Positions 1-64,000 of a stretch of 64,000 nucleotides of DNA are shown piece by piece. Numbering within the stretch: the stretch's first letter is position 1; each line of letters starts with the position of its first letter. The notes beneath the pieces were generated by a model. That model worked only from the letters and a program-made list of their open reading frames with translations. It searched no databases and had not been told where the DNA came from. Origin of the DNA: Planktothrix rubescens CCAP 1459/22 (lineage in GTDB: Bacteria; Cyanobacteriota; Cyanobacteriia; Cyanobacteriales; Microcoleaceae); NCBI GenBank assembly GCA_904830895.1, contig LR882958.1:3156001-3220000 (forward strand), in the 5' to 3' direction. The translations under genes and the position numbers were made by a program.

Positions 1-547
1 ATTCCGGTTGTAGGGTTTGAATTAAATAACGAGTTAGGGTAGTTTTACCAATACCACTTAATCCAATAATAGAAACTAGGCGACAATTTTCTTGAATTAT
101 CCAATTTTGTAGGGTTTTTAATTCGTGAATGCGATCATATATTTTCTTAAGATCCGGTGCTGTTCCTAAGTCAATTTGTTGTTGTTTTGGGGGAGATTGC
201 GATCGCTCTGTTGGTATGATTGATGATGAGTTATTATTGCATATATTAACATGGCTAAGATTTACAGACTCATTATATAAAAAATAAGCTGATTGTGAGC
301 GTTCCAAACTCGATATAATATTCGATTTCCTAATATTTTCACCTAAAATCCCTGAAAACATTTTCCATAATTGTGAGGCTAAATTTCTCACATAAGCCTC
401 AGTGAGATAACATTCTTCTGCGATTTCAGAATATTTTTGGCCATCCCATACACCGCGCAATACCGCTTTTTGCAGATCATCCAGATGTTTTTCTGTCTCC
501 GAAAAAACCACGTTGTCTGCTAACTTTAAGAATTCTTCTATGTCCAT
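1..547 (-). CDS. vMAP-like N-terminal domain plus NB-ARC-type NTPase, 5' part only
   Basis: The gene starts at an ATG on the minus strand (bases 547-545) and runs off the left edge, so only about 182 residues are visible. The first ~80 residues (starting MDIEEFLKLADNVVF, then a helix-turn-helix-like stretch SEIAEECYLTEAYVRNLASQ) resemble the N-terminal vMAP domain of cyanobacterial STAND ATPases. A linker follows, then a P-loop at about residue 163 (GLSGIGKTTL), as in NB-ARC proteins. Such proteins usually carry WD40, TPR or other sensor repeats at the C-terminus and are thought to act in signalling or conflict responses; that part lies outside the window. The family call rests on pattern recognition. 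Confidence 0.75.
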   Translation of the reverse strand, partial: MDIEEFLKLADNVVFSETEKHLDDLQKAVLRGVWDGQKYSEIAEECYLTEAYVRNLASQLWKMFSGILGENIRKSNIISSLERSQSAYFLYNESVNLSHVNICNNNSSSIIPTERSQSPPKQQQIDLGTAPDLKKIYDRIHELKTLQNWIIQENCRLVSIIGLSGIGKTTLTRYLIQTLQPE

Positions 548-789
548 AACTCCACAACATATCAGTATTTTCACTAGGATATCAGACTTTTTGTGATTTC
601 ACCTGACATTTCTCAAAATATTATGACAATTTATGACGAAAACGATTTTAATTATCTGCTTAAAAGTGATATTTTATTACTTTACAAAAACAGGTTTTTT
701 GTGCATACTATTCTTTAAATCAGTTCGTTTAGTCAGTTACTTATATTTATCAAAATTATCTCACTTTTATCTAAATTCAGGGAAGATAT

Positions 790-1020
790 ATGTCTAATCC
801 ACTTTCGCAAGATCCTAGTCAGAATTTGCTCCCATCTACCAGTTTTTCTGCTTTGAATTGGAACCTCCAAGAACCTAATCCAGCAGTTATTTTACAATCT
901 GACTTATTAATCGGTCATATTAATCAAAACCCAAATATTACAGCACTCACGCCGAACCCTCTGATAGTTTATTGCTGGCTCAAATTCAAGGATCAATTGC
1001 AACTATTGACCCTAATATAA
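790..1020 (+). CDS. N-terminal piece of the frameshifted M23 peptidase gene
   Basis: A 76-codon frame opens at ATG 790, 4 bases after a weak purine-rich stretch (gggaagatat). Its first ~56 residues (MSNPLSQDPSQNLLPSTSF...) look like the short leader of cyanobacterial surface or secreted proteins. The last ~20 codons are probably out-of-frame. The neighbouring frame, open from just after a stop at 921-923, reads AEPSDSLLLAQIQG near 951-992 and continues into the large peptidase ORF. I infer one ancestral gene broken by a single frameshift around 925-960, or a sequencing error there. Confidence 0.5.
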   Translation: MSNPLSQDPSQNLLPSTSFSALNWNLQEPNPAVILQSDLLIGHINQNPNITALTPNPLIVYCWLKFKDQLQLLTLI

Positions 1021-2522
1021 CGTTACCGAATGACAATTCTTTCGATGGGTTGACGGGTGAAGCAATGGATATTGTCAAGGAACAATTAACCCAGTTTGCC
1101 AAGGTTCCTAATTTTGTCGAAAAGATGAATTTAGCCTTTGGAGAAAGTTGGGATAATCAAGCTGCAAATGTTCTAACCCAAGATTGGTTAAACGGTGATT
1201 TTAGTTTAATTCCGCCAGTTAAATTTGTCTCGTCTGCCGAAATTGGTGGGGCGAATGGGGCTTTTGCAGGGGCGACAGATACGATTTATTTATCGAGAGA
1301 ATTATTGGCTGGGAATAGCGCAAATCCGGCGGCGGTGGCCGATGTGTTGTTGGAAGAAATCGGGCATTCTATTGATGCGCGGTTGAATATTACGGATGCA
1401 CCCGGAGATGAGGGCGCGATTTTTGGGGCGGTTGTGCAGGGGAAGGAGTTGAGTGAGGGTGAGCTTCAGGGGTTGAGGGGTGAGGACGATCGGGCGACTG
1501 TTGTGTTAGGTGGGCAAACAATTTCGATTGAAAAGGCTGCTTTTGATTGGCAAAATAACTGGGGTGTCCAATCTTGGAATCGGAATGGAAATTCAAAAAG
1601 TTGGGAACCTGTATTATGGTCTGGCTATAATGCCCTAGGTTTTGGTTCTAACACCCGCAGCGATGGCAAAAAAGGTTTTGCAAAGGATTGGGGAAATGGG
1701 AGTCCTGCGAACGGAGTAAATCAGGATGACTTCTACTTGAGATTTTGGACACAAGCTGATTTTCAGCAAGGTCAAACTTACAACTTCAATGTAAAAGCCG
1801 ATGATAAGTATGCTTTATTCGCTTACCCTGTAGGTGCAAATAACGAAAACCAGGCAGAACCGATCGGTGGCAATCAGTTGAAGGGAGATGCCTTTGAAGG
1901 TAAGACTATTCAATTTACACCGAAAAATAATGGTAAGTATTGGGTCAGGGCAGACTACCGTGAAATAGCTAACACTGCCTATTTCGATCTCTCTTGGGAT
2001 AAAGTTTCTTCTGAACCACCTCTTTTTTCTAATCCATCAGGTTCTAACCCATTAAAAGGATTCCTGCATCCAACGAAAGGCAATCAACAAGGTAGTAGTC
2101 AAACTCATAAAGCTCCACAACAGTTTGCTGACGACATAGGGGTTGATATCGGGACAAATGTTTACGCAATGCGTTCGGGAACGGTGCTAGAAGTCAAGAA
2201 AGATGTGGCAGATTTACCTCCCAATCAGAAAGGTCTTGAGGCTAATCAGTTTAATACCAATTATGTTTTGATTAAACTTGATGACAATGATGGTGTTGAT
2301 GATAATTACCGCGCAATTTATTTACATTTGCAACAAAACTCAGTGGTAGTAAACCCCGGCGATCATGTCGATCCAGGACAGTTAATTGCGCGAAGTGGTC
2401 ATAACGGTTGGAGTAATGAACCTCATTTGCACGTTGATATTAGTCGTCCAAATGGTAGCTTATGGTATCAAAGACAGACTGTACCCTATGTATGGGATGA
2501 GCCATACGCATACAACAAGTGA
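972..2522 (+). CDS. secreted M23-family (LysM/lysostaphin-like) metallopeptidase, start lost to frameshift
   Basis: The body is 516 residues, with only a TTG available as start. Three parts can be seen. Residues ~25-165 are a conserved cyanobacterial module with LLEEIGHSIDARLN, metalloprotease-like but without a full HExxH. Residues ~190-345 form a beta-rich PA14-like module with many Trp and Asn. Residues ~375-510 are a peptidase M23 domain with GVDIG, an AIYLHL strand and a terminal HLHVDIS motif that supplies metal ligands. M23 enzymes cleave peptidoglycan cross-bridges or have become scaffolds. The N-terminus is probably encoded in the overlapping frame that starts at 790. An RTX gene follows 111 bp downstream on the same strand. 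Confidence 0.75.
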   Translation: MLAQIQGSIATIDPNITLPNDNSFDGLTGEAMDIVKEQLTQFAKVPNFVEKMNLAFGESWDNQAANVLTQDWLNGDFSLIPPVKFVSSAEIGGANGAFAGATDTIYLSRELLAGNSANPAAVADVLLEEIGHSIDARLNITDAPGDEGAIFGAVVQGKELSEGELQGLRGEDDRATVVLGGQTISIEKAAFDWQNNWGVQSWNRNGNSKSWEPVLWSGYNALGFGSNTRSDGKKGFAKDWGNGSPANGVNQDDFYLRFWTQADFQQGQTYNFNVKADDKYALFAYPVGANNENQAEPIGGNQLKGDAFEGKTIQFTPKNNGKYWVRADYREIANTAYFDLSWDKVSSEPPLFSNPSGSNPLKGFLHPTKGNQQGSSQTHKAPQQFADDIGVDIGTNVYAMRSGTVLEVKKDVADLPPNQKGLEANQFNTNYVLIKLDDNDGVDDNYRAIYLHLQQNSVVVNPGDHVDPGQLIARSGHNGWSNEPHLHVDISRPNGSLWYQRQTVPYVWDEPYAYNK

Positions 2523-2633
2523 ATGCTTTAATGCCTAAACAGAGGAGCGATCGCCCTTATTTTCCCAAAGTACGATCTCCTTTCCCATCAGCCTTATACA
2601 ATTCTCTACAATTCAAATTGGAAAACGTCAAAC

Positions 2634-3410
2634 ATGGCATTACAACCTAACGTACTAAACGGAATCTCTCGCTTGATCGGCGATAACACCTCTGAATTTA
2701 TCACCCTCTCCCCTGGACAACTAACAAATTTTCCAGGTGGTGTGTTGGCTCTTGGTGGTAACGATACAGTTGTAGGCTCCTCCGACAGCGAACTAATTTT
2801 CGGGAATGAAGGTCAAGATAATATTTCCGCCGATGCAGGTAACGATACCCTATTTGGGGGAAAAGATAACGATCAGTTAGATGGAGGAACTGACAACGAT
2901 TCCATCCTTGGTCATCTCAGTGACGATATGCTCAGAGGCGGAGACGGGAACGACACTTTATTAGGTGGCAAAGGCAACGATCAACTATTTGGCGACGCAG
3001 GAAATGATTTTCTCTCAGGTGACAGGGATATTGACACCCTTACTGGCGGACAGGGAAGTGATACATTTGCCTTGTCAACAGGTAGCGGTTTAGACATCAT
3101 CACCGACTTTGAAAATACGATTGATTATATTCAAGTACCAGCCGATGTGAGTATTAGTGACATCTTGATTCAAGCCGCAGGTGCTAATACCCTACTTGTT
3201 CTGAAAAGTACAGGTGAACAATTAGTCCAACTGAATAATATTCAGGCTTCTAATATCACAATAGCTAACCTTTTATTACCTAATCAATCAGGACTAACAG
3301 AGATGCCCGAAGGGCCAGGAGGAATTCCTCAGTCGGTTGATCCTCTTAACCCTATGCCCGGAATTCCCCCTGAAATTTTGTCTTTTGTTTCTCCCATCCT
3401 CATAATTTAA
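2634..3410 (+). CDS. RTX-type calcium-binding repeat protein
   Basis: The protein has 258 residues. Residues ~40-145 hold tandem nonapeptide repeats of the form GGxGNDxLxG (for example GNDTLFGGKDND, GNDTLLGGKGND), the Ca2+-binding beta-roll of RTX proteins. The first ~40 residues (LNGISRLIGDNTSEF) closely resemble the start of the much larger RTX protein at 36353-38794. This suggests a shared export or attachment module. The C-terminal ~110 residues contain a fold typical of domains that follow RTX blocks (GSDTFALSTGSGLDIITDFE) and a Pro-rich tail. No cleavable signal peptide is visible, as expected for type I secretion. Its partner is unknown. Confidence 0.85.
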   Translation: MALQPNVLNGISRLIGDNTSEFITLSPGQLTNFPGGVLALGGNDTVVGSSDSELIFGNEGQDNISADAGNDTLFGGKDNDQLDGGTDNDSILGHLSDDMLRGGDGNDTLLGGKGNDQLFGDAGNDFLSGDRDIDTLTGGQGSDTFALSTGSGLDIITDFENTIDYIQVPADVSISDILIQAAGANTLLVLKSTGEQLVQLNNIQASNITIANLLLPNQSGLTEMPEGPGGIPQSVDPLNPMPGIPPEILSFVSPILII

Positions 3411-3563
3411 AATTTACTGGTGTTTCTCCTTTTTTATGAGGGGCGATCAGTTTTTATTTAGAAGATGCGATCATGCTTTTTTTTCTAAAGTGCGATCGTT
3501 CTTTTTTTCCCAAATAACCAAAATGGCGATCGCTCTTTATTTAGAAGATGCGATCGCCCTTCC
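3411..3563. repeat. HIP1-bearing intergenic repeat cluster
   Basis: This gap is built from four or five imperfect units. Each has a gcgatc/gcgatcgc core followed by ctttttttcccaaa- or tttatttagaagat-like spacers. The same type of unit recurs at about 2545-2583, 4981-5060, 5655-5735, 6078-6135 and 6740-6795, always between the small genes of this island. HIP1 (gcgatcgc) is a known over-represented octamer in cyanobacteria; the longer shared context goes beyond single octamers. Confidence 0.6.
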
Positions 3564-3932
3564 CTAATTTATCGCACGTTTGAGAATTTGAGCGACAACT
3601 CCGTACCTATCCCCCGTCAATCCATCCAATTCGTGTTCAATATCTTCCAACCAGCCTAACTTACTCGTCCACTTACTATTAGCTAATTGTCTAGCTGCAT
3701 GAGTTGGAATACCGCTTGAGTCAACATATATCGCTATTTTCTGATATCCAACTTCTAATCCCTCGCCCTGACAAATTTCATATCCCAGTGTTTGATAAGC
3801 CTGAATATAGGCTGCTATCGTCTCCTCTTGTGGCACACCTTCTGGCCAATAAAATTGCTCTCCAGGTATCGGTTGCCACCAACGATCATTTTCCGCCGCC
3901 GCCCATGCAAAGCAGTTATCAGAAAAATGGGT
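3564..3932 (-). pseudogene. DUF7689-type gene, 3' part, cut by an IS605-type relic
   Basis: The frame is open from 3932 to the stop at 3564 but has no proper start. It reads DNCFAWAAAENDRWWQP, then VPQEETIAAY, HAARQL, WTSKLGWLEDIEHEL and YGVVAQILKRAIN, the conserved blocks of cyanobacterial DUF7689 proteins (function unknown). The missing N-terminus is found on the other side of the IS relic, at 4446-4362: it starts at ATG 4446 and reads MYRRPELELKWLNLSRTDYQ, then VTSPKSQE. Removing 3920-4361 restores a continuous frame through a QEYNCFAW junction. The intact gene would have overlapped the 3' end of the RHH-like gene 4439-4927, so the two formed one operon. Confidence 0.75.
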
Positions 3933-4361
3933 TTAAAACCTCGTCCTTCTAGGACGACTTTTTATTAAGATAAATAACAAAACTACCGAATTACTGTGGT
4001 TTTCTGTTAGCATATTAATGGTTGTGAAAAGACCCGCCCGAATCAAAGATACTCCGAAATAAATAACAAGGTTGAAAGTCCTGTGGGGTTGAGATTAGAA
4101 ACTGGGGAAGCGGATGTAAGGCAATGGGAAATCCAACCTTGAACGCATTAATTAACAAATTAAACAAAAAGTTTAACTTAGTGAACGAGGTTAAACTTAA
4201 GTCGCGGGAGGGCATTCCGAGACTTAAAACGGACGTGGAGATAGTGTAAGACTGCTTTTAAAGTAGCAACAGTCTGCGAAGCGTCAACCCCATTCAGCGA
4301 CCATCCTAAAAAGGTGGCGTGGTGAGGAATCCCCGTCCGTTTACGGCGGGGAGGATGTCAA
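3920..4361 (+). mobile_element. tnpB-less IS200/IS605-type relic with left end, right end and probable guide-RNA region
   Basis: The left end (about 3921-3960) has the hairpin cctcgtccttctaggacga. This matches the left end of the complete tnpB element at 60.4 kb (minus strand, cccgtcgttctacgacgg), including the preceding gaaaaatgggt-like bases. The right end (about 4329-4361) has the hairpin ccccgtccgtttacggcggg and ends ggatgtcaa, as does the 59.14 kb right end. No transposase frame survives in between. Boundaries were set by restoring the interrupted DUF7689 gene, which gives left flank ttat and right flank attcttgag. Bases about 4210-4361 are a plausible omega-RNA (reRNA) scaffold, which would place the guide at 4362 onward. 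Confidence 0.7.
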
Positions 4362-4438
4362 ATTCTTGAGATTTGGGGCTGGTAACTTGATAATCCGTGC
4401 GGGATAAATTTAGCCACTTAAGTTCAAGTTCTGGTCTT

Positions 4439-4927
4439 CTATACATTATCTTCGATCGCGTAACCTTGAATTTTACCCCACTCTATCCAAGCTGATGCCA
4501 TCTGTTTTACCCGCCCCCTTTGTTCTGGTTTAATCGGATTTTCACCGGTAATTGCACTCAACGCTGATAACCAGTAAAGCGGATTATTTTTCAGTTCTAA
4601 TAGCAAAAGCGGCACTATTTTAGTTCCCATATTAATAATTTCCTGATAGGCCGGATGCTCAGATATTTGGGCAGTTGAAGACAGTCCAGAAACCTCTTTC
4701 TCCCAATCGGAGGCTAGTACATAAAATTTCTCAACTACCTCTGTGGAAATTTCAGCATTGTTGTTAAGGCTATTTTTAGCAGTATTTGGTGAAGAAAATT
4801 CTCCCCGTGCGAGGAAGTTTTCTATGCCTATTAAAACTAATTCTTCTATCGACAGATTCAGTTCGTTGGCGACTTGTTGTAACTTGAGAAGGCGCTCATC
4901 TGAAATAGCGATCGAGATCGTGTTCAT
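4439..4927 (-). CDS. RHH-like N-terminal domain fused to a conserved alpha-helical domain, unknown function
   Basis: The protein has 162 residues. Residues 1-42 (starting MNTISIAISDERLLKLQQVA) look like a ribbon-helix-helix DNA-binding or antitoxin dimerisation module. A polar linker follows. Residues ~85-158 (HPAYQEIINMGTKIVPLLL, then WLSALSAITGENP and WIEWGKIQGY) form a conserved module also found alone in many bacteria. Its stop codon overlaps the start of the DUF7689 gene (ATG at 4446) by 8 bases. This tight overlap and the RHH start suggest an antitoxin/toxin-like operon, but neither role is established. The partner gene is broken here. Confidence 0.7.
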   Translation of the reverse strand: MNTISIAISDERLLKLQQVANELNLSIEELVLIGIENFLARGEFSSPNTAKNSLNNNAEISTEVVEKFYVLASDWEKEVSGLSSTAQISEHPAYQEIINMGTKIVPLLLLELKNNPLYWLSALSAITGENPIKPEQRGRVKQMASAWIEWGKIQGYAIEDNV

Positions 4928-5136
4928 CTGGATTACAAACTAGCATGATGCCTTGAGTGTAGCAAAAAAAATTACTTACTTTTTATTGCGATCACCCTTT
5001 TTTTCCGAAAGTGCGATCGGTTTTTATTGAGAAGAGGCGATCGCCCTTTTGATTTTTGATCGGGCGATCATTTTCAGAACATCAAAAATATTTTGCTATA
5101 ATCAATTTAACTTTGATAAAACGACGAAATATTAAT

Positions 5137-5352
5137 ATGAACATCACTTTTAAACAAAATTTGATTAATACATTTGATAATTTAACTTCAGAAGAACGAG
5201 ATCAACTGATTGAGTTTCTGCAAAAACGCCGGCTAGAGTTACAAGAACAAGAAATACTAAAATCTGTCAAGCTGACACGAGAAGCCAAGAAAAATGGCAC
5301 AGCTTTTTGTGGCACTGCGGAAGAAGCAATTGCAAATCTTTTGGCAGACTAA
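5137..5352 (+). CDS. RelB-like antitoxin (71 aa)
   Basis: The reading frame is open further upstream, but ATG 5137 is the natural start because the protein then begins MNITFKQNLINTFDNL. It is short, acidic and helical, with a region (SEERDQLIEFLQKRRLELQ) suited to bind its toxin, and ends NLLAD. It is followed after only 3 bases by a RelE/YafQ-type toxin gene, the normal antitoxin-first order. Such antitoxins neutralise the toxin and repress the operon. The family label is based mainly on context, since RelB sequences vary greatly. Confidence 0.7.
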   Translation: MNITFKQNLINTFDNLTSEERDQLIEFLQKRRLELQEQEILKSVKLTREAKKNGTAFCGTAEEAIANLLAD

Positions 5353-5355
5353 TTT

Positions 5356-5643
5356 ATGAAAATAGTCTATGAAAATAGTTTTAAAAGGTCATTTAAAAGA
5401 TTAGTAAAGAAGAATCCCCAACTGCAAGAAAAAGTCATTTCAGTAATAACTTTATTATCTGAAGACCCTTTTATCCCATCCCTAAAAACCCATAAATTAA
5501 AGGGAAATCTGGATGGTTTGTGGTCTTGCTCTGTTGCCTATGATTGTAGAATTATTTTTGATCTGGAAACAATAGACGAGTCAACAGGAGAGGGGATTTT
5601 AAACTTATATTATATTGGTAGTCATGATGAGGCTTATAGTTGA
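5356..5643 (+). CDS. RelE/YafQ-family mRNA interferase toxin
   Basis: The protein has 95 residues, the usual size for RelE-fold toxins. It starts MKIVYENSFKRSFKRLVKKN, and the central LKTHKLKGNLDGLWSCSV and CRIIFDLE blocks match the RelE/YafQ superfamily core. The C-terminal YIGSHDEAY contains the conserved His-Asp pair. These toxins cleave mRNA in the ribosomal A site. It lies 3 bases behind its putative antitoxin (5137-5352). The frame is intact and no disruptive change is visible, so this is probably the functional TA module of the island, together with HicBA. Confidence 0.85.
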   Translation: MKIVYENSFKRSFKRLVKKNPQLQEKVISVITLLSEDPFIPSLKTHKLKGNLDGLWSCSVAYDCRIIFDLETIDESTGEGILNLYYIGSHDEAYS

Positions 5644-5702
5644 TTTGATTTTGATTTTTGAAAGTGCGATCGCCTCATATCAAGCTTTTACCCGTTAAAA
5701 AC

Positions 5703-5798
5703 TTATAGTAATAGGACTTTAACGATCGCGATCGCCTCATTTGTTGTGTTACGCCGCAATGCCAACGACCAAACGGAACTATCAACAAGAACATTTAT
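5703..5798 (-). pseudogene. vapC toxin stump (N-terminal 31 codons)
   Basis: Directly overlapping the end of the VapB-like gene, this frame reads INVLVDSSVWSLALRR, the unmistakable first strand and helix of a PIN-domain VapC toxin, including the first catalytic Asp. It then runs TTNEAIAIVKVLLL and hits a stop at 5705-5703. The rest of the ~130-residue toxin is absent and no downstream frame resumes it. The expected start ATG is ATA. The tail lies in a HIP1 sequence (gcgatcgcgatcg), so loss of the 3' part at a repeat is plausible. Confidence 0.7.
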
Positions 5799-5995
5799 GT
5801 TGTTTGTCGCTGTTGCTTGTAGTTATAATCTTCATCGTAGTCAATAGTACCAAACAATTCCAATATTTTTAGTTGTTTGCGACGTTGAATATACTCGCGT
5901 AAAGCTGCTTCAATTAATGTAGTAGGTGTTGGATGGTTACTCAAATCAAGAGCTTCTTGAAGAAGAGTTTTGTCAATTTCGAGCGTAGTTACCAT
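5795..5995 (-). CDS. VapB-family antitoxin
   Basis: I start this at ATG 5995, which has a strong ribosome site (gcaggagga) 7 bases upstream, rather than at the in-frame ATG at 6028. The 66-residue protein begins MVTTLEIDKTLLQEALDLS, followed by PTPTTLIEAALREYI, the standard RHH fold of VapB antitoxins (VapB_antitoxin/type II family). The C-terminus (ELFGTIDYDEDYNYKQQRQ) is the typical toxin-embracing tail, which ends in WDPDYDY-like acid/aromatic residues. Its cognate vapC downstream is reduced to 31 codons, so the antitoxin is orphaned. Confidence 0.8.
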   Translation of the reverse strand: MVTTLEIDKTLLQEALDLSNHPTPTTLIEAALREYIQRRKQLKILELFGTIDYDEDYNYKQQRQTT

Positions 5996-6243
5996 GTATT
6001 TTCCTCCTGCAAGTAGGGTATGACACAATTGCCACCAGACAATACTGTAATTCTAGTGTAGCACTGAAATTCCATCAATAGTGCGATCGCCCTTATTTTC
6101 CCAAATAACAAAAGGTGCGATCACGTCTCTCCCAATCACCAAAAGCGCTATACGGCCTAAAAACTCAAGGACTCACCAATAACATTAGCCAAACTTTAAT
6201 TGATATTTGCTATCATATCCTTAACAAATAACCCAAGAAATGT

Positions 6244-6447
6244 ATGAAAATTAGAGCAATCATCCATCCCGCCGAAGAAGGTGGCTATTGGGCAGAAGTT
6301 CCCGCTCTTCCTGGGTGCATTACCGAAGGAGACACCATCGAAGAAGTGATGATTAATTTAAAAGATGCTATTGAGGGTTGGCTCGAAGTTGCTAATAGTC
6401 GTGAAGCCATTGCTTCCACAGATAAAATTGTGGAGATTGCGGTATGA
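6244..6447 (+). CDS. hicB: HicB-family antitoxin
   Basis: The protein has 67 residues, starting MKIRAIIHPAEEGGYWAEVP, then ALPGCITEGDTIEEVMINLKDAIEGWLEV. This is the partial RNase H-like fold of HicB (WAEVPALPGC, then a helix with LKDAIEGWLE). It lacks a C-terminal DNA-binding domain, as is usual for short cyanobacterial HicB proteins. The last codon overlaps the start of hicA in an ATGA overlap, so the two are translationally coupled. The antitoxin-first order is the common cyanobacterial arrangement. Confidence 0.88.
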   Translation: MKIRAIIHPAEEGGYWAEVPALPGCITEGDTIEEVMINLKDAIEGWLEVANSREAIASTDKIVEIAV

Positions 6448-6653
6448 AATCTATTTCGGGCAAACAACTTTGTAAAATAGTAGAGCAGAAAGGTTGGGTT
6501 TTGAAAAGAATTACAGGCAGTCATCATATCTATGAAAACCCAGAATTAGAACAAATTTTGTCAATTCCAATTCACCGCAATCAAGATTTGAAAGTGGGAA
6601 CCTTGAGAGCCTTAATGAAAATAGCCCAGCTATCTGAGGAAGATTTACTCTGA
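6444..6653 (+). CDS. hicA: HicA-family mRNA interferase toxin
   Basis: The protein has 69 residues and a double-stranded RNA-binding-like fold: MKSISGKQLCKIVEQKGWVL, then the active-site block ITGSHHIYENPE with the conserved His, and IPIHRNQDLKVGTLRALMKIAQLSEEDLL. HicA degrades mRNA independently of the ribosome. It overlaps hicB by 4 bases (ATGA). The frame is complete. A HIP1-bearing repeat follows at about 6755. Confidence 0.88.
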   Translation: MKSISGKQLCKIVEQKGWVLKRITGSHHIYENPELEQILSIPIHRNQDLKVGTLRALMKIAQLSEEDLL

Positions 6654-6825
6654 TTGTTAATTCAAGTTTTCGCAGTAATTTGAGGGATATCGTCAAGCCG
6701 ATGCTTGTCAAGAGTCATAGCTACCTTTCTCCCATACCCCAAATCACCAAAAGCGCGATCGCCTTTTTTTCTAAAGAGCCAAAAGCACGATCTTTTTTTA
6801 TCTAACTTATACTTTTCTTACATTT

Positions 6826-7089
6826 CTAAGCAACTGCGAGTTCATATTGCAGAACTAAAATTTCATCTGCTTTCAAAATAGCCATAGCATATTCAATCCC
6901 TTGACTATCAGCAAACTCCACTAAATACTGACATTCTTTTCCCGTATTATACACTTCAACAATAGTTCCCACAAGTCCTACTGGTAAACTAGAAACAGAT
7001 TCGTATTCCGGTTCCACTAGCGTTAACCGTGTATTTGAAACAGGCTTGAGAATAGCAACAGAATCCAAAAGTTTAAGGTGTTTTGTCAT
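6826..7089 (-). CDS. DUF4926-type small protein
   Basis: The protein has 87 residues: MTKHLKLLDSVAILKPVSN, then LPVGLVGTIVEVYNTG and YLVEFADSQGIEYAMAILKADEILVL. The GxxGTIVEVY and EVEFxDxxGxTYA blocks are the signature of DUF4926, an SH3-like beta-barrel family of unknown function that often sits next to DUF6883. Its start overlaps the last codon of the DUF6883 gene (7086) by 4 bases, so they form one operon on the minus strand. The neighbouring DUF6883 gene is interrupted by a group II intron, so expression of this gene from the shared promoter depends on intron-containing transcripts. Confidence 0.8.
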   Translation of the reverse strand: MTKHLKLLDSVAILKPVSNTRLTLVEPEYESVSSLPVGLVGTIVEVYNTGKECQYLVEFADSQGIEYAMAILKADEILVLQYELAVA

Positions 7090-7406
7090 AGTTTAAGGAA
7101 AGCTGAAATCAAACGAGGATTAGAATTAGTTAAAGTAATTTCCCAAATTGTCCTAAGCTCAATCCCTGCTGTATTGGGTACAGTCCAATCAACTTTAAAC
7201 TGTTGCCCAAAATCAGTAATATCTTGTTGGATAACTTCACCTTCAATGGCGGCTTTTTGAATAAGTTCTCGCAAAACCTCTGCATTGTTAGTCGTGATTC
7301 CCAAAACCGACGCAAAGACTCTGGCTTTGTGTTTGCCACTCGAATGCTCTTGATTTAAGCAGTAGCCGACCAGCTTTTGCAGAGAAATTTCAGCCTGATT
7401 GCCATT
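7086..7406 (-). CDS. DUF6883-type protein, 3' exon (gene interrupted by group II intron)
   Basis: From the intron's 3' end to the stop the frame reads NGNQAEISLQKLVGYCLN, then QEHSSGKHKARVFASVLGIT, VDWTVPNTAGIELRTIWEIT and NPRLISAF. These are the blocks of DUF6883 (function unknown; often paired with DUF4926). In the unspliced DNA an artificial start lies inside the intron at 7478. Joining across the intron (12054 to 7406) keeps the frame open as KLPNCLNIVLI-NGNQAEI, but I see no ATG in the short 5' exon, so the true start may be non-ATG or already lost. Stop codon and next start (DUF4926) overlap. Confidence 0.65.
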   Translation of the reverse strand, partial: NGNQAEISLQKLVGYCLNQEHSSGKHKARVFASVLGITTNNAEVLRELIQKAAIEGEVIQQDITDFGQQFKVDWTVPNTAGIELRTIWEITLTNSNPRLISAFLKL

Positions 7407-7483
7407 ATTAGGGGTCGAGGGGGGCTTTACAACCCCCGACTCCCATTCAGAACCGTGCTTGCGACTTTCACCGCACACGGCTC

Positions 7484-9220
7484 CTAGTCTAGTTGACTGT
7501 TATCATCAGAGCATCCATCTCCTTTTGAGTTATAAGACCCATCAGTTGATGTTTTAATATCGTGACAATGGCGATGTAATAATTGCAGGTTTTTATAATC
7601 ATTCTTTCCACCTTTCGATGTAGGGATGATATGGTCGATTTCTGCAATATCTTCTGGGGTAAAATACTGCCCACAGAGGTTACATTTGCCTTTTTGCTTT
7701 TTGAGCAAAGTTGCTACTCGTTTAGGTACATCAAAAGATGTTCCTTTTCTTGTACTCCAATATGTCCAGTTTCCGTCATAAGGTGATGCTTCAGGTCTTA
7801 CAGTGACGTGGCGGGTGATTGGTGTTTCTGCATGGGTTAGTAGTTTATAACCATCTTTGGTTTCAAAATTCCATGCTTTGCTATCGTTTTTCCTGAAATA
7901 GTTCTTCAGTTTCCCGTAGTTTGCCTTTCCGCATCTGCTGACTGTCCATGCTCTTAATCTCTGCCATGTCATATAATCTAAAGAGGAGTATGTTTCTTTG
8001 GAAACTACTTTGGAGTGATAATTACACCATCCTCTTATGACAGGGTTTAAGCGTTTGATTAGTGCGTATTGGGGTGCAGTTTTGTGGGTTTTAATCACTT
8101 CTTTCACTTTGTCCGCGTGAGCTTTAATTGCCTTCTTACTAGGTTTTATTAGAGTTTTAAATCCTAATCGCTTAGAGCTTCCTCCCGTTGTACCACAGTG
8201 GTGTTTTCCCACTGGGTATTGTCGAAAGTTCCAGCCTAGAAAGTCGAATCCTGGTGCTACCTTTTCGCCTTTTACTTCAATTTCTTTCAGTGTGTGGCAT
8301 ATACGGGTTTTGGCTGGTTTCAGTTCCAACCCTACAGGTTTTAACCATTCTTCGATAGCAACCTGGCACTGTTGAATGACCTCTAATTGTGGACTAATAA
8401 CCACAAAATCATCGGCATATCTGATGACTGTTGCGTAGTTTTTGTTGTTGCTCGTTTTCTTTGGGAACAAGCTCCTAACTAAACTCATCATTCCATCCAG
8501 TGCGATGTTTGCAAGTAGAGGACTAATGACTCCTCCTTGTGGAGTGCCTGTCTCTGTTGCATTAAATATGCCGTTATCCATAACTCCAGCTTTTAACCAT
8601 TGTTTGATTTGGGCTTTCATTGTTGATGGACAATCAATTTTGGACAGTAGGTATTCATGGTTGATCTGGTCAAAACATTTTGAGATGTCAGCATCTAAGA
8701 TGTAATATTCACCTTTATTGATGCTTTGGAAGATTCTTGACATTGCGTCGTGGGTAGAGCGTCCGGGTCTGAACCCGTAGCTTTCACCTTCAAATCTGGC
8801 TTCCCATTGTGGTTCTAATGCAGATTTCACCAAGGCTTGTCTGACTCTATCGTTTATAGTTGGGATTCCTAGAGGACGTTCTTCTCCGTTGGGTTTGGGT
8901 ATCCATTTCCTTCGGAGTGGTTTCGCCTTTTGGTATTTATTCAAGTTTCCGACAAGTTCTAATCGTTGTTTGGGTGTGATGGATTTAACACCATCTACCC
9001 CGGCTGTTTTCTTGCCTTGATTATCTTGAGTTACCCTTCTAACTGCTAAGAGTTTGGCGTAATATGACTTAACTAGAAGTTTTTGAAGTTTTCGAGCCTT
9101 TGCATTTTGTCCCGATAATGATGCCTGGTAAATTCGCTTTTGCAGCTTGAATACTTTTCTTTGAACTTTCGCCCAGTTGATTGTATTCCATGCTTCCGTA
9201 GTCTTGAAACTCGTTTTCAC
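7484..9220 (-). CDS. ltrA: group II intron reverse transcriptase/maturase with HNH endonuclease (outer intron)
   Basis: The protein has 578 residues, starting at GTG 9220. The RT domain carries AGVDG, LRRKWIPKPNGEERPLGIPT, YGFRPGRS, a TGTPQGGVISPLLANIAL block, and the catalytic YADD at about residue 268. A maturase X domain follows (NPVIRGWCNYHS). The C-terminal ~60 residues hold an HNH motif with CNLCG, EIDHIIPTSKGG and LLHRHCHD. These activities splice the intron RNA, nick the target and copy the intron into DNA. All motifs are present, so the protein looks functional, but its gene is separated from intron domains I-III by the inner intron, which begins 14 bases upstream of the start codon. 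Confidence 0.93.
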   Translation of the reverse strand: MKTSFKTTEAWNTINWAKVQRKVFKLQKRIYQASLSGQNAKARKLQKLLVKSYYAKLLAVRRVTQDNQGKKTAGVDGVKSITPKQRLELVGNLNKYQKAKPLRRKWIPKPNGEERPLGIPTINDRVRQALVKSALEPQWEARFEGESYGFRPGRSTHDAMSRIFQSINKGEYYILDADISKCFDQINHEYLLSKIDCPSTMKAQIKQWLKAGVMDNGIFNATETGTPQGGVISPLLANIALDGMMSLVRSLFPKKTSNNKNYATVIRYADDFVVISPQLEVIQQCQVAIEEWLKPVGLELKPAKTRICHTLKEIEVKGEKVAPGFDFLGWNFRQYPVGKHHCGTTGGSSKRLGFKTLIKPSKKAIKAHADKVKEVIKTHKTAPQYALIKRLNPVIRGWCNYHSKVVSKETYSSLDYMTWQRLRAWTVSRCGKANYGKLKNYFRKNDSKAWNFETKDGYKLLTHAETPITRHVTVRPEASPYDGNWTYWSTRKGTSFDVPKRVATLLKKQKGKCNLCGQYFTPEDIAEIDHIIPTSKGGKNDYKNLQLLHRHCHDIKTSTDGSYNSKGDGCSDDNSQLD

Positions 9221-9233
9221 CGTTTATACTGCT

Positions 9234-11374
9234 GTTAGAGTCGATTAGAGGGTTGCCCCTCTAACCTCTCCTTCAGAACCGTGCATGAAACTTTCGCCTC
9301 ACACGGCTCCTTGATATTTCCACCTTTGTTATAGGTACGATTTAAAACGGATTGAGGTCGTAATTCTCAACTATTGGTAGTTGCTTACTTTTAGTTGCAG
9401 AACCATCATGAACCGTTTTTATGTCGTGACAATGTTTGTGTAAAAGTTGAAGATTATCATAGGTGTCTTTTCCACCTAATGATTTTGGTTTAATATGGTC
9501 AACTTCTACAATGTCTGTACTTGTAAAATACAGACCACAGTGAGAACAAATACCCTTTTGTTTCTTGATTAATTTGGAAACCCTGTTAGGAGTTTCAGGA
9601 TATTCGCCTCTACGTTTACTCCAGTAAATCCAGTCTCCATTGAACGGACTAGCCTCACCTTTAACCTTTGTATGCCTTACGATTGGCGTACTCTTGTGGA
9701 TGAGTAATTCTAATCCATCTTCTGTACTGAAACACCAATTTCTGTCTTCTACTGTTCTCCAGTATTTGTCTTTATTGATGCTCCCTTTTCCCCTCGTTCT
9801 TGCCCAGGCTCTTAACTTGTCGTAGATTAGATGGTCAACCTTTGAAAAGATTTCTTTGCTAATCACAGTTGAGTAATAGTTTGACCAGCCCCTAATGATT
9901 GGATTTAGCTTGCCTATTAAAGCAGCTTGTGGGGCGTTCTTATGGGTATCTATTACATCAGTTATTTTGACAAGATGAGTTTTAGTTTTTGTTTTTGAGG
10001 GTGTGATTAATGTTTTAAAACCTAATAATTTTCCATAAGGGTTTTTAGCACATTTGTAGTTACCTACTTTGTACTGTTGTATATGGAACCCTAGGAACTC
10101 AAACCCAATGTTTCCCTCGATTTCCTTGAGGGTGTGGGTTAATCTTGTTTTACTTGGTTTTAATTCCAATCCCATGTCAATTAACCATTCCACAATTATC
10201 TCTTGACACTTTTTGACTACGTTTAAATCCTCGTGGATTATTACGAAATCATCAGCGTAACGGATTAAACTAAGGTTTTTAGGAAAAAGTTCTTTTCCGT
10301 CCATGTACCCTGCTCTTAGCCACGCTTGAATTTGACGGCTTAATGTAGGGTATGTGTGAATTTTTGAGATTAATGCTTTGTGATTTATGCGGTCGAAGCA
10401 TTTGGATATATCAGCATCGAGTACAAATTTAGATTTGCTTCTAATGCTAAGAAATATTGCTTCGATTGCATCGTGGCATGAGCGTCCTGGTCTGAAACCA
10501 TAACTGTTTGGCTCAAATTTAGCCTCCCATTCTGGTTCTAACGCTAGTTTTACTAACGCTTGCAATGCGCGGTCGTTGATTGTGGGTATTCCTAATGGAC
10601 GGGTTTCGGTTGTACCAGGTTTGGGAATATTAACTCTACGAGTTGGTTTTACCTTATTGGTTAACTTTAATCGTCCTACCAAGTTCATACGTTGTTTAGG
10701 ATTCAGTGTTTTGATTCCGTCCACTCCGGCTGTATTTTTACCTTGGTTATCTTGTGTTATCCGGCGAACCGCAATACATTTTGCTGACCAGGAATTAATC
10801 AGGGTCTTTTGAAGTTTACGAACTGCTTTAACATCGCCTCGTTCACTCGCTTGAAATATGCGCTTTTGCAACTTGAAAGTTACCTTTTCCAGCTTGCGCC
10901 AGTTAAGGTCTTTCCATTCCACCGTCTGAGTTTTAATCAGCGTTTTAGACATTTGTATTGCTACTTGTTCTATTTCTTTGGAATTACCGAGTATCTGTCT
11001 GCATATCTTTGCCTTTTGGCTTGGTGTTAATCTAGGATTCTTACCGTATTTTTCAACGGATTTACCATTGATTTAGCCTTTACACCATTTAAAGTGACGA
11101 TGATTCAAACACATCTTTGCTTGTGCTACGCATGGACTTTTTGCTCGATAGTTACCAGATTTGGCTACCAGTAGTTCTACCTTTTAACCCCGCTTTAGTC
11201 TGTTGGTTGCTACCCGAACAAACTAGGGGTTATGCTTTCACCTCAGCACTTGAGGGATGAGACTTGTCAGAACTTCTGACTCACTCATAAATGTAATCAG
11301 TTATCACCAGTCTTAACAACTGGGTTAACCGTCCCATAAACTTTTCAGCTTATTTTAGGTTAAACGAATCGCAC
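9234..11374 (-). mobile_element. inner group II intron, inserted in domain IV of the outer intron
   Basis: The 5' end gtgcgattcg starts at 11374. The 3' part has domain V at about 9309-9260 (gagccgtgtgaggcgaaagt, then ttcatgcacggttctga), domain VI hairpin ttagaggg-gcaa-ccctctaa, and ends cgactctaac at 9234. It is 2.14 kb, shorter than the outer intron. The stretch before its ORF is only ~420 bases, against ~680 in the outer one, so domain I may also have lost sequence. The two introns are related: both carry atrcgcagacagat-like bases just before the ORF. It sits immediately upstream of the outer intron's ORF. Confidence 0.8.
9342..10952 (-). CDS. ltrA: group II intron RT/maturase with internal deletion of the RT-4 motif (inner intron)
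   Basis: The protein has 536 residues, starting at ATG 10952, and is homologous along its length to the outer intron protein. It keeps AGVDG, TRPLGIPTINDRALQALVK, YGFRPGRS, the YADD at about residue 232, the X domain (NPIIRGWSNYYS) and the HNH (CSHCG, EVDHIKPKSLGGKD, LLHKHCHD). However, between MDGKELFP and NLSLIRYADD about 38 residues are missing relative to the outer protein, removing the whole TPQGGxxSPLLANIAL block. The frame is kept. This block contributes to the RT template/primer cleft, so reverse transcription should be dead while maturase function may survive. ELFP near the gap hints at deletion between short repeats. Confidence 0.88.
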   Translation of the reverse strand: MSKTLIKTQTVEWKDLNWRKLEKVTFKLQKRIFQASERGDVKAVRKLQKTLINSWSAKCIAVRRITQDNQGKNTAGVDGIKTLNPKQRMNLVGRLKLTNKVKPTRRVNIPKPGTTETRPLGIPTINDRALQALVKLALEPEWEAKFEPNSYGFRPGRSCHDAIEAIFLSIRSKSKFVLDADISKCFDRINHKALISKIHTYPTLSRQIQAWLRAGYMDGKELFPKNLSLIRYADDFVIIHEDLNVVKKCQEIIVEWLIDMGLELKPSKTRLTHTLKEIEGNIGFEFLGFHIQQYKVGNYKCAKNPYGKLLGFKTLITPSKTKTKTHLVKITDVIDTHKNAPQAALIGKLNPIIRGWSNYYSTVISKEIFSKVDHLIYDKLRAWARTRGKGSINKDKYWRTVEDRNWCFSTEDGLELLIHKSTPIVRHTKVKGEASPFNGDWIYWSKRRGEYPETPNRVSKLIKKQKGICSHCGLYFTSTDIVEVDHIKPKSLGGKDTYDNLQLLHKHCHDIKTVHDGSATKSKQLPIVENYDLNPF

Positions 11375-12053
11375 GTTAACAACCTTACCTAACAACTAAA
11401 CCGGAATCTGTCTGCGTATCCTAAACATTACATTTAGGCATTGGCTTCTGACTCCATCTCTCGCCCTCATAACATCCGCCTTAGATTTGTGGCTACCTAA
11501 CAATATTCGACCTCTGTAGGAGTACATGAGGGGTTTTAAAGTTCCTTGAAAATGGGTTTATTGCCTTTAGAGTCATCCTATCCGCCGGGGTACTTTTGGG
11601 AGTCTTAGTAAGTATTTTAATTAAAATCTTACCTTTTGTAGAAATTCGTTGAACTTTCTACCTTTTCCCCTTGTTCTTTTTGAACGCAGCGTGGTCAAAT
11701 CAATTTCGCTACCTTATTGTAACGACGGTTCATGTTGGATGTTTACTTTCGTTATTCTTAGGCAATTAGCTAGAGAACTTCTTAGGTATTTGATTTATAC
11801 CCGATTTCCCGTTATTCCCAGCTTCAGTGTTTTGATAATCAGTCTGACACTGTGGGAATTGCCATATCTCTTTGGTGTTGGCTACCACATAGAATAGTTA
11901 CTACCATTGACTCCGAGATTGACCTTCCTTTAAGGTCACATTTTCAAAGTTAAGACAGGCTCGATTGGATTTATTGTGTACCAATTATCTATACCTGTCT
12001 CCCTGTTTACGTTTTGGGTTTTATCCCTAGACTTTGACAGGAACGTCTCGCAC

Positions 12054-12459
12054 AATTAAAACAATATTAAGACAATTTGGTAATTTCCGGTGGATCGGAT
12101 CAGAAATTTGTCAAATTTGGTGAACCAGCATGGAAGTCAGCTTTTCAGGGCTTCAAAATCGTAGTAAGCCCTTCAGGGCTTCAATCCCATGGCTACAGGT
12201 AAGGAACTTCAAAATCACTCTAAGTTAAGCCCAGAAAAGCTCACAACAATTGATCTTGTTGCCTCGTATCGGTTTTGAACTTTCGTTTATCACATAATGT
12301 TACTTTTGTCAAGTATCACTGTTGGCTTTTGGGAATTCTGCGATCGCTCGTCATCAGCGTTTCAATGCCCTCTATAGAAAAGATGAGGAGCCTTTGAGAG
12401 TCCAAAGGCTAATACTTGTCAAGCCTCAGATTTTGATGCTCACAATCAATTTACTTGCA
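12054..12459. other. short 5' exon of DUF6883 gene and palindromic repeats
   Basis: Bases 12054-12089 (minus) are the probable 5' exon next to the outer intron and read RKLPNCLNIVLI in the frame of the 3' exon. Bases about 12145-12190 hold two copies of a tcagggctt-type palindromic repeat (agcttttcagggcttc; agcccttcagggcttc) related to the agtaagccctttagggct repeats near 59.1 and 62.0 kb. A HIP1 site lies at about 12350. I see no recognisable gene in the rest. Confidence 0.5.
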
Positions 12460-13356
12460 TTACTTACAGTTAGCTATAGCCCATTCTTGCAAGTAGTTTC
12501 CTATAACTATTTTACCAATTTGATAGCCACCATAAACAGCTGCACCTGTCCCTCCAACTAATAGAAATCCCATGACAGCAGGGCCACCTACGGCGGAAGT
12601 CACAACTGCTGTAGCTGCTGCTCCACTTGCACTGCTACCCAACCAGCCAGCTATTAACTGAGTTAAGCCACCTAATCCCAACTGAGACACAGTAGAAGCA
12701 ATTCCAGCATAACCAGACAAAGCTCCTGCACCAGCAGCAGAAGCACTTGTTACAGATCGAAGTATTACAACTGTTGCATCTGCACCTTTTTCAATAGCCG
12801 TCCAACTGGAACTATCACCTCCTTGAACTTTATCCAGATAAGATTGACACATAGTTTCTGGAGTTGATTGTAGAAAAACTTTCATATCTTTTCGGAGTTG
12901 TTTGTTCTTTCCAAGCACTTGTTCACCCGCAAAAGATATAGAGTCCAAAACCAGTTGATTGACCGGAATATTAATGTTAGCTAAAAATGAGTTAGTTTTG
13001 TTGGAAATATCTGCGTAGTCAATTGCTTGAAGGTTGTTTCCAAAGTCTTGAACTAGCTGTTGACCGTACTTTAATTGATCCCCACTAACTTTACTTGCAT
13101 CTTTCAAGATTTGATTCGATGAAATAAAAGTATTTCCTAATGTAGTTTGGGTGTTGGCAAGAATCTGTTTTCCTAATTCAGCCTTGGCATAAAGTAGTTG
13201 AGCCGTTTCTTCTAAAACCTGGTCTTTAGCAATGTTTTGCTGTTCTAAAACATTCTTAGTAGTTTCGACAAACTGACTGCTACCCACAAAATTACTTAGG
13301 TCTTGCATAGCTTGTTTGCAATCGAGCAACATCTCCCTCGATTGCACCACTAACAT
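12460..13356 (-). CDS. C-terminal part of an exported helical protein with glycine-rich membrane segments (frameshifted)
   Basis: About 280 meaningful residues. The first two thirds are helical and rich in Gln, Asn and Leu without recognisable motifs (FVGSSQFVETTKNVLEQQN). Two stretches then alternate Gly/Ala/Ser with hydrophobics: around ASAAGAGALSGYAG and GLGGLTQLIAGWLGSSASG, and GGPAVMGFLLVGGTGAAVYG. They look like glycine-zipper or pore-type membrane hairpins as in bacteriocin-like proteins. The first ~15 codons are probably spurious, because the gene 13292-13732 supplies the true N-terminus in the next frame. I do not recognise a family. Confidence 0.55.
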   Translation of the reverse strand: MLVVQSREMLLDCKQAMQDLSNFVGSSQFVETTKNVLEQQNIAKDQVLEETAQLLYAKAELGKQILANTQTTLGNTFISSNQILKDASKVSGDQLKYGQQLVQDFGNNLQAIDYADISNKTNSFLANINIPVNQLVLDSISFAGEQVLGKNKQLRKDMKVFLQSTPETMCQSYLDKVQGGDSSSWTAIEKGADATVVILRSVTSASAAGAGALSGYAGIASTVSQLGLGGLTQLIAGWLGSSASGAAATAVVTSAVGGPAVMGFLLVGGTGAAVYGGYQIGKIVIGNYLQEWAIANCK

Positions 13357-13732
13357 CGGTGATTATCTGTGATAGATTGATCTGATTTAATAAAGATTTT
13401 GCTTCAGCACTTAAACGGCTTCCAATTTCAAGCTGCTTTCTTGTAAGCTCGTTGACTTTTTGGGAAAGTTCTGATCCGTGTTGAAGTTGTTCTCCGATAA
13501 AACCTTGTGATCCTTTTATCAGATTGAAAGATCCTTTTTTCGTATCCTCGAAGACTTGACCCATATTACTGAGTAGAGTTGGGTCACTAGCTAAAATTAC
13601 AGCAGGTGAGTTAGCATTTATTGGCGTTATCGGATCTGCTAAAGCTTTGGCTGTTTCTATAAATCCTGAATGAATGAGTAGAAACAAACTTGAAATAAGA
13701 ATTACTAATGGTTTCCGACAAGACTTAAACAT
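13292..13732 (-). CDS. N-terminal part of the same exported protein (signal peptide, coiled coil)
   Basis: The protein starts MFKSCRKPLVILISSLFLLI with a basic n-region, hydrophobic core and a likely cleavage site after AKALA. It continues as a heptad-rich helix (GFIGEQLQHGSELSQKVNEL, then TRKQLEIGSRLSAEAKSLL). The last ~10 residues before the stop (LQTSYARPK) are probably out of frame. Shifting by one base near 13310-13345 leads into the C-terminal ORF 12460-13356. Together they would give a ~420-residue secreted protein with a helical stalk and glycine-rich membrane-active tail. A tRNA-Lys gene lies 66 bases upstream. Confidence 0.6.
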   Translation of the reverse strand: MFKSCRKPLVILISSLFLLIHSGFIETAKALADPITPINANSPAVILASDPTLLSNMGQVFEDTKKGSFNLIKGSQGFIGEQLQHGSELSQKVNELTRKQLEIGSRLSAEAKSLLNQINLSQIITDVSGAIEGDVARLQTSYARPK

Positions 13733-13797
13733 TATTAAATTTCCCTACAAACGGATAATCAAATGATGAGTAACTCGTCATTATCATACCTTAAAAA

Positions 13798-13869
<72 letters not shown>

Positions 13870-13940
13870 GCGCGTTTTGTACTTTTCCCACGCACAGTTT
13901 CTAATAGTAACACAACACTTTCGGGTTGACAAGGGGTTTC

Positions 13941-14834
13941 TCAAAAAAATGTTGCATTCAGGTGGACGAGCATCTCACAACTGGCTCCGGGCTTGAGATA
14001 GGTCAATAATTTTCCCGTATTCATCGCATTGCGGGGGGCTGTCCAAGGTTCCAAACAATAGTAATCTTTGCCCTTGACTGTCCAATAGACCACACTAGAA
14101 TAGGCATAACTATAGCCCATAATAATTTTAGAGCGACGACTGTGATCAATGGTGGTGGTGGCTAACCCGGTGAGGGGATTAAACAGACCGTCTATTTCCT
14201 CCTCCAATGGATCAAACCGCCCCGTAAACACATGGTTTTTCTGGGTGCGTTGATCTCGATACTGCATCGCCGGAATTTCAAAAGCCAATTGCTCCTTATC
14301 TCCCGCTAGGAAATAAGGATGTAACCCCGTGGAAAAGGGCATGGTCTGGGCGGGTAGACTATCGGTTGTCCCGCAGAGGTTCGTATAACGTTGGAAAATT
14401 TGTAAAGAGTTACCTTTGAGGGTATAGGTAAACTCCACTTCAAAATCAAAGGGATAAACGGAACGGGTTTGGGGATTACTTGTCAAGACCAAGGTAATCG
14501 CAGCCCCCTGATTTGTCGCCTGTTGTGCTACTGTCCAGGGCAAATTTCGAGCAAAACCATGTTGTTTGAGGGTATACTTTTGACCCTGATAGGTGTAGGT
14601 ATCATCGGGTAAATTCCCACAAATGGGGAATAAAATCGGGATTCCGCCCCGTACCGTTAACTCAGGATTAGCAAACCGTTCACTATCTAAATACAGTAAA
14701 TCCTGACCCTCGACTTGCCAACGGGTAATGATTCCGCCCCGTTCGGGTACAACTTCTAGGCTCGACTGGGTAGCCGGGTCAGACAGGACGTAGGTTTTAT
14801 ATTGTTGATGGGGTTTCAGTGCGATCGCAAACAC
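13941..14834 (-). CDS. aldose 1-epimerase (galactose mutarotase)-family protein
   Basis: The protein has 297 residues, the normal length for the family. Conserved stretches: SSLEVVPERGGIITRWQVEG, RGGIPILFPICGNLPDD, KQHGFARNLPW with the conserved His, and a C-terminal VYWTVKGKDYYCLEPWTAPR. These match the YeaD/mutarotase fold that interconverts alpha and beta anomers of hexoses or hexose 6-phosphates in the cytoplasm. The residues before FAIALK are a poor signal, so cytoplasmic location is assumed. It is followed by the CapA-like gene upstream at 14904 on the same strand, probably co-transcribed (69-bp gap). A 165-bp copy of its 3' end recurs at 19831-19996. Confidence 0.88.
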   Translation of the reverse strand: MFAIALKPHQQYKTYVLSDPATQSSLEVVPERGGIITRWQVEGQDLLYLDSERFANPELTVRGGIPILFPICGNLPDDTYTYQGQKYTLKQHGFARNLPWTVAQQATNQGAAITLVLTSNPQTRSVYPFDFEVEFTYTLKGNSLQIFQRYTNLCGTTDSLPAQTMPFSTGLHPYFLAGDKEQLAFEIPAMQYRDQRTQKNHVFTGRFDPLEEEIDGLFNPLTGLATTTIDHSRRSKIIMGYSYAYSSVVYWTVKGKDYYCLEPWTAPRNAMNTGKLLTYLKPGASCEMLVHLNATFF

Positions 14835-14903
14835 AGTAATAGTTAGGAATAAATAAACTTTGGACAGGTAAACAAATTCACTCAGTGGGTGACCGTTAGG
14901 ATC

Positions 14904-16892
14904 TTAGCCTATGACTTGATCAAGCTCTCGATGTTTCAAAGGAAGATCAATTTCAGCATGAGATCCCGTGCTCACAGATTGCTGTTTAGGAATAGCAATT
15001 TGAAACGAAATTGGGGAGTTGGAACCCCTATAACTTTGGGTGCTAGGGACGGGAGCCTGGGGAAAAGAAGGAAGGGAGATAAACGGATCTTTAATAAAAG
15101 GTTGATCAATATAGGGTTTGAGGTCATCCTGGGTTTCCGTTTTAGTTTCTAATTTAGGGGGTAAGGGGGATTCAGTCTGTGACATAGACCCCGACCCCTC
15201 AGAAACTGGAGACTGCATGGGTTCGGAGAACAGTGTTTTCGGGGGTTCCGATGGGACTATCTCCGTCGCAGTAGGTGGACTTTCTGGCTTAGGTTCCGTC
15301 ACTAAGGGTAAAGTCGGTTCGGTTAAGGCTGCATCCACCTGTTTAATCTGTCGTTGGGGGGTGTCTAAGACGACGGAGGACTGCATGGGCTGATCAAAAA
15401 TTTGTGAGAGTCGCCCCACCCGTTTAATAATATCCTCGCCTTTTTTAGTTGATATCACCTTAGCTTGATATTGGGTCACTTCTACTGGTAAAAACTCGAC
15501 CTTCATTTGATGGTTAGCATTTAGGGCAACTCTAAGCACAGCAGTTTCATAGTCCGCGCGACTATTTCCCCCAAAAATAAAATTCCCCAGGGAGTAAACA
15601 ATCGGCCGACCTTTATAAATTTCTGCACCCTGTAGGGTATGGGGATGATGACCAATCACCACATCGGCTCCTTGATCAATGGTAAATCGGGCCAGGTCAA
15701 TTTGCCAGTCCCCCGGATATTCCGCCAGTTCTACGCCCCAATGGTAGTTAACCACCACCCAATCCACCTGATCTCGAATGGCTTTAATATCGGCGGCTAC
15801 CCGCTCATCATAACGGGGATTGGTTCCGGCTAAACTCTCAGTAGCAGCATGAAAGTCGGCATCGTAATAGCCTAAATAGGCAATTCGTTGACCTTTAACT
15901 TCAATAATCGTGGGCCGACGAGCTTCTTTAATATCTCGACCTGCCCCCACCGTTTTAATCCCAGCTTGGTCTAAAGTTGCGATGGTTTCCACTAGCCCCG
16001 GTTCCTCATAGTCCATCGTATGATTATTAGCGAGATTGACAATATCAATCCCCCCTTCTGTTAATACTTTTACGGATTCTGGATCGGCTTTAAAATTAAA
16101 TTGTTTGTTAGGACGGCGTAGGGTAGAACGGGTGAGGGGATTTTCTAAATTCACCATAGCCACATCGGCATCCTGATATTCGGGGAGTTGGGCAAAGGGT
16201 AGGGAGTAGTTCGTCCCAATCACATCTTCAAAGTGATCGGACAGGGTGACATCTCCCCCAAATACTAAAGTCACCGTAGGATCTTGGGGATTTTTGACTT
16301 GTTCCTGTTGTACCACTGGAACTACTTCTAAGGCGGCTTGCACGGTATCATGGCGTTTTGGTGGCGGTGCGACCATCACTACCTTTTCTTGAGGGTTGGA
16401 TAGGGGGAGTTGTTGGGCGTTAACTTCGTAGTAACTCACCCAACAGCCCAATACAAAGGCAGAAACGGCCGAACCCATCATAAACATTAACCGCAGGGTT
16501 TTAAATTTAATCCCGTCCAGATTTAACCACCGTCGGTATGCTTGTCCTTTGCTTCGATAAACTTGATTGGCTGGAGTCACTAGCCGTACCGATTGTTTCC
16601 AGAGAATCTCCCCATCTCCTTGATACCGGGCGGCAATTTTTACTCCTTCTAGGTTAGGGGCGTTGAGTTTCCACAGCAAGTGACAGATAAACTTAACAAT
16701 GCCCTCATTCATGGCTTCCTGTTGAAATTCAACCAGGACGGGTAAACAGCCTTTATGATCGGGGGGCGCGACTCTCGCTGAGATCCCTTCAGGTCTGAGA
16801 TAGGTATTAATTAAATCGCTAATTGCCCTTAGGTCTCCAGTCCGGGCTAATTCAAAAATAGAAGGTTGACCTAAATATTCTGCATAAACCAT
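14904..16892 (-). CDS. membrane-anchored CapA-family (PGA_cap) metallophosphatase-like protein
   Basis: The protein has 662 residues. Residues 1-115 are a conserved cyanobacterial N-terminal module (LARTGDLRAISDLINTYLRP). A single transmembrane segment lies at about 150-170. The CapA domain (~200-455) shows VTLVFGGDVTLSDHFEDVIG, VNLENPLT, NFKADPESVKVL, VNLANNHTMDYE, VNYHWGVE, VIGHHPHTLQG and IVYSLGNFIFGG, the metal-binding calcineurin-like folds linked to capsule poly-gamma-glutamate synthesis. In cyanobacteria the real substrate is unknown. The last ~200 residues are Pro/Ser/Thr-rich and probably disordered. Two segments of this gene are repeated at 19997-20060 and 20079-20259. Confidence 0.85.
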   Translation of the reverse strand: MVYAEYLGQPSIFELARTGDLRAISDLINTYLRPEGISARVAPPDHKGCLPVLVEFQQEAMNEGIVKFICHLLWKLNAPNLEGVKIAARYQGDGEILWKQSVRLVTPANQVYRSKGQAYRRWLNLDGIKFKTLRLMFMMGSAVSAFVLGCWVSYYEVNAQQLPLSNPQEKVVMVAPPPKRHDTVQAALEVVPVVQQEQVKNPQDPTVTLVFGGDVTLSDHFEDVIGTNYSLPFAQLPEYQDADVAMVNLENPLTRSTLRRPNKQFNFKADPESVKVLTEGGIDIVNLANNHTMDYEEPGLVETIATLDQAGIKTVGAGRDIKEARRPTIIEVKGQRIAYLGYYDADFHAATESLAGTNPRYDERVAADIKAIRDQVDWVVVNYHWGVELAEYPGDWQIDLARFTIDQGADVVIGHHPHTLQGAEIYKGRPIVYSLGNFIFGGNSRADYETAVLRVALNANHQMKVEFLPVEVTQYQAKVISTKKGEDIIKRVGRLSQIFDQPMQSSVVLDTPQRQIKQVDAALTEPTLPLVTEPKPESPPTATEIVPSEPPKTLFSEPMQSPVSEGSGSMSQTESPLPPKLETKTETQDDLKPYIDQPFIKDPFISLPSFPQAPVPSTQSYRGSNSPISFQIAIPKQQSVSTGSHAEIDLPLKHRELDQVIG

Positions 16893-17193
16893 AAAAATAC
16901 TATCCTCTCCCTATAGAAATTTTGCTTGCGGTTCAGTTTAATATAAAGATCACCTTAACCCTGACCCTAGCGAGTCGTTGATCATTAGATTTTATCAAAA
17001 ATGGTAGCCATAGGAATAGATTTAGGAATTTCTAGTCTACCTACAACATCTATTCGTAACTACTAATCAAATAGTGGCTACAGGCTTCTAATATAGGATA
17101 AACTCTCAGGTTGCACCCTGCCGCCAACATCCAGAATAATTAGGTTAGGGAATACAGCTTAAAGTTTTGGTTAGGGTTTGGATTGAGTTCGAT
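16893..17193. other. intergenic stretch, no gene seen
   Basis: About 300 bases upstream of the CapA-like gene. It is AT-rich, with stops in all frames and no clear tRNA, repeat or riboswitch. It ends at the right end of the IS605-type relic at 17194. Short open frames here look like chance. Confidence 0.5.
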
Positions 17194-17720
17194 TTGACAC
17201 TCCCACGGGTGAACCGCGTTGGATTCTCCTGTCTAGCCCCGATTGCTCGGTATTCATGGAGTTGCCCCCTACTGTTTCCAGAATTGCTTCACAGCAATAT
17301 TAGAGGAGAGTACGAGACTCTGAGGAATGCCAAGTACCTCGTCCCAATTGACGGCACACGACTATTACAGTCTTTGGCTCTGCCAAGATTTTTCGGAGCT
17401 TTCTGTAGTCAACAGGGATAATCACAGTGGTTGCCTTTTTCTCGCCATTGACAACTTGTTTTTAAGGAGGTCAGAACATCTGACCAGATAAGCGAGGAAC
17501 ATCCTTGCTATACTCTGATAATAGAGTCTTAAATAGAGTATGTCAAGGGAAAAGAAAATTCAGTTTAATGTTAACGAGAAAGAATATGAACGTCTCAAAA
17601 GTCATGCTGAATCAGAAGGATTATCAATGGCTGAAGTTCTTAGGGATTACATTAAAACCCTCACACCCCCTTTAGGGGGTCGCACTACATCCCACGACTG
17701 AAGTGCGTGGGCTTTGTGCG
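17194..17720 (-). mobile_element. second tnpB-less IS605/IS1136-type relic, inserted at the AAA ATPase 3' end
   Basis: On the minus strand the right end carries the hairpin gcggttcacccgtggga and ends gtgtcaa at 17194, the same kind of terminus (gtcaa) as the other two elements. The left end is the hairpin cccacgcacttcagtcgtggg at about 17688-17708. No tnpB frame remains. Bases about 17200-17400 (minus) look like a structured RNA end (several short stem-loops, a typical place for omega RNA), but I cannot fold it here. A small RHH gene (17540-17701) lies inside on the opposite strand. The outer left boundary is uncertain by ~15 bases. Confidence 0.6.
17540..17701 (+). CDS. small ribbon-helix-helix protein of IS605-type elements
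   Basis: A 53-residue frame from ATG 17540 to TGA 17701: MSREKKIQFNVNEKEYERLK, then SHAESEGLSMAEVLRDYIKT. This is a typical RHH (CopG/Arc-like) protein (strand IQFNV, helices YERLKSHAESEG and MAEVLRDYI) of the kind found at one end of cyanobacterial IS200/IS605-type elements. Its last ~10 codons read through the left-end hairpin (TTSHD). It may regulate the element; with tnpB gone it is an orphan. Confidence 0.7.
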   Translation: MSREKKIQFNVNEKEYERLKSHAESEGLSMAEVLRDYIKTLTPPLGGRTTSHD

Positions 17721-19523
17721 AGGTTGTTGTAAGATCAATCCTTCATATCCTAAACGGAAATCTTCGGTCGTAATCGAAATTTCTTTCGGATCAGTTAACC
17801 CTTGGCGACGATAGCGACGGATGGCTTCTAAGGCGGCTTGATTACTTAATAATGCTAAATCTGCCCCATTCCAACCTTCAGTTTCCGTTGCCCAATTTGT
17901 TAAATTAATATCAACTAAAGGACGGTTTTTATTATGAACTTTCAGGATCGCTAAACGACTATTAATATCGGGTAAATCGACTTTTAATTGTAAATCTAAT
18001 CTTCCCGATCTCAAGAGGGCTGGATCGATAGCTTCGGGGCGATTTGTTGCCCCAATTAATAAGACTTCAGAACTATTTTGTAACCCGTCTAATTCCGTTA
18101 ATAATTGCCCTACAACGCGATCGCTTACCCCTGAATCTCCCAGATAAGCCCCACGAATCGGAGCTAAACTATCAATTTCATCAATAAAAATAACACAGGG
18201 AGAGGCTTGTCTGGCTTTCGCAAATAATTCTCGAACAGCGGCTTCGGCGGCTCCTACCCAACGGGTTAATAATTCCGGCCCATTCACCGCAATAAAATTA
18301 GCCCTAGATTGGGATGCGATCGCTTTTGCTAATAAGGTTTTACCCGTTCCGGGTGGCCCCCAAAGTAAGATTCCACGGGGGGCTTTGGCTCCGGTTTGTT
18401 GATATAATTCCGGGTAAAGTAACTGACCTTCTACGGAATCCTGTAAGGTTTGTTTAATACTCTCTAAACCGCCAATTTCTTCCCATGAAATATTAGGATT
18501 TTCCACTTCTACCGACCGCAAAACTGAAGGCTTAATTTCCGTTAAAGCGGTGATAAAATCCTGTTGATTAATATATAATTGATCGGGAACGGTCGCTTCT
18601 AAAGAGGGAACCTGACGACGTAAAGCGGTATAGGCGGCGGCTTGACAAGTAGCTTTTAAATCTGCCCCGACAAATCCCACAGATAAATCGGCAATTTCTT
18701 CTAAATTAACTGTTTTTAAGGGCATGGATTGTGTTAGAATAGTAAGGATTTCTAAGCGCCCATTTCTATCAGGAACTCGAAAGCGAATTTCTTTATCAAA
18801 TCTGCCCGGACGTCGTAGGGCTGGGTCAATAGCATCGGGGCGATTTGTTGAGGCTAAAACAATCACTCCTGGGGTTTTGGCAAAACCATCCATTAAGCCT
18901 AATAATTGAGCCACTAATCGTTTTTCCACTTCCCCTTCCACTTGGGAACGATGGGGGGCTAAACTATCAATTTCATCAATAAAAATAATACAAGGGGCTG
19001 ATTTCGCGGCTTTCTCAAAAATTTGTCTTAATTTGGCTTCCGCTTCCCCATAATATTTGCCCATAACTTCCGGGCCGACAATAGCAATATAACTGACTCC
19101 TAATTCTTCTGCAAAAGCCCTGGCGGTTAGGGTTTTACCCGTTCCTGGGGGCCCGACAAATAATACGCCGCGAGGGGGTTCTAGGCCTAATTTTGCTAAC
19201 AATTCAGGACGTTTTAAAGGCAATTCTACTAATTCTCGTAATTGTTGAATCACATCTCCTAACCCCCCCACTTCTGAAATATTGCATGGGAGATGGAAAT
19301 TTTGAGGGGAAAAATTAGGGGTTTCTGAGGGGGTTTCCACCGATGGAGGAGTAATAATTACAGAACGGAATTCTGTATTGTTTTTTGGTATATTCCCCTG
19401 TCTAGGAATACTGGTACGAGAACCGATTTGTACGTTGGTTTTAATTTCTCCACTTTTGATTTTTTCATCTAAGGTTTTTGCTAGTTCAAATAATTGATCA
19501 AACCCATCAAATAAATTAGTCAT
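17685..19523 (-). CDS. CDC48/VCP-like protein with two AAA ATPase modules
   Basis: The protein has 612 residues with two AAA+ modules. Module 1 (~85-330) has Walker A GPPGTGKT and Walker B IIFIDEIDSLAPHR; module 2 (~350-590) has GPPGTGKT and VIFIDEIDSLAPIR. Each has sensor/arginine-finger regions (ALRRPGR; LLRSGR). CDC48-type unfoldases extract or remodel proteins as hexamers. The N-terminal ~80 residues are not the canonical CDC48 N domain. The last ~12 residues (PRTKPTHFSRGM) are encoded by the left-end hairpin of the IS605-type relic, so the native C-terminus has been replaced. A fragment of module 1 is repeated at 20260-20431. Confidence 0.92.
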   Translation of the reverse strand: MTNLFDGFDQLFELAKTLDEKIKSGEIKTNVQIGSRTSIPRQGNIPKNNTEFRSVIITPPSVETPSETPNFSPQNFHLPCNISEVGGLGDVIQQLRELVELPLKRPELLAKLGLEPPRGVLFVGPPGTGKTLTARAFAEELGVSYIAIVGPEVMGKYYGEAEAKLRQIFEKAAKSAPCIIFIDEIDSLAPHRSQVEGEVEKRLVAQLLGLMDGFAKTPGVIVLASTNRPDAIDPALRRPGRFDKEIRFRVPDRNGRLEILTILTQSMPLKTVNLEEIADLSVGFVGADLKATCQAAAYTALRRQVPSLEATVPDQLYINQQDFITALTEIKPSVLRSVEVENPNISWEEIGGLESIKQTLQDSVEGQLLYPELYQQTGAKAPRGILLWGPPGTGKTLLAKAIASQSRANFIAVNGPELLTRWVGAAEAAVRELFAKARQASPCVIFIDEIDSLAPIRGAYLGDSGVSDRVVGQLLTELDGLQNSSEVLLIGATNRPEAIDPALLRSGRLDLQLKVDLPDINSRLAILKVHNKNRPLVDINLTNWATETEGWNGADLALLSNQAALEAIRRYRRQGLTDPKEISITTEDFRLGYEGLILQQPRTKPTHFSRGM

Positions 19524-19830
19524 TTTAAAACCTGATTAAAAAATAGGATTACGGGCGGATTTATTCAAGTTAATTATAACTAAAAAAAATAATCAAAACC
19601 ACCATAAAACTGTTATAGTGCGTAGCACTCGGGAACAGGGAACAGTAAGCAGTGAAAGGGTTTCAGGAATAAAAAGTGTCTTAACTGTAATGCGTAGCGC
19701 TATATAATCTTCGGAGCGCATCTAAATTGGGTATTTGACAAAAACTAATCCAGTAAACCACTCGTGGTAAAGTCTGTTCCCTGTTCCCTGTTCCCAATTC
19801 CCAGCTATCATTATTTTTAACTTGAAATCC
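19524..19830. other. AAA gene upstream region with gggaacaggg-type repeats
   Basis: The 5' flank of the AAA gene contains short gggaaca/tgttccc runs (about 19633-19650 and 19772-19798) and a gcgctatataatcttcggagcgc palindrome near 19697. No gene is seen. The whole stretch recurs at 20432-20724 with about 95% identity by eye. It ends with the last codons of the YbjN-like gene (ttaacttgaaatccga), followed abruptly by sequence from the tRNA-Lys flank. Confidence 0.6.
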
Positions 19831-20724
19831 GACCCGCGCGTTTTGTACTTTTCTCACGCACAACTTCTAATAGTAACACAACACTTTGGGGTTGGCAAGG
19901 GGTTTCTTAAAAAAATGTTGCGTTCAGGTGAACGAGCATCTCACAAATGGCTCCAGGCTTGAGATAGGTCAATAATTTTCCCGTATTCATCGCATTTAGT
20001 TTCTAATTTAGGGGGTAAGGGGGATTCAGTCTGTGACATAGACCCCGACCCATCAGAAACCAAGGATTTCAAACATTAGTCCCCGGATATTCCGCCAGTT
20101 CTACGCCCCAATGGTAGTTAACCACCACCCAATCCACCTGATCTCGAATGGCTTTAATATCGGCGGCTACCCGCTCATCATAACGGGGATTGGTTCCGGC
20201 TAAACTCTCAGTAGCAGCATGAAAGTCGGCATCGTAATAGCCTAAATAGGCAATTCGTTTTCCCCATAATATTTGCCCATAACTTCTGGGCCGACAATAG
20301 CAATATAACTGACTCCTAATTCTTCTGCAAAAGCCCTGGCGGTTAGGGTTTTACCCGTTCCGGGTGGGCCAACAAATAATACGCCACGGGGGGGTTCTAA
20401 GCCTAATTTTGGTAACAATTCAGGACGTTTTATAGGATTACGGGCGGATTTATTTAAGTTAATTATAACTAAAAAAAATAATTAAAACCACCCATAAAAC
20501 TGTTATAGTGCTACCCACTAGGGAACAGGGAACAGGGAACAGTAAGCAGTGAAAGGGTTTCAGGAATAAAAAGTGTCCTAACTGTAATGCGTAGCGCTAT
20601 ATAATCTTCGGAGCGCATCTAAATTGGGTATTTGACAAAAACTAATCCAGCAAACCACTTGTGGTAAAGTCTGTTCCCTGTTCCCAATTCCCAGCTATCA
20701 TTATTTTTAACTTGAAATCCGATC
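19831..20724. repeat. collapsed second copy of a ~6-kb tandem duplication
   Basis: The stretch is a mosaic of five segments copied from upstream in the same order and orientation: 19831-19996 matches 13865-14030 (tRNA flank, epimerase 3' end); 19997-20060 matches 15143-15206; 20079-20259 matches 15709-15888 (both CapA-like gene); 20260-20431 matches 19045-19216 (AAA gene); 20432-20724 matches 19543-19833 (AAA upstream region plus the YbjN-like gene 3' end). The gaps correspond to deletions. Only ~18 bases (20061-20078) are not accounted for. Sequence identity is high, with scattered substitutions. Confidence 0.88.
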
Positions 20725-21162
20725 TAAAGCCCGTCTTCCTCCCCAACGTTCTACTATTTTATCATCATAATCATCGGCAATTTCTAACACTGCATTAACT
20801 GAGGCTTCTAGTTCTAATTTATCACAAGTAGAACCAACAATAGTATGCTCAAAAATAATATCCCCGTGTTCATCAATCCCAAAAGCTCCAAACCTCATAA
20901 TATTATTTTCTCGTAGGAGAAAATGTAATAAATCTGGAGAAAGTTCTACATCTGTCACCACATAAGACCGAGCATTAATAATGGCATCATCTTTTTCCCA
21001 AGGGAATACAAATACCTCAACTAATGCTGAACCCATGACCATTGCTAATCCGGGTACGTCTTCTCTAGCACAAGGAAATTTGCCATATAATTCTCTCATC
21101 CAGGTGGCAATTTTGTTATAACAGGCTTCTTGGATTGCGGTTTGAAATTGCATTTTTAGCAT
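20707..21162 (-). CDS. YbjN / type III secretion chaperone-like protein
   Basis: The protein has 151 residues, starting MLKMQFQTAIQEACYNKIAT. The central part has alternating strands and conserved FVFPWEKDDAIINARSYVVT, then LLRENNIMRFGAFGIDEHGD and HTIVGSTCDKLELEASVNAV. This layout (helix, strands, LLrxNxxxxxGxF, long C-terminal helix) is that of the YbjN / CesT-type peptide-binding chaperone superfamily, common and uncharacterised in cyanobacteria. The last codons (RISS) were copied into the 19.8 kb duplication junction, so this gene's 3' end is one endpoint of that event. Confidence 0.75.
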   Translation of the reverse strand: MLKMQFQTAIQEACYNKIATWMRELYGKFPCAREDVPGLAMVMGSALVEVFVFPWEKDDAIINARSYVVTDVELSPDLLHFLLRENNIMRFGAFGIDEHGDIIFEHTIVGSTCDKLELEASVNAVLEIADDYDDKIVERWGGRRALDRISS

Positions 21163-21298
21163 TCTCCCTGAACTTTTTCCTCAGTTTTAACATCTTTGGG
21201 GTCACTAGAAACAGAGTTTGTATTATTTCTCAACACGCTGAAACTCGGTTACACTAAAAATAGTGAATCTGAAGTTGAGTTTGATTGGAGGGTAAACC

Positions 21299-21412
21299 AT
21301 GGATGAAATTGCAATCACTAATGCTAAATTAATTGCTCAAGTGATTACTGTGTTAGGTTCATTGGGCTTTTTCTTTGCCACGTTTCAAGCGTTGAAACAA
21401 TTGGAAAAATAG
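21299..21412 (+). CDS. 37-aa single-pass membrane peptide
   Basis: ATG 21299 follows a good ribosome site (ggaggg) at 9-10 bases. The peptide starts MDEIAITNAKLIAQVITVLG, and the hydrophobic run IAQVITVLGSLGFFFATF gives one membrane helix, followed by a short basic/polar tail (QALKQLEK). It is the size of the small subunits of photosystems, cytochrome b6f or NDH-1, but I do not recognise it as any of them. A rho-independent terminator follows directly. Its convergent neighbour is a Psb28-type gene, which makes a photosynthesis role worth testing. Confidence 0.65.
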   Translation: MDEIAITNAKLIAQVITVLGSLGFFFATFQALKQLEK

Positions 21413-21417
21413 GATTT

Positions 21418-21447
21418 AGGACGCGCTCTGGCGCGTTCTGATTTTTT
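21418..21447 (+). terminator. rho-independent terminator of the 37-aa peptide gene
   Basis: The stem aggacgcgc / gcgcgttct (9 bp, one G-T pair) with loop tctg is followed by six T residues. It starts 5 bases after the stop codon at 21412 and ends at the stop codon of the convergent psb28-type gene. Confidence 0.8.
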
Positions 21448-21796
21448 AGGTAGACTGAAATTGGAATCCATTCTCATCAGCATAACGATTTAAAAACCGC
21501 ATGACTCGCTCAAAAATGTCTTCTGAGTATACTTCAAAGTAACATTCAACCTTAGAAAGATCCTCATTTTCTGCATAGAAGAACTTGACATTGCTGGGGG
21601 TAACTTTGATTTGTCCTTCTTCATCGCGTAACCACAAATTAGTGATTTGTTTCCGATAGGCTCTTAGTCTTTCTATCGCTTGAAGACGCTCAAATAGCAA
21701 GACCACAATTTTAGTTTTGGAGTCTTTGCGTTTCCGCAGACTAATCCCGCTAATTTCTTCATCTAATCCATCAATAAACTGTACAGAGGTTGTCAT
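21446..21796 (-). CDS. psb28: Psb28-family photosystem II assembly protein (Psb28-2-like)
   Basis: The protein has 116 residues. It follows the Psb28 plan from end to end: VQFIDGLDEEISGISLRKRK at the start, WLRDEEGQIKVTPSNVKFF in the middle, and the hallmark C-terminal RVMRFLNRYADENGFQF. Psb28 binds early photosystem II complexes on the thylakoid cytoplasmic side, around CP47 and cytochrome b559. Many cyanobacteria have two paralogues; the divergent middle part (FERLQAIERLRAYRKQ) suggests the Psb28-2 type. It is next to coaE on the same strand (67-bp gap). The family call is confident, the subtype less so. Confidence 0.85.
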   Translation of the reverse strand: MTTSVQFIDGLDEEISGISLRKRKDSKTKIVVLLFERLQAIERLRAYRKQITNLWLRDEEGQIKVTPSNVKFFYAENEDLSKVECYFEVYSEDIFERVMRFLNRYADENGFQFQST

Positions 21797-21863
21797 GATT
21801 TTTCCTCTCTGCTTTTCCTTGATTTTATCCTATTTTTAGGAAAACCTCAACTCTTTTCTAGTT

Positions 21864-22505
21864 TTAGGGGATATTTTGCCCTCGAATTGCTGCATCCACT
21901 TGTTTAAAAAGTTCTGCTGGGGTTGAAGAATTGTATAAAATTATATCTGCTTGTTTACATTTTTCTGCTAAAGACATTTGGCTATTAATTTTAGCTTCAG
22001 CTTCTTCGGTGGTTAAAAGTCGACCAAAATTAATTTTTTCTCTTTCTATTAACCTCAAATATTGCTGTTCAAGAGGACAATAGACAACCCAAATTTCCGT
22101 GACTAAATCCGTCATTTGCGATTCAAATAATAACGGAATCACTAAAACCCCGTCAGCGTAAGGGTTGCCATCGGGATTCTGGATTTTTTGAGCTTTTAAT
22201 TGTTTAATATTGTTAACAAAACAATGGCGCACAAAGGGGTGTATCTGTTGCTCTAGCCAGGTTCGCTCCGATGAGTCTGAGAAAATCAGACTAGCCAATT
22301 TCTGCCGATTTAAGTTACCATTATAAAGTAGAATATCCCTCCCATAGCGGTCAACAATTTGTTTGAGAACAGGTGAACCGGGTTCCACTGCCTCTCTCGC
22401 ATATAAATCCGCGTCCCAAATGGGGAGTCGGTAGGTCGTGATAAGATAGTTGGATACGGTCGTTTTTCCGCTTCCTATCCCTCCGGTAAGACCAATTAAA
22501 CGCAT
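21864..22505 (-). CDS. coaE: dephospho-CoA kinase
   Basis: The protein has 213 residues, the normal length. The P-loop GLTGGIGSGKTT is at residues 5-16, followed by IWDADLYAREAV (the conserved Asp of the CoA-binding part), VIPLLFESQMTDLVTEIWVV and the lid RLIEREKINF. The enzyme phosphorylates dephospho-CoA at the 3'-hydroxyl of ribose, the last step of coenzyme A synthesis, in the cytoplasm. It is transcribed away from the haemagglutinin/CHAT gene, and probably upstream of psb28 in the same direction. Confidence 0.96.
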   Translation of the reverse strand: MRLIGLTGGIGSGKTTVSNYLITTYRLPIWDADLYAREAVEPGSPVLKQIVDRYGRDILLYNGNLNRQKLASLIFSDSSERTWLEQQIHPFVRHCFVNNIKQLKAQKIQNPDGNPYADGVLVIPLLFESQMTDLVTEIWVVYCPLEQQYLRLIEREKINFGRLLTTEEAEAKINSQMSLAEKCKQADIILYNSSTPAELFKQVDAAIRGQNIP

Positions 22506-22630
22506 AATCCTGTTTTTAAATCTATAATACTATTCATAATAGTAATAGAAATAGTCTATCTGGGTGGCTTCTGTAAAAAATAAATAGTAGATTCCCTTTC
22601 GGTAATTGTTTATTCAAGGCATAAACCCTT

Positions 22631-41460: not shown

Positions 41461-42093
41461 ATGATGGGTTATCTCAAGGGGAACGTTGCCGATCTGCAAA
41501 AGGGAAATGGAAATAGAATTACCCTATTACTCGATGTTAATAATATTGGGTATGAAGTGCAAATTTTACCTCGAATGAGAGCAGAATTACCTGCTGTTGG
41601 GGAGTCGATACAAATTTTTACCCATTTACAAGTCCGAGAAGATCAAATTGTTTTATATGGCTTTTATAATATGGCTGAACGGGATTTGTTTCGCCAATTA
41701 ATTAGCGTTAGTGGCATCGGAACTCAATTAGCGATCGCTCTTTTAGATACCCTCGGACTTCAAGATCTAATTCAAGCAATTGTAGGCGGTAATACCCGTG
41801 TTTTAGCCAAAACTCCAGGCGTCGGAAGCAAAACCGCAGAACGCATCGCCCTAGAACTCAAAACTAAACTATCGGAATGGCGACAACAAGCTGGAATGCT
41901 TTCATCTAATCCCTCCAATATTACCCCAAAAATTCAAGAAGAAGTCGAAATGACCCTACTGGCTTTGGGTTATACTGGAGCAGAAGTGATGCAAGCTTTA
42001 CAAGTTATTAGTCAAGATTCTAGTTTAGCGAAACAAACTAATTCCGATGAATGGATCAGAAATGCGATCGCTTGGTTAAGTCAAGGGACTTGA
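41461..42093 (+). CDS. ruvA: Holliday junction branch migration protein RuvA
   Basis: Start chosen at ATG 41461 (or 41464): the protein then begins MMGYLKGNVADLQKG as in other RuvA proteins; the frame's upstream extension is not conserved. At 210 residues it has the OB-fold domain I (NIGYEVQILPRMRAELPAVG), two helix-hairpin-helix motifs (SVSGIGTQLAIALLDTL and AKTPGVGSKTAERIALELK), and domain III (TLLALGYTGAEVMQALQVI) that binds RuvB. RuvA recognises Holliday junctions for branch migration. ruvB is not in the window, as is common in cyanobacteria. Confidence 0.95.
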   Translation: MMGYLKGNVADLQKGNGNRITLLLDVNNIGYEVQILPRMRAELPAVGESIQIFTHLQVREDQIVLYGFYNMAERDLFRQLISVSGIGTQLAIALLDTLGLQDLIQAIVGGNTRVLAKTPGVGSKTAERIALELKTKLSEWRQQAGMLSSNPSNITPKIQEEVEMTLLALGYTGAEVMQALQVISQDSSLAKQTNSDEWIRNAIAWLSQGT

Positions 42094-42127
42094 AAGCTAT
42101 TGACAGACACTCCCCAAAACTCAAGTT

Positions 42128-42769
42128 TCAAAGCTTACCCTCATGGGGAATAGTATTTCCAGCAGGGGGAATAGTATTTCCAGCAGGGGGAATTTGGGGA
42201 GCAAAAGGATTAGTATTGTCCGACGGGGGAACCGGAGAAGGTAAAATCGGAGGCAACATATCTCCTGAGTTGGGTGCTGTGGGAGCAAAAGGTGGGGTGA
42301 GATTAGTCGGATTGGGAGGCGTTAATGTAGGATTTGAAGGATTGATTGGGGGTTTGATTTCCTGAGAACTAGGTAATGTCGCCAGGGCGACCCGTTCTCC
42401 GCCAATAGCTCGTAAACGGTCTAATACCCGAATCACATCATTATAAAGGGCTTCTCTTGGGGCATAGAGTACGATTAATCCACTGGGATTCCAACGTCGA
42501 AATCGGAGTAAAGATCGGTCTAATTGATCTTGATTAACTGGTTGTTGTTCAATATAGGTTTGTCCAGATTTATCAATCCCCACAATTAACATTTTTTGCA
42601 TTTGGGTTTCCCCCGTACTCGCCTTGGGCAAATCCACATTAATTGCCTGTTGACGAGTTAATTGTAGGGATGCCAAAATAAAGAACGTGAGAATACAAAA
42701 CACGACATCAATTAACGGAATTAATTCTATTCTGGCTTCATCAGTGGTCGAATCTGTTCTAATTTTCAT
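42128..42769 (-). CDS. exbD: ExbD/TolR-family biopolymer transport protein
   Basis: The protein has 213 residues. The single membrane helix near the N-terminus follows RIELIPLIDVVFCILTFFIL, where the conserved Asp (PLIDVVF) is the proton-path residue. The periplasmic ExbD/TolR domain follows (~40-135). The tail (~140-213) is rich in Pro and Asn and ends with a repeated NTIPPAG unit encoded by a direct repeat near 42150-42190. With the ExbB-like protein upstream (42837) it forms a proton-driven energy transducer, perhaps for TonB-dependent uptake. Confidence 0.9.
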   Translation of the reverse strand: MKIRTDSTTDEARIELIPLIDVVFCILTFFILASLQLTRQQAINVDLPKASTGETQMQKMLIVGIDKSGQTYIEQQPVNQDQLDRSLLRFRRWNPSGLIVLYAPREALYNDVIRVLDRLRAIGGERVALATLPSSQEIKPPINPSNPTLTPPNPTNLTPPFAPTAPNSGDMLPPILPSPVPPSDNTNPFAPQIPPAGNTIPPAGNTIPHEGKL

Positions 42770-42836
42770 AAAAATTTGGGGATTAATGTTTTAGAGTCTT
42801 CTTGGATAAAAAAGTAACTTTTTCTGTTGAAAACAT

Positions 42837-43646
42837 TTATTTTTCCTCTTTTTCTTCCTCCTCCAAAGACTCAGATTTTTTTACGGGTTTAGGCCTTTTT
42901 TCTGTTTCAGGAATAGAGTTATTATTGTCTTCATCTATTAGAGGAAATTTCAAAAGTGGCTCATTTGTTTCTTCTGATTCTTCTTCCTCATCGGTTTCAA
43001 GAATTTGTAACTGAGATTTTGGATATGGCCAATTCTGACGATACATCAATTCTAATTCGTTTCCCGCTTTCCGAAATATTTTGGCTTGACCAAACATTAA
43101 TCCCTGAAACAATCGATAAAATGCCAAACTAATAATCGCTACAATTAATCCCGTTGCAGTGGAAATTAAGGCTTCCGCAATCCCCAAGGTCACATCCGCA
43201 GAGGATGAAGTCCCGATATCACCCAAACGAATCGAACCCAGAGAGTTAATTAACCCTAACACAGTTCCCAAGAGTCCCAACAGAGGGGACATGGCAATCA
43301 CCGCCTCGAAAATTTTATCCCCCCGACGCATAAAGGCTAATTCTTCATCCGCCCCCGCTTCTAGGGCTAAACGAAAAAGTTCGGGGTCGGGAGACTCTAA
43401 CCGTAGGGGTGCATAGAGAAACCGTCCCATTGGTTGATTGCTAGATTGTTTAGCAATTTGATGGGCTTTCCCCCATTGTCCCCGTCGGGCTGAGTCAATG
43501 ACTCGGTTAACGATTTGTTTTTCTTTGGTCAGGGTCGTACCCCAAAACCAAATCCTTTCTATGACCACACTCATCGACAGAATGGACAAGATCAGCAATG
43601 GCCACATTGCTGGCCCACCCTTGGCAAAAATCTCTTGAATATTCAT
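42837..43646 (-). CDS. exbB: MotA/TolQ/ExbB-family proton channel protein
   Basis: I start it at ATG 43646 because a ggagg ribosome site lies 13 bases upstream and the protein then begins [20 protein letters not shown]; the frame extends 26 codons further without conservation. It has 269 residues with a first membrane helix, then two more with [20 protein letters not shown], and [20 protein letters not shown], the MotA_ExbB core with the conserved Thr/Pro. The C-terminus (~215-269) is charged and Glu-rich, unusual in length. The exbD-like gene follows 67 bp downstream on the same strand. Confidence 0.9.
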
Positions 43647-43837
43647 CGAACTCGCACAACCTCCTAAAAATCTCACCCCTACAACTGTATTAGATGTACA
43701 GGCATTTGGCGAACAAAAAGCCAAACCCTTTCAATTTTGCCATTCTCACCGGGTGAATCGCTAGGGGTTTCTGGTTTCAAATTCTCCGGTATGGCTATTT
43801 AATCCTAATCAGTTAATCAATAATTGGATTTTTGAAA

Positions 43838-46519
43838 TTAATTCTCAAAAATATCTAACTGTTCTACAGAATCATCTTTTTTATCCTGTTTTTTAATTCC
43901 TTTTCTCAATCCCATCGCTATTTTACTATGCTTTTCAATTTGACGCATAACTTGTTTAGCCCGTTGAATTACCACGTCTGGTAAACCCGCTAACCGTCCA
44001 GCTTCAATTCCATAGGATTTATCTGCACCTCCGGGCTGAACTTGATGCAGAAATATAATTTTATCGGGTAATTCTTTAACTGTAACTTGATAGTTAGCCA
44101 CATTAGAAATAATTGAAGCTAATTCGTTTAATTCGTGGTAATGGGTAGCAAAAATCGTCCGAGAACGAATTTCTGTGGCTAAATATTCTGCTACTGACCA
44201 AGCAATTGATAACCCGTCAAAAGTCGCCGTCCCTCTCCCAATTTCATCTAATAACACTAAGGATTTTTGAGTTGCATGATTTAAAATATTAGCGGTTTCA
44301 TTCATTTCTACCATAAAGGTTGATTGACCTGTGGCTAAATCATCCACTGCGCCCACCCGGGTAAAAATGCGATCGCAAATTCCTAATTTAGCCGATTTAG
44401 CCGGAACAAAACTACCCACTTGAGCTAATAATTGAATTAAGCCAATTTGTCTTAGATAACAACTTTTACCACTGGCATTCGGCCCAGTTAAAATAATTAG
44501 ATCAGGGTGAGAATAGGGTTTAATTTCTGGGGTTTCTGACCCTTCTTCTTGACTTCCCAACTGAGCCGTATTCGGAACAAAAAACCCCGGAGGTAAGGAT
44601 TTTTCAACTACGGGATGGCGACCTTCAATAATTTTAACTTCTCGACTATTCACCATTTCAGGACGACAATAACCTTGATAAACCGCAATATCCGCTAACC
44701 CAGATAAAACATCAATTGCGGCTACCGCCCGCGATACATCTCTAATTAATTCTGAGTGTTCTCCCACTTCTAATCTTAATCGCAGAAAAATCTCATATTC
44801 TAATTGGTTTAAATCGTCTTTTGCGGTTAAAATTCTGGCTTCTCGTTCCTTTAATTCCGGGGTAATAAATCGTTCTTCATTGGTTAAGGTTTGTTTCCTA
44901 ATATAATCATTGGGAGCTTGATCTAATTTAGAACGAGTAATACTAATATAATAGCCAAAGGCTTTATTAAAACCTACTTTTAAAGTAGAAATTCCGGTGC
45001 GTTCCCGTTCTTTAATTTCTAAATTTGCTAACCATTGTTGATCTGCTTCTGCTAATACCCGCAGCGAGTCTAATTGTTCATCCATTCCTGAACGAATTAT
45101 CCCCCCTTCTTTCAAGTGTGGGGGCGGAGACTCTACTAAATAGGATTGAATTTTATGGGCTAATTCTTCTAATACGGGGGGAACAGTTTGTAGGGATTTT
45201 AAATAGGGAGAATTACCCCGACTGACTAAAACCGATAATTCCGGTAATTTAGCTAAGGAATCCGCTAAAGCAACTAAATCCCTAGCATTTGCAGTCCCAT
45301 TTCCCGCCCGTCCGGTTAACCTTTCTAAATCATAAATTTGCCGGAGTAATTGTTGCAATTGAAACCTTAATTCATGATTTTCAACTAACTCTTGAATTGT
45401 ATCATGGCGCGCTCTAATTCCTCGCAGATCTAATAAAGGTTGTAATAACCAACGACGCAACGCCCGACCTCCCATAGCGGTGCTAGTTTTATCTAAAGCC
45501 CATAATAAAGAACCGTGTAAAGTTCCATCTCGAACGGTTTGGGTAATTTCTAAATTGCGGCGACTTTGATAATCTAAGATTAAATAATCGGTAATTGTAT
45601 AGGTATGAAGTCTTTGTAGGGGAACTTGATTTTGCCGTTGAGTATCTTCTAAATAATCTAATAATCCTCCGGCGGCTCGTACTCCTAGGGGTAAATGATC
45701 ACAGCCTAATCCTTCTAAAGAACGCATTTGAAATTGTTCTAAAATTTTATTTCTGGATTCATTTAAACTAAAGGGAAATTGCGATCGCAAGGAATAACAA
45801 AAACAATTCGGTAAACAGTCCGGTAACTGACTAGATTTTTCCCCTGGACGCAACATTTTTCCTAAATCCGGGGCATTAATAGGAAACAACACTTCCGACG
45901 GTTGTAGACGCATTAACTCTTGGGTTAGTTGTTCTAAATTTTGGGATTGGGTGGTTAAAAATTCCCCCGTAGAAATATCAGAATAGGCTAATCCCCAATG
46001 ATCTCCAGCAATCACAACTGCTGCTAAATAATTATTTTTACGACCTTTGAGCATTCCGTCATCCGTCAAAGTTCCGGGGGTTAAAATTCGGGTAATTTCT
46101 CGACGCACTTGGCGTTTTTCCCTGGCCGCAATTTCCGCATCTTCAACTTGATCACAAATCGCCACCGCATAGCCTTTTTCTAATAGCATGGTAGCATAGC
46201 GTTCTACTGCATGATGGGGAACACCCGTCATCGGAACTCGGCCAATTTCTTTCCCTCCGTGTTTTGCAGTTTGCACTAATTCCAATTCTTGAGCTATGGT
46301 AATAGCATCCTGAAAAAAGCACTCAAAGAAATCCCCCACCCGAAATAATAATAAGGCATGGGGATATTGTTCTTTGACTTCGATATAGCGGTGCATCATT
46401 TCCGATAACTTTTCCCGATCGATCAGGCGATAGTCTGCATTGGGCGGAAGCGAATTGTCGGGAACTGAAGGGGCAGAGGACGCACTGGGGGGAACGTTCA
46501 TAGTTTTTTGAAGATGCAA
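43838..46519 (-). CDS. mutS: DNA mismatch repair protein MutS
   Basis: The protein has 893 residues, full length. The mismatch-binding domain carries the [11 protein letters not shown] motif (Phe-x-Glu) near residue 60. The middle lever and clamp parts follow, and the ATPase has TGPNASGKS Walker A, a [12 protein letters not shown] signature and [19 protein letters not shown] Walker B. A C-terminal helix-turn-helix dimerisation region ([14 protein letters not shown]) ends the protein. The start is either ATG 46519 or the in-frame ATG six codons later. It begins mismatch repair by binding mispaired bases. It is divergent from the GGDEF/EAL gene. Confidence 0.97.
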
Positions 46520-46642
46520 ACCAAGACTAATCCTTAAGACTTTAGCGCGTTTAGTGCTTTTCTGCCAATAGGTAGCACTTTAGTTTAGACTTTAATTCAT
46601 ACAAATCTTAGTCCACAACAGTCGTCAGACTGTATTTTTAAA

Positions 46643-48562
46643 GTGAAACGCGATCGCATTTCATCCGAAAACCTAGCTCGTCAAGTTGCTAGTATTTATG
46701 CCTTTCTCAGTAGTATTTGGATTTTTTCATCCGATCAAATACTGCAATTTCTCGTGCCTAATCCCCAATCTTTGACCCTGATTCAGAGTATAAAAGGAGG
46801 AGCATTTGTTGTTATTACGACTACCATTCTCTACTTTTTTGTGCGCTTAGGAACTCGTCGTTTAGAGAAATCTGAACAACGGTATCGAACTTTATTTTTT
46901 GCCCATCCCCAACCGATGTGGGTTTATGACATAAAAACCCTTAAATTTCTAGCGGTTAATGAAGCAACAATCGAACATTATGGCTATTCAGAAGCAGAAT
47001 TTATCTTGATGAAAATTACAGAAATTATACTTCCTGAAGAAATTCCGCGACTATTAGAAAGCCTATCTAAAATTGAAATGGGACTTAATCGAGTTGGACT
47101 ATGGCAACATCATAAAAAAGATGGCACGTTAATATCTGTAGAAGTAACAGGTCATACTTTAGAATGGAAAGGTAAATTTGCCGAAGTAATTCTAGCTCAA
47201 GATATTACAAAACGGCTACAAACTAAAGCCGAATTAGAAAACTACGCTTTTAGTGATTTACTCACCGGATTAGCCAGTCTTAGTTTGTTATTAGAACGCC
47301 TACAATTTGTTATTAATTATCCGTCCCAAAACTCAAATAATTTTGCCATTTTATCCTTAGATATTGATCGATTTAAGCCTCTCAAATATGCCTTTGGTCA
47401 TGATTTAGCAGAACAACTATTAATTGCCGTTGCCCAGCGCCTTAAAACCTTGGTCAGCCCCCGCGATATAGTTGCTCGGGTGGGAACCGATGAATTTGCA
47501 ATTTTATTTACTGATATTGGCAATTATAATATTTTAACCGAAAAAATTGAACGTATTCATGCGGCTTTAGACTTTCCCTTTCGGTTGGATACGGTGACTA
47601 TTTCATCGGCGACCAGTATTGGTGTGGTTTTGGATAAACTCCAGAGTCAACGTCCAGAAGATTATCTTCAAGCCGCCGATACTGCCATGTATTATGCCAA
47701 ACAAAAAGGACGGGGAACAACGGTATTTTATGAGCCTAGTATGGCAAAAGTTGTAGCTGAACACCTGCAATTAGAAGCGGATTTACAACGGGCAATTGAA
47801 CGTCAACAACTCAGTTTAAATTATCAACCAATTGTTTCCCTAGAAACTCAAAAAGTGGTGGGTTTTGAAGCCTTAGTGCGTTGGTATCATCCCGACCGGG
47901 GTTTTGTGTCTCCAGTTCAGTTAATTAATTTAGCCGAAAAAGCGGGATTAATTGTTTCCATGGGGCAATGGGTTTTATCCCAAGCCTGTAAACATTTATT
48001 AGAATGGCAAACCCGATTTCCTGACCTCTATGTGAGTGTTAATCTTTCGGAAATTCAGTTACGACATCCGAGTTTAATTCAAGAAGTTAAACGGGTCTTA
48101 GATTCTTTACAACTTCCACCATTTAGCTTAAAATTAGAAATTACAGAGAGCAGTTTGATGGAGAATATTACCTGGTCAACCGGATTATTAGAACAGTTAA
48201 AAACCCTTAAAATTCGATTATTAATTGATGATTTTGGCACGGGATATTCTTCCTTGAGTTATTTACAAAAGTTGCCCGTAGATACCTTGAAAATAGACCG
48301 CTCTTTTGTCCAGAATATCGAAGTTAATAATAAAGATTTTGAAATTGCTAAAACTATTATTAATTTAGCTCATAGTTTGGGTTTACAAGTGGTAACTGAA
48401 GGAATTGAAACCTCCCAGCAAGTTGAAATTTTTCAACAACTGCGCTGTGAATTTGGACAGGGATATTTATTCTCTCCTCCCCTAAACCCAACAGAGGTGA
48501 TGGATTTTCTCAACCAAAACTGTTCAAATAACCGTCCTAGATGTTCACCTGAAAACCGTTAA
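46643..48562 (+). CDS. membrane PAS-GGDEF-EAL protein with degenerate GTDEF
   Basis: The protein has 639 residues. Two membrane segments lie at ~15-75 (ASIYAFLSSIWIFSS, GGAFVVITTTILYFFVRL). A PAS domain follows (~78-200). The GGDEF domain (~215-375) has RVGTDEFAILFTDI instead of GGDEF, so cyclase activity is doubtful. The EAL domain (~385-630) keeps GFEALVRWYHP, LEITESSLMEN, IDDFGTGYSSLSYL, VTEGIET and GQGYLFSPP, the residues for c-di-GMP hydrolysis. I predict a phosphodiesterase with a regulatory GTDEF. It is divergent from mutS. Confidence 0.92.
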   Translation: MKRDRISSENLARQVASIYAFLSSIWIFSSDQILQFLVPNPQSLTLIQSIKGGAFVVITTTILYFFVRLGTRRLEKSEQRYRTLFFAHPQPMWVYDIKTLKFLAVNEATIEHYGYSEAEFILMKITEIILPEEIPRLLESLSKIEMGLNRVGLWQHHKKDGTLISVEVTGHTLEWKGKFAEVILAQDITKRLQTKAELENYAFSDLLTGLASLSLLLERLQFVINYPSQNSNNFAILSLDIDRFKPLKYAFGHDLAEQLLIAVAQRLKTLVSPRDIVARVGTDEFAILFTDIGNYNILTEKIERIHAALDFPFRLDTVTISSATSIGVVLDKLQSQRPEDYLQAADTAMYYAKQKGRGTTVFYEPSMAKVVAEHLQLEADLQRAIERQQLSLNYQPIVSLETQKVVGFEALVRWYHPDRGFVSPVQLINLAEKAGLIVSMGQWVLSQACKHLLEWQTRFPDLYVSVNLSEIQLRHPSLIQEVKRVLDSLQLPPFSLKLEITESSLMENITWSTGLLEQLKTLKIRLLIDDFGTGYSSLSYLQKLPVDTLKIDRSFVQNIEVNNKDFEIAKTIINLAHSLGLQVVTEGIETSQQVEIFQQLRCEFGQGYLFSPPLNPTEVMDFLNQNCSNNRPRCSPENR

Positions 48563-48598
48563 AATAAAATAGTAATTGAAGTAATTATTAAAAATAAT

Positions 48599-49276
48599 AT
48601 GGCAAGAGGCGACCAAATCTATATTTTTCGGGAATTTTGGAACCTAGAGGGTTTATATGAACATCATGGCATTGATTGTGGTGATGGCACTGTGATTCAT
48701 TATCGCAAACCCAGCGAAATTATTGAACAGACTTCTATAGAAATTTTTTCCAGGGGTCAAAAGATTTATATTCGACAGTATCCCATTCGTTATATAGCAG
48801 ATACGGTTATTAACCGCGCCCAAAGTCGCTTGGGGGAAAAACAATATAATTTACTGTTTAATAATTGTGAACATTTTGCGACTTGGTGCATAACTGGGGA
48901 GAGTAAAAGTCAACAAGTTGAGAATTTTATTCCCCTTCTCCGTCATATTAATATTGATACCTTATCTGAGCCTCTCAAACAAGCGTTTATGGGTAGTCAA
49001 CCCCAAGATGCTAAACGACTTTTAAATCAAGCATTAGGGGAAATTCGCGTCGCTTGGGATGACGTTCATCCTCAGTATAAAAAAGCCCTAGATGAAATGA
49101 ATTCTTGGCATCAAGTGGCGATGGAAGCCTTAAAACGAAATCGAGAAGATTTAGCAAAAGAAGCCATTAAGCGAAAACTAAATTCCAAAAAACGAGCAAC
49201 AGAATTAGAAGAAAATTTGGAAAAGTTAGCAACGATGACTCAAAATTTGTTAAAAAATCAAGCGGATAATGGGTAA
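48599..49276 (+). CDS. LRAT-like (NlpC/P60-fold) acyltransferase-domain protein
   Basis: The protein has 225 residues. Residues ~5-110 form an LRAT domain: the catalytic His in the YEHHGIDCGD block (residues 22-23) and catalytic Cys in LLFNNCEHFATWCITGE (Cys90; also Cys97). This is the permuted NlpC/P60 fold of lecithin retinol acyltransferase-like enzymes, which usually form thioester acyl intermediates. The C-terminal ~100 residues are highly charged and helical (AKEAIKRKLNSKKRATELEE) with a coiled-coil character. Targets are unknown. It is followed by the 47-bp tandem repeats. Confidence 0.85.
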   Translation: MARGDQIYIFREFWNLEGLYEHHGIDCGDGTVIHYRKPSEIIEQTSIEIFSRGQKIYIRQYPIRYIADTVINRAQSRLGEKQYNLLFNNCEHFATWCITGESKSQQVENFIPLLRHINIDTLSEPLKQAFMGSQPQDAKRLLNQALGEIRVAWDDVHPQYKKALDEMNSWHQVAMEALKRNREDLAKEAIKRKLNSKKRATELEENLEKLATMTQNLLKNQADNG

Positions 49277-49313
49277 TGGGGATCACTGATTTAAGAGGAT
49301 TTCACGGATTTCA

Positions 49314-49477
49314 CGGATTTTAATCTGTGTTAATCTGCGTAATCCGTTTAATCCGTGATGCGGATTTTAATCTGTGTTAATCTGCGTAATCCGTTTAATC
49401 CGTGATGCGGATTTTAATCTGTGTTAATCTGCGTAATCCGTTTAATCCGTGATGCGGATTTTAATCTGTGTTAATCA
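49314..49477 (+). repeat. 47-bp direct tandem repeats
   Basis: The unit cggattttaatctgtgttaa, tctgcgtaatccgtttaatc, cgtgatg occurs three times exactly (start 49314, 49361, 49408), with a fourth partial unit at 49455. The unit itself is built from atccgt- and taatctg-like subrepeats. It lies between the LRAT-like gene and tRNA-Gln. Function unknown; the exact identity suggests a recent expansion. Confidence 0.9.
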
Positions 49478-49514
49478 TCTTAAATATATGATCGTTAATG
49501 GGTAATGTTTATAA

Positions 49515-49586
49515 CTGGGGCGAAAGGATTCGAACCTCTGGATGTCGGGACCAAAACCCGATGCCTTACCACTTGGCGACGCCCCA
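49515..49586 (-). tRNA. trnQ: tRNA-Gln (anticodon UUG)
   Basis: On the minus strand the 72-nt sequence starts TGGGGCGTCGCCAAGTGG, with acceptor stem TGGGGCG/CGCCCCA, anticodon arm TCGGG-TTTTGGT-CCCGA with anticodon TTG, T arm GAGGTTCGAATCCTT and discriminator G. CCA is not encoded. The gene is intact. Confidence 0.95.
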
Positions 49587-49776
49587 TTGCTTCACAGTTA
49601 CTAATAATAGCATCACCTACCCGGGATTTGTCAAGGGTTTTTACCAAAAAATTGATAACATTTTTACATAATTCTCTAAAACCCTTATAAAATAGAGCTT
49701 TTAGCCATTTTCACCTTGAAATTGGGTTTCGAGGGAAGCCAGAATAAAGAGAATCGACTTCAAACTGTTATCGTCT

Positions 49777-50190
49777 ATGTCCGTTAATCTGATCCCAACA
49801 AAGTTGTTTGTGGTGGTTGTTGTGCGTTCTGACAACCGCTTTTTATTGATTCAGGAAGTCATAGGAAACCGCCCTTGGTGCTTTCCGGGGGGACGGGTCG
49901 AACCTGGAGAAACTTTTGTCGCGGCTGCCAAACGAGAAACCCTGGAAGAAGCCGGAATTCCCATTATCCTAGAAGGGATTTTAAAGATTCAGCACGTTCC
50001 CCACATCAACGGACAGTCCCGTTTAGGCGTGTTTTTTCTAGCTCGTCCCGAAGACCATACCCCGCCAAAAAGCCAACCGGATCAGGAAAGTTTAGGCGCG
50101 AAATGGTTTACCTTAAAGGAATTAGAAGATTTACCCTTAAGAACTAAATTTGTAAAATCAATTATTTCCGAAGTATTAACCCAGGTATAA
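49777..50190 (+). CDS. Nudix hydrolase
   Basis: The protein has 137 residues. The Nudix box runs from GGRVEPGETF to KRETLEEAGI and supplies the Mg2+ Glu residues (GX5EX7REUXEEXGU). The fold starts at VVVVRSDNRFLLIQEV. Nudix enzymes cleave nucleoside diphosphates linked to other groups (ADP-ribose, oxidised nucleotides, dinucleoside polyphosphates); the substrate cannot be read from the sequence. Start ATG 49777. Confidence 0.9.
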   Translation: MSVNLIPTKLFVVVVVRSDNRFLLIQEVIGNRPWCFPGGRVEPGETFVAAAKRETLEEAGIPIILEGILKIQHVPHINGQSRLGVFFLARPEDHTPPKSQPDQESLGAKWFTLKELEDLPLRTKFVKSIISEVLTQV

Positions 50191-50295
50191 GTTTATCCTT
50201 TACAGTTAATTATGCCCCATAATTAGGGAGTTAATAAAACTATAATTCAACTAATTCTTCCATCGAAAGATTCAATTTTATAAGTCAAATCACAT

Positions 50296-51177
50296 TTAAT
50301 TATCGGCTTCTTTATAGGCTCGAATCATTGCTTGTGTCCCTTGACTTTCTCCTAATCCTTGGTCTAATTTTTGGACGATTTTAAATAGATAATCAGCTAA
50401 TTTAGTACCAGGTAAAGCGGGATCACAATTGAGAGTTTCTTGAACAATTCTGAGGTCTTTGAGGATATGCTTAATCATAAAGCCCGGTTCAAAATCGCTA
50501 TTAGCAACTTTTAATCCTAAATTTGATAAAGCCCAAGACCCGGCGGCTCCGGTACTACAAATTTCCACCACTAAATTTGGATCAATTCCTTGTTTTTCGG
50601 CTAATAATAGGGCTTCACAAATGCCCACCATATTTAAAGAAGCTAAAACTTGATTACATAATTTGACGGCTTGACCACTCCCCACTTTTCCACAATAACG
50701 AATTGTTTTTCCCATGGTTTCTAATAGGGGTTTGGCAGTTTCAAAGGTGTTTTGATCTCCTCCAACCATAATGGTTAATGTACCGTTTTTGGCTCCAATA
50801 TCACCCCCAGAAACTGGAGCATCTAAGAATTTAATTTGATGGGGTTCAAGCTGTTGAGCAATGCGACGGGCGGCTTCTGAACCAATGGTACTAAAATCAA
50901 TCACAATTGCCCCAGGTTTGGCAAAATTAATTATGCCTTTTTCGCCTAATATAACGGCTTCCACGTCGGGAATATCCCCAACACAGGTAAAAATAAGATC
51001 AACATCTGTAACGGCTTCTTGAATAGAAGAAACAATATTAGCACCCGCTTCAGATGCTATTTTAACACCCGGGCGATCGCTCGTTCGATTCCAAGCCTGA
51101 ACAGAATATCCTGATACTGCGAGGTTGGCACCCATGAAACCGCCCATGACTCCTAAACCTAAAAATGCTGTTTTCAT
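50296..51177 (-). CDS. beta-hydroxyacid dehydrogenase (NAD(P)-binding, 3-hydroxyisobutyrate/glyoxylate reductase-like)
   Basis: The protein has 293 residues. N-terminal FLGLGVMGGFMGANLAVSGY is the Rossmann motif. The substrate-binding signature DAPVSGGDIGAKNGTLTIMV follows, then the catalytic-Lys region GSGQAVKLCNQVLASLNMVG and YLFKIVQKLDQGLGESQG. These enzymes reduce beta-hydroxyacids such as tartronate semialdehyde, succinic semialdehyde or 3-hydroxyisobutyrate; the substrate here is unknown. Gene order gives no partner. Confidence 0.92.
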   Translation of the reverse strand: MKTAFLGLGVMGGFMGANLAVSGYSVQAWNRTSDRPGVKIASEAGANIVSSIQEAVTDVDLIFTCVGDIPDVEAVILGEKGIINFAKPGAIVIDFSTIGSEAARRIAQQLEPHQIKFLDAPVSGGDIGAKNGTLTIMVGGDQNTFETAKPLLETMGKTIRYCGKVGSGQAVKLCNQVLASLNMVGICEALLLAEKQGIDPNLVVEICSTGAAGSWALSNLGLKVANSDFEPGFMIKHILKDLRIVQETLNCDPALPGTKLADYLFKIVQKLDQGLGESQGTQAMIRAYKEADN

Positions 51178-51521
51178 TATTTTATTTTATGAGTATAATT
51201 TGCTATGGGCTTGTGCCATTAATCCTAGAGAATAGGTGCGGAAAATTTGACCAAGCCCTTAGAGCCGGGAATAGGGAACAGGCAACAGGCTCACGGCAAC
51301 AGGCAACACCGAAGGAAAAGACTTAACCGTCAGGTTTTCTGGATCAGTCTTTGGGATAGCCAAAATAGATTAGAATACCATAATTGAAATTTTGCTCATT
51401 TTCAACTCCCCAGGAGCGATTACTAGGTTTAAATCTAAATTGATGGGGTCAACCAACTACTCCCCATAAAACTAAAGCCATAATAAGATATCAATAATTT
51501 ACGTTCAGTATATAAGGTTTA
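51178..51521. other. intergenic stretch with ggcaacaggc-type short repeats
   Basis: Bases about 51270-51310 contain several gggaacaggcaacaggct-like repeats of the kind scattered in this genome (compare the gggaacaggg runs near 19.6 and 20.5 kb). No gene or RNA is recognised in the remaining sequence; the region serves as the 5' flank of two divergent genes. Confidence 0.5.
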
Positions 51522-52895
51522 TTGGTAAAAATGGCTATGAACACCGATTACAACCAACAGTGCTTGTCTAAGCTAATCTGGGCGATGCAGAAGCTCAATA
51601 TTGAGATGGATTATACAGAAATGCCTAAAATAGCAGAACTGATTGTACAAACCATGACCGGGCCTTGGCGCTATTTTCACACCCCCAATCATATTTTTGA
51701 GGTGGGGGGGGAAGATGACCCAATTGAAGTTTTAGCCGCCTTGTTTCATGATGTTGTCTATGTACAGGTGGATCAGAGTGTTAATTTTAATTTAACCTAT
51801 TATATTGTACCCTTTGTTCGACAGGTGGGGGAACATTTAGTCATCCGTGAGGCTCAGGAATTACCCGAAGATCAAAGTTTTGAAATGGTCAGACAAATAT
51901 TTGATTTTGTTCCAGGTCAAACCCTGTCTCCGATGACGGGACAGAATGAGTTTTTGAGTGCATTAGTCGCTGGTAAAGTCTTAGAAGATTTGTTATCTTT
52001 AGAATTATTAGTACAAGTAGTAGCCTGTATTGAAGCGACTATTCCCTTTAGAACCAAAACAGAATTAGGCAGTAATAGTGATATTTTATATGGACGATTA
52101 AAGGATGTTTGTGAACGGTTTAATTTAAAATTAACCGATGATGAGTTAATCGAAACCATTAAACGTTCGATTAGACTTTCTAATCGAGATGTGGGAAGTT
52201 TTGCCCATGAAAGTGCAGCAAAATTTTTAGATAATACCTGGAATTTATTACCAGAAACAAATCATTATCTCAAAAATTCTAGTTCCTATACCATTAATCA
52301 ATATCGGACAGCTTTGCAAAAAATGGAAGGGTTTATGAATTTTATTAAACCCGAAATTATTTTTCATCAATTTAGAGAATATCCCGATGATGCTACCTAT
52401 AATAATCTAGTCGTAATGGCGAGAAAAAATATTGAGGTGGGGCGGCTTTATTTGGTCAGTAAATTATTTACTATTGCGTTTTTAGAAGCTTTATCCTTAC
52501 GATTTGGGCGAGTGATTCCGGTTTCAACTTTAATGGGTGAAATGCCATCGGAAGGATTTTCTGCGGTTTCTTTAGTAGATTTTCTGCCCCTAATTCCCAA
52601 ACCACACCAACCGACAACGGACTTAGAAAAACTGGTTTTAACGTTATTAGATGAAGGACGCACCCAAAGTTCATCCTATGATATTAAAAATTCCCCATTA
52701 ACAACTTATATGGTTAAGTGTTTAGGGTTTGATGAAATTATTCATCAACGCAACCGCGCTCAGGAATTTTTTCAGAATAAAATTAGTCATGAAGAATTTT
52801 TGGGGGGTTTTGACGCGGATGTTAAAAAAGCTGTCACCGATGGAATTGTTCAGTTATTTGACTCTCGAAAAGCTTCTCTTTGTCAATCTTTGTAA
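51522..52895 (+). CDS. HD-domain-like conserved cyanobacterial protein
   Basis: The protein has up to 457 residues, with the likely start at ATG 51537 (MNTDYNQQCLSKLIW); the listed start is a TTG further up. Residues ~45-100 contain YFHTPNHIFEVG and LAALFHDVVYVQVDQSV, an HD-superfamily pattern (His, then His-Asp, then a later Asp) for metal-dependent phosphohydrolases. The remaining ~330 residues are helical without known motifs (LIPKPHQPTTDLEKLVLTLL) and appear conserved only in cyanobacteria. Activity and substrate are unknown. Confidence 0.75.
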   Translation: MVKMAMNTDYNQQCLSKLIWAMQKLNIEMDYTEMPKIAELIVQTMTGPWRYFHTPNHIFEVGGEDDPIEVLAALFHDVVYVQVDQSVNFNLTYYIVPFVRQVGEHLVIREAQELPEDQSFEMVRQIFDFVPGQTLSPMTGQNEFLSALVAGKVLEDLLSLELLVQVVACIEATIPFRTKTELGSNSDILYGRLKDVCERFNLKLTDDELIETIKRSIRLSNRDVGSFAHESAAKFLDNTWNLLPETNHYLKNSSSYTINQYRTALQKMEGFMNFIKPEIIFHQFREYPDDATYNNLVVMARKNIEVGRLYLVSKLFTIAFLEALSLRFGRVIPVSTLMGEMPSEGFSAVSLVDFLPLIPKPHQPTTDLEKLVLTLLDEGRTQSSSYDIKNSPLTTYMVKCLGFDEIIHQRNRAQEFFQNKISHEEFLGGFDADVKKAVTDGIVQLFDSRKASLCQSL

Positions 52896-52961
52896 GAGGG
52901 AACAGGGAATAATGGGTTTTGGGTTTTGGGTAATGGGTTTTGGGTAATGGGGCTTTATTTT

Positions 52962-53933
52962 TTATTGGTTTTGAGAAGGTTTTGAGGTATTTTCAATCAT
53001 TTTGACAATGCCAATTCCGCCAAAATAAAGCCCTAATATAGCCCCGGCTAATAAACTTTGGGTGAGGGGGTCAGTTGATGGGGTTAATACTGCTCCTAAT
53101 ACGGCTCCACCTAAAATAACGTATCTCCAAGCGGATAACATTTTCTCAGAAGATACAATTTTTAATCCGCCTAATATGGCTTGAATCACAGGAATTTGAA
53201 AGGCTATTCCGGTACAAAATAATAAGACTAAAACAAATTCAAAATATTTTTCAATGGAAAAGAATTGTTCAACTACATCCGCCCCATAACTGACAAAAAA
53301 GTTCAATGCTGCTGGAATTAAGGCAATATAAGCAAAGCCTAAACCCAATAAAAACAATACACTCGAACCCAATAAAGTAGGGACTAATAAACGGCGTTCT
53401 TTCCGGGTTAATCCGGGTAAAACAAACATAGTAATTTGATATAAAATAAACGGAGTTGCGACGACCAACCCACTATAACCCGCTACTTTTAAGGAAACAA
53501 AGAAATATTCTCCGGGGGCAAGTTGAACAAATTTAATCCCCGATGCGGGACGTTGTAATAATTGTACAATCGGATTAACAAAAGCAAAGCAACCAATAAT
53601 CGCAATAAATACCGCAATCAAAACATAAAAAATTCGTTGTCTTAATTCCTCTAAATGGTCGAAAAAACCCATCTCAACTTCATCGGGAATTTCATCACCT
53701 TCATCGGTTGTAGTTTGACTCACAGGAAGATAAAACTCAGGTTGAGGGATTTGGCTTTCAGAAGATAACTGATTTTCCTTTTCTTCTCCTAATTCAGTCG
53801 ATAAGTCAATATCCTGAGAAATATCATCAAGATTAGAGATAGGAGAGGGAGAATTTTGTTCGGGATTTTCCGGTAAAACGGGGTTTAAGTTGGAGTTAGA
53901 TTCCGGTGTCTCCGAATTTGAAGCAGGTGTCAT
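52962..53933 (-). CDS. tatC: twin-arginine translocase subunit TatC with long N-terminal extension
   Basis: The protein has 323 residues, whereas typical TatC has ~250. Residues 1-75 form an acidic/Pro/Ser/Asn-rich extension ([20 protein letters not shown]). The TatC core begins [20 protein letters not shown] (the conserved F-DHL-ELR motif for signal-peptide binding) and continues with six membrane segments. TatC, with TatA/B, exports folded proteins across thylakoid and plasma membranes. No tatA is adjacent. In one plausible start the extension is excluded (an internal start near the core). Confidence 0.92.
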
Positions 53934-54132
53934 AATTATCAGTAAGCGTTAAACTAGGGTTAGAAACTACCCAGTCTCAAGGGACGGGATTTTTGAAAAC
54001 TAATCATCAATGTTTAGCCAACATCTATTCTACTTCAAGATTTAGACCTTAGATTAGACAACCACCAGACGGAAACCGAGATAAACAAAGATTGATATTA
54101 ATTTCCTCCAATTATTTTTTCATCTTGAATCT

Positions 54133-55635
54133 ATGAAAATAATACAACGTTATTGTCTGCTATTTTTAGATATTTTAAAATATCTGGGTTCTGGTTTCAC
54201 GAATCCCCGGGTTAATCAACTGATGCGCCGAACCCTGCCAATATTTTTATTCATTCTGGTTGTGATTGGACTCTGGGGGTCGAGTCTAGTTCATGGGGAG
54301 AAATTATCTTTTGGTCGTCCAGTTCTCACCGAAACTGTTCCCACTTCCCAACAACAAATCATTCGCAGTATTAACGGAAATAATCCGATTACCACGATGG
54401 AAAAAAAATGGGAGTTGGACTATGAAACCTATTTTGGTCGAAATCTAACCGATAGTAAACTTCAGGCTTCTGATATTGCCAAAATTTTAACAGAAATTAG
54501 CCAAAAAACCCAAACTAAACACGCGGTTCTCTGGGTCGTTCCTGAACCTCAAGGATTAGTATTAGCCTTAATTACCCCCGGAAAAGAACCTTTAGGTTTA
54601 ATTCAACCCAATGTGCAAACCGAAACCTTAAAAGCTGAAGCGATTAATTTATTTCAAGAAATAACCAATCCTCGAAATTTACAAAATCAGTCTTATTTGG
54701 CATCGGCTCAACGACTTTATGATGTAATTATTAGGCCCGTTGAAGCCCAATTAAAAGCAGAAAATATTCAGACAATTTTGTTCTGTTTGGGTAATGGATT
54801 AAGAACGCTTCCCCTAGCGGTTTTACATGATGGAGAACGTTTTTTAATTGAAAAATATGCCTTAACTCGAATTCCAGCTTTTAATTTGATGAATCTCAAT
54901 TATGAAAGTGTAAAAGATGCTCTAGTTTTAGCTATGGGAGCCTCGGAATTTAAGAATCAAAATCCCTTACCTGCGGTTCCTTTTGAGTTATCTACAATTG
55001 TCAACTCCAACGGAATGAATGGGGTAATCTTTCCGATGGGAAATCAGGAAAATTCAGGACAGTGGCAAGGACAATCTTTTCTCAATCAAGGGTTTACTGT
55101 AGATAATTTAAGACGTTTATTATCCTTCAGTCCCTATAGAATTGTTCATCTGGCGACCCATGCGGAATTTAAACCTGGAACACCCGGAAATTCCTATATT
55201 CAATTTTGGAATGAGCAGCTAAAATTAGATCAAATGGGTCAGTTTAATTGGAAAAATCCTCAGATTGAATTATTAGTTTTAAGTGCTTGTAAAACCGCAG
55301 TTGGAGATGAGGGGGCGGAATTAGGATTTGCGGGATTAGCCTTTCAGTCGGGGGTAAAAACAGCTTTAGCGAGTTTATGGTATGTGAGTGACACGGGAAC
55401 TTTAGCCTTAATGAGCGAGTTTTATCAACAGTTAAAAACCGCTTCTACTAAAGCCCAAGCCTTGCAACAAACTCAAATTCAAATGTTAAAAGGGAATATC
55501 CGTTTACAACGGGGAGAATTATTATCATCCCGGGGTGAACTGACCTTACCGCCTGAAATTGCCGCACAGGGAAACGACAATCTTTCCCATCCCTATTATT
55601 GGGCAGCATTTACATTAATTGGTAGTCCTTGGTAG
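54133..55635 (+). CDS. CHAT-domain (caspase-like) protein with an N-terminal membrane anchor
   Basis: The protein has 500 residues. A membrane segment lies at ~34-52 (LPIFLFILVVIGLWGSSLV). The C-terminal ~300 residues are a CHAT protease domain with His343 in HLATHAEF and Cys386 in LSACKTAVGDE, followed by GFAGLAFQSGVKTALASLWY and AFTLIGSPW at the end. The CHAT part is ~60% identical by eye to that at the end of the haemagglutinin fusion at 22631-27946, including the final motifs. This protein lacks the TPS and beta-helix parts. It could be the membrane-bound version of the same protease. Confidence 0.88.
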   Translation: MKIIQRYCLLFLDILKYLGSGFTNPRVNQLMRRTLPIFLFILVVIGLWGSSLVHGEKLSFGRPVLTETVPTSQQQIIRSINGNNPITTMEKKWELDYETYFGRNLTDSKLQASDIAKILTEISQKTQTKHAVLWVVPEPQGLVLALITPGKEPLGLIQPNVQTETLKAEAINLFQEITNPRNLQNQSYLASAQRLYDVIIRPVEAQLKAENIQTILFCLGNGLRTLPLAVLHDGERFLIEKYALTRIPAFNLMNLNYESVKDALVLAMGASEFKNQNPLPAVPFELSTIVNSNGMNGVIFPMGNQENSGQWQGQSFLNQGFTVDNLRRLLSFSPYRIVHLATHAEFKPGTPGNSYIQFWNEQLKLDQMGQFNWKNPQIELLVLSACKTAVGDEGAELGFAGLAFQSGVKTALASLWYVSDTGTLALMSEFYQQLKTASTKAQALQQTQIQMLKGNIRLQRGELLSSRGELTLPPEIAAQGNDNLSHPYYWAAFTLIGSPW

Positions 55636-55730
55636 AGTTGATAATTGAGTTCAGTTGAGATCCGGTCAAAAAAAGAGGTTCCATAAACACAGAAACCCCT
55701 CCAGCTTAATTTAGATTGTGAAACTACCTA

Positions 55731-56807
55731 TTAATAAACAGCACCTTGAGATGCGGTAAGATCAATCGGTTTCATGAAGTACAGGCTAATTAATTGCCAT
55801 CCGTTAGACAGATAATAGGGCAGTTTTTGGAAGAATTGCACGAATTTAGGACTACCAGAATTCGCGATCGCCGTCAACTGTTGGTTATTCTTCACACAAA
55901 CATCTAACCGGTTATAGAACTCAGGATTATTTACATCCAGCATCACAGGGAAAACACGACCTGCGGTTTGATTGGTTTTTTCAATGACGTGAATATCATA
56001 ATCCCGGGCATTTAAACCTAAACAAGCGTAGAAGTCCGCCCGTTGTAAATCGTTTAAATACATTGTTGCAAATACAGATAATAAGAAGAAACGACACCAG
56101 AGTTTCGCCTTCCAATCATTCAGCATTTGGGGTTGAGATTGCATGATGGCATCAAAGAAATCGCCATGACGGTTTTCATCCTGACACCAATTTTCAAAGA
56201 AGCGGAAAATCGGGTAAATCCGGTTTTCAGGATTCGCTTCTAAATGCCGATAAATCGTGATATAGCGCCAATACCCAATTTTTTCTGACAAATAGGTGGC
56301 GTAAAAAATAAATTTCGGTTTAAAAAACGTATATTGATGGTTTTTGGTCAAAAATCCTAAGTCTAAGGAGAGGTTAAAATCCGACATCGCTTTATTCAGA
56401 AAACCCGCATGACGAGCTTCATCGCGAGACATCAATTCAAAACACTCTGCCAAAACCGGGCTTTTTCCCTTGAGACGACGGCTGAGTTCTTTATAGAGCA
56501 GGAAACCTGAAAATTCGGCGGTGCAGGAACGCTCTAAAAATTCGATGAACAAACCACGGGTATCTCCATCAATATGATCCCATGATTGGTCAAATTGTGC
56601 ATCTCGGACAAAGTGATGGCGGTTGTAGTCTACACGAAACTCTTCCAAAATGGCTAAGAGTTCTTCCTCATTGACGGAGATGTCCATTTTCTCCATTTCC
56701 TCAAAATCCGTCGTATAGAAACGAGGAGTGAGAATGGTTTCTTTCGCTGGGCTTTTTACCCCAGGTCGGATTTCGTCAAAAGCGGGTTTTTTCAGGGAAT
56801 CTACCAT
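55731..56807 (-). CDS. acsF: aerobic Mg-protoporphyrin IX monomethyl ester cyclase
   Basis: The protein has 358 residues, normal length. The ferritin-like di-iron site is given by ExxH motifs: [20 protein letters not shown] region, then [10 protein letters not shown], and [13 protein letters not shown]. It makes the isocyclic ring E of chlorophyll from Mg-protoporphyrin IX monomethyl ester using O2, at the thylakoid/inner membrane. The start ATG 56807 is normal. Neighbours are not chlorophyll genes, so it is transcribed on its own; the ~380-bp upstream gap presumably holds its promoter. Confidence 0.97.
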
Positions 56808-57187
56808 GTCTGTTGGATCTCTTTCTTATCGCGTTGTGTCTTAAAGTTAGGAGTTCACGGGACATTTCGCCCGTCACCCCGCTTGAGGTTAGGCTTAATT
56901 TTGAATTAGCTTAAAATTGCCATGCAATACAGTCTAGCAACCTCTATACCCAAAAAAGAGGTTATTTGCATTAAGAATTGCAACAAAATCAGGAATTACT
57001 TGACAATTGACCGTGATCGGTTGATTCAAGTTATATCCGATACCCGTATTTTCACTTCCTTCTGGCAATCGAGGCCTAACATCTGCTAAGTTGAATAGGG
57101 AATCCATCGTCACCCAATCGCTCAACTCCCATGGTTTCAATGATCCCCTGGATCTCAGAATTGTTTTGTCCTTCCTATAGGTAACGG
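56808..57187. other. divergent intergenic region between acsF and the permease gene
   Basis: About 380 bases between divergent genes, so it should hold both promoters. A GC-richer block with cacgggacatttcgcccgtc (about 56857-56877) forms an imperfect inverted repeat. A minus-strand open frame (56934-57200) covers part of it but shows no recognisable protein features. No RNA gene is seen. Confidence 0.45.
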
Positions 57188-58282
57188 ATGCAAGCAACAT
57201 TCATCCATCAATTTAGTAGTGGTTTTACCCTATTTCTCAGTTTGCTGGTAGAAGCGATCCCCTTTCTAATGTTAGGGGTTTTGCTTTCCAGTGTGCTGTT
57301 GTGGTTTGTCGATGAACGGAAACTTTTGTCTTATATTCCTTCTAATCCCCTGTTAGGGGCGTTTGCGGGTAGTTTGGTTGGGTTTCTGTTTCCGGTGTGT
57401 GAATGTGGGAACGTTCCGGTAGCCCGGCGCTTAATTTTGCAGGGAGTTCCCTCATCTGTGGCCATTGGGTTTTTATTTGCCGCCCCCACTATTAATCCGA
57501 TTGTAATCTGGTCAACCTGGGTCGCCTTCCGAGATCAGCCAGAAATCGTGGTTTTACGGGTTTTATTTTCTTTAACCATTGCTACAACTTTAGGCTGTTT
57601 ATTTGGTGTCCAGAAGGATTTAAGACCCCTAGTTCAACCCGTGATCGCCAGGGCTTTACCCATTGCTGATCTAACTGAACCCCCACCCTCGGATATATTG
57701 GTTTCTCCCTTACTCCAGTCGGGAACCTATTTTTTAGGGGAGTCGGCGCAACCCACTCGCCTAGAGTCCCTTCCCGCCTGGAAAACTCAAAACCTGCTGA
57801 AAACCCGTAAAAAAGCATCTGTTGGTGTTAAACCTTCCCTTCCCCCTTGGAAAACAATATTTCTGACCCCGACTCCAGAGCGTTGGGGTTCAATGTTGGA
57901 AAATATGGTGCAGGAATTTCGAGAGTTAGGGGGAGTATTAGTCTTAGGAAGTTTTATCGCTGCTGTGATCCAAGTCGCAGTTCCCCGGGAATTTATTCTA
58001 AATTTAGGTCAAAGTCCCGTGACGTCGATTCTGGCGATGTTATTATTAGCGGGAGTTGTTTCCATTTGTTCCACCGTTGATTCCTTTTTTGCCCTGTCTT
58101 TTTCCTCCGCATTTACCAGTGGATCGCTGTTAGCCTTTTTGGTATTTGGGCCGATGATCGATATTAAAACCATTGGATTGATGCTATCGGTTTTTAAGGC
58201 TCGGGCAGTTTTTTATCTAGTGATTCTTGCCTTTCAGTTAACCTTTTTGTTTACCCTAATTGTCAACTTAAATTTTAGTTAA
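57188..58282 (+). CDS. ArsP/YcgR-type permease
   Basis: The protein has 364 residues and about eight hydrophobic segments. The hallmark LVGFLFPVCECGNVPVARRL (the CECG motif) and GFLFAAPTINPIVIWSTWVA are those of the permease family (Pfam ArsP_1, formerly DUF318). A ~95-residue cytoplasmic loop with Pro/Lys-rich sequence lies in the middle (~150-245), then SICSTVDSFFALSFSSAF. Family members move arsenicals, or act with TIGR03943 proteins in metal homeostasis; the cargo here is unknown. The downstream gene starts 25 bases after its stop. Confidence 0.88.
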   Translation: MQATFIHQFSSGFTLFLSLLVEAIPFLMLGVLLSSVLLWFVDERKLLSYIPSNPLLGAFAGSLVGFLFPVCECGNVPVARRLILQGVPSSVAIGFLFAAPTINPIVIWSTWVAFRDQPEIVVLRVLFSLTIATTLGCLFGVQKDLRPLVQPVIARALPIADLTEPPPSDILVSPLLQSGTYFLGESAQPTRLESLPAWKTQNLLKTRKKASVGVKPSLPPWKTIFLTPTPERWGSMLENMVQEFRELGGVLVLGSFIAAVIQVAVPREFILNLGQSPVTSILAMLLLAGVVSICSTVDSFFALSFSSAFTSGSLLAFLVFGPMIDIKTIGLMLSVFKARAVFYLVILAFQLTFLFTLIVNLNFS

Positions 58283-58306
58283 TTTGACTTTGGAATCTGA
58301 CCCACA

Positions 58307-59101
58307 ATGATGCACCTGACTCAACGACTAACACGCTTCTACAATCGATTTTCACTCTTGTTAGAAAACCCTTGGTTAGATGTAGTTGCCCTGTTCATTT
58401 GGGGGATTTTATTATTAAAATATTGGATCACGGGCAAACTTTATATTCTTATCCATCCCAACTATTTTAGTTTGTCGATCATAGCGGGAATTACACTACT
58501 GGTTTTAGGAGGATTAAAGGCTAGACAAATTATTCAAGAAAGTTCCGTAGGTTCTTTGCCTTCGGTACAACATATTACCTTGTTTCCAAGGGGTATGGGG
58601 AGCTTATTATTAATCATTACTGCCTGTTTAGGATTATTAATTACCCCCCAAATGTTCGGGGCACAAACGGCATTAAAACGGGGTTTAACTGAGTCTTTAC
58701 CCATAACTCGCGCTCAACCCCAGAAGTTTAGAACCGCAATTCAACCGGAAAATCGCTCTTTAATTGAATGGGTTAGATTACTCAATGTTAATCCTGAACC
58801 CGATGCTTATACAGGTCAAAAGGCAAAAATTACCGGGTTTGTGATCCATCCTCCAGATTTACCTAAAAATTATATTTGGTTAGGGAGATTTATTCTTACC
58901 TGTTGTGCAGCAGACGCTTATCCTGTGGGGATTCCAGTTTTACTTCCCGAAGGAAAATCACGAGAGTTATATCCTCAAGATACTTGGTTAGAAATTGAAG
59001 GTATAATGTTTACAGAAACCTTTAATAACGAACGGAAATTAACCTTAAAAGCCCAAACAGTTAAAGCTATTCTCCCCCCCAAAAATCCCTACGATTATTA
59101 A
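58307..59101 (+). CDS. TIGR03943-family (YcgQ-like) membrane protein
   Basis: The protein has 264 residues. Three hydrophobic segments at the N-terminus (WLDVVALFIWGILLLKYWIT; LSIIAGITLLVLGGL; GSLLLIITACLGLLITPQMF) are followed by a soluble domain with AKITGFVIHPPDLPKNY, RFILTCCAADAYPVG and YPQDTWLEIEGIM, the conserved core of TIGR03943/DUF1980. The RFxxxCCAADA motif may bind metal or thiols. It is the standard partner of the permease directly upstream (57188-58282). Function in cyanobacteria unknown. Confidence 0.88.
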   Translation: MMHLTQRLTRFYNRFSLLLENPWLDVVALFIWGILLLKYWITGKLYILIHPNYFSLSIIAGITLLVLGGLKARQIIQESSVGSLPSVQHITLFPRGMGSLLLIITACLGLLITPQMFGAQTALKRGLTESLPITRAQPQKFRTAIQPENRSLIEWVRLLNVNPEPDAYTGQKAKITGFVIHPPDLPKNYIWLGRFILTCCAADAYPVGIPVLLPEGKSRELYPQDTWLEIEGIMFTETFNNERKLTLKAQTVKAILPPKNPYDY

Positions 59102-59103
59102 AC

Positions 59104-59126
59104 CGTAGTAAGCCCTTTAGGGCTGA
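59104..59126 (+). repeat. agtaagccctttagggct palindromic repeat
   Basis: One copy of the palindrome family agtaagccctttagggct, just after the TIGR03943 stop codon and just outside the right end of the tnpB element. Further copies are at 61971-62043, and a variant (agtaagcccttcagggct) at about 12163. Confidence 0.7.
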
Positions 59127-59138
59127 TTATACTCAATC

Positions 59139-59260
59139 TTGACATCCACCCCGCCGTAAAACGGGCGGGGATTCCCAAACCTCACGATTTAGGTTTCTGC
59201 TTCATAGCACCCGCCTTTACAGATTGACTCTGTTCAGGTCTTACAGTCGCTCCACAGACT
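59139..59260 (-). ncRNA. probable omega-RNA (reRNA) at the right end of the tnpB element
   Basis: By analogy with known TnpB elements, the guide RNA should span the 3' end of tnpB and the right-end hairpin on the minus strand and use the bases just beyond the end as guide. Here those are the minus-strand complement of 59138 downward, gattgagtataatcagccct, which lead into the palindromic repeat. The exact 5' end of the RNA is not visible from sequence. Position is inferred. Confidence 0.5.
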
Positions 59261-60354
59261 GACACTGCGAGTCCCGCAGCCAAAATATTTTTACTCGCGT
59301 TGAGATCTCGGTCATGGATTACCTCACACTTAGGGCATTTCCATTCACGAATATTTAGCGGCAATTTATCCATTGTGTGACCACAGTTCCCGCAGCGTTT
59401 AGAACTAGGGAACCATTGGTCAATCTTAACTAGATTACGCCCATACCAAAGACACTTGTAATCTAATTGCCGAATCAACTCACTCCATCCGCTATCAGAA
59501 ATAGCCAGTGCGAGCTTGTGGTTTTTGACCATATTCTTAACTGCTAACGACTCAACGGCAATCGTTTGATTTTCGCGTACCAAGTTAGTCGTCAGCTTAT
59601 GCAAGAAATCTTTACGGGAATCTGCAATTTTCAGGTGAACTTTTGCTACCTTAATCCTCGCTTTTTCCCTATTCTTGGAACCTTTTTGTTTACGAGAAAG
59701 ATTCTTTTGCGCCCGTTTCAGTCTTTTGTAATGCTTCTTAAATTGTTTGGGGTTAGACACTTTTTCACCGTTGCTGGTAGCAATCAGGCTTGTAATACCC
59801 AAGTCAATCCCAATCGCATTATCATTAACAGGCAATGGCTTAATTGTTGGATCATCGAAACGAATGGAAATATGCCAACGTCCCGACGGGTGCATCTTAA
59901 CGGTTACAGAGGACGGCTCACATCCTTTTGGAATCTGCCTAGACCATCGAATATCTAAAGGCTCAACACTTTTCGCCAGGTAGATTTTTCCATCTTTAAA
60001 CTTAAATGCCGACTTTGTAAATTCAGCACTACCACCATTCCTTTTTTTCTTGAAGTTGGGATATTTTGCCCTTCCTGCAAAGAAATTAGCAAATGCCGAT
60101 TGAAGATGTCTCAACCCTTGTTGTATTGGTACACAGCTAACTTGATTAAGAAAATCCAAGTCTTCTTGTTTTTTCCATTTGGTCAGCATAGAGGATGTTT
60201 GGTTATATCCAATTTTTTCTTGTCTTTCGTACCATCCTTGAGTTCTCTCATGGAGAGCCTTGTTGTAAACCAACCTTACACAACCCAAAGTGCGTCGCAA
60301 TAGCGACTCTTGCTCTGGACTTGGGTAAAATCGGTAATTGAATGCTTTTTCCAT
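59182..60354 (-). CDS. tnpB: TnpB, RNA-guided endonuclease of an IS605-type element
   Basis: The protein has 390 residues. The RuvC catalytic acids are present: Asp in IGIDLGITSLIATS, Glu in QTIAVESLAVKNM and Asp in HDRDLNASKNILA. The zinc finger has CGNCG and CPKC (about residues 325-345). The N-terminus YRFYPSPEQESLLRRTLGCV is the usual helix-turn-helix start. TnpB cleaves DNA matching its guide RNA next to a short target motif and so helps the element keep its site. No tnpA is beside it. All catalytic residues are intact, so it looks active. Confidence 0.94.
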   Translation of the reverse strand: MEKAFNYRFYPSPEQESLLRRTLGCVRLVYNKALHERTQGWYERQEKIGYNQTSSMLTKWKKQEDLDFLNQVSCVPIQQGLRHLQSAFANFFAGRAKYPNFKKKRNGGSAEFTKSAFKFKDGKIYLAKSVEPLDIRWSRQIPKGCEPSSVTVKMHPSGRWHISIRFDDPTIKPLPVNDNAIGIDLGITSLIATSNGEKVSNPKQFKKHYKRLKRAQKNLSRKQKGSKNREKARIKVAKVHLKIADSRKDFLHKLTTNLVRENQTIAVESLAVKNMVKNHKLALAISDSGWSELIRQLDYKCLWYGRNLVKIDQWFPSSKRCGNCGHTMDKLPLNIREWKCPKCEVIHDRDLNASKNILAAGLAVSVCGATVRPEQSQSVKAGAMKQKPKS

Positions 60355-60444
60355 ACCTCACATTATAGTATATCTTTTTGTGAATGTGTTAAATTAAAAA
60401 TATAAAGCCGTCGTAGAACGACGGGGTTTCTACCCAATTTTTCG

Positions 60445-61968
60445 ATGAACAATACCATCTCAAAATTCAAACAATTAAAATGGGTTGAACCCTTAGATAA
60501 AGCCGCCTGGATTTTAATTACAGTTTTAACCGTATTAATCGGAATTGTTTTATTAACAGGCGATCGCACCACTCCCCAAGTCAAAGAATTTAGTTGGCAA
60601 AACAAACAAATTGGGGCAGAAGACATGGGATTATTGCTGACTTTCAATCGTCCTATGAATCGGGAAAGTGTAGAAAAAAACTTTCAAATTGATCCACCTT
60701 TACCTGGTAAAATTAGTTGGGCAGGACGACGCATGGCCTATACCTTATCGGAACCTGTACCCTATGGAACCCCCTTTAGTGTGCAGTTAAAAGGAGCTAG
60801 AGACCATTTATATGGCGATAAACCAGGAACATTAATTCAACCCTTTAATGGCTTTTTTAGAAGTCGCGATCGCGCCTTTGCTTATATTGGAGTTCAGGAA
60901 AATCAAGAAGGAAAATTAGTTTTAGTTAATCTAAGTGAAAAAGAACCTAAACCTATTATTTTAACTCCTGAAGATTTAGTTGTTTTAGATTTTAAAATCT
61001 ATCCTAAAGGGGATAAAATTCTTTTTTCTGCTATTAATAAATCCGAACAAAAACAAGGATCGATTTCACCTGAATTATATACTGTTGCCACAGGAATTAA
61101 TCCTCAATCCCCTGGAGAAGATCCTGAACCTGCTCAACCAGTCGGAAAAATTGAAAAGATTTTAGATGCTAAATATTATCGAAATTTAAAATTTGATTTA
61201 TCCCCAGATGGTAAAATTATTGTAGTTCAAAGGGTTAGTCAAACTAATCCTAATGATGCCAGTCCCTGGTTTATTGAAAGCGGAAAATCTCCTAAACCCT
61301 TAAATATACAAGGAGGAGACTTCTTAATTGCTCCAGATAGTCAATCTCTGGTTATTGCTCAAGGGCCTGATTTAACAACAATTTTACCTCTAAAACCCGA
61401 TGCTAAACCCTTAGAATTTTTACCAAAATTTGGTCGAGTTTTAGGATTTGCTAATGATGGTAGTGCGGCAGCGATGTTAAAATTTAATCCCGATGGAACC
61501 CGATCACTATTTATAGTTAATAACCAAGGACAAGAACAGGAACTCTACCGTACCCCGCCGTTTGGGAATATTGTTAGTGCCGAATTTGATCCCAGTAATA
61601 GCCTTTTATATTCTTTAATTACTGAAGTTTTGGATAATCCTGAAGTCTACAAAGAACAGCCTTATATTGTAGCAATTGATATCAAAACTAAACAAGTTGT
61701 TCCCTTTGTGATTTTACCTAACCAACAAGAAATTAATATCAGTTTGTCTCCCGATGGATTAGCCTTACTTTTTGATCAAACCGTTATTGGAATAGGTGAA
61801 TCTAATGATTCGAGTCAAGCTACAAAAACCCAAGCAGGAGATACAATTAAAACCAGTCGCATCTGGATTTTACCATTAATGATAGATACGCCTACCGATG
61901 GTTCCAAACCTCAAGTTAAACCAGAAGAATTGCCCTTTTTTGGTTTCCATCCCCAATGGCTACCCTAA
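60445..61968 (+). CDS. membrane-anchored protein with Ig-like domain and beta-propeller-like repeats
   Basis: The protein has 507 residues, starting at ATG 60445. A membrane segment lies at ~24-42 (AAWILITVLTVLIGIVLLTG). An SbsA-type Ig-like domain follows (~50-130; GLLLTFNRPMNRESVEKNFQ, then PLPGKISWAGRRMAYTL). The rest contains six or so WD40/TolB-like blades (LSPDGKIIVVQRVSQ, APDSQSLVIAQGPD, SLSPDGLALLFDQ). Such proteins are widespread and uncharacterised in cyanobacteria, probably periplasmic. The tnpB element ends directly before its start codon, so its native ribosome site and promoter are gone; no Shine-Dalgarno is visible. Confidence 0.8.
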   Translation: MNNTISKFKQLKWVEPLDKAAWILITVLTVLIGIVLLTGDRTTPQVKEFSWQNKQIGAEDMGLLLTFNRPMNRESVEKNFQIDPPLPGKISWAGRRMAYTLSEPVPYGTPFSVQLKGARDHLYGDKPGTLIQPFNGFFRSRDRAFAYIGVQENQEGKLVLVNLSEKEPKPIILTPEDLVVLDFKIYPKGDKILFSAINKSEQKQGSISPELYTVATGINPQSPGEDPEPAQPVGKIEKILDAKYYRNLKFDLSPDGKIIVVQRVSQTNPNDASPWFIESGKSPKPLNIQGGDFLIAPDSQSLVIAQGPDLTTILPLKPDAKPLEFLPKFGRVLGFANDGSAAAMLKFNPDGTRSLFIVNNQGQEQELYRTPPFGNIVSAEFDPSNSLLYSLITEVLDNPEVYKEQPYIVAIDIKTKQVVPFVILPNQQEINISLSPDGLALLFDQTVIGIGESNDSSQATKTQAGDTIKTSRIWILPLMIDTPTDGSKPQVKPEELPFFGFHPQWLP

Positions 61969-61970
61969 AA

Positions 61971-62043
61971 TAGTAGTAAGCCCTTTAGGGCTAAGAAGTA
62001 GTAAGCCCTTTAGGGCTAAGAGAGTCCTAAAGGACTTACTACG
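61971..62043. repeat. three agtaagccctttagggct palindromes
   Basis: Two direct copies (agtagtaagccctttagggc, taagaagtagtaagcccttt) are followed by an inverted copy (gtcctaaaggacttactac). They lie between the Ig-like protein gene and sdhB and could act as terminators or as REP-type sites. Related copies occur at 12163 and 59104. Confidence 0.8.
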
Positions 62044-62067
62044 AAATTAACTAATCAGTGTAAAAAT

Positions 62068-63081
62068 ATGAGAGTTAAGTTTAATATTGTCCGCCAAAGT
62101 CCTAATACCTCAAGGGAGGTGCAAAGTTATCTCCTCGATGTCGAACCCGGAAATACTATTTTAGACTGTCTTAACCGAATTAAATGGGAACAGGACGGGA
62201 CTTTAGCCTTTAGAAAAAACTGTCGCAATACCATCTGTGGCAGTTGTTCCATGGGAATTAATGGCCGTTCTGCGTTAGCCTGTAAGGAAAATATTGGCAG
62301 TGAAGTTGCCCGTTTACAAAAAATTGCCGAGGCGAACTCCAGTCATACTCCTTCAAACGATATCCCAGAAATGACTATTGCCCCGATGGGGAATTTTCCC
62401 GTGATCAAAGACTTGGTGGTGGACATGAACCGTTTCTGGGACAACTTACAAACCGTTGAACCCTATATTAGTACCGCAGGTCGGGCTATTCCTGAACGGG
62501 AATTTCTGCAAACCCCAGAAGAACGATCCCAACTTGATCAAATGGGCAACTGTATTCTCTGTGGGGCTTGTTATTCCGAGTGTAATGCCGTCGAAGTTAA
62601 CCCGGATTTTGTCGGGCCCCACGCCTTAGCTAAAGCTCAACGGATGGTAGCCGACTCCAGGGATGCCAAAACTGAACAACGTTTAGAACAATATAGCGAA
62701 GGAACCAACGGGGTTTGGGGCTGTACCCGTTGCTTTAACTGTAACTCTGTTTGTCCGATGGAGGTCGCCCCCCTGGATCAGATTACTAAAATTAAACATG
62801 AAATCCTAGAACGCAAAGATGCCAGCGCCAGCCGTCCCATCCGCCACCGGAAGGTTTTAGTGGAATTGGTAAAACAGGGAGGTTGGGTAGATGAACGCAA
62901 ATTTGCTGTAATGGTAGTGGGGAATTATTTCCGCGATCTCAAGGGGTTACTCAGCTTAGGGCCCGTGGGAATGCGGGTGATCATGCGGGGTAAATTTCCC
63001 TTGACCTTTGAACCATCTGAAGGCACAGAAACCGTGCGATCGCTAATTCAATCAATTCAAGACTTAGAAAAACAACCATGA
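62068..63081 (+). CDS. sdhB: succinate dehydrogenase/fumarate reductase iron-sulfur subunit
   Basis: The protein has 337 residues, longer than the usual ~240-260 because of a ~75-residue C-terminal part. N-terminal ferredoxin domain holds the [2Fe-2S] Cys pattern CRNTICGSCSMGINGRSALAC in two pieces. The helical domain has CILCGACYSEC and CTRCFNCNSVCPMEVAP for the [4Fe-4S] and [3Fe-4S] clusters. It passes electrons from succinate to quinone at the membrane; in cyanobacteria the complex feeds the thylakoid plastoquinone pool. Its last codons overlap the next gene (hli) by four bases (ATGA). Confidence 0.95.
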   Translation: MRVKFNIVRQSPNTSREVQSYLLDVEPGNTILDCLNRIKWEQDGTLAFRKNCRNTICGSCSMGINGRSALACKENIGSEVARLQKIAEANSSHTPSNDIPEMTIAPMGNFPVIKDLVVDMNRFWDNLQTVEPYISTAGRAIPEREFLQTPEERSQLDQMGNCILCGACYSECNAVEVNPDFVGPHALAKAQRMVADSRDAKTEQRLEQYSEGTNGVWGCTRCFNCNSVCPMEVAPLDQITKIKHEILERKDASASRPIRHRKVLVELVKQGGWVDERKFAVMVVGNYFRDLKGLLSLGPVGMRVIMRGKFPLTFEPSEGTETVRSLIQSIQDLEKQP

Positions 63082-63257
63082 CTTCTTCCACACCTTCTAC
63101 TCCAGCCCAACCCAACCCCCAACCCGAACCCGCCATGGGTTGGACTCTCTACGCCGAACAAATTAACGGCCGTTTTGCCATGTTGGGATTTGTTCTATTA
63201 ATTGTATTAGAATTTTTTACCCATCAAGATTTATTCACTTGGTTGGGTTTACGTTAG
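63078..63257 (+). CDS. hli: high-light-inducible (Hlip/Scp) one-helix protein
   Basis: The 59-residue protein begins MTSSTPSTPAQPNPQPEPAM and contains the single chlorophyll a/b-binding helix with the signature AEQINGRFAMLGFVLLIVLE (conserved Glu, Asn-Gly-Arg and Met). Hlips bind chlorophyll and carotenoid near photosystem II under stress, protecting newly made chlorophyll. The ATG overlaps the sdhB stop (ATGA), so the gene is translationally coupled to sdhB. The N-terminal Pro-rich part is typical. Confidence 0.95.
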   Translation: MTSSTPSTPAQPNPQPEPAMGWTLYAEQINGRFAMLGFVLLIVLEFFTHQDLFTWLGLR

Positions 63258-63262
63258 GTTTT

Positions 63263-63290
63263 GTAGAGGCGTTATTTATAACGTCTCTAC
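63263..63290. repeat. dispersed palindrome gtagaggcgttat-ataacgtctctac
   Basis: A 13-bp imperfect inverted repeat with a two-base loop lies between the convergent hli and moeA genes. It belongs to the gtagagacgt...acgtctctac type of palindromes common between cyanobacterial genes. It can form a hairpin on both strands and may end transcription of both genes, but has no T tract. Confidence 0.6.
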
Positions 63291-63360
63291 GCAAATTACT
63301 GACCCCATATTCAAAACAAATTTTTTAGGTTCTTAAAGCTCAATAACAAATAGAAATCAA

Positions 63361-64000
63361 TCAACGAATTTTCAATACCTTAACAATATCCCCCACATTA
63401 ATTTGAGATTGACCAATCGGTAAAACTGCTAAACCCGTTGTTTGTGCCAAATTAATTAAATTACCAGAAATTTGACTTCCGGGGGCTAATTGAAACTCAT
63501 ATTCCCCATCAATTAAACATAATTGACCCCATACATAAATTTCCCGTTTTCCTCCTCCTTTTAACTCTTGACGCGATCGCGCCTTCACAAATTCTGGCCC
63601 CCAAAACTGAGATAATAACCCCGATTGTTTTTTAATTGCAGGTTGGACAAACCGCCAAAATGTTACTAAAGCAGAAACAGGATTTCCGGGTAAACCAAAA
63701 TATAAACAATTCGGGAATTTGGCTACTGTTAAAGGTTTTCCCGGTTTAATCGCCACCGATTGGATATGAATAGTTCCCCCTAATTCCGTTAAAATTTCCT
63801 CAACATAATCATAATCCCCAACAGAAACCCCCCCGGTTGAGATCACAATATCGGCTGTTTCTATCGCTTCAGAAATGGCTTTTTTTAACACATCCGGTCG
63901 ATCAGGAATTATCCCTAATTCGATCACTTCCGCCCCTAAATTCCTAACTGCCGTGAATAACGCATACTGATTAGAGTCTACTAATTGTCCTCGTTTTAAA
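63361..64000 (-). CDS. moeA: molybdopterin molybdenumtransferase MoeA, 3' part
   Basis: The frame is open to the right edge of the window, so the N-terminal half is missing. Visible blocks: KRGQLVDSNQYALFTAVRNL at the edge, ADIVISTGGVSVGDYDYVEE (MPT-binding), SVAIKPGKPLTVAKFPNCLY and LYFGLPGNPVSALVTFWRFV, then the C-terminal beta-barrel domain (GLAVLPIGQSQINVGDIVKV). MoeA inserts molybdate into adenylylated molybdopterin to give molybdenum cofactor for nitrate reductase and others. It is convergent with hli. Confidence 0.95.
   Translation of the reverse strand, partial: LKRGQLVDSNQYALFTAVRNLGAEVIELGIIPDRPDVLKKAISEAIETADIVISTGGVSVGDYDYVEEILTELGGTIHIQSVAIKPGKPLTVAKFPNCLYFGLPGNPVSALVTFWRFVQPAIKKQSGLLSQFWGPEFVKARSRQELKGGGKREIYVWGQLCLIDGEYEFQLAPGSQISGNLINLAQTTGLAVLPIGQSQINVGDIVKVLKIR

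Follow-up and report, generated by a model that had tools for sequence, protein, structure and literature searches.

Five Collinear Fragments beside a YbjN-Like Gene in Planktothrix rubescens, Probably Left by the Collapse of a Tandem Duplication

Three known processes leave structures close to the one presented here. Tandem duplication at short junctions in bacteria is alike in giving a direct repeat of several kilobases, a 3-bp microhomology seam, and whole edges; here, however, the second copy consists of fragments and has been inherited by two strains. Tandem duplication with random loss, as outlined for mitochondrial gene order, is alike in that a redundant copy is eroded piecewise into collinear remnants between intact genes, but here the gene order is unchanged and the losses seen are confined to one copy. 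Microhomology-mediated template switching with templated insertions also joins short nearby pieces with little joint homology and short filler, whereas here strand and order are unchanged and the full span is that of one duplication. The array of fragments described below illustrates a known process in well-preserved form and amounts to ordinary genome debris. No published description of it was found in titles or the opening parts of abstracts, and we make no claim that similar structures are absent from print.

The window analyzed is a stretch of 64,000 nucleotides from Planktothrix rubescens CCAP 1459/22, located within a chromosome contig of 5.46 Mb (genome, 5.70 Mb). It was compared with itself by BLAST and with the other genomes returned by a search of the genus, which yielded 10 genomes, the window's own included; G059 is the sole other genome of the species among them. 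The completion of 13 Planktothrix genomes is reported in PMC9366434. The source unit, or first copy (13864 to 19832), runs from the edge of a tRNA-Lys gene through aldose-epimerase and CapA-like genes, an insertion sequence (IS)-like insert, and an AAA ATPase gene to the spacer reaching the YbjN 3′ end. The genes are all on the minus strand. The tRNA-Lys (ttt) gene (13798 to 13869) has its 5′ six bases inside the duplicated unit. The aldose 1-epimerase gene (13941 to 14834; PF01263) is, through its 3′ terminal part together with the interval up to the tRNA gene, the source of segment 1; the CapA, or PGA_cap, gene (14904 to 16892; PF09587) is the source of segments 2 and 3; and the AAA ATPase gene (17685 to 19523), with two AAA domains (PF00004 in two stretches), is the source of segment 4. 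A spacer insertion of ∼194 bp (19616 to 19809) is present in both copies of both strains and was not found here in other species. The YbjN-like gene (20707 to 21162; PF22551 and PF10722) has its last codons in segment 5.

Self-BLAST of the window shows that positions 19833 to 20722 consist of five fragments of 13864 to 19832, with order and strand unchanged. The preliminary description had placed the array at 19831 to 20724; the array itself stands, as do its five collinear, same-strand segments (recovered as five direct pairs), while its end is moved to 20722, and 17 to 20 bp (20061 to 20080) fall outside the five segments. Segment 1 (19833 to 19996, from 13867 to 14030) belongs to the pair 13864 to 14030/19830 to 19996, which is 94% identical. 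Segment 2 (19995 to 20060, from 15141 to 15206) is 98.5% identical to its source, and segment 3 (20081 to 20259, from 15711 to 15889) is 100% identical, the same sequence being found in both copies of both strains. Segment 4 (20260 to 20436, from 19044 to 19220; 94%) is given with bounds trimmed relative to the raw self-BLAST pair, and by eye its true match may stop at 19216/20432. Segment 5 (20432 to 20722, from 19543 to 19832; 92%) includes the end of the YbjN-like gene, which the preliminary description had said it restores. The second copy is thus directly repeated, in order, from one duplication edge to the other.

The five pairs score 94 to 348 bits, versus a best match of 26.8 bits in 200 first-order-Markov randomizations of the array, which were compared with the source unit only. 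The nominal chance of five pieces falling in one order and on one strand is 1 in 1,920 (5! × 2^4). When 20 control stretches, each 20 kb long and taken from this chromosome, were examined for such chains, a chain of two was present in 3 of them and a longer chain in none (0/20).

The duplication seam (19830 to 19832) is a CGA microhomology that corresponds exactly to the CGA at the tRNA edge (13864 to 13866) and to the CGA at the YbjN 3′ end (20720 to 20722). The gaps in the second copy amount to 1,110, 504, 3,154, and about 325 bp of the first copy; because the 3,154-bp span includes a 535-bp insert unique to the window strain, the third gap would have been ∼2,619 bp at the time of deletion. 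About 890 of the 5,431 bp of the second copy are left (16%), and about 84% is gone. Three joints show 2, 0, and 1 bp of homology (by eye), values of 0 to 2 bp being also the chance level, and the second gap carries a filler of 17 to 20 bp (20061 to 20080). A 22-mer containing the filler occurs once per strain within 3 mismatches, at the array, and is exact in both strains; by the same criterion no source was found elsewhere in either strain's genome, and an exact scan of viral contigs yielded none. The first copy retains its long open reading frames (ORFs), and the losses seen are those of the second copy. At the edges the tRNA-Lys gene is whole and the YbjN ORF complete, since a tandem duplication leaves its edges whole.

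The comparison with a related strain suggested in the preliminary description shows the same collapsed array in G059: self-comparison of that genome gives the same five pairs in the same arrangement with the same filler. The two strains are 98 to 99% identical across the region, and window positions 17728 to 27070 align to G059 without gaps. G059 has the CapA-AAA fusion without the 535-bp insert. As the array is common to both strains, the duplication and all four deletions predate the strain split. A second copy that is intact, or less eroded than here, was not found in the one other strain of the species compared.

The duplicated block is itself an apparent fusion of two loci, joined at 16993 to 17193. 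In all eight other Planktothrix species examined, separate contigs carry the tRNA-Lys/epimerase/CapA block and the YbjN block. The AAA gene adjoins YbjN in five of these species (G003, G004, G006, G007, and G008); a full AAA gene beside YbjN was not seen in G001, G002, or G005. G001 has a 149-bp match (70%) beside YbjN, and relatives of segment 4 (76 to 77% identity) are found on other contigs. At a cutoff of matches of at least 60 bp, array fragments are absent from the YbjN locus of all eight species. These array-less species also lack the fusion, and a fused but unduplicated state was seen in none. Beyond CapA, the stretch compared contains no AAA or YbjN sequence in any of the eight (211 bp compared in G005). 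The two contigs extend >100 kb on each side of the blocks in G003 and are short in G004 and G005. The G003 sequence starting 1.7 kb past CapA corresponds to 4.30 Mb in the window's genome (94%), and nearer to CapA it matches only dispersed repeats there. In G059, the sequence preceding AAA in G003 is located (84% identity) at a distance of about 38 kb from the array, and the window's genome has just a 30-bp match to it. Among the genomes examined, the fusion is thus a rearrangement confined to this species.

According to the preliminary description, the stretch between the tRNA-Lys edge and the YbjN 3′ end was duplicated in tandem, with CGA shared at the junction, and the second copy was then mostly deleted. 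This is the best explanation of the collinearity and of the array shared with G059, and we extend it by two earlier steps, giving the whole history a probability of roughly 0.85. In an ancestor of both strains, the tRNA-Lys/epimerase/CapA block would have become joined to the AAA/YbjN block, and the ∼194-bp insertion would have entered between AAA and YbjN; this insertion, being in both copies of both strains, is older than the duplication. A short-junction tandem duplication of about 5.4 kb (5,966 bp in the window minus the later 535-bp insert) would then have arisen through the 3-bp CGA microhomology. The redundant second copy, once intact, would have shed about 84% of its length step by step, through four deletions whose joints have 0 to 2 bp of homology, filler being present at one. 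The strains would have split after this, and the 535-bp IS-like insertion would have entered the window strain. With only short repeats remaining, the array would be harder to excise by recombination between copies, and so it would have persisted. Tandem duplications in bacteria are described as frequent and unstable (PMC12607827). The scar's inheritance by two strains suggests that a duplication can become locked in once deletions shorten its repeats.

A one-step origin, in which fork or repair synthesis recopied the region and skipped forward four times by microhomology-mediated template switching, so that no intact second copy ever existed, is unlikely. It would fit the joints with 0 to 2 bp of homology, the one with 17 to 20 bp of filler, and the sharing of all joints by both strains with no intermediates seen; however, ordinary deletions would look alike. 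Template switching often alters strand or order, whereas here neither changes in any of the five pieces, and the ends of the array coincide exactly with the two duplication edges. It is correspondingly doubtful that the array is the single-event bacterial counterpart of templated-insertion chains, now preserving in fixed form alleles that recombination has removed from the intact genes.

Under the preferred history of duplication and stepwise loss, the identity of the fragments to their sources (92 to 100%) calls for a separate account. High identity had been taken as a sign that the event was recent; this does not hold in that form, as three of the five fragments are only 92 to 94% identical to the source and the four deletions were complete before the strains split. 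For segment 1, only 1 of 167 positions separates the window's first copy from G007, versus 10 of 167 separating it from its own fragment, and at four of the sites that distinguish it from the G059 first copy it carries the G007 base. In segment 4, there are 10 differences in 177 positions between the window's two copies but just 3 in 177 between its fragment and the G059 first copy; of the four copies compared, only the window's first copy departs from the rest at seven sites, where it always has the G006 base. From these few sites, the most probable interpretation is that sequence of other lineages entered the first copy while the fragments retained an older allele. A second reading for segment 4 is that the G059 first copy was converted by its own fragment. 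The strains are just 94 to 96% identical in the AAA windows bordering segment 4, outside the fragment's cover, which favors exchange with other lineages. Later recombination in the first copies would thus account at least in part for the uneven identity, and fragments that may preserve older alleles help to reveal later exchange in the intact copy.

Fixed differences between the copies number 18 in 872 positions over all five segments, with 0 in the 245 bp of segments 2 and 3 (P = 0.0025); the 18 include a cluster by an 8-base indel and sites possibly introduced by recombination. Bases found only in the fragments and common to both strains number 6 in 589 positions of segments 1 to 4 (by eye), again with none in segments 2 and 3 (P = 0.04). 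This runs counter to simple clock-like divergence, and gene conversion in segments 2 and 3 is possible. As the sole cause of the uneven identity it was rejected: segments 1 and 4 do not require it, their first copies having changed, to judge from G059 and the other species.

Origin of the fragments in a different strain or species, with entry by transformation or merodiploid formation instead of duplication in place, is very improbable. The differences between the window's copies in segments 1 (10/167) and 4 (10/177) are at about the level seen between species, as import would predict, but the segment 4 fragment is just 3/177 from the G059 first copy, the odd one being the window's own first copy, and the fragments hold pieces of both fused blocks together with the species' own spacer insertion. 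Misassembly, for which we found no support, is scarcely credible, given that a second genome of the species, which has substitutions of its own, shows the same structure and filler.

We saw no sign of function in the array, which consists of broken pieces with a longest open frame of 93 codons stop to stop, and among RNA families only tRNA was found in 12000 to 22000. Persistence of the array would require no selection. In L158 (2787 to 9440), one of the three control stretches with a chain of two, second copies of two genes, which we take to be Uma2-like and HigA-like, abut although their sources are 1.9 kb apart (92.5% and 95.5% identity); this pair is possibly a second, smaller collapsed duplication.

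Several further features were observed in the window. The 535-bp insertion (17194 to 17728), absent here in G059, contains a small ribbon-helix-helix ORF (17540 to 17701; Pfam RHH_1), has a target duplication of at most 1 bp, and in the window strain encodes the final codons of the AAA ORF; the window's genome has eight more near-full-length copies (96 to 99%) and G059 has three, and we presume that it resembles a nonautonomous IS200/IS605-type element. Two adjacent reverse-transcriptase/HNH ORFs (7484 to 10952) by eye resemble group II intron proteins, and the second seems to lack a stretch ahead of YADD. Positions 12357 to 13796, beyond the tRNA-Lys 3′ end, have no match of >150 bp in the 18 kb of G059 sequence compared; G003 does match them. 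A stretch of 411 bp inside a TPS/CHAT-domain gene (27071 to 27481) is missing in G059, and since several other species align across it, the difference is probably a deletion in G059.
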